A stretch of DNA of 64,000 nt from Candidatus Azobacteroides sp. (lineage in GTDB: Bacteria > Bacteroidota > Bacteroidia > Bacteroidales > Azobacteroidaceae). The stretch lies in the NCBI GenBank assembly GCA_009778655.1, contig WRFZ01000178.1, positions 1 through 64,000 of the forward strand, given 5' to 3'. Both the position numbers and the translations under genes were made by a program. This document shows positions 1-64,000 of the stretch, piece after piece. Every line of letters starts with the position of its first letter. The stretch's first letter is position 1. Below the pieces are notes generated by a model that saw nothing but the letters and a program-made list of their open reading frames with translations, had not been told where the DNA came from and did not search any database.

Positions 1-192
1 TGCTAAAAAGAGAAAGTAAATGAATGGGACAACGAAAAGAGCCTGAATCACGCTTACATATTCGAATGCAGGAAATATCCACATTTTTAGGGCAAAAGCT
101 AAAAATAAGAATCCGCATCCCATCAATCCATTGATTATTCTTTTTTTCATCTTCTCGGAATATTTATTCAATTGTTTTTCGCCTATTATCAT
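1..192 (-). CDS. Small hydrophobic membrane protein, truncated at window edge (MIIGEKQLNKYSEKMKKRIINGLMGCGFLFLAFALKMWIFPAFEYVSVIQALFVVPFIYFLFLA...); position suggests possible immunity/accessory protein
   Basis: Manual translation of the minus strand from ATG at 192; open to the edge; two predicted hydrophobic segments; lies just downstream of two GG-leader peptide genes. Confidence 0.5.
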   Translation of the reverse strand, partial: MIIGEKQLNKYSEKMKKRIINGLMGCGFLFLAFALKMWIFPAFEYVSVIQALFVVPFIYFLFLA

Positions 193-253
193 ATATCTAT
201 AAATCAAGGATTGAATATAAAATCCAATCCTTGATTTATATAAACCGATTGTT

Positions 254-427
254 TTACAATAAGGGGACGTTAGCATCATTCAGAAGCATCTCTGCTTGTG
301 CAAACATACCAAATGCATAACCTGCGAGCCAACACACTGCTTCAGTTACTTCTGACGCCCCTCCATTTATATTTTCACATTCGCGTTGACTCAACTCAAT
401 TATTTCAAAATTACGATTTGTTTTCAT
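254..427 (-). CDS. Double-glycine leader peptide precursor (57 aa): MKTNRNFEIIELSQRECENINGG|ASEVTEAVCWLAGYAFGMFAQAEMLLNDANVPLL
   Basis: Manual translation; not in the ORF track because it is under 60 aa; leader ends in ...CENINGG typical of C39-processed peptides; adjacent to C39 ABC exporter. Confidence 0.75.
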   Translation of the reverse strand: MKTNRNFEIIELSQRECENINGGASEVTEAVCWLAGYAFGMFAQAEMLLNDANVPLL

Positions 428-464
428 AACGATTGATTTTTATGAATAAATTACTTAATTAAAA

Positions 465-650
465 CTAATTAAAAGACGCATTGTATCCTGCCGCAAACGC
501 AGCACCCGATGAAGAAGGGTTTAAGCATATATCAATCGCAATAGCGAGTAAAACTGCTCCAATCGGGCCCCACACGCCACCATTCACGTTTCCCAATTCG
601 GCATTTTCCATTTCCTTTACGCCATAGGCGTTCAAATCTAAATTTTTCAT
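465..650 (-). CDS. Double-glycine leader peptide precursor (61 aa), bacteriocin-like: leader MKNLDLNAYGVKEMENAELGNVNGG, core VWGPIGAVLLAIAIDICLNPSSSGAAFAAGYNASFN
   Basis: ELxNVNGG leader, small Gly/Ala-rich hydrophobic core; adjacent to C39 ABC exporter. Confidence 0.8.
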   Translation of the reverse strand: MKNLDLNAYGVKEMENAELGNVNGGVWGPIGAVLLAIAIDICLNPSSSGAAFAAGYNASFN

Positions 651-657
651 ACGACTG

Positions 658-688
658 CAAAATTAATTAATTAATACTATATTTCAAA
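658..688 (-). promoter_or_regulatory. Bacteroidetes-type promoter for the 61-aa peptide gene: TTTG-N19-TAATTTTG
   Basis: Plus strand reads caaaatta (658-665) and caaa (685-688), i.e. -7 TAnnTTTG and -33 TTTG on the minus strand with 19-nt spacing. Confidence 0.6.
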
Positions 689-765
689 CAAATTTTGTTT
701 AAAAATCGCCCGAATTTTTCGCGTGCACTCAAATAACCCGTTTGATGCTGCAAATTTAAGCGCAT

Positions 766-1083
766 TCACGGCACAAAAAAAGCCGTAAATGAAAAATTCG
801 TCAAAAATGTAATTCCCGCCGAAATATTTTTTTGATCTTTGTCGGATAAGCGTTGGAAAGTGCAGGAAATGTCAATTTCAAACGGCTCTTTGTAATAATA
901 GGTTTCGTTCCGCCGGGAGTATTCAATCGGCGCTCCCAAGTCTTTCATTTCAACGATAATTTCCCGTAAATGCCGTTCACTGATTCTCATTCGTCGGGCA
1001 AATTCTTCGGGCGTACCTGTACACGAGGCATTAATTAATCGGTGGATTCGTTGCAACAGTTCGATTTGTTTGAATAGGATCAT
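766..1083 (-). CDS. HTH-domain regulator-like protein (105 aa), exporter-locus associated
   Basis: N-terminal HTH (LLQRIHRLINASCTGTPEEFARRMRISERHLREIIVEMKDLGAPIEYSRRNETYYY) resembling HTH_11/DeoR-like winged helix. Confidence 0.65.
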   Translation of the reverse strand: MILFKQIELLQRIHRLINASCTGTPEEFARRMRISERHLREIIVEMKDLGAPIEYSRRNETYYYKEPFEIDISCTFQRLSDKDQKNISAGITFLTNFSFTAFFVP

Positions 1084-1118
1084 ATGAATTATGAATTATA
1101 AATTATGAATTATGAATT
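1084..1118. repeat. AT-rich tandem repeat of a GAATTAT-like heptamer
   Basis: Sequence atgaattatgaattataaattatgaattatgaatt between two genes; same motif recurs at 36178, 36364 and 50095. Confidence 0.8.
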
Positions 1119-3276
1119 AAAGCGTATTTGTTTGGTTGTTCCATAGTTTCCAATACATTCCTTGGGCTTCCGACAGTTGGGCGTGGGTACCGGTTTCCAC
1201 TACTTTCCCTTCTTGTAAGACAATAATATTATCGGCATGCTTAACGGTGCTTAACCTGTGAGCAATGATAACGATTGTTTTCCCTTCCCGGGCCAAATCC
1301 GTTAAAGTCTGTTTGACGTATTGTTCCGAAAGAGTATCCAAGGAGGAAGTCGCTTCGTCGAAAATCAGTAAATCGGGGTCTTTGTACAAAGCACGGGCAA
1401 TGGCAATTCGTTGCCGTTCGCCGCCGGAAAGCGATGCGCCATGCTCGCCGATAAACGTCCCGTAAGATTGAGGCAGGTTTTCGATAAATTCCCGGATGCC
1501 CAATCGTTCGCACAATGCGATGATTTTTTTCATGTCCGGTTCAAAATCGCCCAATGCAATGTTTTCGGTAACGGTTCCGGCAAACAGTTCAATTTGCTGA
1601 GGTACCGAACCGATTCGTTGCCGCAGACTTTCGTTACTGATTTGCGATAAATTGTAGTTCCCGATATAAATATTTCCCGATCGAATGGGATACAGATTTT
1701 GCAACAGTGAAACCAAAGTGGTTTTTCCGGAGCCGCTTTCTCCGACCACGGCTGTCGTTTGCCCTTTCCGAATAGTTAAAGTCAAAGAATCGAACACTTG
1801 TTTCCGTGAACCGTAGCGAAAAGCAACCGCTTGGAAATGAATGTCGCCGACCTCCGCTTTTTCCAATCGAATTTTTTGCGAATCGTCTTCTTCCCGTTCC
1901 AAATCCAGAATCTGAAACAAGCGGTCGGCGGCAATCAACGCATCCTGTATGGTTTGATTGGAAGCGATCAGTTTGCCGACCGGTCCAAGTACGTATCCGA
2001 CCAATGAATAGAAGAGCATTAACGTACCCGGCGTTATTTCTTGATGAATAACCAAGTTACTTCCCGCCCACAATACGGCAATCGTTATTCCCGTTGAAAC
2101 CAATTCGATTCCATTATTGGCAAGAATGGATCCGTAAATGCTTTGATACGTGTTTTTTAATACGTTAACAAAACGAAATTCCGTTTTCAGATTGGCAAAT
2201 GTTTCAACACCGAATTGTTTGATTGTCGAAACCGAATGGAGCGATTCCACCAAATGAGCTTCCAAATCCGCTCCGCTTTCCATGATTTTCCGTTGGTATT
2301 TTTTATTCAAGCGGTTAAAAAGATAGTAAATCAAGAGAAACAAAGGAGCGGATAACAAAGTGATTATCGCTAATTTCCAAGAAAAAATCAGCATGACACC
2401 GATGGTAAACAGTAAAATTAAAAAATTGACTGCCAAATCCAAAGAAACGTTGTTGATAAATACCCGAATTTTCACGGCGTCGTTGATACGGGAAATAATT
2501 TCCCCGACACGCATCGTATCAAAAAAAGACTGAGGTAAAGTAAGCAAGTGCTTGTAATAGCCCAGTATCAGGGAAGCATCTATCCGTTGTCCGGTTTGCA
2601 ATGCCAAAACGCTTTTCATCACGCCGATAAATATTCGCATGACAAGAATCAAGAGCATCACGATACTCATCAGGTTCAATAAATTCACATTCTGATCCGC
2701 TAATACATAATCGGTAATCTTTCCGACATAAACGGACGTAGAAAGTCCGAGGATACTGTAAATAATCGCGCCGAATAGGGCTTGCGTCATAACGCTCTGG
2801 TGCGGTCGTATCAAATCAATAAAGCTTCGTAAAGCGCTCTTTTTTTGATTTCCTCTTTGAAAAGTTTCGTTCGGAAGCATCAATATCAAAACGCCGGTCC
2901 ATTCTTTTTTAAATTCTTCGTGCGTCTTTTTATGCAATTTCCCGTCGCTCGGATCCATTACCGTAATCGTTTGATCTGTGACCTTGCAAATGACGACAAA
3001 ATGTTGCAATTGCTCTTTGACAATGACATGGGCAATCGCCGGTTTGGGAATTTCTTTTAAACATTCATACGGCCCCTTAACTCCTTTGGCTTCAAAACCC
3101 AATTTTTGAGCGGCTTCGATCATTCCCAAGACGTTGGTTCCTTTTTGGTCGGTAAAAGCGTACTGACGAATGCGGGCAATCGGCATTTTCAATCCGTAAT
3201 GAGCGGCAACCGAAGCCAAGCAAGCGGCGCCGCAATCGGTACTGTCGTGTTGTTTTATTTGAATACCTTTTTTCAT
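1117..3276 (-). CDS. Peptidase-domain-containing ABC transporter (C39 bacteriocin-processing exporter)
   Basis: N-terminal C39 motif QHDSTDCGAACLASVAAHYG, HFVV and DPSDG; ABC TM region; Walker A GESGSGKTT, signature LSGGERQR. Confidence 0.95.
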   Translation of the reverse strand: MKKGIQIKQHDSTDCGAACLASVAAHYGLKMPIARIRQYAFTDQKGTNVLGMIEAAQKLGFEAKGVKGPYECLKEIPKPAIAHVIVKEQLQHFVVICKVTDQTITVMDPSDGKLHKKTHEEFKKEWTGVLILMLPNETFQRGNQKKSALRSFIDLIRPHQSVMTQALFGAIIYSILGLSTSVYVGKITDYVLADQNVNLLNLMSIVMLLILVMRIFIGVMKSVLALQTGQRIDASLILGYYKHLLTLPQSFFDTMRVGEIISRINDAVKIRVFINNVSLDLAVNFLILLFTIGVMLIFSWKLAIITLLSAPLFLLIYYLFNRLNKKYQRKIMESGADLEAHLVESLHSVSTIKQFGVETFANLKTEFRFVNVLKNTYQSIYGSILANNGIELVSTGITIAVLWAGSNLVIHQEITPGTLMLFYSLVGYVLGPVGKLIASNQTIQDALIAADRLFQILDLEREEDDSQKIRLEKAEVGDIHFQAVAFRYGSRKQVFDSLTLTIRKGQTTAVVGESGSGKTTLVSLLQNLYPIRSGNIYIGNYNLSQISNESLRQRIGSVPQQIELFAGTVTENIALGDFEPDMKKIIALCERLGIREFIENLPQSYGTFIGEHGASLSGGERQRIAIARALYKDPDLLIFDEATSSLDTLSEQYVKQTLTDLAREGKTIVIIAHRLSTVKHADNIIVLQEGKVVETGTHAQLSEAQGMYWKLWNNQTNTL

Positions 3277-3294
3277 TTTTTATTATCTTGTTTT

Positions 3295-4452
3295 CTATTC
3301 TTCCTTTTGGTTTTGCGTCGGATTCATCCAATCGTCCATTTTTTGATACAGGCAATCCAGCAACGATCGTCTTGTAATCCGGAAATGCGCATTCACCGTC
3401 ATTCCCTTTTTCAATAAACCTTTTACACCGTTTTTTCGTATTAAGTAACTCCTGTCCATGCTGCATTTGACTTTGTAGTAGAACTTATTTCCCGTATTGT
3501 CCGTCAAAAAATCGGAGGATATATCCGTTACTTTTCCGGAGATGCTTCCCCATTCATTGTAATTGAATGAACCGACTTGAATGTTTACCGGCATATTCGT
3601 ACTGATATAACCGATATTGGAAGGGGAAACATCAATTTCGGCATACAGCGTGGAATCGGGACTGACAACCGCCAACAAACTGCCGGATTGAATCATGCTG
3701 CCACGATAAATCCCGCTAAACTGGTCTAAAGTTCCGTTTACCAGACTGACAATCACATAACTGTCTTTTTCTTTCAACTGCTGTTTCAATGAATTGGTCA
3801 TTTCTTCCAAAGAATTGGTATAGGAGTTTAGATCATTTTGCCATTGACTGATTCGGTCGTTTTGCAGAGAAGCCGAGGCATTCCGGTCCTTATCATATTC
3901 GTAACGGTAATTTTCGTATTCTTCGGCGGAAATAACTCCTTTTTCAAACAAGATTTGATTTCGTTCCAAATCTTGTTGGGATTTGGCAAGATTCGTCTCC
4001 TGTTCCTGTTTATGCCGGATAAACAGGGCGTATTCCTGTCGGCGGCTTTCCGAAGCAAAGGAATCGGGCTTTAAGCCTTTGGATAGAAAAGTCAAATCGC
4101 TGATATGTTCCCGCAAATCCCGGATACGTTTTTTCTGATATTCGATTTGAAAATCCGGACTCGTTTGAAGAAAAGTTAAAATCGTGTCGCCTTGACGAAG
4201 CGTTTGTCCTTCCTTGACATAGATAGAATCAATCCGTTCCGTAATACTTGATTTAATTTCCGTCTTTTCACTTATCGGGCGGATAATGCCGGCGTCTTGT
4301 ACCGATATATCCACATAAACAAAAGGCAGAGCGCTGATAGCGAGTACAATGAAAGCGATTACAAGCAGGTAGATTTTCCGGGAGGAAGTAACGTATTTGC
4401 TAAGGTACGTGTCAATTCCGTTTAGAATTAACTCAGAGGGTAGTATATTCAT
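3295..4452 (-). CDS. HlyD family secretion/periplasmic adaptor protein
   Basis: Single N-terminal TM, coiled-coil and barrel-sandwich regions typical of HlyD; immediately upstream of the exporter. Confidence 0.9.
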   Translation of the reverse strand: MNILPSELILNGIDTYLSKYVTSSRKIYLLVIAFIVLAISALPFVYVDISVQDAGIIRPISEKTEIKSSITERIDSIYVKEGQTLRQGDTILTFLQTSPDFQIEYQKKRIRDLREHISDLTFLSKGLKPDSFASESRRQEYALFIRHKQEQETNLAKSQQDLERNQILFEKGVISAEEYENYRYEYDKDRNASASLQNDRISQWQNDLNSYTNSLEEMTNSLKQQLKEKDSYVIVSLVNGTLDQFSGIYRGSMIQSGSLLAVVSPDSTLYAEIDVSPSNIGYISTNMPVNIQVGSFNYNEWGSISGKVTDISSDFLTDNTGNKFYYKVKCSMDRSYLIRKNGVKGLLKKGMTVNAHFRITRRSLLDCLYQKMDDWMNPTQNQKEE

Positions 4453-4502
4453 AAGTTAAAAAATCATGCTTTCAAGTCCCGAAAAAGCAATTTTTAAAAA
4501 TA

Positions 4503-4665
4503 ATAAAGCGTGGGACTATAACTTTATTCGCTTTCGAGGTCTTAGGATACCATTGCTACAAATAGAGTAAGCCCACGCCGTGAGGCGTGAGCGCCGACTA
4601 CTTACTCTTGTAGCTTTTTGAAATTTCCTAAGTTTCGAAAGCAAAAGTAAAAGCTAACGCTTTAT
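4503..4665. other. Long nested stem-loop (163 nt): structured RNA or MITE-like element
   Basis: Nested complementary segments: 4503-4511/4657-4665, 4521-4525/4644-4648, 4530-4537/4635-4642, 4541-4546/4627-4632, 4555-4571/4601-4614 (one 3-nt bulge), 4574-4579/4584-4589 with GTGA loop. Confidence 0.7.
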
Positions 4666-4787
4666 CAAATATGTCTCACTTATATAAAGGCTTTTTACAT
4701 ATTCATTCTTTTTTAATTATTTTTATATTTGAATGAGCCGATACAAAGCTCTTGTGTTTGCAAAAGTACATTTTTTTTTGATATATG

Positions 4788-6785
4788 TCAACGAATATCG
4801 GTAATTAATGATTTCATTTCATTGATCAGCCGGTCTCCCAATTCGGTTTTTTCTTCAATGTGTTGCAGAATCGAAGAAACAAAGGTGTTTTGCTCAAAAA
4901 CGCCTCGCACCTGCTCGAAGTCCAACCGTTGCTCATCATTGTTTCCGTCCGCTCCGAACCCGGTTTGAGCGGAAAGCGAAAATTCTTTTTCGGCATCTTG
5001 ATAAAGAATTTTATCTAATTTTATCACCGCTTCTTTCCAATCTTCAACCAGATGAATAATATCTTCCGGCGTTATCGTATCCGGTTTAAATCCGTAATAC
5101 GATTGAATTTTATCCCAAGCCCATGCCCATTCCAACACATAATAATTTCGGTGAATTTCTTCCAAAATATGATTTATTTCTTTGAGTTTATTGACTTTAC
5201 CCGATTCTATATCGCTTAATAAACGGTCAATTAACATTTTGGGAGCAATTAAACCGGCAATGTCCAACCATTCTCCTAAACCGTCGCTCGTTTCGGGATT
5301 CAATTGTTTTCGGAGCGCTTCGACGGAAGTAAACGGGTGTCCTTTGATTCGGGAAATAATCGAATTACCTAAAAACTTCTTGATAGCAATATGATACAAA
5401 TCAATTCCTTTTTTCAGTGAAGAATTTTTAATGCGGCAACTTTGGTACGAATAATACTCGGAGGTGTATCCGCAAGTTTCCTGTAATCCGTGCAAAATAT
5501 CAATGGCCCGAAACATTTTTTGAATGGTATAGGGACTCAGCAGATTGAAATTGAGTTGATCCAACAGATTCGGATCTTTTCTTTCATCTCTTTTCGGAAA
5601 TTTTTTCGCATCGCGAATCGTTCCTACGCTTCTCAAATTAACACCCGGAACCAAAATGGTTTCGTCTTTACTTTCAATTAAATAGGAAAAAGGCAGATTT
5701 GATGTATCGGAATTTCGGTAATGACGTCCCATAATCAAAGAGAAAGCGCCGATTTTAGCGGGCCATAAAACATAGGAGTCGCTGGTCGTTTTGCCTCCTC
5801 TTTCGATAATTCCTTGATGAATAGGGCCTAATTTGTACATGTGATTGCTTTGATTGGAGCCGGAACCGGCATTCATGAACGAAAACATACCGGCGATCAG
5901 CAGGGTGGACTTGTGATGCGTAACGGTATAAGGTCCGGCGAAAATGGCGCAAGCTTCTCCGTTTTCTCCTTGACAATTACAGAAAAACAAAGAGTCGCGA
6001 GCCGAATACCCATGTCCCAATCGGCAGGATTGTCCCACAAAACAACGGGTTAGCATCGTACCGTCTTCCACATGCGATCCGGAGCAAAGGATAAAATCTT
6101 CGGCGATAACGCCGTATCCCACATGAACCGGGTCGTATTCATTGCTGTTAATGCTTCCGTTTTCCAAACGGCACGCTCCTTCGATGCAGGCATTGTCGCC
6201 TATTTTTACGTTGCGGATGAATCCGGTATTCATAATTTTCACATGGTCGCCGATGGTTCCGATTTCCGAAGCATGTTTATCCGCATAAAAACGAATCATC
6301 TCGCGCAAATGTCGAACCAACTCCGGTCGGTGACGATACAAAGCCAGAATGTAAGCCACATGCGCCGAGAGTTTATCGTTAATCATCACTTCCCGGCCTC
6401 CCGTTTCGTTCAAGACAGCCACTTCCGTACCGTTTCCGAAAGCGGATTTTTCATCCGTAACCAAGCAGTCAAGATTTTGAATTAAAGTGTTATCTCCTAT
6501 CCTGTAATTGGCAATGTAGTTCTGTACGTTTTCTATCAATACATTATCTCCCAATTCGCAATTATGGATGGAAACATTGCGAAGTCCCGCCGTTTTTTTC
6601 AATCCGCCGGAAAAAGTAAATGTTCCGTCGGTTTTTCCGATTTTTATGTTTCCGGAAAAAGATACTTTGCGTATATTCTTCGGGTTAAATTCCGGATGAA
6701 CTTCGATGTCGTTCCAATCGGAAGCCGTACAATCGCGCGATTCCAAAAAGGTAATTTCCTTTGGCGTCAATTTTCTGAATGTCAT
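4788..6785 (-). CDS. DUF4954 family protein (left-handed beta-helix/hexapeptide-like)
   Basis: Recognisable Bacteroidetes family (MTFRKLTPKEITFLESRDCTASDW...), hexapeptide-type repeats (IKIGDNACIEGACRLENGSI). Confidence 0.8.
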   Translation of the reverse strand: MTFRKLTPKEITFLESRDCTASDWNDIEVHPEFNPKNIRKVSFSGNIKIGKTDGTFTFSGGLKKTAGLRNVSIHNCELGDNVLIENVQNYIANYRIGDNTLIQNLDCLVTDEKSAFGNGTEVAVLNETGGREVMINDKLSAHVAYILALYRHRPELVRHLREMIRFYADKHASEIGTIGDHVKIMNTGFIRNVKIGDNACIEGACRLENGSINSNEYDPVHVGYGVIAEDFILCSGSHVEDGTMLTRCFVGQSCRLGHGYSARDSLFFCNCQGENGEACAIFAGPYTVTHHKSTLLIAGMFSFMNAGSGSNQSNHMYKLGPIHQGIIERGGKTTSDSYVLWPAKIGAFSLIMGRHYRNSDTSNLPFSYLIESKDETILVPGVNLRSVGTIRDAKKFPKRDERKDPNLLDQLNFNLLSPYTIQKMFRAIDILHGLQETCGYTSEYYSYQSCRIKNSSLKKGIDLYHIAIKKFLGNSIISRIKGHPFTSVEALRKQLNPETSDGLGEWLDIAGLIAPKMLIDRLLSDIESGKVNKLKEINHILEEIHRNYYVLEWAWAWDKIQSYYGFKPDTITPEDIIHLVEDWKEAVIKLDKILYQDAEKEFSLSAQTGFGADGNNDEQRLDFEQVRGVFEQNTFVSSILQHIEEKTELGDRLINEMKSLITDIR

Positions 6786-6841
6786 TAGTTTTGTTTAATT
6801 TAGTTTTGTTTTACTTAACGTTTTATTATTTTTTCAATCGT

Positions 6842-8086
6842 TCAATCCTCTATTCCTTCGATTTCTTCATGCGCTTGATAAAGAAAATCGTTATACGGAA
6901 ACCGTTGGACATGAATTTCCCGGACTTTCCGATACAACAGCGATTTCAGTTCTTCTATGTTTTGTTTTTCTTTTGCCGATATAAAAACGCAATTTTCGTG
7001 GAGTTTGTTCATCCAAGTCTGTTTCAGTTCCTCCAGTGAAATATTTTCTTTGGTTTTCGGCGTTAAATCGTCAAATTCTTTTTCGATATAAGAAAAAGCG
7101 TCTATTTTGTTGAAAACGATAAGAAACGGTTTTTCTTCTTTATTTATATCGTTCAAAGTCTGTGTAACCACTTGAATCTGTTCCTCAAATGACGGATGAG
7201 CAATGTCAACCACATGCACCAGCAAATCCGCTTCGCGCACTTCGTCCAACGTAGATTTGAACGATTCGATTAATTCGGTGGGCAATTTACGGATAAAACC
7301 GACGGTATCGGTCAATAGAAAAGCCAGATTGTCAATCGTTACCTTACGAACGGTCGTATCCAAGGTGGCAAACAATTTATTTTCGGCGAAAATGTCCGAT
7401 TTACTCAGTAAATTCATCAGCGTTGATTTTCCGACATTGGTATATCCCACCAACGCTACGCGAACCATTTTTCCACGATTTTGTCTTTGCGTGAATTTTT
7501 GCCGGTCAATTTCTTTTAAATCGCTTTTGAGTTTTGAAATTTTATTCAAGATAATCCGGCGGTCGGTTTCCAACTGAGTTTCACCCGGGCCGCGCATCCG
7601 AAATCCGCTGCTTCCGCCTCCGCTTTGTCGCTCAAGGTGCGTCCACAGTCGTTTCAATCGAGGCAACATATAATTGTATTGCGCTAATTCGACTTGAGTT
7701 TTGGCATGAGCCGTTTGAGCGCGTGCGGCAAAAATATCGAGAATCAAAGCGGTTCGATCCATTACCCGAATTTTCAATGCCGCTTCCAGATTTCGCAATT
7801 GTTTGGGGCTTAATTCATCGTCAAAAATCGCCAAACTGATCGCATGTTCTTCGTTTTCCGTATATTCTTTGATTTCCTGTAATTTACCGGAACCGACAAA
7901 TGTAACCGAGTTAGGCATATCCAATCGTTGAGTAAAACGCTTAACCGCCCGGATACCGGCAGTGGTTGTCAGAAAATCCAATTCATTCAGATATTCTTTA
8001 ACCTTCGACTCATTTTGTTCCGGAGTAATTAAGCCAACCAATACCGCATTTTCGGTTTCCGCTTGAGTAATTATAAAATCTTTCAT
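6842..8086 (-). CDS. hflX: GTPase HflX
   Basis: GGGSSGFRMRGPGETQLETDRR, G1 GYTNVGKST, DTVGFIRKLP; ATG at 8086 preferred over the TTG at 8098 in the track. Confidence 0.95.
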   Translation of the reverse strand: MKDFIITQAETENAVLVGLITPEQNESKVKEYLNELDFLTTTAGIRAVKRFTQRLDMPNSVTFVGSGKLQEIKEYTENEEHAISLAIFDDELSPKQLRNLEAALKIRVMDRTALILDIFAARAQTAHAKTQVELAQYNYMLPRLKRLWTHLERQSGGGSSGFRMRGPGETQLETDRRIILNKISKLKSDLKEIDRQKFTQRQNRGKMVRVALVGYTNVGKSTLMNLLSKSDIFAENKLFATLDTTVRKVTIDNLAFLLTDTVGFIRKLPTELIESFKSTLDEVREADLLVHVVDIAHPSFEEQIQVVTQTLNDINKEEKPFLIVFNKIDAFSYIEKEFDDLTPKTKENISLEELKQTWMNKLHENCVFISAKEKQNIEELKSLLYRKVREIHVQRFPYNDFLYQAHEEIEGIED

Positions 8087-8166
8087 TTTTGGTTTCAAAA
8101 AATAATCGTTGCAAAATTACAATTTTTCGGGATATAATCGTATCTTTGCATTTTAAAAAATTAGAA

Positions 8167-10410
8167 ATGAGATTCATTCGTTTGTTTTTTGTCCTTTCGA
8201 ATCTGTTTGCCGCTACTTTGGCTTTTTCACAGATCAGCCACGGAGGAACGCCTTATTTTTTGCAACCTTCCATTTTGAGATCCGCTTCTTCTTATTTTAT
8301 TGAAATGCCTTCTTTTAATTTGGATTCGGTATTAAGAGACGATGCGATTAATGAAGGAAATATGCGCGGGAGTTATCGGTTTGCGTATAAATTTTATACG
8401 AATATCAGTATCAATGACGGTATCCAAACGGTTTTGCCCGACGGAACGACCATCAAGCAAATCGGAATTCGTTCGCCCGGCGCTTATTCCATTAATTTAC
8501 TCTTGAATGATTTTGAAATTCCTCCCGGTGGAAAACTGTTTATATACAGCGCCGATCATTCCTACGTAGTGGGAAGTTTTGATTATCGAAATAATTCTTC
8601 CGATCAAATATTACCTATACAGCCCGTAGCCGGTGAATCAATTATCGTCGAGTATTCGGAACCAGCGGATGTTCCGTTTGCCGGTCATTTTACAATTACC
8701 GAAGTAAATCACGACTATCGCGATATTTTAAGATCCGAACCGGGTCGGGATAGAGCCGGGGATTATGATTGTATGCCGGACGTTTTTTGCGAAAATGCAG
8801 CCGAAGAATCCATTCGTTCAACCGTTTTGTTGATTATTAACGGAAGCACTTTATGTTCCGGAGTTTTACTTAACAATACCTCCGACAACGATAAACCGTA
8901 TGTGTTGACCGGCGTTCATTGCATGTGTGATCCTACGCAATATCCTAAAGATATGGATTATTATAATAGTCAAGCGGGTACGATTGTCGCTTTTTTCAAT
9001 TACAATCGTCCGGTTTGCGATGCGAATATAAAAATGAAAGGTACCGAAGAAATGAGTCTTGCCGGCGCTTCCGCTCGCGTGATTCTCGAAAGAAAAGACC
9101 TTGCTTTACTTGAATTTAAAAATTCGCCTCCCGATTATTTCAACGCTTATTATGCCGGATGGAAACGAGATTTGACCGAAACCGGCACAAAACATACCAA
9201 CCTGCATCACCCGTCGGGAGCGGTTAAAAAATACGGAATGACGGACGGAACCATTCGCGTCGTTTCTATTCCGGCCGGCGACCTTCTTGATGCGGATTCC
9301 CATTGGGCAGTTCCTTATTGGACCATCGGTTCGACTTACAGCGGTTCTTCCGGCTCTCCTTTATTTGATGAAAATCAACTCGTTATCGGGGCTTTAACGG
9401 CAGGCTATTCGCAATGTACGGGTACATCGCCGAATGGAATGACGGATTATTTTTCCGTTATCGGTAAAGGCTGGGAAACGGATACTCCGACCAATCAATT
9501 GAAAACGTATTTAGACCCCAAGAACGCCGGTGGAATGAACTATCCCGGAAGAGATCCGAACCGGCTTAATCCCGTCACTCGTCTGGCAAATGCCCGATAT
9601 ACGGCAGGCGATTCGTTGATTACAAGCGAATTGAGTTCACCCAATCAAGGTTTTGTTTTCGGAAACAGTAACTTGAAAACCGTTGAATTTGCCGAAGAAT
9701 TTAACGTAACGAATGACGTCGAAATACTGGGGACGTATTTTCTTCTGCCGGCCTTTAGCGATACAGTCGTCGTAACGGTTTCCGTTTATACCGGTACTAC
9801 TTCTCCGCAGACAAAAATTTATTCCACTGCTTTTGCTCCCAAATACATGAATTATTCGTCTTCCTCCGGATTTAATCTGCAAGATAAAACTTTAAATTCG
9901 GTTCCGACCGAAACATTCGTTGTGTTTGACAAACCGGTTTCCGCAACAAAGAAATTCTTTATTTCCTACGCGATTTCCGGTTCCGCATCGGCCAAATTCT
10001 GTGTGTATAATACGAAATTCGGTAATGCTTCGCATGCGAATACGGCATGGTTGAAAGATGCGACCAAAGGGTGGGTTACGGCTGAGGCCTATGACTACCG
10101 ACCCATGAAAACTTCGCTGGCGATTCAGCCTCTGGCTCGAAACACCAATAATACTTCGATCGAAGCGGTAACGATTCCCGAAAATACCGATTTTTATTAC
10201 GACCGTTCCGGACGAGTGTTAACGTTAAAGGAACCGTTAGACACGCCGGGACAAATCGCCGTTTATTCGGTCGGAGGTCAATTGTTGGAAAAAATACAAA
10301 TTCAACAGGGTCAAACGGCATTTGTTCTCAGCGAAAAACCGAAAGGAACGATTGGTATCGTGAAAATTACCGGCAATTATTTTTTCCGTACCGGAAAATT
10401 TATGTATTGA
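8167..10410 (+). CDS. Secreted trypsin-like/lysyl endopeptidase-type serine protease with T9SS C-terminal domain
   Basis: Signal peptide from M27 of the track ORF; catalytic-type motifs TGVHC and GSSGSPLF; C-terminal IAVYSVGGQLLEKIQI... sorting-domain pattern; -7 TATCTTTG at 8141-8148. Confidence 0.8.
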   Translation: MRFIRLFFVLSNLFAATLAFSQISHGGTPYFLQPSILRSASSYFIEMPSFNLDSVLRDDAINEGNMRGSYRFAYKFYTNISINDGIQTVLPDGTTIKQIGIRSPGAYSINLLLNDFEIPPGGKLFIYSADHSYVVGSFDYRNNSSDQILPIQPVAGESIIVEYSEPADVPFAGHFTITEVNHDYRDILRSEPGRDRAGDYDCMPDVFCENAAEESIRSTVLLIINGSTLCSGVLLNNTSDNDKPYVLTGVHCMCDPTQYPKDMDYYNSQAGTIVAFFNYNRPVCDANIKMKGTEEMSLAGASARVILERKDLALLEFKNSPPDYFNAYYAGWKRDLTETGTKHTNLHHPSGAVKKYGMTDGTIRVVSIPAGDLLDADSHWAVPYWTIGSTYSGSSGSPLFDENQLVIGALTAGYSQCTGTSPNGMTDYFSVIGKGWETDTPTNQLKTYLDPKNAGGMNYPGRDPNRLNPVTRLANARYTAGDSLITSELSSPNQGFVFGNSNLKTVEFAEEFNVTNDVEILGTYFLLPAFSDTVVVTVSVYTGTTSPQTKIYSTAFAPKYMNYSSSSGFNLQDKTLNSVPTETFVVFDKPVSATKKFFISYAISGSASAKFCVYNTKFGNASHANTAWLKDATKGWVTAEAYDYRPMKTSLAIQPLARNTNNTSIEAVTIPENTDFYYDRSGRVLTLKEPLDTPGQIAVYSVGGQLLEKIQIQQGQTAFVLSEKPKGTIGIVKITGNYFFRTGKFMY

Positions 10411-10530
10411 TTAAAAAAATAATTGCAATTTTCTTTATATTTTGCTTTATTTATTATATATTTGCACAAACTTTTACACAGACTTTGTAAAATAAAAAAT
10501 ATATAACTTTTTAATTCACTTTTCAATTGT

Positions 10531-12228
10531 ATGAATAAAAAAATTTCACGCCAAGCTCTCCTTTTATTAGTGACAGCCGTTATTTTTTCAGCCTGTTCAT
10601 CCGGGCTTAAGCCTTTGGCCGCTAATTACATTAAATCTGATCCGCAACCCTTGGAATTGGTAGCGGGGAAAGTTCCGGTAACAATTAATGCCGCTTTCCC
10701 GCCCAAATGGTTTGATAAAAATGCAACATTGACGGTTATTCCCGTTCTTCGTTACGAGGGCGGCGAAGCTTGGGGAACGTCTTATACTTTTCAAGGAGAA
10801 AAAGTAGCGGGTAACGGACAAGTGATTCCTCAAAAATCGGGCGCTAATGTAACAATGACTTCCAATTTCGATTATGTGCCGGCTATGCAAAGTTCGGAAC
10901 TTTATCTTACTTTTTCCGCTCAAGTGGGAAAGAAAGAAATTAAGCTTCCGGAAATTAAAGTGGGAGACGGCGTTTTAGCGACTGCGGCTTTAGTGAATGC
11001 AGCTTCGGAAATCCCGGCGATTGCTCCCGACAAATTCCAACGGATTATAAAAGAAGCTTATGATGCCGATATTATGTTTCTTATCCAACAAGCGGAACTT
11101 CGCGCCGGCGAATTGGGAAAATCGTCTGTGACGGATTGGAAAAATACGGTTACCAATGCAAGCCAAACTCCCAATCAAAACGTGAGTGTTGAAATTTCAG
11201 CATACGCTTCTCCGGACGGCGGTTTCGAATTAAACGAAAAATTAGCTGAAAAGCGAGAACAAAATACCAATACTTATCTCAAACAGGAATTGAAGAATGC
11301 AAAAGCGGATGCGCCGATTTCCGCGCGATATACCGCACAGGACTGGGAAGGATTTAAAGAATTGGTCGAAAAATCGAATATTCAAGACAAGCAGTTAATT
11401 TTAAGCGTGCTTTCGATGTATAACGATTCCGAACAAAGAGAAAAAGAAATCAAGAATATCTCTTCCGTCTTTTCTGTTTTGGCTGAAGAAATTCTTCCTC
11501 AATTAAGACGTTCCCGCTTGACCGCTAATATTGAAATCGTCGGGAAAAGCGATGAAGAAATAACGCAATTGGCCGCCTCTAATCCGAAATCGTTGACAGT
11601 AGAAGAACTGCTGTATGCCGCTTCGTTGGCCGGTAGCAATGCCGCCAAAGAAACCGTTTATCAAAAAGCGACTGAACTTTATTCCACAGATTATCGTGCT
11701 TTTAATAACTTAGGCGCTTTGGATTTTCAAGACGGAAAAATGGCTGCTGCCGAAGCAAACTTTAATAAAGCTTTATCGTTGGCATCCGATTCTCCCGAAG
11801 CAAACTTGAATTCGGGCTTGATTGCATTGACTAAAGGCGATAATGCAAAAGCGCAACAGTTTTTCGGAAAAGCTTCCGGAGTAAGCGAATTAAACAATGC
11901 TATGGGACTTCTGGCGATTGCAAACGGAAATTATACCCAAGCGGTCGCTTCGTTCGGAAATACGGCAAGCAACAATGCCGCATTGGCTCAACTTTTAACA
12001 AAAGATTACAGTAAATCGCAAGCCACTTTAAATGCCGTAAAGAATCCGAATGCCGTCACTTCGTATTTAAAAGCAATTGTTGCGGCGCGAACCAACAATG
12101 TGAATGATGTAGTCTCCAATCTGAAACAAGCGATTCAATCGGATCCTTCGCTGGCTAAAAAAGCGGCTTCCGATTTGGAATTTGTAAAATATTTCACAAA
12201 TCAAAGTTTTATCAATGCTATTCAATAA
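10531..12228 (+). CDS. TPR-containing lipoprotein
   Basis: Lipobox FSACSS; TPR-like repeats in the C-terminal half (AFNNLGALDFQDGKMAAAEANFNKALSLA). Confidence 0.75.
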   Translation: MNKKISRQALLLLVTAVIFSACSSGLKPLAANYIKSDPQPLELVAGKVPVTINAAFPPKWFDKNATLTVIPVLRYEGGEAWGTSYTFQGEKVAGNGQVIPQKSGANVTMTSNFDYVPAMQSSELYLTFSAQVGKKEIKLPEIKVGDGVLATAALVNAASEIPAIAPDKFQRIIKEAYDADIMFLIQQAELRAGELGKSSVTDWKNTVTNASQTPNQNVSVEISAYASPDGGFELNEKLAEKREQNTNTYLKQELKNAKADAPISARYTAQDWEGFKELVEKSNIQDKQLILSVLSMYNDSEQREKEIKNISSVFSVLAEEILPQLRRSRLTANIEIVGKSDEEITQLAASNPKSLTVEELLYAASLAGSNAAKETVYQKATELYSTDYRAFNNLGALDFQDGKMAAAEANFNKALSLASDSPEANLNSGLIALTKGDNAKAQQFFGKASGVSELNNAMGLLAIANGNYTQAVASFGNTASNNAALAQLLTKDYSKSQATLNAVKNPNAVTSYLKAIVAARTNNVNDVVSNLKQAIQSDPSLAKKAASDLEFVKYFTNQSFINAIQ

Positions 12229-12272
12229 AAGCAGGAGTAAGATAAGATATGTGTATCAGTTCTATTTTGTCG

Positions 12273-12316
12273 TTTTCAGTTATGCCTTATTTAAAGAAAT
12301 AAGGCATAACTGAAAA
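12273..12316. repeat. Perfect 20-bp inverted repeat with AAAG loop
   Basis: ttttcagttatgccttattt-aaag-aaataaggcataactgaaaa. Confidence 0.85.
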
Positions 12317-12357
12317 CCTCTATTTCAAAAGAAGAATTAGTTTGCCCTTAATAATTA

Positions 12358-12391
12358 AGGTGGATTCTTGAGATAAGAATCCACCTTTTTC
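12358..12391 (+). terminator. Rho-independent terminator
   Basis: aggtggattctt-gagat-aagaatccaccttttt: 12-bp perfect stem followed by T run. Confidence 0.85.
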
Positions 12392-12418
12392 TTAATCGCC
12401 AAACCGATTTATATATGT

Positions 12419-12450
12419 TTTGCATAACCCGCATTTTCTTTATACCTTTG
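12419..12450 (+). promoter_or_regulatory. Bacteroidetes-type promoter TTTG-N20-TACCTTTG for the GH51 gene
   Basis: TTTG at 12419-12422 and TACCTTTG at 12443-12450. Confidence 0.6.
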
Positions 12451-12501
12451 TCATTAAAATAACTATAACTCACGTACACTTAAAAAATTGATTCAATACG
12501 C

Positions 12502-14043
12502 ATGAAAAAAGTAATTCTTATTTTCACAATGGCGATATTCGGCGCCGGTTCGTCGGTATTTGCACAAAATAAATTGGTTATTAGCGCCGATCAAGGCAAG
12601 GAAATTATCAGTAAGCACATCTACGGACATTTTTCCGAACATCTCGGACATTGCATCTACGGCGGTTATTGGGTGGGTGAAAACTCGCCGATTCCCAACA
12701 CACGCGGTATCCGCAATGATGTTGTAAAAGCGTTGAAAGATATTCAAATCCCCAACCTTCGCTGGCCCGGCGGTTGTTTTGCCGATGAATATCATTGGAT
12801 GGACGGCATCGGCCCTCGCGATAAGCGGCCCAAAATGGTAAATACGAATTGGGGCGGCGTAACGGAAGACAACAGTTTCGGCACGCACGAATTTCTTGAT
12901 TTGTGCGAGCAATTGGGTTGTGAACCTTACATCACCGGCAATCTCGGCAGCGGAAGTGTCGAAGAAATGTCGAAATGGATTGAATATATCACTTTCGACG
13001 GCGAAAGCCCGATGGCTAACCTGCGCCGGCAAAACGGTCGCGAACAACCGTGGAAAGTTCGGTTTTGGGGCGTCGGTAACGAAAGTTGGGGTTGCGGCGG
13101 TAATATGACTCCCGATTTTTATGCCGACCAATATCGTCGTTATGCTACGTATTGTCGCGATTACGGTGATAATCGCCTCTATAAAATTGCTTGCGGAGCC
13201 GGCGGAGATGATTACAATTGGACGGAAGTTTTGATGAAAAACATTAATCAACAAATGCAGGGCCTTTCCCTGCATCATTATACTATTCCCACCGGCGATT
13301 GGAGTAAAAAAGGTTCGGCAACCCGATTCGACGAAGCCGAATATTTTAATACCCTATCCAATACGCTTTTTATGAAAGAATTGATTAATAAACATGCTGC
13401 CATTATGGATCAATACGACCCGCAAAAGCAAATCGGATTGATGGTTGACGAATGGGGTATCTGGACGGATGTCGAACCGGGTACCAATCCCGGATTCCTC
13501 TACCAGCAAAATTCGCTACGCGATGCGATTTTAGCCGCCATCAATCTGAATATTTTCAACAACCGGTGCGACCGAGTGAAAATGGCAAATATCGCACAAA
13601 CCGTCAACGTATTGCAAGCGGTTATCTTGACCGATGGGGAAAAAATGTTGCTCACTCCGACGTATTGGGTATATTACTTGTACAAAGTACATCAAGATGC
13701 CACCTTGCTGCCCGTATCCGTTACTTCCGACGCTTACGAGATGAACGGGAAAAAGATAGATGCAATCAACGTTTCGGCGTCCAAAGACGCTTCGGGAAAA
13801 ATCCATATTACTTTGGTGAATATTGATCCTAATAAAGCTCAAACGATTGATACCGAATTGCAAGGTTTTACGGCGAAAAAAGTTACCGGAAAAATTCTGA
13901 CTTCCGCTAAAATCAATGATTGTAACACTTTCGACAAGCCGAATACCGTAAACGTAAAAGATTTCAACGGCGCCGAATTATCCGACGGAAAACTGAATAT
14001 TACCTTACCTTCCCAATCGGTAGTCATGCTTGAAATCGAATAA
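12502..14043 (+). CDS. Alpha-L-arabinofuranosidase (GH51)
   Basis: Signal peptide; GH51 motifs [42 protein letters not shown]. Confidence 0.93.
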
Positions 14044-14164
14044 TATTCTGCCAACCGAATCAATAGAATAGCAATTTTCCCTTTGTATGCGGGAGAGGCC
14101 GGGGAATATTGGAAATTTAGATTTTTTTATATAATTTTGCAAACTTTATATAAAAACAGTCAAA

Positions 14165-14323
14165 ATGAAAGAGAAAATCGCATTGTTGTTCTTACTTGTT
14201 CTTCCGATTTTTGGTCATTTAAAGGTATTTCATTTGTTTTCGGATGTTTTGATTCATCCCGTGAATATGAAATTTACGCAAGTTGGAGGAACTGAAGTGC
14301 GGTTTCGGACGACTTGTCAATAA
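14165..14323 (+). CDS. Small putative secreted/membrane peptide (52 aa): MKEKIALLFLLVLPIFGHLKVFHLFSDVLIHPVNMKFTQVGGTEVRFRTTCQ
   Basis: Manual translation; signal-like N-terminus; TAATTTTG -7-like element just upstream; below track length cutoff. Confidence 0.35.
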   Translation: MKEKIALLFLLVLPIFGHLKVFHLFSDVLIHPVNMKFTQVGGTEVRFRTTCQ

Positions 14324-14365
14324 TATATTTGCTAATTTATTACTAATTTATTTAAATTTTATAAG

Positions 14366-16057
14366 ATGAGAAAACTGTTACTTGTTTTGTTAATGTGCAT
14401 TGCCGGTATTTCCGTATCTATGGCGCAATCCATTCGAACGGGAACTGCCGGGAACAAAAAAGCCGCTTCCGTTCAACCGGCGAGGCATCTGTCGTTGGCG
14501 ACCCGGTCAATGAAAAGGGCTGAAATACAAACAGCCGTTCTTTCTCCGCTTGCATTGCATCGAGATGTAAAAATCGTTTCCGCCGTTTCGCGCGGAGATA
14601 AATCGAATAGCCTTGTCGTTCAAGAACCCGGTCCTACCGCATTATACATGCGGCCTCAAGGATATTTCAAAGTAGGCATGACTCCGGAATGGAAGGTTTA
14701 TGAAGCTGATTTGATGTTGGGGCCTGCTTATGAACCGGCGGTTTGGCGAAATCTTTCATCGGAATCGGATGCTTATCGTTGGCAATATGAAAGTCCGGAC
14801 GGTTCGGGTACCGTGTTAACAAGTACGGAAAAAAATCTCAATGTTCTTTATCCGTATGAATGGTTTGAAATCCCGACATTAACAGCTACGGAAGATGGAA
14901 ATTCTTCCGATTATCGCTGGGGAACTTATGCATACAGATATATAATGGCCGGAGGAAATGCGAATATTAATGGGGACGGAGCAATGGTCGGCGTCGGTAA
15001 CTATGACCTTTCTTATGATTTTATTACCTATGCTACCGATTTTGGATATGCTTTTGGTACAACCTATAATAATTCTATAGAAGGGGTGGCGAATTATTTT
15101 GAAAAACCGGTTCATAAATATATTCTAAGCGGTTTATGGGCTGCTGTCTATCCGTTTACTTGTCCGGCCAATACTGAATTTACAATGATTATCCATAGAG
15201 TAGATGATGCCGGTAATTTGACGGATACGATTGCTACCTCTACTTGTCTCGCTGCTGATGTAGCAGATAATATAATGTCTTTTAACGGATTTATAGCAAT
15301 TGATCCGGAAACCGGATTGAAAGTCGGATATGATTATTTGGAAATCGAAGATGCTATTTTGGTTGAAATTAAAGGATTTAATAATATACCCGGAGCGGAA
15401 ATCAATTTCTTAGCTCAAGAATTTGATGCGGATCCTACCGGTGAAAATAATGCTTGCGTCTTATTTGCAGATGGAGAAATAGGTTATTATGACGGATCTA
15501 CTTCACTTATATTTAATTTAAATGTTACTTATTCTTTCTTATTCGCTGATTCCGAAACATTTGACGCTCCCGAAGGAGGCGGCGAAAAAACGTTTAATGT
15601 AACCTCTCTCTTTTCACCGGAGACTTGGTGGCTGGGAGAAGCCCTTCCGGAATGGCTTTCATTTGATCTTGTGTTTAATAGTAATACTTGGGAGATTCGA
15701 TATACTTTAACGGCAGATCCTTTACCGGCAAATATAAGCTATCGTGAAACCGACGTTAAAATTCTGACTTTGGGAGCCGATATGTCTATTCATGTACAAC
15801 AGGGAAAAAATACCGGTCTTTCTGCGGTTGCCGCAACGGATACGAAAGTAGTGAAGAATAACGCCGATTTTGAACTTACTTATGCTTCGGGTTATTCCGA
15901 GGTTTCGGTTTATAACGTTACCGGACAAAAAGTAGCCGGTTATCATTTACCGGCCGGCGGAACATTCACTGTTCCGGATGAGAACTATTCCAAAGGCGTT
16001 TATCTTTTCAATTTCACCGGAGCCAAAGGCGTTTCTACGGTTAAAGTGATGAAATAA
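14366..16057 (+). CDS. Secreted hypothetical protein with T9SS type A C-terminal sorting domain
   Basis: Signal peptide MRKLLLVLLMCIAGISVSMAQ; C-terminus EVSVYNVTGQKVAGYHLPAGGTFTVPDENYSKGVYLFNFTGAKGVSTVKVMK. Confidence 0.8.
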   Translation: MRKLLLVLLMCIAGISVSMAQSIRTGTAGNKKAASVQPARHLSLATRSMKRAEIQTAVLSPLALHRDVKIVSAVSRGDKSNSLVVQEPGPTALYMRPQGYFKVGMTPEWKVYEADLMLGPAYEPAVWRNLSSESDAYRWQYESPDGSGTVLTSTEKNLNVLYPYEWFEIPTLTATEDGNSSDYRWGTYAYRYIMAGGNANINGDGAMVGVGNYDLSYDFITYATDFGYAFGTTYNNSIEGVANYFEKPVHKYILSGLWAAVYPFTCPANTEFTMIIHRVDDAGNLTDTIATSTCLAADVADNIMSFNGFIAIDPETGLKVGYDYLEIEDAILVEIKGFNNIPGAEINFLAQEFDADPTGENNACVLFADGEIGYYDGSTSLIFNLNVTYSFLFADSETFDAPEGGGEKTFNVTSLFSPETWWLGEALPEWLSFDLVFNSNTWEIRYTLTADPLPANISYRETDVKILTLGADMSIHVQQGKNTGLSAVAATDTKVVKNNADFELTYASGYSEVSVYNVTGQKVAGYHLPAGGTFTVPDENYSKGVYLFNFTGAKGVSTVKVMK

Positions 16058-16073
16058 TGATTTAAAAGTACGC

Positions 16074-16120
16074 AAAAAAAGCCTGTCATTGCAGTTAAAC
16101 TCGCAATGACAGGCTTTTTT
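16074..16120. terminator. Bidirectional terminator between convergent genes
   Basis: aaaaaaagcctgtcattgc...gcaatgacaggctttttt, 12-bp perfect stem flanked by A and T runs. Confidence 0.9.
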
Positions 16121-16133
16121 ACGCTGAAAAGAA

Positions 16134-18158
16134 TTACATCGCACTATTTCGTACAGCTTCCAACAACGGCTCTACCGAGAGCGGTTTGCCGGTTGCTTGA
16201 ATCATCCATTGATTAGGGGTTAATTTTCCCAAGCGGAAAATACGATCAATTTCTTTGGCGAAATCTTTTCCCGTCAAGTATTGTTCCAACTGAAATTCAA
16301 TGATTTGACCGAATGAATAGGCCGACAAATACAAAGGATAGCTGATCATGTGCGAATAAACGGCTAAAATCGGCTCGTCTTTTATGCCGAAAACCGGAGC
16401 GTAGTACTCGTTCCATATTTCTTTCGCTAAACGGATAACCGCTTCCTTCAATTCTTCGGGAGTAGCGTTCGGGTTAGCATACAACCATTTCCAAACATTG
16501 ATGTCAAGTAAGGAAACTCCGGCTATTTCATACAATTGCCAAGCTTTATCGCAAACATCCATAGCCTCTTTTTTCGGATCATTGTCTTTAATTCCCAGCA
16601 AATCCAAATCCCGTTTTTGGAAAACAAAAGCCAAAGCTTCGGTGAAAGCGGTATTCGGTACGCCGCTCATCAAGTAATAATCCACATCGTAAAGCGAAAG
16701 CGTTTGCTCCACATTATGCCCAAATTCATGAATGGCAATGTTATACCCTTTATAATCCATTCCTCCCGGAGGGATACGGGTTCGCAAATGCGAGTGTTGT
16801 CCTTTCATAGAAGCGCCCCAAGCGTGTCCGGATCCGCGAGCCGCGTCAACGTTTATTTTATCGGCCAAATAATTCGCGCGTTCGGAAGTAAATCCCAATT
16901 TCATCAAAATAGTCGGCAGCTGTTTCTTCAACGCATCGGCATTCGGATAGAGTTTTCGGGTTTGTTCACTTAACTTATCTTCATTCAGATTGCTTCGGGC
17001 CTTGAATCCGTCGTACCAAATATCGAAAGCCTCCATATTTCGTCCCAAACGTTGAGTAATCAAACGAGCAATGGTTTGAATTTCAGGCGCGGAGAGGTAG
17101 GATTTGAATAAAGCTTCCGCATCGTCAACGGAAATTTCCATATCTTCCGAAAAACTGCGGTCAATGAAAGTATTGCCGGCATACGGATCAATCGCTCGCA
17201 CGGCTTTGAAGTTATTCAAAAATTTTTCGTAACGAACCGTGTTTTCCGCCTTTCCGGCAACGGGTTTCCCTGCTTGGAAAATGCTATCGGTGAACGGATT
17301 CCAATCGTAATCGCCCGAATTGATTACTTCTTTCGGAATTTCCTGCGAGATAATCCGTTTCATCACTTCATAGATCGTCCGTTGTTTTTGAAGTCCTTCA
17401 TTTCCTTTATTGTAATCGGCTTTAATCTCGTCGCGCAAATTCCAGTGCGACAATAGAACCATATCTTCCGGAAAGATTTTCTCTCCTTTCTCGTTAAGTA
17501 AATGACCGGCATAAATATTGTATTTGGAAATATACACATCGGCATCGTTTATGGTTTGACTGTAAGCTTGTTGAAGATTAGCCGGAATACGCTTCGTAAA
17601 CAGATCGCCCAGCCGGGCATACGCCCAAGCCAATCGGTCGTTTCCCAACGATTCTTTTTCTTCCAACGACATTTGAGGAAAATTGAGAGCAATGGTAAAT
17701 GCTAATTTATTGGCATAAAAGTCGTCGGAGAAATGCGCATTGGGATTGTAGGCGGAGAAAACTTCATCAATGGCAGACAAAGGCCCCGTCGCTTCCTGTA
17801 CGTTCCGTTGCAAACGGAGCGTCATTTCATTGAAGTTTCCGAAAATAGCTTCCAAATAATCGCTGATTTTCAAGAATGTCTGTTTCTTTTCTTCCGGATC
17901 GGCAATGAAATTATCCCCGCAAAAGCGGCTGAAATCTTCTTCCGATCCGTCTTGCGATTCCCATAGTTTGGCAACCTGACGAACTCCTTTTTCAATTAAA
18001 GCCTTATCTGCATTCGCATTTTCGGAAGTAAGCGTAGCGATTGTTTTATCAACGACTTGCGCAGAAATAAAACCGGCGCTTTTTTCCGCGTTGTTTGTTT
18101 TTGTCGTACATCCGATCATAAAAAAAAGAAGAGCAAAAATTAAAATTTTGCTCTTCAT
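16134..18158 (-). CDS. Lipoprotein zinc metallopeptidase, HEFGH gluzincin type (M3/MA-clan-like)
   Basis: Lipobox MIGCTT after M17 of the track ORF; HEFGHNVEQ with downstream NTAFTEAL glutamate. Confidence 0.65.
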   Translation of the reverse strand: MKSKILIFALLFFMIGCTTKTNNAEKSAGFISAQVVDKTIATLTSENANADKALIEKGVRQVAKLWESQDGSEEDFSRFCGDNFIADPEEKKQTFLKISDYLEAIFGNFNEMTLRLQRNVQEATGPLSAIDEVFSAYNPNAHFSDDFYANKLAFTIALNFPQMSLEEKESLGNDRLAWAYARLGDLFTKRIPANLQQAYSQTINDADVYISKYNIYAGHLLNEKGEKIFPEDMVLLSHWNLRDEIKADYNKGNEGLQKQRTIYEVMKRIISQEIPKEVINSGDYDWNPFTDSIFQAGKPVAGKAENTVRYEKFLNNFKAVRAIDPYAGNTFIDRSFSEDMEISVDDAEALFKSYLSAPEIQTIARLITQRLGRNMEAFDIWYDGFKARSNLNEDKLSEQTRKLYPNADALKKQLPTILMKLGFTSERANYLADKINVDAARGSGHAWGASMKGQHSHLRTRIPPGGMDYKGYNIAIHEFGHNVEQTLSLYDVDYYLMSGVPNTAFTEALAFVFQKRDLDLLGIKDNDPKKEAMDVCDKAWQLYEIAGVSLLDINVWKWLYANPNATPEELKEAVIRLAKEIWNEYYAPVFGIKDEPILAVYSHMISYPLYLSAYSFGQIIEFQLEQYLTGKDFAKEIDRIFRLGKLTPNQWMIQATGKPLSVEPLLEAVRNSAM

Positions 18159-18168
18159 CGGTATTTGT

Positions 18169-19266
18169 TCAGATTGCTTCATATTTAAGACCGAAAGTAT
18201 CCGCAACCGCTTTATACGCTATTTTTCCGTTCACGACGTTCAATCCGGCTTTTAAGTCGGGATGTTGAGCGCAAGCTTTTTCCCAACCGTTGTTTGCCAA
18301 AGCCAAAGCATAAGGAAGCGTGGCATTGGTAAGCGCCAAGGTGGAAGTCATCGGAACGGCTCCGGGAATATTGGCTACGCAATAATGAACCACGTCGTTC
18401 ACTTTATAAATCGGATCGGCATGGGTAGTCGCATGAGAAGATTCAAAACAGCCGCCCTGGTCAATGGCTACGTCCACCAAGACCGATCCGGGCTCGATTA
18501 ATTTCAACATATCGTTCGTAATCAAATAAGGCGTTTTGGCTCCGGGTATTAGTACGGCGCCAATCACCAAGTCCACGGAAGGCAACATCTTTTCGATGTT
18601 GTATCGGCTTGACATTACGGTATCAACATTCGCCGGCATAATTTCGCTCAAATAACGCAAGCGAGGCAAAGAAATATCCATAATGGTCACGTGAGCGCCC
18701 AAGCCGGCAGCCATGAAAGCGGCTTGCGTGCCGACAATACCGCCTCCCAGAATCAGAACACTTGCCGGTTTTACTCCCGGAACGCCTCCCAAAAGGATGC
18801 CTTTTCCGCCTTGCGGTTTTTCGAGGTATTTGGTACCTTCCTGTACCGACATTCTTCCGGCAACTTCCGACATCGGAATCAGCAAGGGAAGCGAATGATC
18901 TTTTTCTACGGTTTCGTAGGCAAGACAAACTGCATTCGTCTGAAGCATTGCATCGGTTAATTCCCGGTCGGCTGCAAGATGGAAATAAGTAAACACCAAT
19001 TGATTGGGACGAATCAAATTGTATTCGACGGGAATCGGTTCTTTTACTTTCATAATCATGTCTGCGGTAGCAAATACTTCTTTTGCTGTCGGCAGTATTT
19101 TCGCTCCGGCACGGATATAAGCTTCGTCGCCAAAACCGCTGTTTTTTCCGGCTTGCGTTTCAATATACACTGTATGCCCATGCTGCGTAAGCGTTTGAGC
19201 TCCTCCGGGCGTTAACGAAACCCGGTTTTCATTGTTTTTGATTTCTTTTGGAATACCTATTTTCAT
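18169..19266 (-). CDS. ald: Alanine dehydrogenase
   Basis: MKIGIPKEIKNNENRVSLTPGG; GGGIVGTQAAFMAAGLGAHVTIMD NAD-binding motif. Confidence 0.97.
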   Translation of the reverse strand: MKIGIPKEIKNNENRVSLTPGGAQTLTQHGHTVYIETQAGKNSGFGDEAYIRAGAKILPTAKEVFATADMIMKVKEPIPVEYNLIRPNQLVFTYFHLAADRELTDAMLQTNAVCLAYETVEKDHSLPLLIPMSEVAGRMSVQEGTKYLEKPQGGKGILLGGVPGVKPASVLILGGGIVGTQAAFMAAGLGAHVTIMDISLPRLRYLSEIMPANVDTVMSSRYNIEKMLPSVDLVIGAVLIPGAKTPYLITNDMLKLIEPGSVLVDVAIDQGGCFESSHATTHADPIYKVNDVVHYCVANIPGAVPMTSTLALTNATLPYALALANNGWEKACAQHPDLKAGLNVVNGKIAYKAVADTFGLKYEAI

Positions 19267-19389
19267 AATTTTATTTTTTAAATATGCACAAAGTTACAAT
19301 ATTTTACCGAATGAAAATAGAAAAATGATAGAAAAATGACGATTATTTTTGAAATGGCATTTTATAATGAGAATAATAGGTTTAAAACC

Positions 19390-22300
19390 TCATTTTGCCC
19401 TGTCTTTTTTATATTCGTTCGGCGTTACGCCAAATTCTTCCTTGAAATATTTGCGGAAATATTTCGGTTCGTTGAATCCTACTTGATAGGCAATTTCGTT
19501 GACAAACAATTGGCTTTTTTCGAGTAAGTCGGCAGCGCGTTTCAAGCGAATGAAGCGAATCAATTGCGAAGGAGTTTTGTCGGTCAAGGCAAGCGTTTTC
19601 TTGTAGAAATAAACGCGGCTCATACCCATTTCTTTACACAGATCTTCAACCAAAAAATCCGGATTACTTATGTTTTTTTCTACGATGGATACCGCTTTCC
19701 GGACAAATTTTTCGTCCATCGAAACGACTTCCACATCGCTTGTCGCTATTTTGATTTTCTTTTTGAATTTATTTTGGAACGCCTTTTGTTTCTCGATAAT
19801 TTTGGCGATCTTCAATTTCAACATATCTATGTTGAAAGGTTTGGAAATATAATCGTCGGCTCCGGCTTCGATGCCCGAATATTTGCTTTCTTCCGACGAT
19901 TTGACTGTGAGCAGGATAATCGGAATATGCGATATGCGTATGTCTTCTTTTACTTTGCGGCAAAATTCATATCCGTCCATTCGGGGCATCATCACGTCGC
20001 AAATGATTATATCCGGCAGAAGGTTGAGTACGGAACGGTAACCTTCTTCTCCGTCGTTCACTGTAATAACTTGGTAATCGTTAATAAATAAATCAGTTAT
20101 GAATTTACAAAAATCTTCGTTATCATCTATTGCCAGAAGCAACGGCAAATGAGAAGGATGCGTCTGTTTTAAATCCTCTTTTTTTTGTGGGGAAGACGTC
20201 TGATCTGCCGGATAAATGATTTCTTGATTTTTCAATTTCTTAACGACAGAGTTTTGTACGGGTATCAAGATTGTGAATACCGATCCTTTTCCCACAGCGC
20301 TTTCCAGCAAAACTTCACCTCTGTGCAGTTTTACGTATTCGCTGACTAAATGTAATCCGACGCCGATGCCGGCCCGGATATTTTTATCTGTCTGTTCGAT
20401 ACTGAAAAAACGGTCGAATATTTTATCATGATATTCCGCTTCGATTCCGATGCCGGTATCCGATACTTTCAAGCGCATTTGTTTCAACGGTTGCGTATCT
20501 TGCATTTGTTCGGAAATATCAACGCTTACGTCAATATGCCCTTCTTCGGTATATTTGAAAGCATTAGAAATCAGATTGGTAATTATCTTGTGCATTTTCT
20601 CTTTGTCGAACTCCATTTGTAATTCCTGTAAATCAGTGGTGAAAGTCAGTTTTATGGATTTTTCGGCGGCTAACGAAGAAAACGACAAACAGATGTCTTT
20701 CACAAATTCGATGATATCGCCTCGCGAGCGGTTCAATGTCATTTTATTCAAGTCAAATTTTCTGAAATCCAATATTTCACTTACCATGTCATACAAGCTG
20801 TGCGCATTTTTATACATAATATCTAAGGTAGATTTATGTTCTTGGTAAACAGGCGATTTCATCAGCATTTCCAGTGGATTGATAATCAATGCTATCGGCG
20901 TTTTAAATTCGTGGCTTATGTTGGTGAAGAATTTAAACTTGAGTTCGTCAACTTCATGTATCTTATTGATTTCCATCATTTTTTGCACTTGTTCGTATTT
21001 TTCTTCCTGTTGATTCAATTTAAATTTTAAGAACAACCATATCAATGAAATCAGCAGGATACAATAAATGATATACGCCCATAGCGACAACCAAAAGGGA
21101 GGATTTACCGTTATTTTAAGCGTTGCGGGAACGGCGCTCCAAATAGTATCGTTGTTGTTGCTTGCATAAACGACAAGGTTATACGTTCCGGGATTCAGAT
21201 TGGAATAAGAAGCCGCGCCTGTTCTATCGGTGATTTCCGTCCATTGTTTATCTAATCCTTCAAGCATGTATTTGTACCGGTTTTTTTCCGGGTGAATGAA
21301 GTTGAGCGCCGAAAACTGTACGACAAAATTTGTTTCTCCGTGTTTTAATATGATTTCATTCAAATCAACAATGGATTTATTGAGAACGACACGTCCGTTG
21401 TATTGACGATTCGGCTGTATAGTCTGACCGGCTATTAACAGGTCGGTAAACCGGACTTGAAGATTGAGTTTGTCAAAAGTAATTTCTTTCGGATTAAAAG
21501 CTACATATCCTCTTGTGGTTCCTACATAAATGATATTGTTATTATCTTTAAAGATAGCGTTGGTATTACACACCGAGCCGGGTAAACCGTCGGTTGTATC
21601 AAAACAGGTCAGAGAATATTCCGGTTTTTGCCTCGTATATTGACAACAGATGCGGACTAAACCGTTGCGGGTTCCGGCCCAAATATTTCCTTCGTTGTCT
21701 TCAATTAATGATACCGCTTCGTCTCCCGGCAAGCCGTTGCCGCTTGTGATGTATGAAAATTGTTTGGTAACGGGATTGTAAATATTGATTCCTTTATCGG
21801 TAGCTATCCACAGCCATCCTCTTGAATCGGTCAGCGGATAGGGAGTTATTGCCGTAGTGAGCGAATCCAAGAAACTTGTTTCCGAGAAATAGGGTAAAAT
21901 TGTTTTACTGTTTCGGTTGATGACATACACGCCTTTGTCGGAACCGAAATAAATGTTTTTATGAATATCCATGGTAGCGGACAGAATATAGTTCGACAGC
22001 AACGGACTGTTTTCCGTATTGTAGTGCGTAAATTGATTCCGCTCCGGATTCAGACAATCGAGTCCTCCACCCAACGTGGCAATCCACAATCGGTTATCTT
22101 CGTCTTCAATAATATCGTAAACGCTTTTATCGGCTAACGAATTGGCATTGTTTTCATCCCTCTGATAATGTGTAAACCGCTTTCCGTCGAAAGCGTTCAT
22201 CCCTCCGAGAAAAGTACCTACCCAAAGTATCCGTTCCCGATCTTCGAAAATAGCGGTAACAATGTCGGACGATAGGCTTTGCGGATTATTCGGGTCATTG

Positions 22301-23490
22301 CGAAACCGTTGTATATCCCCGTTTTTCGGATTATATTTTATTAAACCTTCCCCGTCGGTTCCTATCCACAGATTGCCGCTTTTGTCCATGCACAGCCGGT
22401 TGCAGTCGAAAATTTCGGCATTACGATTAAACAAGTAAAACAGTGGAGGTTTTTTAAATTTAAATAGATTGGGATGATAATATGAAATTCCGTTTTTGTA
22501 AGTTCCTATCCACACCGAACCGTTGTCTTCACACAACATACTGGTAATGGAATTTTGACTGACGGAATTTGGGTTATATACGTTATTTTCAATCGCTTCA
22601 ATTGTGTTTTGTTTTTTGTCGAAGATATTTATTCCGCCGTGGTCAATGCCGATCCAAATCCGGCCGGCGTTATCTTGTCCCATACACCTTACAAAGTTAT
22701 TTGAAAGCGCCGGTTTGGTGTCCGTGTTCATCAATGTCCACCGGTTTTGTTTCTTGTCGAGATAAGCTACGCCTTTATCGTCAATGCCCGGATATATCCA
22801 TATTTGTTTATCGGAATCAATAAATATTGACTTTTGAACAGTGGCATTTTCCTTGAAGAAAGTATTTCGGAAATCCACCGAGCCGGTTTCGGTATTGACG
22901 CGTTCCAATATTCCGTTTCGATGCAGTACCCAGAAAAAATTTTCCTGCGCTTTTATCTTGATAATATCAGACAGATCAAGGCCGTTATTGCTTTCCGATT
23001 GTTCATAACGGGAAATATTTCCGGATTGTGCTTCCCGTTTATAAACCCCTTGTTTACGAATGGCAATAAAAATATTTTTGTCCTTATCTATCTCGATTAC
23101 ATTGGGAGACGGCGGCAATCCCATTGCAATCAGAACGGAATCCACGTTATTTATAAACCGTTCATTTTTCCAATCATACAATAGGTAGGTATCGCTTTGT
23201 ATCCATAAATTACCGTTTATATCTTCTTGAATACCCGTAAACCTATCGTACAAAGGAGTTTGCGAGTCGTTCTTGTCGTGTTTGTAGATTTTGAAATTGG
23301 CGCCGTCGTAACGGTTTAATCCCATGTTGGTGCCTATCCAAAGAAATCCGCGACTGTCTTTGAAGATACATTCGATTTGATTGCTTGATAATCCGTCGGT
23401 ATTGTCCAATCGCGTAAATTCGTATGGTTGGGCGCAAATGGAAGCGGTTATGAAACAAAAAATGAAAAACAGAATGATTTGATTTCTCAT
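19390..23490 (-). CDS. Hybrid two-component system regulator (HTCS): beta-propeller sensor, Y_Y_Y, histidine kinase, receiver and AraC HTH domains
   Basis: Repeated GxLWIGT propeller motifs, HEFKTPIALI H-box, receiver IIICDVMMPRMDG, C-terminal AraC-type HTH. Confidence 0.97.
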   Translation of the reverse strand: MRNQIILFFIFCFITASICAQPYEFTRLDNTDGLSSNQIECIFKDSRGFLWIGTNMGLNRYDGANFKIYKHDKNDSQTPLYDRFTGIQEDINGNLWIQSDTYLLYDWKNERFINNVDSVLIAMGLPPSPNVIEIDKDKNIFIAIRKQGVYKREAQSGNISRYEQSESNNGLDLSDIIKIKAQENFFWVLHRNGILERVNTETGSVDFRNTFFKENATVQKSIFIDSDKQIWIYPGIDDKGVAYLDKKQNRWTLMNTDTKPALSNNFVRCMGQDNAGRIWIGIDHGGINIFDKKQNTIEAIENNVYNPNSVSQNSITSMLCEDNGSVWIGTYKNGISYYHPNLFKFKKPPLFYLFNRNAEIFDCNRLCMDKSGNLWIGTDGEGLIKYNPKNGDIQRFRNDPNNPQSLSSDIVTAIFEDRERILWVGTFLGGMNAFDGKRFTHYQRDENNANSLADKSVYDIIEDEDNRLWIATLGGGLDCLNPERNQFTHYNTENSPLLSNYILSATMDIHKNIYFGSDKGVYVINRNSKTILPYFSETSFLDSLTTAITPYPLTDSRGWLWIATDKGINIYNPVTKQFSYITSGNGLPGDEAVSLIEDNEGNIWAGTRNGLVRICCQYTRQKPEYSLTCFDTTDGLPGSVCNTNAIFKDNNNIIYVGTTRGYVAFNPKEITFDKLNLQVRFTDLLIAGQTIQPNRQYNGRVVLNKSIVDLNEIILKHGETNFVVQFSALNFIHPEKNRYKYMLEGLDKQWTEITDRTGAASYSNLNPGTYNLVVYASNNNDTIWSAVPATLKITVNPPFWLSLWAYIIYCILLISLIWLFLKFKLNQQEEKYEQVQKMMEINKIHEVDELKFKFFTNISHEFKTPIALIINPLEMLMKSPVYQEHKSTLDIMYKNAHSLYDMVSEILDFRKFDLNKMTLNRSRGDIIEFVKDICLSFSSLAAEKSIKLTFTTDLQELQMEFDKEKMHKIITNLISNAFKYTEEGHIDVSVDISEQMQDTQPLKQMRLKVSDTGIGIEAEYHDKIFDRFFSIEQTDKNIRAGIGVGLHLVSEYVKLHRGEVLLESAVGKGSVFTILIPVQNSVVKKLKNQEIIYPADQTSSPQKKEDLKQTHPSHLPLLLAIDDNEDFCKFITDLFINDYQVITVNDGEEGYRSVLNLLPDIIICDVMMPRMDGYEFCRKVKEDIRISHIPIILLTVKSSEESKYSGIEAGADDYISKPFNIDMLKLKIAKIIEKQKAFQNKFKKKIKIATSDVEVVSMDEKFVRKAVSIVEKNISNPDFLVEDLCKEMGMSRVYFYKKTLALTDKTPSQLIRFIRLKRAADLLEKSQLFVNEIAYQVGFNEPKYFRKYFKEEFGVTPNEYKKDRAK

Positions 23491-23712
23491 AATCAGCTGT
23501 GTTTAATCTACAAAGATAATCTTTTTTATTTTTACGTCAAAAACAGAATGTTTTCATACTTTCCCGTTGATTCGTTGTCCCGGTTTTCACGGACAAAACA
23601 GGCGCCTCGCTCTCCCCCCTCCGGTTTTATTGGCAGGAATGGATAGCGGAGCGCCTTTTTGCTTTATCATTGCCGTTTTCGTCCAATCGCCCGGCGTGAC
23701 GTCAATTATTCA

Positions 23713-25659
23713 TCATGGCGCTAATACATAATGAAATATAGTTACTTCATCGTTAGAATCGCCCGCAGCCGTAGATTGGGAGAATCGTCCCAACCAGAAA
23801 CCTTGCGTATCAATGTTCGACAGATTGTTGCCGCCATGCGAAACGAAATACCAGTCATTGATATTTCCCGTGGACGATTTGTCATTGACCGTACCCAGCC
23901 ACGAGGCGACTGTTCCCGCATAATCAACTAACGGAATACTGAAATTTAATATGCCGTTATCGGGATCTATAGTCACGTCTCCGGATGCCGTATAATTAAC
24001 GCCTTCTTTTATCTGGGTCAGCGTAACTTTCAACTTGTCGCCGTTTGCTTCAAATTTGAGACTTGCGCTTTCGGCTACCGCTCTTACATCGGCGTCCCAT
24101 ACCCAACCGTTGGAAGTGAAGTCGTTTCCAAACGTGGATGCGGTTGTCCACCCGCCGCTGAAATCGGGAGGGCCTCCTACCCAGTCCACGAACCAATTCA
24201 CGTCGGGTTTAAATGTTTTTCCTGCAAAAGCGTTTACCCATGCCTTTTTCGTATCGGTAGTCGAACCGCCGGAACTCAGAATAAAGTGATAAACCATGTA
24301 CTCGTCTTTTTCCGTAGAGCGTTGTCCCAACCACATATCTGTGATAGAACCCATTACGTCGGCTGCCGTTTTCACGATGCGAAGTTTGTTTTGAGCGGTA
24401 GTACTTAATCTCATTGTACTTATCCATCCGAAATCGCTTTGGCTGATAACTGCGTCTAAGGCTTGTCCGAAATCAATATCATTGTTCGCGTCAATTGTGT
24501 ATGCGCCTTCTATATCGTCATTGTCATAAGACGAGAAAACGAATTTGCCGCCCGAAGCCGATGTAGAGGTAAATGTAAACTTAGTAGCTGCAATCATGTC
24601 GGCGTCATAAGCTGCCCAACCTGTGGATAAATAATCGTCTTTACCGGTAAAACCATTCATCAAGTCTCCGGTTAAGGTCGCCCAATCGTAGGGCGATTCA
24701 AGCGAAAGCGTCCAAGTTTTAGTGGTCGTTGTCGTCAATATTTCATTGCCGTTTCCGCCGATGTCGGGAACCGGGTCGGGTTCATTTGTCGGCACGTAAT
24801 TGTCGGCGTATTCTTTTGAAACATAATTCCAAACCATCCACCATTCAGCTTGGCCCGAAACCAATTCGCGTAAAACGGCAACCCGCAATTGGTTTTCGGT
24901 AAGCGTAAGAATCTTCAAACCTTTGCCCCAATTGGTTGTTTGATAATCCCAGCTTTGCGGGTGCATAATATTTGCGTCGGTAAACGTAATGGTATGGTCA
25001 TCCGTATTCAGCATAAAAGTTCCCGATTCGTCTTCTTCTCCCGTAGAAAAAGTATTGTGTACATTTACGTAAGCTCCGCCGTTGAGAGAGAAAGTCATCG
25101 TACTTCCCCAAATTTGGTCGTCGCCGGTATATCCTTTGCCCGGATTCCAGTTTGTTGTGAAATTGTTGTATTCGACAACGGTTGCCGGGTCGGCATAATC
25201 CATTTCATCGGAGGCTAAACCGTATTCTCCGTTATCATATATCCATGTTTTCGAATTTCCTACGCCGCCTGTCAAATTGGTCCACATTTCATCATTGACA
25301 AAATCGGCATAAAAATTGTCTATCGAAAATGTTACCGGGTTGCCGTAAACGGCTCCGCCGCGCGTTTCCACGCCGAATTGTACGACATAAGTCCCGGCGA
25401 AAGGCATTTTCAAAGTAACTTTCTGTTCTTGGCTGCGTCCTTGCGGGTGATTCCACAACGGCGTATATTGATTGCCCAACAGGCTTGTCAAGTAAACAAT
25501 ATTCGGATTGGAGGCGTCGTGTTCTATTTTAAACGCGATACCTTCTACAAGGTCGCTCTGTTTTATATCTTTTATGCCAAGCGTGTAGTCTTCGGGCGAG
25601 CAAGCGGAGAAAAACAGCGCAATGCTTGCTATTATTGTATATATGCAATTGATTTTCAT
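23713..25659 (-). CDS. PUL-associated surface lipoprotein (PKD-like N-terminal domain; putative glycan-binding)
   Basis: Lipobox FFSACSP; located downstream of susC/susD. Confidence 0.65.
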   Translation of the reverse strand: MKINCIYTIIASIALFFSACSPEDYTLGIKDIKQSDLVEGIAFKIEHDASNPNIVYLTSLLGNQYTPLWNHPQGRSQEQKVTLKMPFAGTYVVQFGVETRGGAVYGNPVTFSIDNFYADFVNDEMWTNLTGGVGNSKTWIYDNGEYGLASDEMDYADPATVVEYNNFTTNWNPGKGYTGDDQIWGSTMTFSLNGGAYVNVHNTFSTGEEDESGTFMLNTDDHTITFTDANIMHPQSWDYQTTNWGKGLKILTLTENQLRVAVLRELVSGQAEWWMVWNYVSKEYADNYVPTNEPDPVPDIGGNGNEILTTTTTKTWTLSLESPYDWATLTGDLMNGFTGKDDYLSTGWAAYDADMIAATKFTFTSTSASGGKFVFSSYDNDDIEGAYTIDANNDIDFGQALDAVISQSDFGWISTMRLSTTAQNKLRIVKTAADVMGSITDMWLGQRSTEKDEYMVYHFILSSGGSTTDTKKAWVNAFAGKTFKPDVNWFVDWVGGPPDFSGGWTTASTFGNDFTSNGWVWDADVRAVAESASLKFEANGDKLKVTLTQIKEGVNYTASGDVTIDPDNGILNFSIPLVDYAGTVASWLGTVNDKSSTGNINDWYFVSHGGNNLSNIDTQGFWLGRFSQSTAAGDSNDEVTIFHYVLAP

Positions 25660-25689
25660 ATATTTATTGATTTTAATGATGATTAAATA

Positions 25690-27384
25690 TTACCAGCCTT
25701 GATTTTGTTTCAGCACATTGTTTGAAAGTATAATCTGGTTATACGGAATCTGCGACAAGCCTTTGGTTGCCTTGACTTTATCCGCGCTAATGATAATTTG
25801 GTCGGGATCGCCGCCGCTCAGCACGTTCACGCCGCTTTCGGCAATCTGAGTTGCGGCATAATCAACGCCTTGACGCAACAAGTCCCAGTAACGCTGTCCT
25901 TCAAAGGCAAATTCCAACATTCTTTCTTTCATAATATTATCTTTCGTAGCCGGAACTTCCCTGTAATTGGAGTTGAGCGTTCCGTTTATAGTATATGCAC
26001 GCTGACGTACCCGATTCAGATAGGTTTGCGCATTAGGACTGCCCAGTTCAGCCGCCATAAGCAGAACGTCGGCATATCGCATAACAATAAAATTCTGATA
26101 CTGAGAATATTGAAAATCACCGTCTCCCAGCCCTACCACGGCATTCACTTCGTTCCATTCGCCTGAAGTTTCGTTTTTGCGCCATTCGCTCATCGGGGTA
26201 TATTTTTTTACCATATAGCCCGTATATTCGCGTTGATCTTCGATACTTATTTTTTCAAAATCCGGTTTGGAAGTAATTCCTTCGCTTGCCAAATTTACTA
26301 TTGAAGCGGTCAAGCGACTATCGCCGTCGCTATATGCGCTTATCATTTTCGGATGGACCGTGCAAGCGCCCCATCCTTGACCGTAAGGTACGGAGATGAA
26401 ATTCCGAATTCCCATCATAACCAACCAACGGTTGCCGTCTAAATCACCGTTGTAATTTTGCGTATAATTGAACTTCTGCGCCAAAACGGTCTCTTTGTTC
26501 CCATCGCCGGCATAGGTGTTGGTTTGCACATAAGCCGAATCCTGCTTTGTCCAGGATGAAGAAGCGGCCGGCCATAAATTTTTGTATTCTTCCACCAGCC
26601 CGTATCCTTGATTTTCGGCTTTCGAGATGAAATCTTCCAATCCCTGCAACACTTCGCTTTTGGTTACGTTTGAAGGTTCTTTTCCGTAATATCCTGTATA
26701 ATAAAGATATACGCGAGCAAGTAACGCTTTGGCGGCATACGGAGTAATGTGTCCGTCGTTAGTTGCCGCCTGCGATTTAGGGAAGGCCGTTTCCGGAATA
26801 TTGGCGGCGGCATATTTCAAATCTTCAAATATGACGTTATACACGTCGTCGGGGTCGGCCTGCTCTCTGTTTTCGTTAACCGGCTCAGTGAAAAGCGGGA
26901 TATTGCCCCAGAGACGTACCATATCGAAATAGCAGAGGGCGCGCAAGGCGCGACATTCGCCGATATACGTTCCATGGATTTCGTCGCTTTTCCAATCTAT
27001 TTGTTCTTCATGCGCCAATAATTCATTACAACGATACACCGCGGCATAATAGTTTTTCCACTCCGTTTCGTAAAGATTCAAGTCGGACGAGGAATAACTG
27101 ATGTCGAAACGGTCTATTACGCGGTAGTTGTATGGGTCGGTCTGCCCTGTGCCGGAAAAACATTCGTCCGCCATCATTTCGGAAGCCAGATAAAAACTGA
27201 CAGACTGATTGGAGGTGGTACATTGCCAGCCGTCGTAGCAGCCGAGCAGCGCACGGTAGGCGTCGTTTTCGGTCTTGTAGAAATTTCCTGTCGTAGAGGT
27301 CGTCTTCGATTCCGTATCCAAAAAACTTTCGGAACAGGCGCTTAAACTCGCGCAAAGTATCAGTATAACAGATATATTTTTCAT
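25690..27384 (-). CDS. SusD/RagB family nutrient-binding outer membrane lipoprotein
   Basis: Lipobox LSACSE; SusD-like ALLARVYLYYTGYYG and C-terminal MKERMLEFAFEGQRYWDLLRQG. Confidence 0.96.
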   Translation of the reverse strand: MKNISVILILCASLSACSESFLDTESKTTSTTGNFYKTENDAYRALLGCYDGWQCTTSNQSVSFYLASEMMADECFSGTGQTDPYNYRVIDRFDISYSSSDLNLYETEWKNYYAAVYRCNELLAHEEQIDWKSDEIHGTYIGECRALRALCYFDMVRLWGNIPLFTEPVNENREQADPDDVYNVIFEDLKYAAANIPETAFPKSQAATNDGHITPYAAKALLARVYLYYTGYYGKEPSNVTKSEVLQGLEDFISKAENQGYGLVEEYKNLWPAASSSWTKQDSAYVQTNTYAGDGNKETVLAQKFNYTQNYNGDLDGNRWLVMMGIRNFISVPYGQGWGACTVHPKMISAYSDGDSRLTASIVNLASEGITSKPDFEKISIEDQREYTGYMVKKYTPMSEWRKNETSGEWNEVNAVVGLGDGDFQYSQYQNFIVMRYADVLLMAAELGSPNAQTYLNRVRQRAYTINGTLNSNYREVPATKDNIMKERMLEFAFEGQRYWDLLRQGVDYAATQIAESGVNVLSGGDPDQIIISADKVKATKGLSQIPYNQIILSNNVLKQNQGW

Positions 27385-27408
27385 ATTTATTTACGTTTTA
27401 AATGATTA

Positions 27409-30400
27409 TTAAAATGAAAGGTTTATTCCGAAAAGTACGGTACGCGGACGCGGATAGTAACCGACGTCTAATCCCGAAACCCAACTGTCCGTTTCCGTGC
27501 CATAGCCGATTTCCGGGTCCATTCCGTCATATTTCGTGAATGTGAAAGCGTTTTGCACTTGCGCATACAGGCGCGCTTTGCCGATTGCCTTGCAGCGGAG
27601 CAGTTTTGCAAAATCGTATCCCAGCGTAATGTTGCTGATGCGCAGAAGATCGCCGTCATGAATATATAAATCCGAGAATTGCCAGTTGATATTTGTTTCC
27701 GTTACACGCGGAATGCGATTGGAAGTGCCTTCGCCTGTCCATCGCGCGAGGAACGATTCGGAATAATTGGCGTATTTGTTGGAGTGGTTGCGGTAGCTCT
27801 GTACAATTTTATTACCAACCATTCCGTAGGCATTCAACGAGAAATCAATACCTTTATAGTCGAAGCCCAGATTGAAACCGCAGGTAAAATCCGGCATACC
27901 GTTTCCCAGATTTGTTTTATCAAGGTCGTTGATGAGGCCGTCGCCGTTTTGGTCAACGTAGATAACATCTCCGGGCTGCGGCGAGGCTTGCAGTATTCCG
28001 TGTTTGCCGTCGCTGTTCCACGAGGCGATTTGTTCTTTATTCTGAAATACTCCGGCAGTCTGATATCCCCAGAAGTAACCGATGGGAAACCCGTTCTGCG
28101 CGCGGTAAAACTCCGGCGTATTGTCGTACAACTGGTTGGTCAATCCGTGAATAATGCCGTCTTCGTTTGGAATATTTCCGACCCTGTTTCTGTTGTAAGC
28201 GCCGTTAATGCCAAGGTTGTACCGGAAATCGCCGATATTGTCGTTCCAATTCAGCGCCAATTCCACGCCTGTATTTTTCACATTCCCGCCGTTGATATAC
28301 GGACCGTCGGTTCCTGCCGTTGCCAAAATGGGAGCCTGTACCAGCCAATCTTTAGTCGTTTTGATGTAAAAATCGAAGTTCATATTGAGGCGGCCTTTAA
28401 GAAATCGCGCGTCCAAGCCCAGATTGGTTTGTTCGGACGTTTCCCATTTGATATTTTCGTTTGCCCAACGACTCGGATAGGCGCCCCAATAGCCCGCTTG
28501 CGCTTCCGCGCCATAAGTAGTTCCGAAGATGTAATGTGTATGGTCGGATTTGATAGGCGCCGTAAACTGGTAATTATCAATATTTGCATTACCTACTTGT
28601 CCCCAACTGGCGCGAATTTTCAGAAAATCCATGTAATCTTTCCAATTTTCCGCAAATTTCTCATTGGTAAGTACCCAGCCGACTGAAACGGAGGGAAAAT
28701 ATCCGAAACGATGTCCGCGTGCAAATTTGGATGAGCCGTCGGAACGAAGGGTTGCATTAGCCAAGTAGGTTTCTTTCCAATTCCATCCGATTCGTCCGAA
28801 ATAAGATACCGAGCGAACTTCGTCGTACGGGTGGCCGCTGGCCGAGAGACCATTGTCTATACCGGTAGCCGTACCATTGTCAATATAAGCGTGTTCCCAA
28901 TCGTCGAAACCCTCTTTGAGGGAGCCGGTTCCGCCACCTAAATAATCGCCGCTGTAACGGTACGATTCCATACCAAGCAGGGCGTTAAAAGTCTGTTCGC
29001 CGAGTTTCAAGTCGTATGAAGCCGTGTTTGTCCACGTCATTCCGAGGCTTGTGTTCATATTTTGTAAAACGATAGTGCGCGTCGTATTATATATATAATT
29101 GGAAAATTGATACAGCGGCGTGAAACTGCGGTATTTCGACGAACCGTAAACAGCGCCGAATACGGTTTTGAATTTCAGATTGGCTATCGGTTGCAGTTCG
29201 GCATAGACGTTGCCTGCAAAGGTGGCATTGTTGTTTTTATTGTTGGTGTTTGTCATCATATAGCCGTAGGGATTTCCGTCGTTATTGTACCAGTCTGAAT
29301 GGGAAGTGTCGTTGAATGGCGAATCATAAATGTTGTTATCGCTGTATATCGGCGATAAGGGAGACGTATTGAAAGCGTCGTGCAAAGTATTGTCGTACTG
29401 ATTGCCGACGCCGATTCCGGTGTTTTTCGCGTATATGAAAGTGATCTGTTCGCCCACTTTCAGAACGTTTTTAAAAACATTCTGTTCGGCATTGGTGCGG
29501 AAATTGTAACGCTCGTAATTGGAAATATTTTTTCCGCCGACAATCCCTTCTTGATTCATATAGCTTAACGACACCGCATAAACGGAAAAAGCAGAGCCGC
29601 CGGTAACTCCAAGCGTATAATTTTCCGTTTGCGCATTGTCTTTGAACATTGCGTCAATCCAGTCGGTGTCAATCAATTTTCCGCTTGCGTCATAGATGCT
29701 GCTATACGAATCCCAGTTAAATGCCGCACCGCCCGAATTGAGCGATTGTTCATCCATCAGCGTTTTATATTCTTCGGCATTCAGCATGTGAGCTTTGCGG
29801 ACTACGTTCTGAACGCCGTAGTAAGCGTCAAAAGTTACATTTGCCTTGCCCTCTTTACCCCGTTTGGTTGTAACCAAAACAACGCCGTTGGCAGCCGACG
29901 CTCCGTAGATAGCGGCTGAAGCGGCGTCTTTGAGAATGTCTATTGATTCGATATCGGCAGGATTTAATGTAGATATATCTCCGCCGACACCGTCAATCAG
30001 ATAAAGCGGTTGTGAATTGCCGACCGTTCCCAGACCGCGAATTGTTACTTTCATATTCGAGCCGGGCTGTCCCGAAGTGGAAATGATTGACACGCCGGGC
30101 GTTTGTCCTTGCATTGCTTGCAAAGGATTCAGCGTATTCAGTTTCACTAAATCGTCGCCTTTCACTTGAACGGTGGCGCCGGTGTTGAGTTTCTTTTTCT
30201 GCACGGCATATCCGATGGCGACCACTTCGTTCAAGACGTTCAATTCCTCTTCGAGCGTGATCTTAAATTCGCGAGTTTGTCCCACGTTCAATGCCTGCGT
30301 TTTATATCCGATGTAGAAAATTTCAACGGTTGCATTCTCTTTTACGTTTAAGGTAAATTGACCGTTGGCATCCGTAACCGTTCCGTTAGAAGTACCTTTT

Positions 30401-30570
30401 TCGGTTACGGATGCTCCGATAAGCGGTTCGCCCGTAACGTCCGAGATTGTACCTGAAATTTCGTGAACCGACTGAGCCGTAAGCCCGACCGCCGATAATA
30501 AGCCGAGGATGAGTATCAGACCTATTTTCCGAAAGTAGTTTTTTGATAACAATTTAGATTTTACATTCAT
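27409..30570 (-). CDS. SusC/RagA family TonB-linked outer membrane protein
   Basis: CarboxypepD_reg-like N-terminus, plug region, DAASAAIYGASAANGVVLVTTKRGKEG motif, adjacent to susD. Confidence 0.97.
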   Translation of the reverse strand: MNVKSKLLSKNYFRKIGLILILGLLSAVGLTAQSVHEISGTISDVTGEPLIGASVTEKGTSNGTVTDANGQFTLNVKENATVEIFYIGYKTQALNVGQTREFKITLEEELNVLNEVVAIGYAVQKKKLNTGATVQVKGDDLVKLNTLNPLQAMQGQTPGVSIISTSGQPGSNMKVTIRGLGTVGNSQPLYLIDGVGGDISTLNPADIESIDILKDAASAAIYGASAANGVVLVTTKRGKEGKANVTFDAYYGVQNVVRKAHMLNAEEYKTLMDEQSLNSGGAAFNWDSYSSIYDASGKLIDTDWIDAMFKDNAQTENYTLGVTGGSAFSVYAVSLSYMNQEGIVGGKNISNYERYNFRTNAEQNVFKNVLKVGEQITFIYAKNTGIGVGNQYDNTLHDAFNTSPLSPIYSDNNIYDSPFNDTSHSDWYNNDGNPYGYMMTNTNNKNNNATFAGNVYAELQPIANLKFKTVFGAVYGSSKYRSFTPLYQFSNYIYNTTRTIVLQNMNTSLGMTWTNTASYDLKLGEQTFNALLGMESYRYSGDYLGGGTGSLKEGFDDWEHAYIDNGTATGIDNGLSASGHPYDEVRSVSYFGRIGWNWKETYLANATLRSDGSSKFARGHRFGYFPSVSVGWVLTNEKFAENWKDYMDFLKIRASWGQVGNANIDNYQFTAPIKSDHTHYIFGTTYGAEAQAGYWGAYPSRWANENIKWETSEQTNLGLDARFLKGRLNMNFDFYIKTTKDWLVQAPILATAGTDGPYINGGNVKNTGVELALNWNDNIGDFRYNLGINGAYNRNRVGNIPNEDGIIHGLTNQLYDNTPEFYRAQNGFPIGYFWGYQTAGVFQNKEQIASWNSDGKHGILQASPQPGDVIYVDQNGDGLINDLDKTNLGNGMPDFTCGFNLGFDYKGIDFSLNAYGMVGNKIVQSYRNHSNKYANYSESFLARWTGEGTSNRIPRVTETNINWQFSDLYIHDGDLLRISNITLGYDFAKLLRCKAIGKARLYAQVQNAFTFTKYDGMDPEIGYGTETDSWVSGLDVGYYPRPRTVLFGINLSF

Positions 30571-30589
30571 TGTAATTGGATTTTAAATT

Positions 30590-33406
30590 TTATTTTTTTA
30601 TAATCACTTTATTCCCTGTATATTTAATTTTTGATGAATTCGTTTTTTTGTCTTTAGCAATCCATTCCATGGTAAAAGTTCTTTCTTCCGGCATGCCTTG
30701 AAATCGGCCTTTTCGATCGTCAATCGTCAAGTTTCCGGACGCTTCGTCGTATGAAAATCGGATGGTAGAATAGGCGCCTTTTTCGTAATTATAGTTTACG
30801 CCTTCGTCTTCGTAAAGCGTAAATTCGCCGTTAGCGCCGGTATAGACTTTTAAAGTCAGATCGGTTTGCGCCTCTTTGGTTGATTGAATGTCTTTTCCCT
30901 CCGGCAAAATCGAACCTTCTCGGATAAATAACGGGATTCGTTCATAAGGAGCGGGAATTGTCAACGTTTGTCCGCCGGCGATGTATTGATTCGTTTCATA
31001 ATCGTACCAATTCGTTCCGACGGGGAAATAAACCGCTCTGGAAGTTGCCTGATAAGTATAGACCGGACAAACCATCAGCGCGGGACCAAACATGTATTGG
31101 TCGCTTATATTGTGCGTCTTATTATCGGCTGCGAAGTCCATAACCAAAGCCCGCATAATGGTATAATCATTGAAATAAGTCATTCCCGCCAACGAATAAA
31201 TATAAGGCATCAGACGGTAACGAAGTCGGTCGTAATACGCCATGCTTTTGTAGGTCGGAGTTCCTTCGGGCGACAAGTTGTAGATTTCCCGGTAAGGGTA
31301 TTCTCCGTGACTGCGGAACAAAGGACAGAACGCGCCAAACTGAAACCAGCGGGTATTCAACTCGCGCCATTCCTTCAAATCTTCCGACCCCTCTTTGGCT
31401 TGTTGGTAACGTTTTTCCACACAAAATCCGCCGATGTCCATTGTCCAATAGGGAATACCCGACATCGCATAATTTAAGCCGGCAGATATTTGCGCTTTCA
31501 TATCTTCCCAACGGGTACCGATGTCGCCGCTCCATGTTGCCGTAGAATAGCGTTGAAGTCCGGCAAAACCCGAACGGGTAAGCAAAAACACGCGGTCATC
31601 GGGATTTACCGAACGCTGTCCTTCGTATATGCCCTTTGCATTCATCAATGCGTAGGCATTGAAATATTCGGTGGAAGAACCTAAAGCATTGGGATTTGCC
31701 AATTCTTTTCTGTATTGCATGGAGGCATTGGAAAGGATATCCGGTTCGGAAGCGTCCATCCACCATGCGTCTATGCCTTTGGAATAGAGTTTGTCGTTGA
31801 TTTGGTTCCAGAACAATTTACGCGCTCCGTCGCTGTAAGCGTCGTAGAAACCGCCGATGTATCCTTTGCCGATCCAGTCGCGGATACTGTCTTTCACGGC
31901 GCGGTTGTACATCCATCCTTTTTCGTCGAAAGCTTTGTAATTATCTGTGGTATAGTAAAATTTAGGCCATACTGAAATCATGATACGAGCGTTCATCGCA
32001 TGAATACTGTCCACCATTCCTTTCGGATCGGGGAATCGTTCCGCGTCAAATTCATGGCTGCCCCAAGCGTCGGTCGGCCAGTATGACCAGTCTTGTACTA
32101 TGTTATCAATCGGTATATTCCGTTTACGGTATTCTCGCAAGGCATCCACTATTTCATATTGCGTTTTGTAGCGTTGGCGGCTTTGCCAGAACCCCATCGC
32201 CCATTTGGGCATAATCGGGGATTTCCCCGTTATTGTGCGGTAGCCTTTAATTACTTCATCCGGGTTATTGCCGCGAATGAAATAATAATCAATTTGTTCG
32301 CCCATTTCCGACCAAAGCGACAATTTGTTCTGCTCTTCGTTGGGACTGAGGGCTTTCAGTCCGATGTAGGAGACGCCGCCGTCGGGTCTCCAGTCGAGTT
32401 TGATTTTGCGGCGCTCGCCGACTGTCATATATACGGCGTATTTGTAACTGTTCGGATTCCATGCTGTTCGCCATCTTTCGGGAACGATTACCCGGTCGTC
32501 CATATATACAGTGGTATAGCCGGCATAATAAAGTATAAAATGATATTGCCCGGTTTCCGAAGCTTCCAGTTCGCCTTCCCAAATAATACGTGAATGGTCG
32601 AAAGGAAAATCCGCCGGAAATTTTTTTACCGTTTCCAAGTTTTCGTAATCAATCTGTGACTCGGTTCTTTCAACGAATACGTTTTTGGGGTCGGCATTAA
32701 CTAAGTAAGTAGCGGTCAACCCGCCTTCCTTTCCGTTTTTGTCGTAGAGTTTGAATTGGTCTATATTGGCGTAGGAGCGACTGTCGCCGAATTTAGTCAG
32801 CGAATAGTTGTCCCAAAGGATTCCGTAGTTTTTGCTTGACAGCACGAAAGGAACCGATACTTTCGTATTATATTGGTAAAGCTCTTCGTTTTTACCTTTA
32901 TAATTAAATTCGTCGGATTGATGTTGTCCTAATCCGTAAAAAGATTCATCATCGGGAGATTCGAAAACCTGTTGCAGGGAATAGGCTTTTTTACCGTCAA
33001 TTTCAATCGGGGAAAACGATTTTCCGCCGCCTTTGCTTTCGGCAAGAAGAATATTTCCGTTGTTGTCCGAAAAAGATACTTCGCCGGTAACAAGCGAAAC
33101 GACGGCTGTCGTAGTTGCCGTTTTTAACGTTACTTTGTTGTTCTCTTCCGAAATGCTCCATCCCTCCGTTTGGGTTTGTTTATAAACTGTAATCAAACTT
33201 TTCTTTTCGGAAAATTGTTGATTCGGAGTTACCGAAACTCGGATTACATCATCGTTGATTACCTGTAAACGGATTTTCTTTGCCGCATTGCTTTCTTTCG
33301 CCCGTAATGTAACGACGATTCCGTCGCTTTGTTTCTCATACCGATTGCTCCGGCAGCCGGTAAATAAAATTGCGGAGATTATAACCGCAAAAGTAGTGTA
33401 TTTCAT
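30590..33406 (-). CDS. GH31 glycoside hydrolase with PA14 insert, probable alpha-xylosidase
   Basis: GFWQSRQRYKTQYEIVDALREYRKRNIPIDNIVQDWSYW, nucleophile region WWMDASEPD; PA14-like segment in N-terminal half; lipobox LFTGCRS. Confidence 0.92.
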   Translation of the reverse strand: MKYTTFAVIISAILFTGCRSNRYEKQSDGIVVTLRAKESNAAKKIRLQVINDDVIRVSVTPNQQFSEKKSLITVYKQTQTEGWSISEENNKVTLKTATTTAVVSLVTGEVSFSDNNGNILLAESKGGGKSFSPIEIDGKKAYSLQQVFESPDDESFYGLGQHQSDEFNYKGKNEELYQYNTKVSVPFVLSSKNYGILWDNYSLTKFGDSRSYANIDQFKLYDKNGKEGGLTATYLVNADPKNVFVERTESQIDYENLETVKKFPADFPFDHSRIIWEGELEASETGQYHFILYYAGYTTVYMDDRVIVPERWRTAWNPNSYKYAVYMTVGERRKIKLDWRPDGGVSYIGLKALSPNEEQNKLSLWSEMGEQIDYYFIRGNNPDEVIKGYRTITGKSPIMPKWAMGFWQSRQRYKTQYEIVDALREYRKRNIPIDNIVQDWSYWPTDAWGSHEFDAERFPDPKGMVDSIHAMNARIMISVWPKFYYTTDNYKAFDEKGWMYNRAVKDSIRDWIGKGYIGGFYDAYSDGARKLFWNQINDKLYSKGIDAWWMDASEPDILSNASMQYRKELANPNALGSSTEYFNAYALMNAKGIYEGQRSVNPDDRVFLLTRSGFAGLQRYSTATWSGDIGTRWEDMKAQISAGLNYAMSGIPYWTMDIGGFCVEKRYQQAKEGSEDLKEWRELNTRWFQFGAFCPLFRSHGEYPYREIYNLSPEGTPTYKSMAYYDRLRYRLMPYIYSLAGMTYFNDYTIMRALVMDFAADNKTHNISDQYMFGPALMVCPVYTYQATSRAVYFPVGTNWYDYETNQYIAGGQTLTIPAPYERIPLFIREGSILPEGKDIQSTKEAQTDLTLKVYTGANGEFTLYEDEGVNYNYEKGAYSTIRFSYDEASGNLTIDDRKGRFQGMPEERTFTMEWIAKDKKTNSSKIKYTGNKVIIKK

Positions 33407-33547
33407 TCGCTGTATTTTTTACAAATTACAAAAGTAATTCCGATTGAAAATACAGATGTGATAAAATGTTTCAAAAACGAGGCTGTTTTGATAAAAATTC
33501 GCGTATTAACATTACAGCACGTATCACGAAACATTTAATCATCTCGT

Positions 33548-33958
33548 TCACTGTAAAGTAATATTTATCTCCGTATCTTCTTCAACATTAAACATACAGT
33601 CTTGAAATGTCGGAGGCCCCATATTGACGCGGGCATTATTACTGAATCCGTATTTTTCAACGGGAATGTCGTAAGAACCCGTGTCTAATCGGTTGTTGTC
33701 GTTTTCGTCGTGGAAAAGCGAAACGGCGTATTTTCCCGATGCAACATTGTCAATAACAATCGTTACCTCTTCCCGGCCCGGTTCGACTTTCGCCAATCCG
33801 GAATACAAAGGTTGTTTCAGAAAATTAATCGAATCGTAAACGGCAACTAATACTTTACCGTTTGATTTTTCGATACCGTCCACTACTACAGTGAGTTTGT
33901 TTTGCGCGCAGACCACATTTGCTGCAAGCGCCATCGCTAAAAATAAAATAGTTCGCAT
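33548..33958 (-). CDS. DUF2141 family secreted protein
   Basis: VLVAVYDSINFL...GKYAVSLFHDENDNNRLDTG...EKYGFSNNA pattern. Confidence 0.85.
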   Translation of the reverse strand: MRTILFLAMALAANVVCAQNKLTVVVDGIEKSNGKVLVAVYDSINFLKQPLYSGLAKVEPGREEVTIVIDNVASGKYAVSLFHDENDNNRLDTGSYDIPVEKYGFSNNARVNMGPPTFQDCMFNVEEDTEINITLQ

Positions 33959-33988
33959 GATTGTAAATTTTTTAAATGAATAATTGTA

Positions 33989-36133
33989 TTAAAGTGATTT
34001 TAATTGATTTAAATTTTTCGCTTTACTGAGCGTAATAAAAACGCCAACAAAGACAAAGCGTTCGGAAGACTCTGTAATTGCTCTTCGCAATCCGGGATTA
34101 ATATCCGAATATTCGTATCCGTAAATATTTTTCCGCCCCAATACGTTTATACAACCGAAATGAACGATTATCCATTGTTTCGGAAGATACGACCACGATA
34201 CGTCCAAGCGGCTGTGATAGGGCGTTACGCCTAATTTTTTGTACGGGAAAACCGGACTGTAATGCGGCGAACCGGACGAAATGTACGGACCCGCCGACAG
34301 CATTGATTTTAACGACGCTATCCAATATTTCAGCGTAAGATTGAACGAATTGGCGGCAACCTGCGGCGGAGCGACCGCTTCGGGAAAATAGTCGAATTTT
34401 TTCCGGGTATGGTTGAACGAATAAGTCGCCCAATATTCCAAAGTTTTGAAATTGCTTCTCCAAAACACGTCGGCGCCGTAGCCGTAGCCGTTTCCGGAAT
34501 GGTTAATCGTTTGTTCTTCCGAATACGCGGCAAGATTACGATATTTTTTATAATAAGCGTCCAATTGGAAGGTACCGGTCTTTTTGACATAATTGTATGC
34601 CGCCGAGACTTTACGAACCGAAGCAAAATCAAGATTATCCGTCATTTTCAAGTAATCCATTGACGGTAATTGAAAATAGTCTCCCAACGCCACCGAAAAA
34701 ATATTGCCGACAACGGGCTGATAAGCCAGATACAAACGAGGCGCAATGTTCGCTTTTTTCAGATATGCGGAATATTCTCCGCGCAAACCGACGCTGGCGG
34801 TGAGATTGCCCGACAGAAATATTTTTGTGTCGTTATACACGCTTGCCAGATTGTTTTGTATTTTTCGCCGATAATCGGCGTTCAGCGAATACGTTTCAGT
34901 ATGAGGATTCGTAATCCATTCCGCTCCGGTTCGGTTCGTAACTCGATAGGCTTTATATTGCAACGTCATTTTGTTATGATTCCAAACATTTTCTATAACC
35001 AATTTATCGTCGGGATATTGCACGTCGGTTCCCGAAGTTTTATAAATCTCTATATTGCTTGCCGCCGACAAAGAAAATTGTTTATTGAACGTATGGTAAA
35101 AGTTGATTTGTCCGTACAAATAGGTCTGTGCAAATTTGTTCTTCAATTCCACGCCGTCTATGTTTTTACCCGAATATATGCCGTCGGAATAACTGTCGTT
35201 CAATTGCGCCGTTATTTTGGTCGCCGGTGAAAACTCTTTTGTCAGAAAAATATCGGAAGAAACGGACTGAAACGGCTTTTTCCAATCATATTCCGAACCG
35301 ATCAGTTGGTCGGTCAAAAAAAGATTGCCGTAACTGACATTTGCCCGATAAGCATACGACGGTTTTTTATCAATATGCGTTAAGTCAATAAATACCGACG
35401 AAAGGGAAATGTCGGTTTTCGCTATCATTTCATCTCGTTCTTTGGTATTCAGATTGACAATGCCCGATAGCGCCTGTCCGAACTCTGCATTGAATCCGCC
35501 CGATTGCAACACGATTCCCGAAAACAAGTCGTTTCTGAAACGATTGCGCGTGCCGCTGTTTTTTGAAGACAATGTATAAGGATTCGCCACAATCAAGTCA
35601 TTGATATAAACTTGCGACTCATCGGAATTTCCGCCTTGAATAATCAGCCGTCCGTCGTTGTCGTTGGTTTGCACGCCGGGTAAGACGCGCATACCTCCGA
35701 TAATATCTGCCATAGCCGCCGGATTGGTCACAATATCGAAAGTGGTCATTTGGATGGTTTGCGCCGAATAGTCGCTGAAACGTCCGTTGCGAGGAGTCGA
35801 AACCGTCACACCCCCCAATTGATAAATGCTGTCTAACAAAACGACTTTCAAAAATTTCTGTCCTTTGTTTACCGACACGCTTTTTGTTTTGTAACCGAAA
35901 AGCCGGAAATTCAATCGGCGGTTTTTCAACGTATCGGGATAACTTATCGTAAATTTTCCGTCATTATCGCCGGTTGTTTTCACCCGGCCGTTACTGAAAT
36001 CAATCAGAACTCCGGCCACCGGTCGGTCGTCTTTATCTACAACCGCTCCGTTTAATCGGATTTGCGCCGTCAGATTTAATCCGCATCCGACCCAAACCAA
36101 TAATAAAATACACAGTAAATCTCTTGTTCTCAT
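33989..36133 (-). CDS. TonB-dependent receptor with carboxypeptidase-regulatory-like domain
   Basis: N-terminal CarboxypepD_reg-like segment and plug domain (GMRVLPGVQTNDNDGRLIIQGGNSDESQVYINDLIV). Confidence 0.9.
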   Translation of the reverse strand: MRTRDLLCILLLVWVGCGLNLTAQIRLNGAVVDKDDRPVAGVLIDFSNGRVKTTGDNDGKFTISYPDTLKNRRLNFRLFGYKTKSVSVNKGQKFLKVVLLDSIYQLGGVTVSTPRNGRFSDYSAQTIQMTTFDIVTNPAAMADIIGGMRVLPGVQTNDNDGRLIIQGGNSDESQVYINDLIVANPYTLSSKNSGTRNRFRNDLFSGIVLQSGGFNAEFGQALSGIVNLNTKERDEMIAKTDISLSSVFIDLTHIDKKPSYAYRANVSYGNLFLTDQLIGSEYDWKKPFQSVSSDIFLTKEFSPATKITAQLNDSYSDGIYSGKNIDGVELKNKFAQTYLYGQINFYHTFNKQFSLSAASNIEIYKTSGTDVQYPDDKLVIENVWNHNKMTLQYKAYRVTNRTGAEWITNPHTETYSLNADYRRKIQNNLASVYNDTKIFLSGNLTASVGLRGEYSAYLKKANIAPRLYLAYQPVVGNIFSVALGDYFQLPSMDYLKMTDNLDFASVRKVSAAYNYVKKTGTFQLDAYYKKYRNLAAYSEEQTINHSGNGYGYGADVFWRSNFKTLEYWATYSFNHTRKKFDYFPEAVAPPQVAANSFNLTLKYWIASLKSMLSAGPYISSGSPHYSPVFPYKKLGVTPYHSRLDVSWSYLPKQWIIVHFGCINVLGRKNIYGYEYSDINPGLRRAITESSERFVFVGVFITLSKAKNLNQLKSL

Positions 36134-36177
36134 TTTGTAAATTAGTTTATGTTATAAACCGAAATAGGCAAAAAAAA

Positions 36178-36238
36178 TTATGAAATATGAATTATAAAAT
36201 ATGAATTATAAAATATGAATTATGAATTATGAATTATT
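36178..36238. repeat. AT-rich GAATTAT-type tandem repeat
   Basis: atgaattataaaatatgaattataaaatatgaattatgaattatgaattat. Confidence 0.75.
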
Positions 36239-36278
36239 TAATTGTATCTATTTGTATATGATATGATTAATCTATTTC

Positions 36279-36351
36279 CTCTGTCCCGTTAGGGACAAAA
36301 TATGGGTAGAAAAAATCCACCAACTCTTCTTCTTGTCCCGGCAGGACAAAA
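36279..36351. repeat. Two related hairpin repeats: gtcccgttagggacaaaatatgggta and gtcccggcaggacaaaatattggtac
   Basis: Direct visual match of the two units, each with a short GTCC(C)/(G)GGAC stem. Confidence 0.65.
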
Positions 36352-36363
36352 TATTGGTACCTT

Positions 36364-36418
36364 TTAATTTATAATTTATAATTCATAATTCATAATTCAT
36401 AATTCTTAATTCTTATTA
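36364..36418. repeat. AT-rich tandem repeat, inverted orientation relative to the 36178 copy
   Basis: taatttataatttataattcataattcataattcataattcttaattctt. Confidence 0.75.
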
Positions 36419-36693
36419 ATGTACCCTTGCAACGCCTTCACGTAATTATCGAACGCTAAGATTCCATTTTTTGTGATTTTACAAATGGTACAAGGCATTT
36501 TTCCCTTGAATGTTTTTGTAACCGAAATATAACCGGCTTCGTTCAACTTATCAATTTGGACGCTGAGATTGCCCGAAGTCGCTCCGGTTTTTTCTTTCAG
36601 AAAAACAAAATCGGCTTCTTCCACGCCTATCAGCAACGACATTACCGCCAGGCGCAATTGCGAATGTAACAACGGATCGAGTTCTTTAAACAT
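36406..36693 (-). CDS. Winged-helix (MarR-like) transcriptional regulator
   Basis: 95 aa, LAVMSLLIGVEEADFVFLKEKTGATSGNLSVQIDKLNEAGYISVTKTFKGK. Confidence 0.85.
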   Translation of the reverse strand: MFKELDPLLHSQLRLAVMSLLIGVEEADFVFLKEKTGATSGNLSVQIDKLNEAGYISVTKTFKGKMPCTICKITKNGILAFDNYVKALQGYINKN

Positions 36694-37321
36694 TTTCTTC
36701 TTTTGCTAATTTGTTTAATTGATACCCCGGAACTACAAATCCGAGAATCATGCAAAGCGCCAGAATCAGAAATTGAACATCGCCTCTTTTTAACACAAAA
36801 TAAGTAAAAAAGCAACAAAGTAAAGCGCCCGTCCAAAAACCGACCGCTCCCCAAAAAAACGGTTTGAACCGATAAACTTTTGCCATTCCATATTCTGTGA
36901 GCGCGACTATAATCATGATGATTGGCGTAAATACGGCAAAATAATACCAAGTATGATGAACTAAAGCCATTGAGAATAAAATAGACAATAGTAAGACAAT
37001 CGAGATGCTGAATCCTCTCCACAATGTACTGACAATACTGTCAATATGGGTTTTAACAATTGCAGAACGGTCAATGCGACTTTGTATGTAACGCGATACA
37101 AAAAAGGAAGGAATCATTAGCCACCAAACCGAAAACGACCAATTCAGTTCGGATTCGGGTAATACATTTAAGAGAATAAAATTGAGAATAGCCGTAAAAG
37201 CTACGGCATATCCGTTGTAAACTAAACTATTGGCGCTTCCTTTTTGTACGTTGTTCCGCGCTTGAATAATCATTTCGTTAATGATAGCTAAACTTTCCTG
37301 TTCCGTTAATTTTGTTTCCAT
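36686..37321 (-). CDS. Multi-pass integral membrane protein, operonic with the winged-helix regulator
   Basis: Several hydrophobic segments; 8-nt overlap with the downstream regulator ORF. Confidence 0.75.
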   Translation of the reverse strand: METKLTEQESLAIINEMIIQARNNVQKGSANSLVYNGYAVAFTAILNFILLNVLPESELNWSFSVWWLMIPSFFVSRYIQSRIDRSAIVKTHIDSIVSTLWRGFSISIVLLLSILFSMALVHHTWYYFAVFTPIIMIIVALTEYGMAKVYRFKPFFWGAVGFWTGALLCCFFTYFVLKRGDVQFLILALCMILGFVVPGYQLNKLAKEENV

Positions 37322-37524
37322 AATTTTATATCAACAAATTCGTTTTGTAATTATGCTGCAAATGTAAAGTAGTTTATAATATAAACCAAATAAAGTGTCA
37401 ATTATTTTTGTTAATAATTGTTAAATCTCTGATTTGCAAGTTATAGGAGATTGTCAAAAATCTTCTTTGACAGGGCGGACTTGAAACGTCATTCCTTCAT
37501 AATCAACGTTCGGTTTTTTAAAGG

Positions 37525-37557
37525 ATTGCGGGCTTTCGCTATGCTATTGCCCGCAAT
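37525..37557. repeat. Hairpin repeat attgcgggctttcgctatgctattgcccgcaat (copy 1)
   Basis: 9-bp terminal inverted arms; homologous loop to the copy at 63131-63162. Confidence 0.75.
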
Positions 37558-37571
37558 AATACGGTCTTTCC

Positions 37572-38552
37572 TTAAATTGACAGAATCCGCAAGATATTCA
37601 ACAAATCCCGGTTGATGGGTTTGTCCATTTTAATTGCCTTGGAAAAAGGTACATAGACAATGGTATCATTTTGAATACCGATCATCACATTGCGCTGATC
37701 TTCCAAGAGGGCGTCAATAGCGGCAGCGCCCATGCGACAAGCTAAAATCCGATCGTGGGCTGTTGGCGAGCCGCCCCGTTGGATGTGCCCGAGAATAGTT
37801 ACCCGAACATCGTAGTTCGGATATTCTTTCTTAACTCGATCGGCCATTCCCATTGCGCCGCCCGTGACTTCACTTTCGGCCACCAAAACAATACTGCTGT
37901 TTTTGGATTTACGAAAACCGTTTTTAATCAGCTCTTCCAATTGGTCAACTTCCGTTGAGATTTCCGGAATAATAGCAGCTTCGGCTCCGACGGCAATCGC
38001 GCCGTTCAAAGCCAGAAAGCCCGCATCGTGTCCCATTACTTCGATAAAGAACAAGCGTTCGTGCGAAGTGGCGGTATCACGGATTTTATCAACTGCTTCC
38101 ATGATCGTATTCAAAGCGGTATCGTATCCGATAGTTGTGTCGGTGCCGTAAAGGTCATTATCAATTGTTCCGGGCAAACCGACGATAGGAACGTCGTATT
38201 CCTGCGCAAAAAGGCGCGCTCCCGTTAATGAACCGTCGCCTCCGATGACGACCAAAGCATCAATTCCTTCTCTCTTCATTGTTTCGAAAGCGGTTTGACG
38301 TCCATCCGGTTCTTTAAATTCGTCGCAACGGGCGGTTTTCAATATTGTACCGCCTTGTTGAATAATATTACTGACGTTGTTTGTTTTGAAAGGAACGACT
38401 TCTCCGGTTATCAATCCTTTGTATCCTCTGTAAATTCCTTTGACTTCTAAACCATTGTAAATTGCAGAGCGTGTAACTGCCCGAATAGCAGCGTTCATAC
38501 CGGGAGCGTCTCCTCCTGAAGTGAGTATCCCCACACAATTAATATTTGCCAT
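37572..38552 (-). CDS. pfkA: ATP-dependent 6-phosphofructokinase
   Basis: [35 protein letters not shown] at 38552 preferred because the track start (38591) overlaps a TACTTTTG -7 element. Confidence 0.97.
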
Positions 38553-38685
38553 AGCATCTAATTTTGTATTAAAAATGCTGCAAAAGTACAATTTCTTTTT
38601 GATATTGGAGCAAACTTCGTCGGGCCGGTTATCAAATAAGGGTTTTTATATTTATTTACTCGCCAGTATGAGGCTATAAATCAGA

Positions 38686-38729
38686 TATGCGGCGCACGAC
38701 CAAACCGTCTGTATCGTGCACCGCGCATA
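38686..38729 (-). terminator. Stem-loop 3' of the BlaR1-like gene
   Basis: tatgcggcgcacga...tcgtgcaccgcgcata imperfect inverted repeat; no clear T run. Confidence 0.4.
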
Positions 38730-38730
38730 C

Positions 38731-40014
38731 TTATTTAACCGGTTTTTCAGCCGGTTGTAATCGAAATACAATCGGTAGCGAATAATAAACATATACCGGG
38801 TTTCCATCTTGTTTTCCCGGAATCCATTGCGGCATTGTTTTCACTACCCGTAGGGCTTCGTTATCACAGAGCGGGTCCAAGGATTTCTTTACTTCAATAT
38901 CTTCAATTGATCCGTCCGGAGTGACAACGAATCGCACAACTACCCGTCCTTGAATACATTTTTGGGCGGCTTCCGTCGGGTAAACTATATTTTCCTGCAA
39001 CCATTTCAATAATGCAGCTGTTCCGCCGGGAAATTGCGGCATAGCTTCTACATGATCGAAAATTTTCCGGTTAGGCTCGTCTTGAGTCGTTACGGGGTTC
39101 TGCCGATTGTAGTTCATTTCATTGACCGGCGCCGCTTGGGTTTGAAACATGCTATTGAAAAACAAAAGCAATGCAATAACCGGAAGAATCAAAGCATATT
39201 TCCATAAGCTTCGATAGGAAGTTTCTTTTTTGTTCATCATAAAAATTCGTTTTTTTAGAAGTGATACATTGAAATTATTTGTAATTTTTGCTGCAGCCTT
39301 AGGATAAGTTAAACGCAAGAGGTGAAATTGGTAATGTTCCGCTCCGCAACCCGAAGCGAGAACCGAGTGGTCCGCTGAAAACTCCAAATTCATCCGGATT
39401 TCTGTTCTCAATAACCAAGCAAAAGGATTGAACCAACAGAGAATGCACATTAATTCCGCCGCTATCGTGTCCACCGAATGTTTTTGTTTAACATGTGCCG
39501 TTTCATGCAACAGGATTTCCCGTAATTCCGTTTCGGAATATCGCGAAGGATCTAAAACAATCCACCGGAAAAAAGAAAACGGCGTTTTCATTCCCCGACT
39601 TTCGTAAACCGTTTGTCCAAATAAAACCTTTCGGGTTGTGTGACGCAGTTTAACCGGTATCGTTCCGATTTGAAACAACATACGAATAAATAATAAAGCA
39701 AATATCAAGATATAAATTGCTATGATAACTTTCGGAAAAAGATTAATATCGGCATTCGCATTCCCTGTGATCACTGCTTCCGGCAGGTAGTAAACCGGAA
39801 TATGAACGGTTTCCAACACGTTTTTCAGTTCTTGATTGGCAATCAATTGACGGGGAAGGTCTATCGCCGGATACAGAAAGGAAATGAAAATAATCGCAAG
39901 CAAAACCGGCCGTTTCCATTGAAAGAATGTATCTTGTCGGAATAAGAAATAATAGGTTCCGTAAAACAACACAAGGGCTATATTTACCTTTAATAAATAA
40001 ATAATGAGTTCCAT
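38731..40014 (-). CDS. BlaR1-like M56 family metallopeptidase fused to a TonB C-terminal domain
   Basis: HETAHVKQKHSVD zinc site; C-terminal CIQGRVVVRFVVTPDGSIEDIEVKKSLDPLCDNEALRVVKTMPQWIPGKQDG TonB-C. Confidence 0.9.
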   Translation of the reverse strand: MELIIYLLKVNIALVLFYGTYYFLFRQDTFFQWKRPVLLAIIFISFLYPAIDLPRQLIANQELKNVLETVHIPVYYLPEAVITGNANADINLFPKVIIAIYILIFALLFIRMLFQIGTIPVKLRHTTRKVLFGQTVYESRGMKTPFSFFRWIVLDPSRYSETELREILLHETAHVKQKHSVDTIAAELMCILCWFNPFAWLLRTEIRMNLEFSADHSVLASGCGAEHYQFHLLRLTYPKAAAKITNNFNVSLLKKRIFMMNKKETSYRSLWKYALILPVIALLLFFNSMFQTQAAPVNEMNYNRQNPVTTQDEPNRKIFDHVEAMPQFPGGTAALLKWLQENIVYPTEAAQKCIQGRVVVRFVVTPDGSIEDIEVKKSLDPLCDNEALRVVKTMPQWIPGKQDGNPVYVYYSLPIVFRLQPAEKPVK

Positions 40015-40025
40015 GGCGCAACGAG

Positions 40026-40406
40026 TTAACGGTGTTTAATCATTTCGATAATTTCCTTCAAATCCTGCTCCGAAAGTTTTTCTTCCTTGGCAAAGAAACT
40101 GACCATTTCTTTGTAGGAATTTTGAAAATAATTGTTTACGATGCCCGAAACGCGTTGACTTTTGTATTTCTCGGATTTGATTTTCGGGCGATACTCGTAA
40201 GTGTTTCCATACAATTTGGAGCTGAGATAACCTTTGGCTTCCAATTTTTTGATAATCGTGGCGACTGTGGTGTAAGGCGGTTTCGGATCGGGATACATTT
40301 CACGGTAGTCCTTGACAAACCCTTTTCCGAATTGCCATACATACAGCATTAATTGCTCTTCTTGAGGAGTTAACTGTTCCATCTCTTTTGAATTATTTAC
40401 GTTCAT
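40026..40406 (-). CDS. BlaI/MecI/CopY family transcriptional repressor
   Basis: LTPQEEQLMLYVWQFGKGFVKDYREMYPDPKPPYTTVATIIKKLEAKGYL. Confidence 0.92.
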   Translation of the reverse strand: MNVNNSKEMEQLTPQEEQLMLYVWQFGKGFVKDYREMYPDPKPPYTTVATIIKKLEAKGYLSSKLYGNTYEYRPKIKSEKYKSQRVSGIVNNYFQNSYKEMVSFFAKEEKLSEQDLKEIIEMIKHR

Positions 40407-40479
40407 TGCGCAAATCTACGCACTTTGCGTAATATATCCAAATGATTTGCAAATAATTTTACAGAATTAACACAGTTTA

Positions 40480-40508
40480 ACAAAAAATGGCGAGTCAAAC
40501 TCGCCATT
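40480..40508 (-). terminator. Rho-independent terminator downstream of htpG
   Basis: Minus strand AATGGCGAG-TTTGA-CTCGCCATTTTTTG. Confidence 0.85.
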
Positions 40509-40565
40509 ACAGGGTTTTAAGACATTCGGGGTAGGGTAGTCGGTTTCCCGCTTACCCGTTATACA

Positions 40566-42431
40566 TTACAGTTGTTCAAAGCTGCGCTTGATGAATTTAC
40601 TTAAAGCTTCGCCTTTCAACAGTCCGTTGGATAATAAAGCCAAATCCACCATTTGACAGATCGTGTCTTTTGAATTTTCTTTGTCGGCTGTGACTTTTGT
40701 GACCAAAGGCGAATCCAAGTTAACCGTTAAATTATACGACAACGGTAAATCGCCGTAAAAATTCATTCCTCCTTGCATTTCGGACATTTCTTTCATCCGG
40801 CGCATAAATTCGTTTTGCGTAATGGTTACCGGATTTCCTTTTTCACTTAAGTGTTCGAAACCGACAATAAAATCGGTTTTTTCGATGGTCGGAATCGCTG
40901 CTTTGAAAAGTTCGACTAAGGCATTGCGTTCCTCATCGCTCAAGCTGACTGCTTTGTTGTCGCTTTTCTTAATCAGATTATCAATCACATCGCTGTCCAC
41001 CCGGACAAAACGCGATTTTTGAAATTCCTGCTCCAATTTATTCACTAAATGAACATCTAATTGTCCGTCCATCAGTAATACGTCATAGCCACGCTCTTTG
41101 GCTTGTTCGATATAGGCGTATTGCTCGTCTTTATTAGTAGCATACAGATAGATGCAATTTCCGTCTTTATCGGTTTGATTGGCTTCAATCAGCGCTTTGT
41201 ATTCATCAAGCGTGAAAAAAGTATTATCCGTATTCTTCACCAAAGTGAATTTGGACGCCCGTTCGTAGAACTTTTCTTCCGTGATGATTCCGTATTCGAT
41301 AAAGATTTTCAAACTGTCCCATTTATTTTCGAATTGCGCACGGTCGTTTTTGAAAATATCTTCCAAGCGATCGGCTACTTTTTTGGTAATATAAGAAGAT
41401 ATTTTCTTTACATTACTGTCGCTTTGCAAGTAAGAACGGGAAACATTCAAAGGAATATCGGGCGAATCAATGACGCCGTGCAACAAAGTCAGAAATTCCG
41501 GAACGATTCCTTCGACCGAATCCGTGACATAGACTTGATTGCAATACAATTGGATTTTATTTTTTTGCAAGTCAATTCCGCTTTTTACTTTCGGGAAATA
41601 CAGAATACCCGTCAGATTGAACGGATAGTCCACATTTAAATGTATCCAAAATAAAGGATCTTCACTGAACGGATAGAGATCTTTGTAGAAACGAATATAA
41701 TCGTCGTCGGTCAGTTCCGAAGGTTTGCGCGTCCATAAAGGATTCGTTTCATTCAAAATGTTGTCTTCTTCCGTTTCGACGGATTTGCCGTCTTTCCATT
41801 CTGTTTTTTTACCGAAGACGATGGGTACGGGAAGAAAACGACAATATTTTTTCAATAACGATTCGATACGTGATTTTTCAAGAAACTCTTTATTTTCGTC
41901 GTCAATGTGAAGAATAATATCGGTACCGCGATCCGCTTTTTTTGTTTCGCTAAGCGTATATTCGGGCGAACCGTCGCATTCCCATTTGATAGCCGCAGCT
42001 CCTTCTTGATAAGACTGAGTGATGATTTCCACTCGCTTGGATACCATAAAAGCCGAATAAAAACCCAAGCCGAAATGGCCGATCATCGCATTCGCATCTT
42101 TTTTGTATTTATCCAAAAAATCGTTGGCGCTTGAAAATGCAATCTGGTTAATATATTTTTCAATTTCTTCGGCGGTCATTCCTATGCCCCGGTCGGAGAT
42201 TGTCAGTGTTTTTTTCTTTTCATTGAGGCTTATTCGGATGCTTACATCACCGATTTCACCTTTTAATTCACCGACCGACGCCAAGGTTTTCAATTTTTGA
42301 GTGGCATCAACTGCATTTGAAACTAATTCGCGAAGAAAGATTTCGTGATCGCTGTATAAAAACTTTTTAATAATCGGAAAAATGTTCTCGGTCGTAACTC
42401 CGATATGACCGCTTTGCTTCTCTGTACTCAT
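40566..42431 (-). CDS. htpG: Molecular chaperone HtpG (Hsp90)
   Basis: FLRELVSNAVDAT, ISDRGIGMT, IGHFGLGFYSAFMV. Confidence 0.97.
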   Translation of the reverse strand: MSTEKQSGHIGVTTENIFPIIKKFLYSDHEIFLRELVSNAVDATQKLKTLASVGELKGEIGDVSIRISLNEKKKTLTISDRGIGMTAEEIEKYINQIAFSSANDFLDKYKKDANAMIGHFGLGFYSAFMVSKRVEIITQSYQEGAAAIKWECDGSPEYTLSETKKADRGTDIILHIDDENKEFLEKSRIESLLKKYCRFLPVPIVFGKKTEWKDGKSVETEEDNILNETNPLWTRKPSELTDDDYIRFYKDLYPFSEDPLFWIHLNVDYPFNLTGILYFPKVKSGIDLQKNKIQLYCNQVYVTDSVEGIVPEFLTLLHGVIDSPDIPLNVSRSYLQSDSNVKKISSYITKKVADRLEDIFKNDRAQFENKWDSLKIFIEYGIITEEKFYERASKFTLVKNTDNTFFTLDEYKALIEANQTDKDGNCIYLYATNKDEQYAYIEQAKERGYDVLLMDGQLDVHLVNKLEQEFQKSRFVRVDSDVIDNLIKKSDNKAVSLSDEERNALVELFKAAIPTIEKTDFIVGFEHLSEKGNPVTITQNEFMRRMKEMSEMQGGMNFYGDLPLSYNLTVNLDSPLVTKVTADKENSKDTICQMVDLALLSNGLLKGEALSKFIKRSFEQL

Positions 42432-42506
42432 ATTTTTATCTTTTTAATTTTGTCGTTTATAAAATAATGAAACGCAAAGAAGCAAACAAAAAAAATGCCG
42501 GTCCGA

Positions 42507-45056
42507 TTATACTGACATTTTGTCGTGAACAAGTTCTGTTTTCATTTTTTTATTTTCTTCATCATAATCAATGCGAATAGTATCGCCTTCTTTGGCAGAA
42601 GATTGAATAATCATTTCCGCTAATTCGTCTTCGAGGTATTTTTGAATCGCCCGTTTCAGCGGACGTGCGCCAAATTGTATGTCATAGCCTTTGGATGCAA
42701 TAAACGCTTTGGTTTTTTCCGTAATTTCGAGAGAATATCCCAACGATTGCACCCGTTGATAAAATTCGCTTAGTTCAAGATCTATTATCTTATAAATGGC
42801 TTCTTTATCCAATTGATCGAAATAAATAACATCGTCCACGCGGTTCATAAATTCGGGAGCAAACGTTTTGCTGAGCGCTTTTTGAATCACTCCGCGTGAA
42901 AATTCTTTATCGTCGGTTACCGAAGTATTAGTCGTAAAACCGATTCCTCGACCGAAATCTTTCAATTGACGGGTTCCGACATTGGAAGTCATGATAACAA
43001 GGGTATTCTTGAAATCAATCCGACGCCCGAAACTGTCTGTCAAACGACCTTCATCCATCACCTGCAATAAGAGGTTAAATACATCGGGATGCGCTTTTTC
43101 GATTTCATCCAAAAGTACTACCGAATACGGTTTACGGCGTACTTTTTCGGTCAATTGTCCGCCTTCTTCATAGCCGACATAGCCCGGAGGAGCTCCGATC
43201 AAGCGCGAGACGGTGAATTTTTCCATAAATTCGCTCATATCAATGCGTATCAAGGCATCTGCCGAATCAAACAGGTATTCGGCTAAGATTTTTGCCAAAT
43301 ACGTTTTTCCGACGCCGGTCGGTCCTAAGAACATAAATGTTCCGATGGGTTTTTTGGGATCTTTCAATCCGATACGGTTTCGTTGGATGGCTTTAACCAC
43401 TTTGTCAACCGCTTCATCTTGGCCGATAATTTTAGATTTGAGTACGTTACCCATTTCTTTCAATTTTTGATTTTCGGCTTGAGCGACTCGCTGTACGGGA
43501 ATGCCCGACATCATGGCAACTACTTCCGCTATTTTTTCTTCATCCACAATTTGACGATTTTCCTGCAATTCCTCTTCCCATTTTGTTTTTGAAGATTCCA
43601 ATCGGAGTAATAATTGCCGTTCTTTATCGCGATAGCCCGCGGCTAATTCAAAATTTTGCGATTTAACTGCCTGTAATTTATTTTGTTTAACCGCTTCAAT
43701 CTGCACTTCCAATTCTTCAATGGTTTTAGGGACGACAATATTGGAAATGTGCATACGCGAACCCGCTTCGTCCAATGCATCAATCGCTTTGTCCGGAAAA
43801 TTTCGGTCGCTGATGTAGCGATCGGTCAAATAGACGCAAGCGCGAATAGCATCGGGAGTATAAACCACATTGTGGTGTTCTTCGTATCGTTCTTTAATAT
43901 TTTCAAGGATTTGCAGGGTTTCTTCCACCGTGGTCGGATCAACCACTATTTTCTGAAAACGACGTTCCAAAGCGCCGTCTTTTTCAATGCTTTTGCGATA
44001 TTCGTCAAGCGTAGTCGCGCCGATACATTGAATTTCTCCCCGTGCAAGCGCCGGTTTCAGCATGTTGGCGGCATCCATCGAACCGGACGCCCCTCCGGCG
44101 CCGACAATGGTATGCAATTCATCTATAAAAAGAATAACATTCGGATTTTTTGATAATTCATTCAAAATGGATTTGATGCGTTCTTCGAATTGTCCTCTGT
44201 ATTTGGTGCCGGCGACAATAGCCGCCATATCCAAGTTAACGACTCGTTTGTCGAACAAGATACGCGATACTTTCCGTTGGGTGATACGCAATGCCAAACC
44301 TTCGACAATAGCGGATTTTCCTACGCCCGGTTCGCCGATTAACACCGGATTGTTTTTTTTCCGACGACTCAAAATTTGCGCCAATCGTTCGATTTCCTTT
44401 TCCCGTCCGACAATCGGATCCAAGCGGTTTTCTTCCGCAGCTTTTGTTAAATCCGTACTGAAACTGTCAATAATGGGCGTATCGCTGTTTTTGTTTCCTT
44501 GAGGAGTGTTGGTTCGGGAAGTTTCTTTCTTTTGAGCAAAATTATCAAAATCCTCGTCATCCTCGTCTCCCGTAAAGCCGGCGCCCATTTTGGGCTGAGT
44601 CGTGATTTTTTGTTTATTATTGGTTACGTTTTCCGTAAGCAAATCATACACCTTTTGATAGTTGATCGAATGTTGTTCCAGAATCCGAAAAGCAATTGAC
44701 TTGGTATCTTTCAGAATAGCAAGCAATAAATGCTCGGTATCGGTTTCGTGACTGTTCAAGTTAATTGATTCCAAAACACTGATGCGAAGTAAATTTTCAA
44801 CGCTTTTATCAATGGTTAATTGATTTTCGGAAATCGGACCGCTTTCTTCGAACAACTCCTTGTCAATCGCCAATTTCAATTCATTAGTATCAATCCCTAA
44901 CAAATGAATAATGTGTGACGCGTTGTTGTGTTTGTCACGTAATATTCCCAGTAAAATATGTTCGATTCCTACGCAAGTATTATTCAAACGACCTGCTTCT
45001 TCTCGGCTGAACAGGAGAATATTTTTTACGCCGGTGGAAAAATTTTTCTTAATCAT
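42507..45056 (-). CDS. clpC: ATP-dependent Clp protease ATP-binding subunit ClpC
   Basis: Clp N repeats, two AAA+ modules (GEPGVGKSA, GPTGVGKT), UVR-like middle segment. Confidence 0.95.
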   Translation of the reverse strand: MIKKNFSTGVKNILLFSREEAGRLNNTCVGIEHILLGILRDKHNNASHIIHLLGIDTNELKLAIDKELFEESGPISENQLTIDKSVENLLRISVLESINLNSHETDTEHLLLAILKDTKSIAFRILEQHSINYQKVYDLLTENVTNNKQKITTQPKMGAGFTGDEDDEDFDNFAQKKETSRTNTPQGNKNSDTPIIDSFSTDLTKAAEENRLDPIVGREKEIERLAQILSRRKKNNPVLIGEPGVGKSAIVEGLALRITQRKVSRILFDKRVVNLDMAAIVAGTKYRGQFEERIKSILNELSKNPNVILFIDELHTIVGAGGASGSMDAANMLKPALARGEIQCIGATTLDEYRKSIEKDGALERRFQKIVVDPTTVEETLQILENIKERYEEHHNVVYTPDAIRACVYLTDRYISDRNFPDKAIDALDEAGSRMHISNIVVPKTIEELEVQIEAVKQNKLQAVKSQNFELAAGYRDKERQLLLRLESSKTKWEEELQENRQIVDEEKIAEVVAMMSGIPVQRVAQAENQKLKEMGNVLKSKIIGQDEAVDKVVKAIQRNRIGLKDPKKPIGTFMFLGPTGVGKTYLAKILAEYLFDSADALIRIDMSEFMEKFTVSRLIGAPPGYVGYEEGGQLTEKVRRKPYSVVLLDEIEKAHPDVFNLLLQVMDEGRLTDSFGRRIDFKNTLVIMTSNVGTRQLKDFGRGIGFTTNTSVTDDKEFSRGVIQKALSKTFAPEFMNRVDDVIYFDQLDKEAIYKIIDLELSEFYQRVQSLGYSLEITEKTKAFIASKGYDIQFGARPLKRAIQKYLEDELAEMIIQSSAKEGDTIRIDYDEENKKMKTELVHDKMSV

Positions 45057-45209
45057 TTTTTATTCCTTCTTTTTCGTTACAAAGATATAAATCTTCTCTT
45101 AAATTATCTTCAAAATATATGCCAATTATATATAAATTGTCTAAATGGCATAGAAATAAAAGTAAAAGGGTTCAGAAAAAATTTGTAAATTTGCACGAAA
45201 ATAAGAATA

Positions 45210-46832
45210 GTGAAACTGATTTCATTTTTTTTACCGTTTGTCCTCCTTTTCTTTGCTGATTCTTTGCAATCGCAAGAAACAAAGATGTATCGCTTGTATT
45301 TGAAAGACAAGGGTAATCCGTCTTTTTCACCGGCAAAACCGGACGATTTTCTTTCATTGAAATCCATCGAACGCCGGAAGCGGCAAAATTTATCGGTTGA
45401 TGATTTTGACCTTCCTTTAGATATTGCCTATTTGGAGGCGATTACAGAAACCGGAGCAACGATTCGAACTTTCAGCAAATGGGTGGAAACCGTTGTGGTT
45501 CAATTGACAGACTCGGAAACGCTTTCCCGCGTGGAAAATTTACCTTTCATTGACTCCTTGTGTTGCGTTTGGGAAGGAACTTTACCGGAAAGAACGGATA
45601 TTCGACCGGATATTCGGTTCGATTCGGATGTTCGGCAAAATACGATTAACAGCTACGGAGTCGGTTTCACCCAAGTTGCTTTGAATAACGGGCATCTGTT
45701 GCACGATGCGGGTTTTCGGGGAAAAGGAATGACTATCGCAGTTCTGGACGGCGGTTTTCTCCATGCAGATGAAATCGAATATTTCAATCGGGAACAAATT
45801 AAAGAAGTTAAGACCTTCAGCCACGAAGTAAACGATGCTTTACGCGACGGTTCCGATCACGGTACCCGAGTGCTTTCCTGTATGCTGTCCGATAAATCCG
45901 GAGAATTGATCGGAACGGCGCCGGAAGCGGATTATTATCTCTTTCGAACAGAAGTGGTGAACGGAGAATATCCGGTAGAAGAAGATTATTGGATAGCCGC
46001 GCTTGAATATGCCGATAGTATCGGAGTTGATGTCGTTACCAGTTCATTGGGATATTTTGAGTTCGATGATTCCGAGATGAACCACAATCAAGGGCAATTA
46101 GATGGAAGGACCGCTTCGATCAGCCGAGCTGCCGATAGGGCCGCTTCAAGAGGACTGTTATTATTTAACTCGGCAGGGAACGAGGGGGCAAACAGTTGGA
46201 AGAAAATAAATTTCCCGGCCGATGCAGAGCATATTATTACTGTAGGAAGCGTTGACGGCGATTCGGTTCGTTCTTCATTTTCATCGCTGGGTCTTACTGC
46301 CGACAATCGGATAAAACCCGATTTGATGGCGATGGGTTCTCAAGCTTGCGTCGTGGACGGTTCCGGCCAAATTATTCAATCGAACGGCACTTCGTATTCA
46401 ACGCCGATTCTGGCCGGTTTAGCCGCTTGCCTGTGGGAAGCGTCGTCCGATTTAAATAGTTATGCAATGTTGGATTTGCTTCGCGAAACAGGGAATCATT
46501 TTCAAAATCCGGATTCGTTGACGGGCTACGGAATCGCGGATGTATATAAGGCTTATCTTCAACAACGAACCGGTATTCAACCGATAGCCGGTTTAACTGA
46601 TCCGATTTATATTTCGATCAATCCTTTCGATAATCGTTTGTATGTTAACTTAGCCGATTCGGAACAATACAATCGGTGCGTATTGAATATTTATACCACT
46701 TTGGGTAATCGAATATTAACGGTTTCGAATTTATCGGGTTCAATTGATATTTCTTCTTTACCGAAAGGAGTTTATATTGTTTGTTTGCGAATCGGAGATA
46801 AACAATGGGTACGAAAATTCGTTAAAAACTGA
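45210..46832 (+). CDS. S8 (subtilisin-like) serine protease with T9SS C-terminal domain; GTG start
   Basis: MTIAVLDGGF, GSDHGTRVLSCM, NGTSYSTPILAGLAA; signal peptide; C-terminal sorting domain; -7 TAAATTTG at 45186-45193. Confidence 0.92.
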   Translation: MKLISFFLPFVLLFFADSLQSQETKMYRLYLKDKGNPSFSPAKPDDFLSLKSIERRKRQNLSVDDFDLPLDIAYLEAITETGATIRTFSKWVETVVVQLTDSETLSRVENLPFIDSLCCVWEGTLPERTDIRPDIRFDSDVRQNTINSYGVGFTQVALNNGHLLHDAGFRGKGMTIAVLDGGFLHADEIEYFNREQIKEVKTFSHEVNDALRDGSDHGTRVLSCMLSDKSGELIGTAPEADYYLFRTEVVNGEYPVEEDYWIAALEYADSIGVDVVTSSLGYFEFDDSEMNHNQGQLDGRTASISRAADRAASRGLLLFNSAGNEGANSWKKINFPADAEHIITVGSVDGDSVRSSFSSLGLTADNRIKPDLMAMGSQACVVDGSGQIIQSNGTSYSTPILAGLAACLWEASSDLNSYAMLDLLRETGNHFQNPDSLTGYGIADVYKAYLQQRTGIQPIAGLTDPIYISINPFDNRLYVNLADSEQYNRCVLNIYTTLGNRILTVSNLSGSIDISSLPKGVYIVCLRIGDKQWVRKFVKN

Positions 46833-46835
46833 TCC

Positions 46836-48083
46836 ATGGATTTTTTAACGCTTTCCCAATTAAATACCCGTATCGGAAGAGAAATAAAGGATGCTTTTCC
46901 GGCAACTTATTGGGTAATGGCAGAAACGTCTGACGTTCGCGTTAATAACGGGCATTGTTATCTGGAACTCATAGAAAAAAGTCCGATAAACAACAGTTTG
47001 ATTGCCAAAGCGCGGGGGTATATTTGGGCAAACACGTTTGAATTGATAAAGCCGTATTTCGAACAAATCACCGGCCGAGATTTCACCTCCGGCTTGAAGA
47101 TATTGGTTAATGTTTCCGTTGATTTTCACTCGGTTTACGGTTACGGATTGAATATTTGCGATATTGAACCGAGTTACACTTTGGGCGATTTACAAGCGCG
47201 AAGACAAGCCATTCTTCGACAATTGGAAGAAGAAGGGATTCTTACGTTAAACAAAGAATTGGAAATGCCTTATTTTCCGCAGCGAATTGCCGTTATTTCT
47301 TCGGCGACGGCTGCCGGATATGAAGATTTTTGTCGCCATTTGACGGATAATCGTCAAGGTTTTGTATTTTATTCGCGACTTTTTCCTGCCGTTATGCAAG
47401 GAGAACAAACTGCGTCGTCAATAATATCGGCTTTGGATAAATTATTTGAATACAAAGATTTATTTGATGTTGCCGTTATTATTCGAGGAGGTGGCGCCAC
47501 TTCCGATTTATCGGCTTTCGATTCGTATGAATTAGCCGCCAACTGCGCTCAGTTTCCGTTGCCGATTATTACCGGAATCGGCCACGAACGGGATGATACC
47601 GTTTTGGATTTTATTGCGTTTCACCGAGCGAAAACGCCTACGGCTGTTGCCGATTTTCTGATTGAACAAATGGAAGAGACGGCATCCGTTTTATTCGATT
47701 GCCAAGAAAGTATCCGAAAGAATACGCTTGTTATTTTAGAATCTTTCAATGAAAAGCTGAAAATGTTGACCGCTCATTTACCGTTTTTTGCACGGAATCT
47801 GCTCGAAAAGGAACAATCATCCATGGAAATGCTTCGGTTGAAAATTCGTAACGACGCAGTACAAATGATTTTGAATCAAGAAGCGCAACTCAAAGAAAAA
47901 GAATCATTCTTTCGATTCTCTTCGCCGGATTATATTCTCGCCAAAGGCTATTCAATCACATTAAAAAACGGAAAAGCGGTTAAATCGGCAAAAGAATTAT
48001 TTCATGGCGACGTTGTTGAAACGGTTTTAGCGGAAGGAAGAGTGAAAAGCGTCGTAACAAATACCTTGCCCGTCAGTCTTTAA
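46836..48083 (+). CDS. xseA: Exodeoxyribonuclease VII large subunit
   Basis: VWVMAETSDVRVNNGHCYLEL-like OB fold; DVAVIIRGGGATSDLSAFDSYELA; GIGHERDDTVLD. Confidence 0.95.
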   Translation: MDFLTLSQLNTRIGREIKDAFPATYWVMAETSDVRVNNGHCYLELIEKSPINNSLIAKARGYIWANTFELIKPYFEQITGRDFTSGLKILVNVSVDFHSVYGYGLNICDIEPSYTLGDLQARRQAILRQLEEEGILTLNKELEMPYFPQRIAVISSATAAGYEDFCRHLTDNRQGFVFYSRLFPAVMQGEQTASSIISALDKLFEYKDLFDVAVIIRGGGATSDLSAFDSYELAANCAQFPLPIITGIGHERDDTVLDFIAFHRAKTPTAVADFLIEQMEETASVLFDCQESIRKNTLVILESFNEKLKMLTAHLPFFARNLLEKEQSSMEMLRLKIRNDAVQMILNQEAQLKEKESFFRFSSPDYILAKGYSITLKNGKAVKSAKELFHGDVVETVLAEGRVKSVVTNTLPVSL

Positions 48084-49185
48084 ACTGCAAATAGCACCAA
48101 AGCGGATAATGGTCGGAACTTTTCAGCTTTCCTACCGTACAATTGTAGGATTGGATATTTTTACTGTGCAAAATATAGTCAATACGGAACAAAAAACGGT
48201 ATTTATTGTAAGTTATTCCCAATCCGAAACCGCTGTCAACAAAAGCGTCGCGAAGATTACCTTTGATTTTATGGCGGGCGTATGAAATGGGGGTATCGTT
48301 AAAATCTCCGCACACAATAATATAGGGATTTTCGTTTTCTTTGATGATTTGAGATATAATCTGCGCTTGACCGGCTCGGGCTTTAAACGCCGGCGTCAAG
48401 CGTTTAGTCATCGTTTGAGTGAAAGCGTCTAACGACTGAGTATCCGGTTCTTTGGTCAGTTGATAATAATTGCTTCGTTCTTCCCTTGATAATTTATTGG
48501 ATTCCAAATGATTATTAATTAAAGTCACTCGCTTTCCCCGTATGTCCAATTCGGTTATAAACGATCCGTTGTAAGCGCTCTCATAAGGGACTTTTTGCAT
48601 TGACAAAATCGGAAATCGGGAAAAAATGGCCAAACCGAAATCTTGACTTTTATAAGGAAATTGCAAAGGATAAGCATAATAGTAGGGATATTTCTCCATC
48701 GCATTCTTTATATTATCTTCCGTCAATAAAGTCGTATTGCTTTTTGAAGCGCCAAACTCTTGAATGCAAACAATATCGGCGTCGTTTTCTATGATGTATT
48801 GGATAATTTTATTCGGCGGATCTCCCGGATCGTTTTTCGACAAATTATTAAAACGCATAACATTATATGTCAGAATTTTAATAGCGTCTTCCGGAATCTT
48901 TTCGGTTTGTTTGTGCAAGGGACAATACGTATAAACGGCGCCTCCGCAGATGCAAAAAACGACCAAGTGCAACAAAGCCTGTTTCCACTGTTTGAAAAAT
49001 AGCCAAGCCAAAAATACAGCGATATTCCCGATAAAAATAAATGGGAAAAATAAACCCAAATACGAGGGAAGGACAAAGCGATAAGGAGAAATATATCCCG
49101 AAAAAGCGGATAATAATAAACACATAAGCACAAGTGCATTAAGTGTTTGAAGAACGATCCAAAAAAATTTTTTCAAAGGTTTCAT
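48073..49185 (-). CDS. Endonuclease/exonuclease/phosphatase family membrane-anchored protein
   Basis: ILTYNVMRF, DIVCIQEFG, NNHLES, VCGDFNDTPIS, SSDHYPL. Confidence 0.93.
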   Translation of the reverse strand: MKPLKKFFWIVLQTLNALVLMCLLLSAFSGYISPYRFVLPSYLGLFFPFIFIGNIAVFLAWLFFKQWKQALLHLVVFCICGGAVYTYCPLHKQTEKIPEDAIKILTYNVMRFNNLSKNDPGDPPNKIIQYIIENDADIVCIQEFGASKSNTTLLTEDNIKNAMEKYPYYYAYPLQFPYKSQDFGLAIFSRFPILSMQKVPYESAYNGSFITELDIRGKRVTLINNHLESNKLSREERSNYYQLTKEPDTQSLDAFTQTMTKRLTPAFKARAGQAQIISQIIKENENPYIIVCGDFNDTPISYARHKIKGNLRDAFVDSGFGLGITYNKYRFLFRIDYILHSKNIQSYNCTVGKLKSSDHYPLWCYLQFKD

Positions 49186-49190
49186 TTTCG

Positions 49191-50057
49191 TTATTTTTTA
49201 CTTGCATCAAAAAGTTTCTTTTTTTCTTCTTCCGACAGGCTGTTGTATCCGGAATATTTGATTTTCTCCAAAATATGATCAATTTTTTTACTCTCTTCGG
49301 CTTTTCGTGCATTGTAATCCCAATCATTTTCCGGTCGTTTATGCACGGTCATTTTGGGTTTCTTGTTAAAAAAATCCTTTATCTTTTTCGTCCACGATCG
49401 GTTTCCCGAATTTCCCGATCGGAAATTACCGTTGTTTTTTCTCCAATAAAGAATCAAAATAATACCGAACAACATTCCGCCCAAATGAGCGAAATGCGCG
49501 ACATTGTCTCCCGAACGATCGGCAATGCCCATTGACAATTCAAGCAATCCGTAGCCGATTACCAAATATTTGGCTTTAATCGGGAAAGGGATGGGAATAA
49601 TCATCAAAGGCGCATTCGGAAAAATCATACCGAATGCCAGCAAAATACCGAAAACCGCTCCCGATGCACCGATTGTAACGGAATAAATATCTTGAAAATA
49701 GCAAACAGCCAATTGAATCAATCCGGCGCCGATGCCCGTTACCATATAATAAGTAAAAAAACGCGAGGGGCCCCAGTAGCTTTCCAACACTCTGCCGAAC
49801 ATATACAAGGCAAACATATTGAAAAATAAATGAAAAAACTCGGTATGCGTAAATTGATAAGTAATCAATTGATAAAAAGAAAAGCGTTGATAAAAATAAA
49901 AGCCTCCGTGATTTAAATCGTGCAACCCTAAAATATCGGCAAGCGGCAGTTGCTTAAAAAGATTGCAAGCCGCCCATACAATAAGATTGATAATCAGAAG
50001 GTTTCTTGTAACAACCGGGATTCCGCCGTAAAAGCTGTTATTGGAATTATTAAACAT
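49191..50057 (-). CDS. Rhomboid family intramembrane serine protease
   Basis: GASGAVFGILLAFGMIFP, HFAHLGGMLFG; ATG at 50057 preferred because the track start (50081, TTG) lies within a TATCTTTG -7 element (50079-50086). Confidence 0.93.
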   Translation of the reverse strand: MFNNSNNSFYGGIPVVTRNLLIINLIVWAACNLFKQLPLADILGLHDLNHGGFYFYQRFSFYQLITYQFTHTEFFHLFFNMFALYMFGRVLESYWGPSRFFTYYMVTGIGAGLIQLAVCYFQDIYSVTIGASGAVFGILLAFGMIFPNAPLMIIPIPFPIKAKYLVIGYGLLELSMGIADRSGDNVAHFAHLGGMLFGIILILYWRKNNGNFRSGNSGNRSWTKKIKDFFNKKPKMTVHKRPENDWDYNARKAEESKKIDHILEKIKYSGYNSLSEEEKKKLFDASKK

Positions 50058-50094
50058 ATTGCTATTTAATTTTGCCGGCAAAGATACAATAATA

Positions 50095-50147
50095 ATTATG
50101 AATTATGAATTATAAATTATGAATTATAAATTATAAATTATGAATTG
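50095..50147. repeat. AT-rich GAATTAT-type tandem repeat in a divergent promoter region
   Basis: attatgaattatgaattataaattatgaattataaattataaattatgaatt. Confidence 0.8.
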
Positions 50148-50178
50148 TTTGTGAGACCAAATAAATATTGTACTTTTG
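50148..50178 (+). promoter_or_regulatory. Bacteroidetes-type promoter TTTG-N19-TACTTTTG for the glycan gene cluster
   Basis: TTTG 50148-50151, TACTTTTG 50171-50178. Confidence 0.65.
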
Positions 50179-50207
50179 CCGCAAATAAAAAATGTTTTGC
50201 ATAGCTT

Positions 50208-50813
50208 ATGTATAAACGCTTTTTCAAACGTCCGGCAGACATTGTAATTTCCGTTACAGGGCTTCTGATTACATTGCCGTTCCTTGTTCCGCTTTTACTT
50301 CTTATTTATTGGGAAACAAAGGAAAATCCGTTTTTTATTCAAAAGAGAACCGGATTGAACGGACAAATTTTTACCTTATTTAAAATGCGTACAATGACGA
50401 ATACCCGCGATTCCGAAGGAAACCTTTTGCCGGACAAAGACCGAATCACCCGTTGGGGAAAATTTCTGCGGGAAACTTCCATAGATGAAATTCCTCAATT
50501 AATCAATGTTTTGAAAGGAGATATGAGCTTAATCGGGCCTCGTCCGCTGTTGCCGGAATACTTACCGCTTTATTCGGACTTTCACAGGCGGCGACATCTG
50601 GTTCGTCCCGGAATTACCGGCTGGGCGCAAATCAACGGAAGAAACTCCATCACGTGGCAACAAAAATTTGATTTAGACGTTTGGTATGTAGAACATATAA
50701 GTCTGAAAACGGATGTACGGATTTTCCTGCAAACCCTTGAGAAAATATTCGAGAAAGCGGATATTAATCGTTCGGAAGGAGTTACAATGCCGTTTTTTGA
50801 CGGAACGAATTAA
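50208..50813 (+). CDS. Small (PglC-like) sugar transferase / phosphoglycosyl transferase
   Basis: KRPADIVIS, FKMRTM, IDEIPQLINVLKGDMSLIGPRPLLPEY, RPGITGWAQINGRN. Confidence 0.93.
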   Translation: MYKRFFKRPADIVISVTGLLITLPFLVPLLLLIYWETKENPFFIQKRTGLNGQIFTLFKMRTMTNTRDSEGNLLPDKDRITRWGKFLRETSIDEIPQLINVLKGDMSLIGPRPLLPEYLPLYSDFHRRRHLVRPGITGWAQINGRNSITWQQKFDLDVWYVEHISLKTDVRIFLQTLEKIFEKADINRSEGVTMPFFDGTN

Positions 50814-50818
50814 AAGCT

Positions 50819-51967
50819 ATGGAGAAACCTCAAATATATTTATCTATCGCGCATCCTTCGGGAAAAGAAAAACAATATATTTCCGAAGCGATTGATTCTA
50901 ATTGGATTACTACGGCAGGTCCGCAGATTGTCCGATTTGAAAAAGCGCTGGAGTCATATCTCGATACGCCGAATCCGGTTGTAACCTTGAGTTCCGGAAC
51001 CGCCGCCCTGCATCTCGCTCTGATTGATTTGGGTATTGAACCCGGCGATGAGGTTATTTGCCAAGATTTGACTTTTGTTGCGACCATCAATCCGGTAAAA
51101 TACGTTCGAGCGATTCCGATTTTAGTGGACAGCGAAAAAGATACATGGAATATTTCTCCCGATGTATTGAAGGAAACCATCGCCGATCGAATAAAGAAAA
51201 CCGGTAAAAAACCGAAAGCCATCATTGCCGTTGATTTATACGGAATGCCGGCCCGATTACCGGAAATAATCCGGATTGCCGCCGATTATGAAATTCCGGT
51301 TATTGAAGATGCGGCCGAAAGCTTGGGTTCTTACATAACCATAAATAATCGGCGGAAATTCTGTTCTACGTTCGGCGATTGCGGCTATTTGTCGTTCAAC
51401 GGGAATAAAATAATTACTGCTTCAACCGGCGGAGCTCTGATTTGCCGGGATGAAGCGCAAGCCGCTCGAATTCGTTTTTTGTCGGGACAAGCCAAAGATT
51501 CGGCTCCGCATTATCAACATTCGCAATTGGGATACAATTATAATTTGAGTAATATTTGCGCCGCTGTCGGTTTAGCGCAAATGGAAGTTTTGCAAAAACA
51601 TGTCGAGCGGAGGCGGGAAATTCGGTTTCGTTACCAATCGGAATTGTCATTGTTCCCGGAATTGGAATTTCAAAACGAACTGCCAAATTATGTTTCCAAT
51701 TATTGGTTAACTTGCGTTTTATTTCCGAGTGAAACTTTGCGGGATGAAATAAAAAAACACTTGGAAATGAATCGGATAGAATCACGACCGATATGGAAGC
51801 CCATGCATTTGCAACCTTTATATAAAGATTCGCCATACTATGGCACGAAATTTGGAGAATATCTTTTTGAGAGGGGACTGTGTTTACCGTCAAGCTCAAT
51901 TTTGAAAGATGATGATATTACTAACATTGCCGCTTTAATAAATAATTATTTGAAAAATCACGGATAG
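50819..51967 (+). CDS. DegT/DnrJ/EryC1/StrS family PLP-dependent aminotransferase
   Basis: NWITTAGPQIVRFE, SSGTAALHLAL, EDAAESLGS, FNGNKIITASTGG lysine. Confidence 0.94.
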   Translation: MEKPQIYLSIAHPSGKEKQYISEAIDSNWITTAGPQIVRFEKALESYLDTPNPVVTLSSGTAALHLALIDLGIEPGDEVICQDLTFVATINPVKYVRAIPILVDSEKDTWNISPDVLKETIADRIKKTGKKPKAIIAVDLYGMPARLPEIIRIAADYEIPVIEDAAESLGSYITINNRRKFCSTFGDCGYLSFNGNKIITASTGGALICRDEAQAARIRFLSGQAKDSAPHYQHSQLGYNYNLSNICAAVGLAQMEVLQKHVERRREIRFRYQSELSLFPELEFQNELPNYVSNYWLTCVLFPSETLRDEIKKHLEMNRIESRPIWKPMHLQPLYKDSPYYGTKFGEYLFERGLCLPSSSILKDDDITNIAALINNYLKNHG

Positions 51968-51978
51968 AAACTGTAAGA

Positions 51979-53055
51979 ATGGATAAAAAAGGAAAAATAT
52001 ATGTAGCCGGTCATACGGGTTTAGTGGGTTCTGCATTATTAAAGAATTTACAATCAAAAGGATACGAAAATTTTGTTTTGAAAGATATATCCGAATTGGA
52101 TTTACGGAATCAAGCGGATGTTTTTGATTTTTTTGAAAAAGAAAAACCGGACTACGTAATTCTTGCGGCTGCCAAAGTGGGCGGAATTATTGCCAATATG
52201 ACTTATCGCGGTCAATTTATCTATGAAAACCTGCAAATTCAAAACAACGTTATTCATGCCTCTTGGTTGAACGGCGTCAAGAAATTGCTTTTCTTGGGTT
52301 CTACGTGCATTTATCCTTGCGATGCGCCTCAGCCCATGCCGGAAAATTGTCTTTTAACTTCGCCTTTGGAATATACCAATGAACCGTATGCCATTGCGAA
52401 AATTGCCGGAATAAAAATGTGCGAAAGCTATAATATTCAATACGGAACCAACTTTATTGCCGTGATGCCCACCAATTTATACGGGCCGAACGACAATTTT
52501 GATTTGGAAAAATCGCATGTTTTGCCGGCGCTTTTACGGAAAATTTACTTGGCAAAAAACGTAATGAATAACGATTGGAACGCCATTCGGAAAGATTTTG
52601 ACCGTTTGCCGGTGGAAGGAGTTTCCGGAAAAGATTCGGAAACCGCCATCCTTGCCAAATTGACAAAATACGGAATTAATGGGGATAGTGTGGAAATTTG
52701 GGGAACAGGAAATCCCATGCGTGAATTTTTGTGGAGTGAAGAAATGGCAGATGCTTGCATATATATAATGGAAAATGTGGATTTCAAGGATTTGATACTG
52801 AAAGGAAATGAAATTCGGAATACCCATATTAATATAGGAACCGGAAAAGAAATATCCATTGCCAATTTGGCAAAGCTGATTGCAAAAATCACGGGCTACA
52901 AAGGAAAATTTGTTTTTAATACGGACAAACCCGACGGAACCATGCGAAAATTAACCGATCCTTCTCAATTGCATCGTTTGGGCTGGAAACACCAAATAGA
53001 CATCGAAGAAGGGGTGGTAAAATTATATGAGTGGTATTTGAAAAATAAGAATTAA
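51979..53055 (+). CDS. fcl: GDP-L-fucose synthase
   Basis: VAGHTGLVGSAL, AAAKVGGIIAN, FLGSTCIYP, NEPYAIAKIAGIKMCE. Confidence 0.95.
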   Translation: MDKKGKIYVAGHTGLVGSALLKNLQSKGYENFVLKDISELDLRNQADVFDFFEKEKPDYVILAAAKVGGIIANMTYRGQFIYENLQIQNNVIHASWLNGVKKLLFLGSTCIYPCDAPQPMPENCLLTSPLEYTNEPYAIAKIAGIKMCESYNIQYGTNFIAVMPTNLYGPNDNFDLEKSHVLPALLRKIYLAKNVMNNDWNAIRKDFDRLPVEGVSGKDSETAILAKLTKYGINGDSVEIWGTGNPMREFLWSEEMADACIYIMENVDFKDLILKGNEIRNTHINIGTGKEISIANLAKLIAKITGYKGKFVFNTDKPDGTMRKLTDPSQLHRLGWKHQIDIEEGVVKLYEWYLKNKN

Positions 53056-53070
53056 GAATTATAATAAAGC

Positions 53071-54222
53071 ATGTCAAAGACAGCGTTAATTACCGGTATT
53101 ACAGGACAAGATGGCGCATATTTGTCGGAATATCTGATAAAAAAAGGTTATACGGTGCATGGAATAAAGAGGCGTTCCTCTTTATTTAATACGAATCGTA
53201 TTGATCATTTGTATCAAGATCCGCATCAAGAAAATCGTAACATGATCCTGCATTACGGAGATATGACCGATTCGATGAATATTACGCGCATTATAGCCGA
53301 AGTTCAACCGGACGAAATCTACAATTTGGCTGCTCAAAGTCATGTTAAAGTCAGTTTCGATACGCCCGAATATACGGCAAACGTTGACGGATTGGGAACA
53401 TTACGTGTTCTCGAAGCGGTCCGGCTGTTGAATCTGGTTTCTAAAACCCGTATTTATCAAGCATCCACTTCGGAATTATACGGTTTGGTACAAGAAATAC
53501 CGCAAAAAGAAACCACGCCCTTTTATCCGCGAAGCCCGTATGCCGTAGCAAAAATGTATGCTTATTGGATTACGGTTAACTACAGAGAGGCTTACCAAAT
53601 GTTCGCTTGCAACGGAATTTTATTCAATCATGAATCGCCGCTTCGGGGAGAAACTTTTGTGACGCGAAAAGTGACGCGCGCTATTTCCCGGATTGCTTTG
53701 GGGATACAAAATGAAGTATATATGGGTAATCTTTCCGGCAAACGCGACTGGGGACATGCAAAAGATTACGTCAAAGCCATGTATTTGATTTTACAACAGG
53801 ATATGCCGGACGATTATGTAATTGCAACCGGCGTAACCACCACGATTCGGGATTTTATTTGCAAATCGTTCGATAAAATCGGAATCGCCGTCGAATTTAC
53901 CGGCGCCGGCGTTAATGAAACCGGAAAAATTGCCGGAATCCGGTCGGAGGTATTTGTCGAAAGAGTAGGGGAGACGTATCTGAAAAGGATACAAAATCGA
54001 ATCGGAGAAACCATCGTTAAAGTTGATCCCGAATATTTTCGTCCGACGGAGGTAGAACTGTTAATCGGCGATGCAACCAAAGCTCGCACCAAACTTTCGT
54101 GGGAACCTCGGTATGATTTGGATGCATTGATTGAAGATATGATGCAAAGCGATATAAAGGAGATGAAGAAAGAAGCTTACGTGAGTGAAGCGGGATACCG
54201 GATACTGAATTATTTTGAATAA
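53071..54222 (+). CDS. gmd: GDP-mannose 4,6-dehydratase
   Basis: [55 protein letters not shown]. Confidence 0.97.
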
Positions 54223-54319
54223 AACAGACAATAAAAAGTAAACGGACGGCGCTGATCTTAGGTAAAGAAAGTATTGTTAAGGCAAAAAAAACGTTTTTTT
54301 TAGGAATTTTTATTTAATT

Positions 54320-54351
54320 TTTGTTTATATAATAAATTCTCCGTATATTTG
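54320..54351 (+). promoter_or_regulatory. Bacteroidetes-type promoter TTTG-N20-TATATTTG for the ompA-like gene
   Basis: TTTG 54320-54323, TATATTTG 54344-54351. Confidence 0.65.
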
Positions 54352-54433
54352 AGGCGAATTTTGATGCAAGTAAATAAGATGTTTTAAGAGAGAAATTTTG
54401 ATATTAATTTAATAATTTGATTAATTTATAATT

Positions 54434-55624
54434 ATGAGAACAAAAATTTTTTTACTTAGTCTGTTAATGGGATTTTCTGCCCATATATTTGCGCAGCAAA
54501 CCCAAGTTTTCGAGAGCCAATTACCCGGCTACAGAACGGCTTTTAAGCACAATAACGCCGGCGATAATTGGTTTATTAATGTCAGTGGCGGTGTCCAGGT
54601 ATATAACATTGATGAAAGCTATGACGGGGTGAATTTCGGAGACCGCATTACATTCATACCTGCTTTGGCCGTCGGTAAATGGTTTAGCCCTTATTGGGGC
54701 GTTCGCTTGAAAGGTCAAGGCCTTCGGGCATTCAGCTTTATTGATCAATTGAGCGGAGACGCTTATAAGGCGAAAAATGACTATCTCAATGTGCACTTGG
54801 ACGCTATGTGGAATTTGGCAAACTACTGGGGAGTATATTCTCCCACCAGACTTTTCAATTTCACTCCGTATGTGGGTTTAGGTTGGGCGCATAGATTCAA
54901 ACTTGACGATGACGCCGTTCGTCCGAATACGCCCAATGCAGGTGATGATTATCGTCATTATTCGGATGCGTTCTCGATTAACGGAGGTATTCAATTCGGA
55001 TTCCGTTTGAGTAATCGCGTCAACTTGGATTTTGATTTTGGCGTAACTTACCTCGGCGATTATTTTGATCGTTTGAATCAAAAAGGTGAAAACGACAACA
55101 TCATTAGCGCTATGGGCGGTTTCACTTTCAAATTGGGCAAAACCACATTTGAAGCGGTTGAACCGATGGATTTCGCATTAATTGACGACTTGAACGGAAA
55201 AATCAATGCTTTACGTCAAGAAAACGATTTGTTATCCAAACGTCCGGTTTCTTGTCCCGAATGTCCGCCGGTAGCTCCGACCGTAGTAAAGAACGAAATC
55301 AATTACGTACCGAATGTAGTATTCTTCCGTTTGAACAGCTCGAAAATTGACGACAATCAACAGATAAGCGTTTATAATACAGCTACGTTCATGAAAGAAA
55401 CCGGTGAAAAAATTAAAGTTGTCGGTTATGCCGATAAAGGTACAGGTACCGGTACATACAACTTGGGTCTTTCTGAAAAACGTGCAAAAGCGGTTGCTAA
55501 AGAACTTACTACAAAGTACAACGTTCCTTCCGAAAAGATTGTGGTTGAATGGAAAGGTTCCAACGAACAACCGTATCCGGAAAATAATTGGAATCGCGTG
55601 GTAATTATGAGCGCTCCTCAATAA
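54434..55624 (+). CDS. OmpA family outer membrane protein
   Basis: Signal peptide, beta-barrel-like N-terminal region, C-terminal OmpA-like NVVFFRLNSSKID...VVGYADKGTGTGTYNLGLSEKRAKAV. Confidence 0.93.
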   Translation: MRTKIFLLSLLMGFSAHIFAQQTQVFESQLPGYRTAFKHNNAGDNWFINVSGGVQVYNIDESYDGVNFGDRITFIPALAVGKWFSPYWGVRLKGQGLRAFSFIDQLSGDAYKAKNDYLNVHLDAMWNLANYWGVYSPTRLFNFTPYVGLGWAHRFKLDDDAVRPNTPNAGDDYRHYSDAFSINGGIQFGFRLSNRVNLDFDFGVTYLGDYFDRLNQKGENDNIISAMGGFTFKLGKTTFEAVEPMDFALIDDLNGKINALRQENDLLSKRPVSCPECPPVAPTVVKNEINYVPNVVFFRLNSSKIDDNQQISVYNTATFMKETGEKIKVVGYADKGTGTGTYNLGLSEKRAKAVAKELTTKYNVPSEKIVVEWKGSNEQPYPENNWNRVVIMSAPQ

Positions 55625-55642
55625 GTTTTGATGGAAATATTA

Positions 55643-55672
55643 AAAAAGCGTCCTATTGGACGCTTTTTTTTT
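55643..55672 (+). terminator. Rho-independent terminator
   Basis: aaaaaagcgtcc-tatt-ggacgctttttttt. Confidence 0.9.
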
Positions 55673-55753
55673 GAAATTTCCTTAATATGAACTAAATTTG
55701 TATTCCAAATTGGGAAAAAATGACCGGTCAAAGAAAATTGATATAAAAAAGAT

Positions 55754-57157
55754 ATGGTTAGCAAAAGCAGATACGGATTTTTAATAAAATGGTTAATCAT
55801 TTTAGGTGATTTGCTGTTAATCAATATCCTGTTTTTTTTAGTATATCAGTGGTTGAAAATTTATGAAACGGAATATACGGACATCAATTGGAGATTTATT
55901 TATTTACTGCTTAATTTCAGTTATATCTTTGCGGTCTATTTTGTTCCCATCCGGATTTACCAACCGGTAATGTTTACGGATAAAGTGATTCAGCGTTCTT
56001 TGTCGCTTATAGCCTTACATTCTATCATTTTTACCGCTTGTCTTTTTTTCTTAAGATTGCAAAGCCACGCTTTTCCGCTTTATTTTATCGTTTATTATTA
56101 TTTACTGTTATTTATTCTTTTTACCGCATGGCGGGTATTAGCCAGAGAATCGCTGAAAATTTATCGCAAAAAAGGACATAATTATAAACGTGTAATTATT
56201 GTCGGCGCCGGAAAAAACGGAATGGATCTTTATGCGGAAATGAAAAAAGAAATGGCTTACGGATATAATATTTACGGTTTTTTTGATGATAACGTTTTAT
56301 TAAAAAATACATTACCGAATTATTTGGGAATGACGCATGAAGTAGAAAATTTTGTACTGAAAAACAACATTGACGAAATTTATTGTACGTTGCCTAATTC
56401 ACAAGATGAGAAAATTATCCGATTATTTAATTTTGCGGAGAAAAATATGATTCGTTTTTATATAGTTCCGGAATTTTCACGTTACGTAAAGAAGCGGTTG
56501 GATTTGGAAAGTATCGAGTCCGTTCCGATTATGGCCGTGCGGTCTGAGCCGCTTCAATTCGTTCATAATCAAATAATAAAAAGAATATTTGATGTTGTAT
56601 TTTCTTTCTGCTTCTTAGTCACTCTGTTTCCGATTATGTATATTATTTTAGGACTTCTGATCAAATTATCTTCATCGGGGCCGATCATTTTTAAACAAAC
56701 TCGAACCGGAATCTACGGTAAAAATTTTGATTGCTACAAATTTCGTTCCATGAAATTGAGCGACGACGCCGACGAAAAGCAAGCGGAAAAAGATGATCCA
56801 CGTACAACCAAAATCGGGCACTTTTTACGGCGTTCCAACTTAGACGAAATTCCTCAGTTTTATAATGTGTTAAGGGGCGATATGAGCGTAGTCGGTCCGC
56901 GACCGCACATGTTGAAACATACCGAATTGTATTCGGCCTTTATTGATAAATATATGGTGCGCCATTTGATTAAACCCGGAATCACCGGATGGGCGCAGGT
57001 AAACGGATACCGAGGCGAAACAAAGACTACGGAACAAATGGAAGGTCGGGTGCGATGCGATGTCTGGTATCTCGAAAATTGGACTTTCATTTTGGATATG
57101 AAAATTATAGTGATAACTATTTTGAATATGTTTAAAGGAGAGAAAAATGCCTATTGA
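55754..57157 (+). CDS. Polyprenyl glycosylphosphotransferase (large WcaJ/WbaP-type undecaprenyl-phosphate sugar transferase)
   Basis: N-terminal TM bundle, VIIVGAGKNGMDLY Rossmann-like segment, C-terminal FKQTRTGIYGKNFDCYKFRSM...DEIPQFYNVLRGDMSVVGPRPHM. Confidence 0.95.
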   Translation: MVSKSRYGFLIKWLIILGDLLLINILFFLVYQWLKIYETEYTDINWRFIYLLLNFSYIFAVYFVPIRIYQPVMFTDKVIQRSLSLIALHSIIFTACLFFLRLQSHAFPLYFIVYYYLLLFILFTAWRVLARESLKIYRKKGHNYKRVIIVGAGKNGMDLYAEMKKEMAYGYNIYGFFDDNVLLKNTLPNYLGMTHEVENFVLKNNIDEIYCTLPNSQDEKIIRLFNFAEKNMIRFYIVPEFSRYVKKRLDLESIESVPIMAVRSEPLQFVHNQIIKRIFDVVFSFCFLVTLFPIMYIILGLLIKLSSSGPIIFKQTRTGIYGKNFDCYKFRSMKLSDDADEKQAEKDDPRTTKIGHFLRRSNLDEIPQFYNVLRGDMSVVGPRPHMLKHTELYSAFIDKYMVRHLIKPGITGWAQVNGYRGETKTTEQMEGRVRCDVWYLENWTFILDMKIIVITILNMFKGEKNAY

Positions 57158-58173
57158 TGTTTAAAATCCTGTCGCTTGACCAAAAAGACCGGTGGAACGC
57201 CATTGTCCGCTCCATGAACCGATATGATTTCTATCATTTGGCTGAATATCATCTGTTAGCACATTCGGGACAATCGCTGTTGCTTTATTTTTCGTCGGGA
57301 AAAACGTCGCTGGCTCTTCCGGTTATTTTACGTCCCGTTGAAGGAACCGAATATAACGATTTTACTTCGGTTTATGGATATGCCGGACCGTTGTCCGATC
57401 GGGAAAATCCGGATGAACAAGCGATAATAGATTTTCAAAACGAACTGTTGCATTTTTTCGATCATCATAAAATTGTTTCCGGATTTTCCCGATTGCATCC
57501 GCTTTTGGATAATCAAGAATTTCTTTTATCCGGTTTGGGAAAAGTTGTTGAAACCGGCCGAACGGTCGGCATTGATTTGAGTTTGCCGGAACCAGAACAA
57601 AAAAGACAATATGCCCATTCCGTCAAAAACCATATCAATCGGTTGAAACGAAAAAACGTGGTTGTGAAAAAGGCGCAAACGCACGAAGCAGTTGATTCTT
57701 TTGTTGATATATACCGTGAAAACATGAAGCGGGTAAATGCTTCGGGAATGTATTATTTCTCGAATGATTATTTTTATCGGTTTTTGGAAGAATTACCTTC
57801 CGCTCTGTTCGTAGCTTATCATGAAGAAAAGGCAATCAGCGGGTCACTTGTTACAACTTGTAACGGCATTGTTCAACCCCATTTGAGCGCCACTTTGGAT
57901 GATTACCTTCGGTGGAGTCCGCTGAAATTGGTTTGGGATTGCGTCCGGAAAGACGCCGTCGAAAGAAATGAAAAATGGTTGCATTTGGGAGGCGGTGTAG
58001 GCGGTGCAGATGATACCTTGTTTCAATTCAAAGCGCAATTTTCGGATTTGCAATTTTCGTTTAAAACTTGGCGGTACATTCACAACGAAGAAGCGTATGC
58101 ACAACTGGTTTCCGAGAAATATGCAAATCAAATTCCCGACTCATCCTATTTTCCGCTCTACCGGCTCGACTGA
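57157..58173 (+). CDS. GNAT/FemAB-like acyl- or aminoacyltransferase
   Basis: FemAB-like architecture (YHLAEYHLLAHSGQS...HSVKNHINRLKRKNV...); ATG overlaps the stop of the preceding gene (TGATG). Confidence 0.75.
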   Translation: MFKILSLDQKDRWNAIVRSMNRYDFYHLAEYHLLAHSGQSLLLYFSSGKTSLALPVILRPVEGTEYNDFTSVYGYAGPLSDRENPDEQAIIDFQNELLHFFDHHKIVSGFSRLHPLLDNQEFLLSGLGKVVETGRTVGIDLSLPEPEQKRQYAHSVKNHINRLKRKNVVVKKAQTHEAVDSFVDIYRENMKRVNASGMYYFSNDYFYRFLEELPSALFVAYHEEKAISGSLVTTCNGIVQPHLSATLDDYLRWSPLKLVWDCVRKDAVERNEKWLHLGGGVGGADDTLFQFKAQFSDLQFSFKTWRYIHNEEAYAQLVSEKYANQIPDSSYFPLYRLD

Positions 58174-58176
58174 AAC

Positions 58177-59829
58177 TCAGCTATCCGGGAAATATTTTTC
58201 GATTATTTTGCCTAATTCTTCTGTTTCTTCGGGCGTAAGCGTTTTCATATAATACCCTTTGCGAATACAGGCCGGGTCTTTCATTTGAGGAAAAATTCCA
58301 TGATCGCGGTATAGTTTTAATTCTATTTTTCTAAAAGCGGGCGGCGGCGTATCATAATTATAGATACGGGAAGAAATATAAAAAGGCAGATTCCCGAAAT
58401 TTTCCTTTGCGTATTTTTGTGTGGCGTAATTTTCCGGAATGAACAGGGATTTTTTTGTAAATCCGATCATCCATCGGGTTAATTGAAAAGCGGGAATGCT
58501 TTGCTTCAACAGCGGAGGATAACCGAGTAAAACCAGAAGCAAAAGAGAATATAACAGACCGGGAACAAAAATTTTTGTTCGGCCGATTCGAATCGGACAG
58601 AGTATCAAAAATAACAACGGATAAATGCCGTCAAGTATAAACCTGTATTGTCCGGAAAAACTGAAAACGACAACAGCCTTTATAATAATAATCAGCCACA
58701 GCGACAGATACAAGAGATTCTTTTTGAAAAAAGAAAAAATACCGAAGGCGACAATCGTTAACGTTATAAAACAGTTGATGATTGTTTGTAATTTATCAAT
58801 TGATAACCAATAATAAAACCTTTGGAAAAAAGTCATCCGGCTTATTTCATCTCCGGTGAAGCGCATGTCAAAGGTGTATGCCGATGCTCTCAGATCGGAT
58901 ATTGCTAAAATTTGCGAATTGGGGAGCCAATAAGTATCTAATTGCGTGAAAGAAACGGGATAAAACAAAGTTGAAGACGCCATTCCGTTCTTTATCATAA
59001 AAATAACAACGAACAGCATTGGATATAAATAAATTCGGTAATCCTTTAATTCTTTCTTATTAAGGAAAAACCCGGCAACAAGAACCCAAGCGGGCAGCCA
59101 AAAAGCAACCGGTTTGATTATAAAGGTAAAAACTGAAATAAGTAACAAAATGGAATAATTATCAACTCGGTAGTTGAAACACAATTCGTTGACGACAACC
59201 AAAGAAAGAAAAACAATCGCCACATCCGGAGAAGGAGTTTGAATAAAAAGAAAATAGAACGGAATAACAAACAGCAACAGATAGGCTTTTCTTTCAAAAA
59301 TATAAACTAAAAACCAGATGGTAATAAAAACAGCGATTCGTTGAAAAGGGTCAATCGTTTGATCCAAACCGGCCTGCATGATATGAAAGACAGACATTTG
59401 TCCTAAATTCCAATCAATATTGGCTACGCCGATTATCAAACCGTACCGGTTCAGCCATTGGATGGTCGGTTCATAATAGATGAAGTGGTCGGGACGAAAA
59501 GGATGAAAAGAACCGGCTAAAATGATGATCAGACCCAAAAGCCAAAACCAAACCGATTTCAGCAATGGTTTGGGGAATGGTGTCGTATAAATCCGCAATT
59601 TCTTGAAGAAAAAAGGGATCAAAGAAAAAATCAGTAAAATCAATTCGACAAACAAATTCAGTGCAGTAAAAAACGACAACAGACAGGTTCCGATACCGAA
59701 AAAAGAAAGGCCTAAAAGAATGGTTAAAGAAAAAGAATCGGTTTTGTTTCCGGTAAGTATCTTTGCCCAAGCTCCCCAACCGGCGAACGAAACGAATAAA
59801 CAAAAAACAAGAAGAAATTCGACTATCAT
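58177..59829 (-). CDS. Multi-pass membrane protein (possible glycosyltransferase-like/LIC_10190-type family)
   Basis: Many hydrophobic helices; ATG at 59829 (MIVEFLLVFCLFVSFAGWG) preferred over upstream track start. Confidence 0.65.
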   Translation of the reverse strand: MIVEFLLVFCLFVSFAGWGAWAKILTGNKTDSFSLTILLGLSFFGIGTCLLSFFTALNLFVELILLIFSLIPFFFKKLRIYTTPFPKPLLKSVWFWLLGLIIILAGSFHPFRPDHFIYYEPTIQWLNRYGLIIGVANIDWNLGQMSVFHIMQAGLDQTIDPFQRIAVFITIWFLVYIFERKAYLLLFVIPFYFLFIQTPSPDVAIVFLSLVVVNELCFNYRVDNYSILLLISVFTFIIKPVAFWLPAWVLVAGFFLNKKELKDYRIYLYPMLFVVIFMIKNGMASSTLFYPVSFTQLDTYWLPNSQILAISDLRASAYTFDMRFTGDEISRMTFFQRFYYWLSIDKLQTIINCFITLTIVAFGIFSFFKKNLLYLSLWLIIIIKAVVVFSFSGQYRFILDGIYPLLFLILCPIRIGRTKIFVPGLLYSLLLLVLLGYPPLLKQSIPAFQLTRWMIGFTKKSLFIPENYATQKYAKENFGNLPFYISSRIYNYDTPPPAFRKIELKLYRDHGIFPQMKDPACIRKGYYMKTLTPEETEELGKIIEKYFPDS

Positions 59830-59921
59830 AATGGTAAAATAAAACGGTGCAAATATACGTTGAAAATAAAATAAAGATGTCGGAATTTTAAAAATATTAT
59901 TATTTAAGTTTAAAAAAACAG

Positions 59922-59929
59922 TATCTTTG
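59922..59929 (+). promoter_or_regulatory. -7 element TATCTTTG for ruvX
   Basis: TAnnTTTG match 7 nt before the ATG; no convincing -33 seen. Confidence 0.5.
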
Positions 59930-59936
59930 CAAAAAT

Positions 59937-60353
59937 ATGGGAAGAATTGTTGCTCTTGATTATGGAAAGAAACGAACCGGTATTGCCGTTTCCGATCCGC
60001 TAAAGTTGATAGCGGGCGGATTAACTGCTTTACCAAGTAAGGAAATCATCGGTTTTTTGAAACAATATGTTGCCGAAAATGCAGTTGAGCTGTTCATCGT
60101 AGGCGATCCTCGCCAAATGAATTACACGCCTTCCGAAAACAGAGAACGAGTGTTGAGATTTAAAGAAGATTTGCATCGAACTTTTCCGGGTATTGAGATT
60201 CAAATGGTTGATGAGCGTTTTACCTCTCTTTTGGCGCATCAAGCGATGCTTCAAGGCGGGTTAAAGAAAAAAGACCGTCAAGATAAAGCCTTAGTGGATG
60301 AATTGAGCGCAACGATTTTATTACAATCTTTTTTAGAAACCGATAAAGTATGA
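59937..60353 (+). CDS. ruvX: Putative pre-16S rRNA nuclease / Holliday junction resolvase RuvX (YqgF)
   Basis: MGRIVALDYGKKRTGIAVSDPL, VGDPRQMNYTPSE, VDERFTSLLA. Confidence 0.95.
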   Translation: MGRIVALDYGKKRTGIAVSDPLKLIAGGLTALPSKEIIGFLKQYVAENAVELFIVGDPRQMNYTPSENRERVLRFKEDLHRTFPGIEIQMVDERFTSLLAHQAMLQGGLKKKDRQDKALVDELSATILLQSFLETDKV

Positions 60354-60910
60354 TTTTACCGATATATTTATACGGACAACCGATTCTCCGGAAAAAAACA
60401 AAGGATATTTCTCCGGACTATCCGGATTTGAAAATCTTGTTGGATAATATGTTCGAAACGATGTATAAAGCCGATGGAGTCGGGTTGGCTGCTCCGCAAA
60501 TCGGGCGGGAAGACCGGATTCTGGTCATTGATCTCAGCCCTTATGCGAAAGACGATCCCTCGTTCATGGGTTATAAAAAAGTATTTATCAATGCGCGCAT
60601 CATCGAACGGGACGGCGAAGAAGCCAATGTGGAAGAAGGTTGCCTCTCTGTTCCGGGTATTCACGAAAATGTGCCGAGAAAGAACAGAATCCGTATTCAA
60701 TATCTGGATGAAAATCTTCATCCGCGCGATGAAGTTTACGAAGGATTCAGAGCCCGCGTCATCCAGCATGAATATGACCACTTGGAAGGAATAGTGTTTG
60801 TTGATCATCTGTTAGGAATCCGGAAACAAATGATTCGTTCCAAATTGAACAAAATTATAAAAGGAGAGGTCAATTGTTCTTACAAAGTGAAAGCGGTTTC
60901 GAAGAAATAG
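60350..60910 (+). CDS. def: Peptide deformylase
   Basis: GVGLAAPQIGRE, EEGCLSVPG, QHEYDHLEGIVFVD; ATGA overlap with ruvX. Confidence 0.97.
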   Translation: MILPIYLYGQPILRKKTKDISPDYPDLKILLDNMFETMYKADGVGLAAPQIGREDRILVIDLSPYAKDDPSFMGYKKVFINARIIERDGEEANVEEGCLSVPGIHENVPRKNRIRIQYLDENLHPRDEVYEGFRARVIQHEYDHLEGIVFVDHLLGIRKQMIRSKLNKIIKGEVNCSYKVKAVSKK

Positions 60911-60933
60911 AAATCAGAAAAACGAAAGATTGA

Positions 60934-63078
60934 ATGATCGGACGGAAAAAAATAGTTTGGACGTTGCTGTTGATAAGCTTCGGATTGATTTCGATACAAG
61001 CGCAAATTAATACGGATCGCGTGCTTACGATCGGTAGAAACGCGCTGTATTTTGAAGACTATATGCTTTCCATTCAATATTTTAACCAAGTAATCCGATC
61101 TAAGCCGTATTTGGCGGAACCCTATCTTTATCGCGCAATGGCTAAATTGAATCTGGACGATTACCAAGGTGCGGAAGACGATTTATCGCATTGCATCGAG
61201 ATCAATCCTTTTTTGGTTTATTCCTATTTATATCGCGGCATTGCCCGTCAGTATCAAAACAATTACCAAGGAGCAATTGAAGATTACGATACGGGATTGA
61301 CGTTTCGTCCGGAAGACAGGCAATTGCTTTTAAATAAAGGAATTGCTTATGTGCAAGACAAAAATTACGATGATGCGATTGCCACCTTAGATTTGTTGAT
61401 AAAATACCAACCGAAATATACGCAAGCCTATAACACACGGGGAGCGGTATATGCCGAAAAAGGGGATACGATTCAAGCTTTGGACGATTTTAATAAATCG
61501 CTGGAATTGGATAAATATTTTGCGCCGACCTACGCTCAACGCGGAATGCTCTATTATCAACAGGAAAAATACAAAGATGCGCTGGCCGACTACAATGAAG
61601 CGATTCGATTAGAACCGAAACAAATCGGATATTACATTAATCGAGGATTGATTAAATATAATTTAAACGATTTGCGCGGAGCGATGGCGGATTATGATGC
61701 GGTAGTCATTCTGGATGCACGAAATACCATCGGCCGATTTAATCGCGGACTTCTTCGGGCGCAAGTCGGCGACGAACAACATGCCGTCGAGGATTTTAAC
61801 GTAGTCGTCGAAAATGAACCCGATAATTTTATGGCTATCTATAACCGGGCCATTTTAAATAACGAATTGCATAACTATAGGGCTGCGGTAGCGGATTTGG
61901 ATTCGGTTTTAGCCGAATATCCCTATTTTGTTCCGGGCTATTATTTCCGCTCCGAAGTGAAACGGGCCATGAACGACGCCAAAGAGGCCGATAAAGATTA
62001 TTGGTATGCATACGATTTGGAACAGAAGCTGAAACAAGAAAGAGCAAAAGGAAAAACAGTGACTGGAAAAGGTATTTTTGATACGCCTCCTTCGTCGGAG
62101 AACGAATCGGATGCGAACGAAAAAAATACGCGGGAACGCTCCGATAAAAGCATTGAAAAATTCAATCGGTTGGTCATGTACGATAAAGAAGACGAAGTTA
62201 AATCATCGTATAAAAATGAAATTCGGGGACGAGTTCAAGACCGGCAAGTCAGAGTGGACTTAGCGCCGCAATTCGTGATTACCTATTATGAAAAACCGGA
62301 AGACATTGATAAAACGATTACCCGTTACGATAAAACCATTTCGGATTACAATGCTCGGATGATTCTTAAGCTTCAGTTGAAAGTCGTCAATAAAGAAGCT
62401 GCGATTTCCGACGAGCAGGCGCAATACCACTTTCAATCCATTGACGATTATTCGTTAATCATTGATAAAAATCCGAACGATGCCGACGCCTATTTCGGCA
62501 GAGCGCTGGATTTTATGGTTTTGCAAGATTTAACGGAAGCGTTGAACGATTTTTCACAAGTAATCGAGCTGCGTCCCGATTTTATTTTGGCGTATTTTAA
62601 CCGGGCGGTCGTTCGTTCCAAACTGATGCAAATTGAAAATTATGATGAAAGCGTTTCCGGTAACGATATACAAAATTTAAGTTTAAATCTTCAAACCAAA
62701 GCGAACAGACCCTTTCAATCGCCAACCGCTCCGTATCCCCAACCCTCTGTGGAATCCGATAAAGAAAGTCAACGCGCTATTGAATACGATCAAATCATAC
62801 AGGATTATGACAAAATCATTCAATTGAATCCCGATTTTGTGTTTGCTTACTACAATCGCGCCAACATCCGATGTTCTCAAAAAGACTTTCGTCAAGCTTT
62901 AGTTGATTACAACGAAGCCGTCAACCGGAATCCCGAATTTGCGGAAGCTTATTACAATCGCGGACTTACTCGCTTGTACTTGGGTGATACCGCAAAAGGT
63001 ATTGCCGATTTGAGTAAAGCCGGCGAATTAGGCATTGTCGAAGCCTACAGCATTATCAAGAAAATGACAACGGATTGA
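60934..63078 (+). CDS. Secreted TPR-repeat protein
   Basis: Signal peptide; many TPR units (e.g. PTYAQRGMLYYQQEKYKDALADYNEAIRLEP). Confidence 0.9.
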   Translation: MIGRKKIVWTLLLISFGLISIQAQINTDRVLTIGRNALYFEDYMLSIQYFNQVIRSKPYLAEPYLYRAMAKLNLDDYQGAEDDLSHCIEINPFLVYSYLYRGIARQYQNNYQGAIEDYDTGLTFRPEDRQLLLNKGIAYVQDKNYDDAIATLDLLIKYQPKYTQAYNTRGAVYAEKGDTIQALDDFNKSLELDKYFAPTYAQRGMLYYQQEKYKDALADYNEAIRLEPKQIGYYINRGLIKYNLNDLRGAMADYDAVVILDARNTIGRFNRGLLRAQVGDEQHAVEDFNVVVENEPDNFMAIYNRAILNNELHNYRAAVADLDSVLAEYPYFVPGYYFRSEVKRAMNDAKEADKDYWYAYDLEQKLKQERAKGKTVTGKGIFDTPPSSENESDANEKNTRERSDKSIEKFNRLVMYDKEDEVKSSYKNEIRGRVQDRQVRVDLAPQFVITYYEKPEDIDKTITRYDKTISDYNARMILKLQLKVVNKEAAISDEQAQYHFQSIDDYSLIIDKNPNDADAYFGRALDFMVLQDLTEALNDFSQVIELRPDFILAYFNRAVVRSKLMQIENYDESVSGNDIQNLSLNLQTKANRPFQSPTAPYPQPSVESDKESQRAIEYDQIIQDYDKIIQLNPDFVFAYYNRANIRCSQKDFRQALVDYNEAVNRNPEFAEAYYNRGLTRLYLGDTAKGIADLSKAGELGIVEAYSIIKKMTTD

Positions 63079-63130
63079 TTCTTCAACGGTTGATTATCAT
63101 TAATTGAGGCTGTCTTAAAACTGCCGTGTC

Positions 63131-63213
63131 ATTGCGGGCGTAGCGTAGCGAAGACCCGCAATCCCTCATAATTAATAATTGATTTTCCGGGAGACGGCGG
63201 GTCTTCGCTACGC
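63131..63213. repeat. Hairpin repeat copy 2 (63131-63162) plus inverted partial copy (63197-63213)
   Basis: attgcggg...cccgcaat arms; 17-nt perfect inverted match gcgtagcgaagacccgc (63143-63159) / gcgggtcttcgctacgc (63197-63213). Confidence 0.8.
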
Positions 63214-63227
63214 AAAGATAATAAATG

Positions 63228-63286
63228 AGAAGAAGATAGATAAAGACCAAAAGAAATATCTTTCAATCTGTTATCTATCTTCTTCT
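63228..63286. repeat. 16-bp perfect inverted repeat hairpin between convergent genes
   Basis: agaagaagatagataa (63228-63243) / ttatctatcttcttct (63271-63286). Confidence 0.75.
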
Positions 63287-63348
63287 ATTGTCTCAAATAT
63301 TTGCTTATCGCCAGACAAAGGCTCTCAGCTTTCATCGGGCAAATAGAT

Positions 63349-63879
63349 TTATTTTTCTTCCACAAAAATCTCAAAAATTGAGCTTAGTAATCCTCCATAT
63401 AGTATTTCAAAATCTCTCTTTTGTTCTTTTTTTACTTTACACCTATACATAACAAATAATTCGTTTTTTCCGTAAACACACCAAGATTTTTTTATTTTGA
63501 CTTTATATGTTTTCGAATAAATACTGTGAGGCTCAAGTAATACTAAGTTATCATAATTCGAAAATGCATTCAAAATTGTAAAATTCATATCAAAAACAAA
63601 AACACCGTGTGTTTCTCTATTTAAAGAGATTAACCCGTCAGGATGAAAATAAAAACCGGTATTTGTTTTATTTTTGAAAATGACTGTTAAAGAAAGTTCA
63701 TTATTTAAAATAACAGTATCTTGGCTCGGATCAATAACAACATTTAAATCAAAATAGGAGCTGATAGATTTGTATTCAATATTGTTAGTGGAATTACTAT
63801 GTATCGTATTACACTTAGCAAAAAAAACTGATACAAATATCAATATCCATATATATATTTTTTTATTTTCCTTTACCAT
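63349..63879 (-). CDS. Hypothetical lipoprotein (possible immunity-like protein)
   Basis: ATG at 63879 gives MVKENKKIYIWILIFVSVFFAKCNT with lipobox; ATG overlaps the stop of the upstream truncated gene (ATGGTAA). Confidence 0.65.
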   Translation of the reverse strand: MVKENKKIYIWILIFVSVFFAKCNTIHSNSTNNIEYKSISSYFDLNVVIDPSQDTVILNNELSLTVIFKNKTNTGFYFHPDGLISLNRETHGVFVFDMNFTILNAFSNYDNLVLLEPHSIYSKTYKVKIKKSWCVYGKNELFVMYRCKVKKEQKRDFEILYGGLLSSIFEIFVEEK

Positions 63880-64000
63880 CTTCTTGGAATTTTGTATATG
63901 AAGTGCCACCAATCCGCTTTAAACAATTCACTCTCTGTTCCATACAATGAGGCATTGATACCATATCCATTAATTCGCTGTATCCAGTCTATTCCACTAT
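63873..64000 (-). CDS. C-terminus of a gene truncated by the window edge (...SGIDWIQRINGYGINASLYGTESELFKADWWHFIYKIPRRW*)
   Basis: Manual translation of the open minus-strand frame to the edge; 7-nt overlap with the downstream lipoprotein start. Confidence 0.45.
   Translation of the reverse strand, partial: SGIDWIQRINGYGINASLYGTESELFKADWWHFIYKIPRRW

Follow-up and report, generated by a model that had tools for sequence, protein, structure and literature searches.

The minus-strand locus at the start of the 64,000-nt window (the whole stretch of DNA analysed here, from the gut Bacteroidales bacterium Candidatus Azobacteroides sp.) is probably a class IIb-like operon for a two-peptide bacteriocin of Bacteroidota, in which the C-terminal tail of a small helix-turn-helix (HTH) regulator would couple expression to export. 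Its most likely role is to produce an antimicrobial peptide pair and carry it out of the cell. It falls short of class IIb in the formal sense, in that its precursors score below the cut-off of the TIGR03949 family and their cores are acidic.

The locus, its precursors and its exporter

The gene hlyD comes first, followed by those of the C39 exporter and the small HTH, then by the genes of peptides A and B and by a membrane-protein gene truncated at the contig end (Table 1); all six features, including the second precursor (peptide B), lie where the original prediction had placed them. The window begins at base 1 of its contig (C178, 65,443 bp, in a genome bin of 2.9 Mb and 182 contigs), so that the edge gene cannot be completed, and when its first 250 bases were compared at the DNA level with the rest of the assembly, no overlapping contig was found.

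Table 1. Coordinates of the locus features within the window
Feature	Position	Strand	Basis
Candidate cis-regulatory RNA, exporter operon	4470..4700, model core 4526-4645	-	fold, covariation
HlyD-type periplasmic adaptor, 385 aa	3295..4452	-	PF13437, TIGR01843
Peptidase-C39 ABC exporter, 719 aa	1117..3276	-	TIGR01193, PF03412
Winged-HTH regulator, 105 aa	766..1083	-	AF2, homologue comparison
Conserved regulatory stretch, HTH to peptide A	651..768	-	column identity, predicted pairs
Precursor A, 61 aa	465..650	-	double-glycine leader, weak TIGR03949
Precursor B, 57 aa	254..427	-	double-glycine leader, weak TIGR03949
Cut membrane protein	1..192, or to 279 from earlier ATG	-	no family

By a simple leader score, A and B are the only open reading frames with double-glycine leaders in the 64 kb, and when the 765-bp region was shuffled 2000 times, one leader match arose in a single shuffle and two arose in none. 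The leader of precursor A (residues 1-25) ends in GNVNGG and is followed by the core VWGPIGAVLLAIAIDICLNPSSSGAAFAAGYNASFN (nt 468-575), while that of precursor B (residues 1-23) ends in ENINGG and is followed by ASEVTEAVCWLAGYAFGMFAQAEMLLNDANVPLL (nt 257-358), in agreement with the N-[VI]-N-G-G ending described earlier. Core B has a true GxxxG (GYAFG, G36xxxG40), and core A has only GxxxG-like spacing (AFAAG, GYNAS) rather than a strict motif. Each core contains one cysteine. A cationic core is typical of known class IIb peptides, whereas the cores here are acidic or neutral (net charge -1 for A and -4 for B). The matches to TIGR03949 are weak (E=0.0014 and 18.4 bits for A, E=0.009 and 15.8 bits for B, against a cut-off of 21.5). 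Precursor A has a homologue at 50% identity in one relative (G005) and shares an F..G[YW]N tail motif with A-type cores of sister loci; no close homologue of precursor B was found among 60 relatives.

The exporter scores 551 bits against TIGR01193 (NCBIfam; cut-off 524) and 4e-37 against PF03412, is 67-81% identical to its orthologues from other Bacteroidales, and appears by eye to retain its catalytic Cys, His and Asp positions (DCGAACL, HFVVI and DPSDG). Its partner matches the HlyD families PF13437 (9e-14) and TIGR01843 (2e-38, under the cut-off). Two defining traits of class IIb loci are thus present, namely neighbouring genes for two distinct double-glycine precursors, and a C39 exporter encoded together with an accessory protein. 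The idea of a modified RiPP was rejected, as the locus contains no modification enzyme.

In the mechanism that we propose, A and B would be made with double-glycine leaders that the exporter's C39 domain trims, and the exporter, together with HlyD and a TolC encoded elsewhere, would carry the cores outward, where the two may form helices that pair within the membranes of competing bacteria, held together by GxxxG-type faces of small residues; the cut membrane protein would provide immunity. We infer killing, a need for both peptides, and immunity.

Sister loci and the two-peptide reading

The plan of the locus is repeated in sister loci across Bacteroidota. The class IIb-like reading is well supported by three properties of this set: (i) tandem precursors recur beside the orthologous exporter, with two or three following leader-tailed HTH genes in 31 of 73 cases (two in 25, three in 6); (ii) GxxxG is enriched, with 58 occurrences observed against 24.1±4.6 in shuffles among 59 cores from 28 multi-precursor loci, the same cores being unenriched in GxxG, GxxxxG and GxG; and (iii) in 17 sister loci the precursors are followed by an Rce1-like gene that scores above the PF02517 cut-off. 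E-x-x-x-R/Q-type and FxxxH motifs are kept in 19 of 19 inspected Abi/Rce1-like proteins, one of which (from L025) scores just below the cut-off, and the Abi family has been named among class IIb immunity proteins (PMC6957408). The original interpretation is therefore partly supported: its resemblance to class IIb is well backed by precursor tandems, motif enrichment and neighbouring Abi/Rce1 genes, but does not extend to family score or core charge.

The cut membrane protein is likely an immunity gene, to judge from its place in the sequence. The earlier suggestion to this effect holds only as regards position, which is where sister loci carry their immunity gene, but the fragment itself belongs to no family recognisable in profile searches, its homologues in relatives are limited to weak partial matches, and it is unmatched to the 111-aa protein with four transmembrane segments at the same place in L024.

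Precursor number across the sister loci ranges from none through one and two to three or more, and one locus (L070) carries repeated precursor-plus-Abi units, as would be expected if A and B were independent single-peptide bacteriocins or decoys that share one exporter and do not pair. We regard this as unlikely, since two is the commonest non-zero precursor number (25 of 50), A-type cores (F..G[YWF]N tail) and B-type cores (GxxxG helix) often alternate, and the sister cores are enriched in GxxxG. That A, B or both act in signalling and not as toxins is very improbable: double-glycine peptides can be pheromones, and two-component genes adjoin the exporter in L027, L034 and L068 by our own reading of the sequences, but the window locus has no sensor kinase, Abi-type immunity genes follow the precursors in 17 sister loci, and cores diverge very rapidly between close exporters. 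The previous assessment that a signalling role was equally possible was too cautious for A and B, because the sister-locus comparison backs the class IIb-like reading.

The regulator, its leader-like tail and nearby candidate regulatory elements

The product of the HTH gene consists of a winged HTH (residues 1-65), a leader-like segment (residues 77-90, with L79, S80, D83, I87, A89 and G90) and a tail, ITFLTNFSFTAFFVP (residues 91-105, nt 769-813). AF2 pLDDT exceeds 95 for residues 11-70 and falls below 60 from residue 81, and the C-terminus is accordingly predicted to be disordered. The double-glycine-like motif at this C-terminus had been overlooked, and the protein had been taken for an ordinary regulator, but its leader-like tail is the part out of the ordinary.

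A pattern matching C39 recognition (L-12, S-11, E/D-8, I-4 and [GA]G, with a variable tail behind it) is present in 73 of 121 relatives, and G90 is invariant in 26 exporter-linked homologues. Among the 73 motif-bearing proteins, 61 have GG and 12 AG, with a hydrophobic residue (or T) in 91% at -12, 57% at -7 and 93% at -4. For the peptidase LahT150, roughly the final 13 residues of the leader are sufficient, with contacts at positions -4, -7 and -12 (PMC6363468). Measured against a leader pattern of hydrophobic residues at -12, -7 and -4 followed by GG, GA or GS, the window's own site is a weak one: L-12 and I-4 fit, while Q-7 and AG do not. Canonical versions are found in Aureibacter tunicatorum pAT7 and Persicobacter JZB09 Plasmid11 (closed plasmids) and in the culturable Parabacteroides sp. 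Marseille-P3160; the Aureibacter and Persicobacter plasmids, which carry full GG, show the same pattern although they had been left out of its discovery. The HTH has no match in a phage collection.

In loci found by the HTH alone, a C39 exporter and HlyD lie within 5 kb of 22 of 36 HTHs with the motif versus 3 of 42 without it (p=3e-7). Once common descent is taken into account this association is not significant, the tree of 72 residues having too little resolution.

We give about an even chance to the view that this is a phylum-wide family of small winged-HTH proteins in which a C-terminal double-glycine leader with a short variable tail makes the protein either a substrate for the co-encoded C39 exporter or a partner that docks on it, the activity of the exporter then directly resetting the regulator and perhaps exporting the tail as a signal. 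That the leader-like tail tracks C39 and HlyD exporters suggests binding or cleavage of the regulator by its exporter, such that precursor expression would follow export; for the window, we infer both this binding or clipping, by the same C39 domain that would trim A and B, and the target, the precursor promoter that the HTH would govern, with expression tracking export capacity.

A doubtful alternative, if the better of two, is that the [GA]G segment is a remnant of a WYL-type linker helix unrelated to the exporter. Long WYL-like relatives do carry a similarly patterned helix behind the winged HTH, and the window's site has AG and Q at -7. Set against this, [GA]G is mostly missing in the long relatives and in HTHs without a C39 and HlyD exporter; when scored as a leader, the residues preceding [GA]G reach z=22 against their own shuffles (on a profile built from open reading frames already chosen by a leader score), and that score drops at every shift tested from -4 to +3; and the plasmid-borne cases have the full GG. 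It is somewhat less probable still that the tail is an exported pheromone, cut by C39 after [GA]G and leaving the cell to report density while the winged HTH stays. The HTH sequences are conserved as far as the G and hypervariable beyond it, as in the precursors; their tails, of 10-30 residues, are similar within clades; and a comparable scheme, in which the N-terminal part is kept and acts on regulation and the C-terminal part is exported, has been proposed for the substrate of HetC (PMC10986499). The locus has no receptor, however, the HTH of L119 stops directly after GG and so lacks a tail, and in the window's clade the tail DNA overlaps conserved promoter-like DNA. This overlap, together with less synonymous change in the tail (0.33) than in the core (0.57), means that some of the conservation of the tail lies outside the peptide level, which weakens a purely peptide interpretation of the tail.

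The stretch between the HTH and peptide A contains inverted repeats (TCAAA..TTTGA, TTTGAGTGCACGCAAA and AAACAA-AAT-TTGTTT) and TAnnTTTG promoter-like boxes, has 81% mean column identity in five loci, and has 23 predicted pairs, 4 of them with double changes; in L070, L074 and L077, stretches of this type recur ahead of more than one precursor. A structured element 5' of hlyD, also overlooked originally, lies 18 nt before the hlyD start and is a candidate cis-regulatory RNA on the basis of its fold (z -6.2) and of compensatory changes in 19 of 35 predicted pairs across 19 sequences. It is found at the same place in L024, L026, L029, L030, L031 and L032. An Rfam scan of the locus gave no match, for this element or elsewhere.

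Relation to known systems and implications

The locus resembles class IIb systems (lactococcin G and plantaricins EF, JK and S; the lactobin A/cerein 7B family of TIGR03949) in its two adjacent precursors with double-glycine leaders, its C39 exporter with an HlyD-like accessory, its GxxxG or GxxxG-like cores and, through its sister loci, in Abi-type immunity genes. It differs from them in its Gram-negative host and tripartite exporter, in its acidic cores, in scores under the family cut-off, in lacking three-component regulation, and in having an HTH with a leader-like tail. With the bacteroidetocins, which are single four-Cys peptides made alongside a thiol oxidoreductase and a protein of five transmembrane segments (5-TM; PMC6671954), it shares an origin in Bacteroidales, a double-glycine leader, a C39 exporter, and HTHs of the same family, present in loci of apparently similar plan (L247 and L249); yet it has two peptides, one cysteine per core and HlyD, genes for the thiol oxidoreductase and 5-TM protein are absent from the sequenced part of the locus, and the HTHs of the bacteroidetocin-like loci lack the GG tail.

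HetC of Nostoc (PMC10986499) is likewise a C39 exporter linked to gene regulation, but belongs to an unrelated system, and in the window the candidate substrate is the regulator itself. HTH_11/WYL-type regulators (PF08279, and by fold the N-terminal domains of NiaR and BirA) have the same winged-HTH fold as the window's HTH, which carries a short, disordered leader-like tail instead of their ligand domain.

No description of an unmodified two-peptide bacteriocin in Bacteroidota was found in the literature searched, and loci of the window's plan recur across that phylum. The leader-tailed regulator, if truly such, would provide a Gram-negative producer with a simple coupling of toxin synthesis to export capacity, and would constitute a feedback loop in which a single protein links peptide export with transcription.

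The precursors and their neighbours

All six features of the original prediction were found in the sequence where they had been placed, in a window whose first base is base 1 of contig C178; the genome bin has 2.9 Mb in 182 contigs. The exporter belongs to TIGR01193 (peptide cleavage/export ABC proteins), and its closest relatives (75-81% identity, full length) are found in genomes of uncultured Bacteroidia, Tannerella and Parabacteroides, for which isolate names suggest insect-gut samples as the source. Peptides A and B are the only leader-like short ORFs within 64 kb, and among 2000 shuffles of the sequence a single ORF of this kind arose once and a pair never; both are therefore real by chance standards.

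A signalling role had earlier been considered equally possible; a bacteriocin is judged here to be much likelier, and A and B are likely to act as a pair. The proposed likeness to class IIb two-peptide bacteriocins is favoured by GxxxG enrichment, tandem precursors and, in sister loci, Rce1-like neighbours, but A and B both score under the cut-off of TIGR03949 (lactobin A/cerein 7B), and both cores are acidic, for which reasons the pair is said only to work, probably, like class IIb, and membership is not claimed. Sister loci were collected both through the exporter and, independently, through the HTH regulator. Of 73 leader-tailed HTH genes, 25 are followed by two tandem precursors, 6 by three and 19 by a single precursor; the other 23 have none. 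GxxxG or GxxxG-like motifs are general in class IIb (PMC6957408, PMC6382864); GxxxG occurs 58 times in 59 cores from 28 loci, versus 24.1±4.6 expected when each core is shuffled, and Gly spacings of 1, 2 or 4 residues in the same cores show no enrichment, a pattern expected from helix-packing.

In 17 sister loci an Rce1-like gene (PF02517, over cut-off) comes next after the precursors, and in L070 such a gene follows the closest relative of A. Abi proteins carrying E..xxxR/Q and FxxxH motifs are immunity proteins of some two-peptide bacteriocins (PMC6957408), and both patterns are kept in 19 of 19 Rce1-like proteins inspected (18 over cut-off, that of L025 at 22.3 versus 22.4 bits). Short Rce1-like proteins of 156-177 aa, with ETxxxQ replacing EExxxR (L028, L032, L065, L070, L074, L207), are possibly a non-proteolytic immunity subclass. 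The immunity position of L068 and L122 holds a DUF3267 putative zincin peptidase, not an Rce1-like protein, and secreted proteins resembling CarboxypepD_reg, judged by eye at about 355-630 aa, lie right after or flank the precursors in L026, L029, L031, L070, L076 and L077. The locus as a whole is a variant of an already known type.

Non-coding elements

A repeated block of about 110 bp, containing TCAAAC..TTTGA, a GTGCAC/ACGCGCGT core, a TTGCAAGCAA-AAG-TTGCTTGCAA repeat and TAnnTTTG boxes, lies ahead of individual precursors in the window, L070 (four copies), L074 and L077 (two each) and L071, and is a candidate operator or 5' leader.

A structured RNA-like element also precedes hlyD in six sister loci (L024, L026, L029, L030, L031, L032), with compensatory changes in 19 of 35 predicted pairs in a sequence-based alignment limited to loci retrieved by similarity. 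The resulting model has matches in 104 of the 295 Bacteroidales genomes searched, frequently more than one per genome, and very often 30-160 nt ahead of genes resembling (by eye) those of exported or lipoproteins. No match was found among Rfam 15 families, and the element is a candidate new cis-regulatory RNA family.

Coordinates of elements and genes in the window, its genome (G000) and sister loci
Feature	Position	Strand	Remarks
Structured RNA-like element, about 190 nt	window 4470-4700	-	directly 5' of hlyD; fold z -6.2
RNA-like element, second copy in own genome	G000:C182 48774-48970		5' of the genome's other HTH gene
Repeated block	window 651-768		ahead of a precursor
Short Rce1-like protein	L028 9770-10270		ETxxxQ
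DUF3267 protein	L068 10135-10776		immunity position
DUF3267 protein	L122 7160-7759		immunity position

The C-terminus of the regulator

AlphaFold places a confident winged helix at about residues 1-65 of the 105-residue regulator and disorder past about residue 70; the nearest folds, at weak E-values, are the N-terminal domains of NiaR and BirA. Only T22, G23 and G90 are invariant in 26 exporter-linked homologues, and G90 closes a segment LSxxExxxIx[GA]G, beyond which the tail is unalignable between clades. Motifs of this type occur in 73 of 121 homologues, with tails mostly of 10-30 residues. Against a precursor-leader profile, which is a sharp consensus because its source ORFs had been preselected by leader score, the 14 residues before [GA]G average +1.5, versus -20.9±1.0 for their own shuffles, the segments having been selected solely by [GA]G at a fixed distance from the winged helix and a lenient residue at -4. 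All shifts from -4 to +3 score far worse than the true register.

Association with the exporter and a possible mechanism

Among loci retrieved by the HTH alone, a C39 exporter with HlyD lies within 5 kb of 22 of 36 motif-bearing regulators versus 3 of 42 without the motif (odds ratio 20, p=3e-7); among those three, a contig end cuts one, a TAG stands directly ahead of GG in another, and the third is truncated. C39 exporters without HlyD show no association with the motif in these loci. Several regulators with no exporter nearby end at or ahead of GG, and some motif-bearing ones, clear of contig ends, have no exporter within 5 kb. An ancestry-corrected test, on a 72-residue alignment that is too short, gave few independent pairs, in the expected direction and not significant. 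Two plasmids from another class, located only after the association had emerged, agree with it: Aureibacter pAT7 (HTH ending HINGG|STLRSFANAGHIFFNFS, then TolC, HlyD and C39, with six small ORFs of leader type) and Persicobacter JZB09 Plasmid11 (HlyD, C39, HTH with LINGG, two precursors and a 211-aa ORF matching no Pfam family). On a Bacteroides fragilis plasmid with no exporter near the HTH gene, the regulator has no GG. In L247, L249 and L081, same-family regulators without a GG tail stand beside a Cys-bearing or short GG peptide and ABC genes (L247 and L249 also with a C39 exporter, without HlyD), a plan similar to that of bacteroidetocin loci.

For C39 domains, about 13 residues at the end of a leader suffice, with contacts at -4, -7 and -12 (PMC6363468), so a leader at the regulator's end could be read. 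The likeliest mechanism, judged from sequence, is that the exporter's C39 domain docks on or clips the regulator through this C-terminus, which would tie precursor expression to free export capacity. A bolder version, in which the tail itself is exported as a signal, resembles the scheme proposed for HetC (PMC10986499) and is less favoured. Against both, the window's site (Q at -7, AG at its end) may be a poor C39 substrate, and the last HTH codons in the window's clade run into a promoter-like block that is conserved and contains inverted repeats, so that part of the tail's conservation is at the DNA level. The literature searched yielded no description of a leader-tailed regulator, which does not prove absence; such a regulator would in principle be a novelty.
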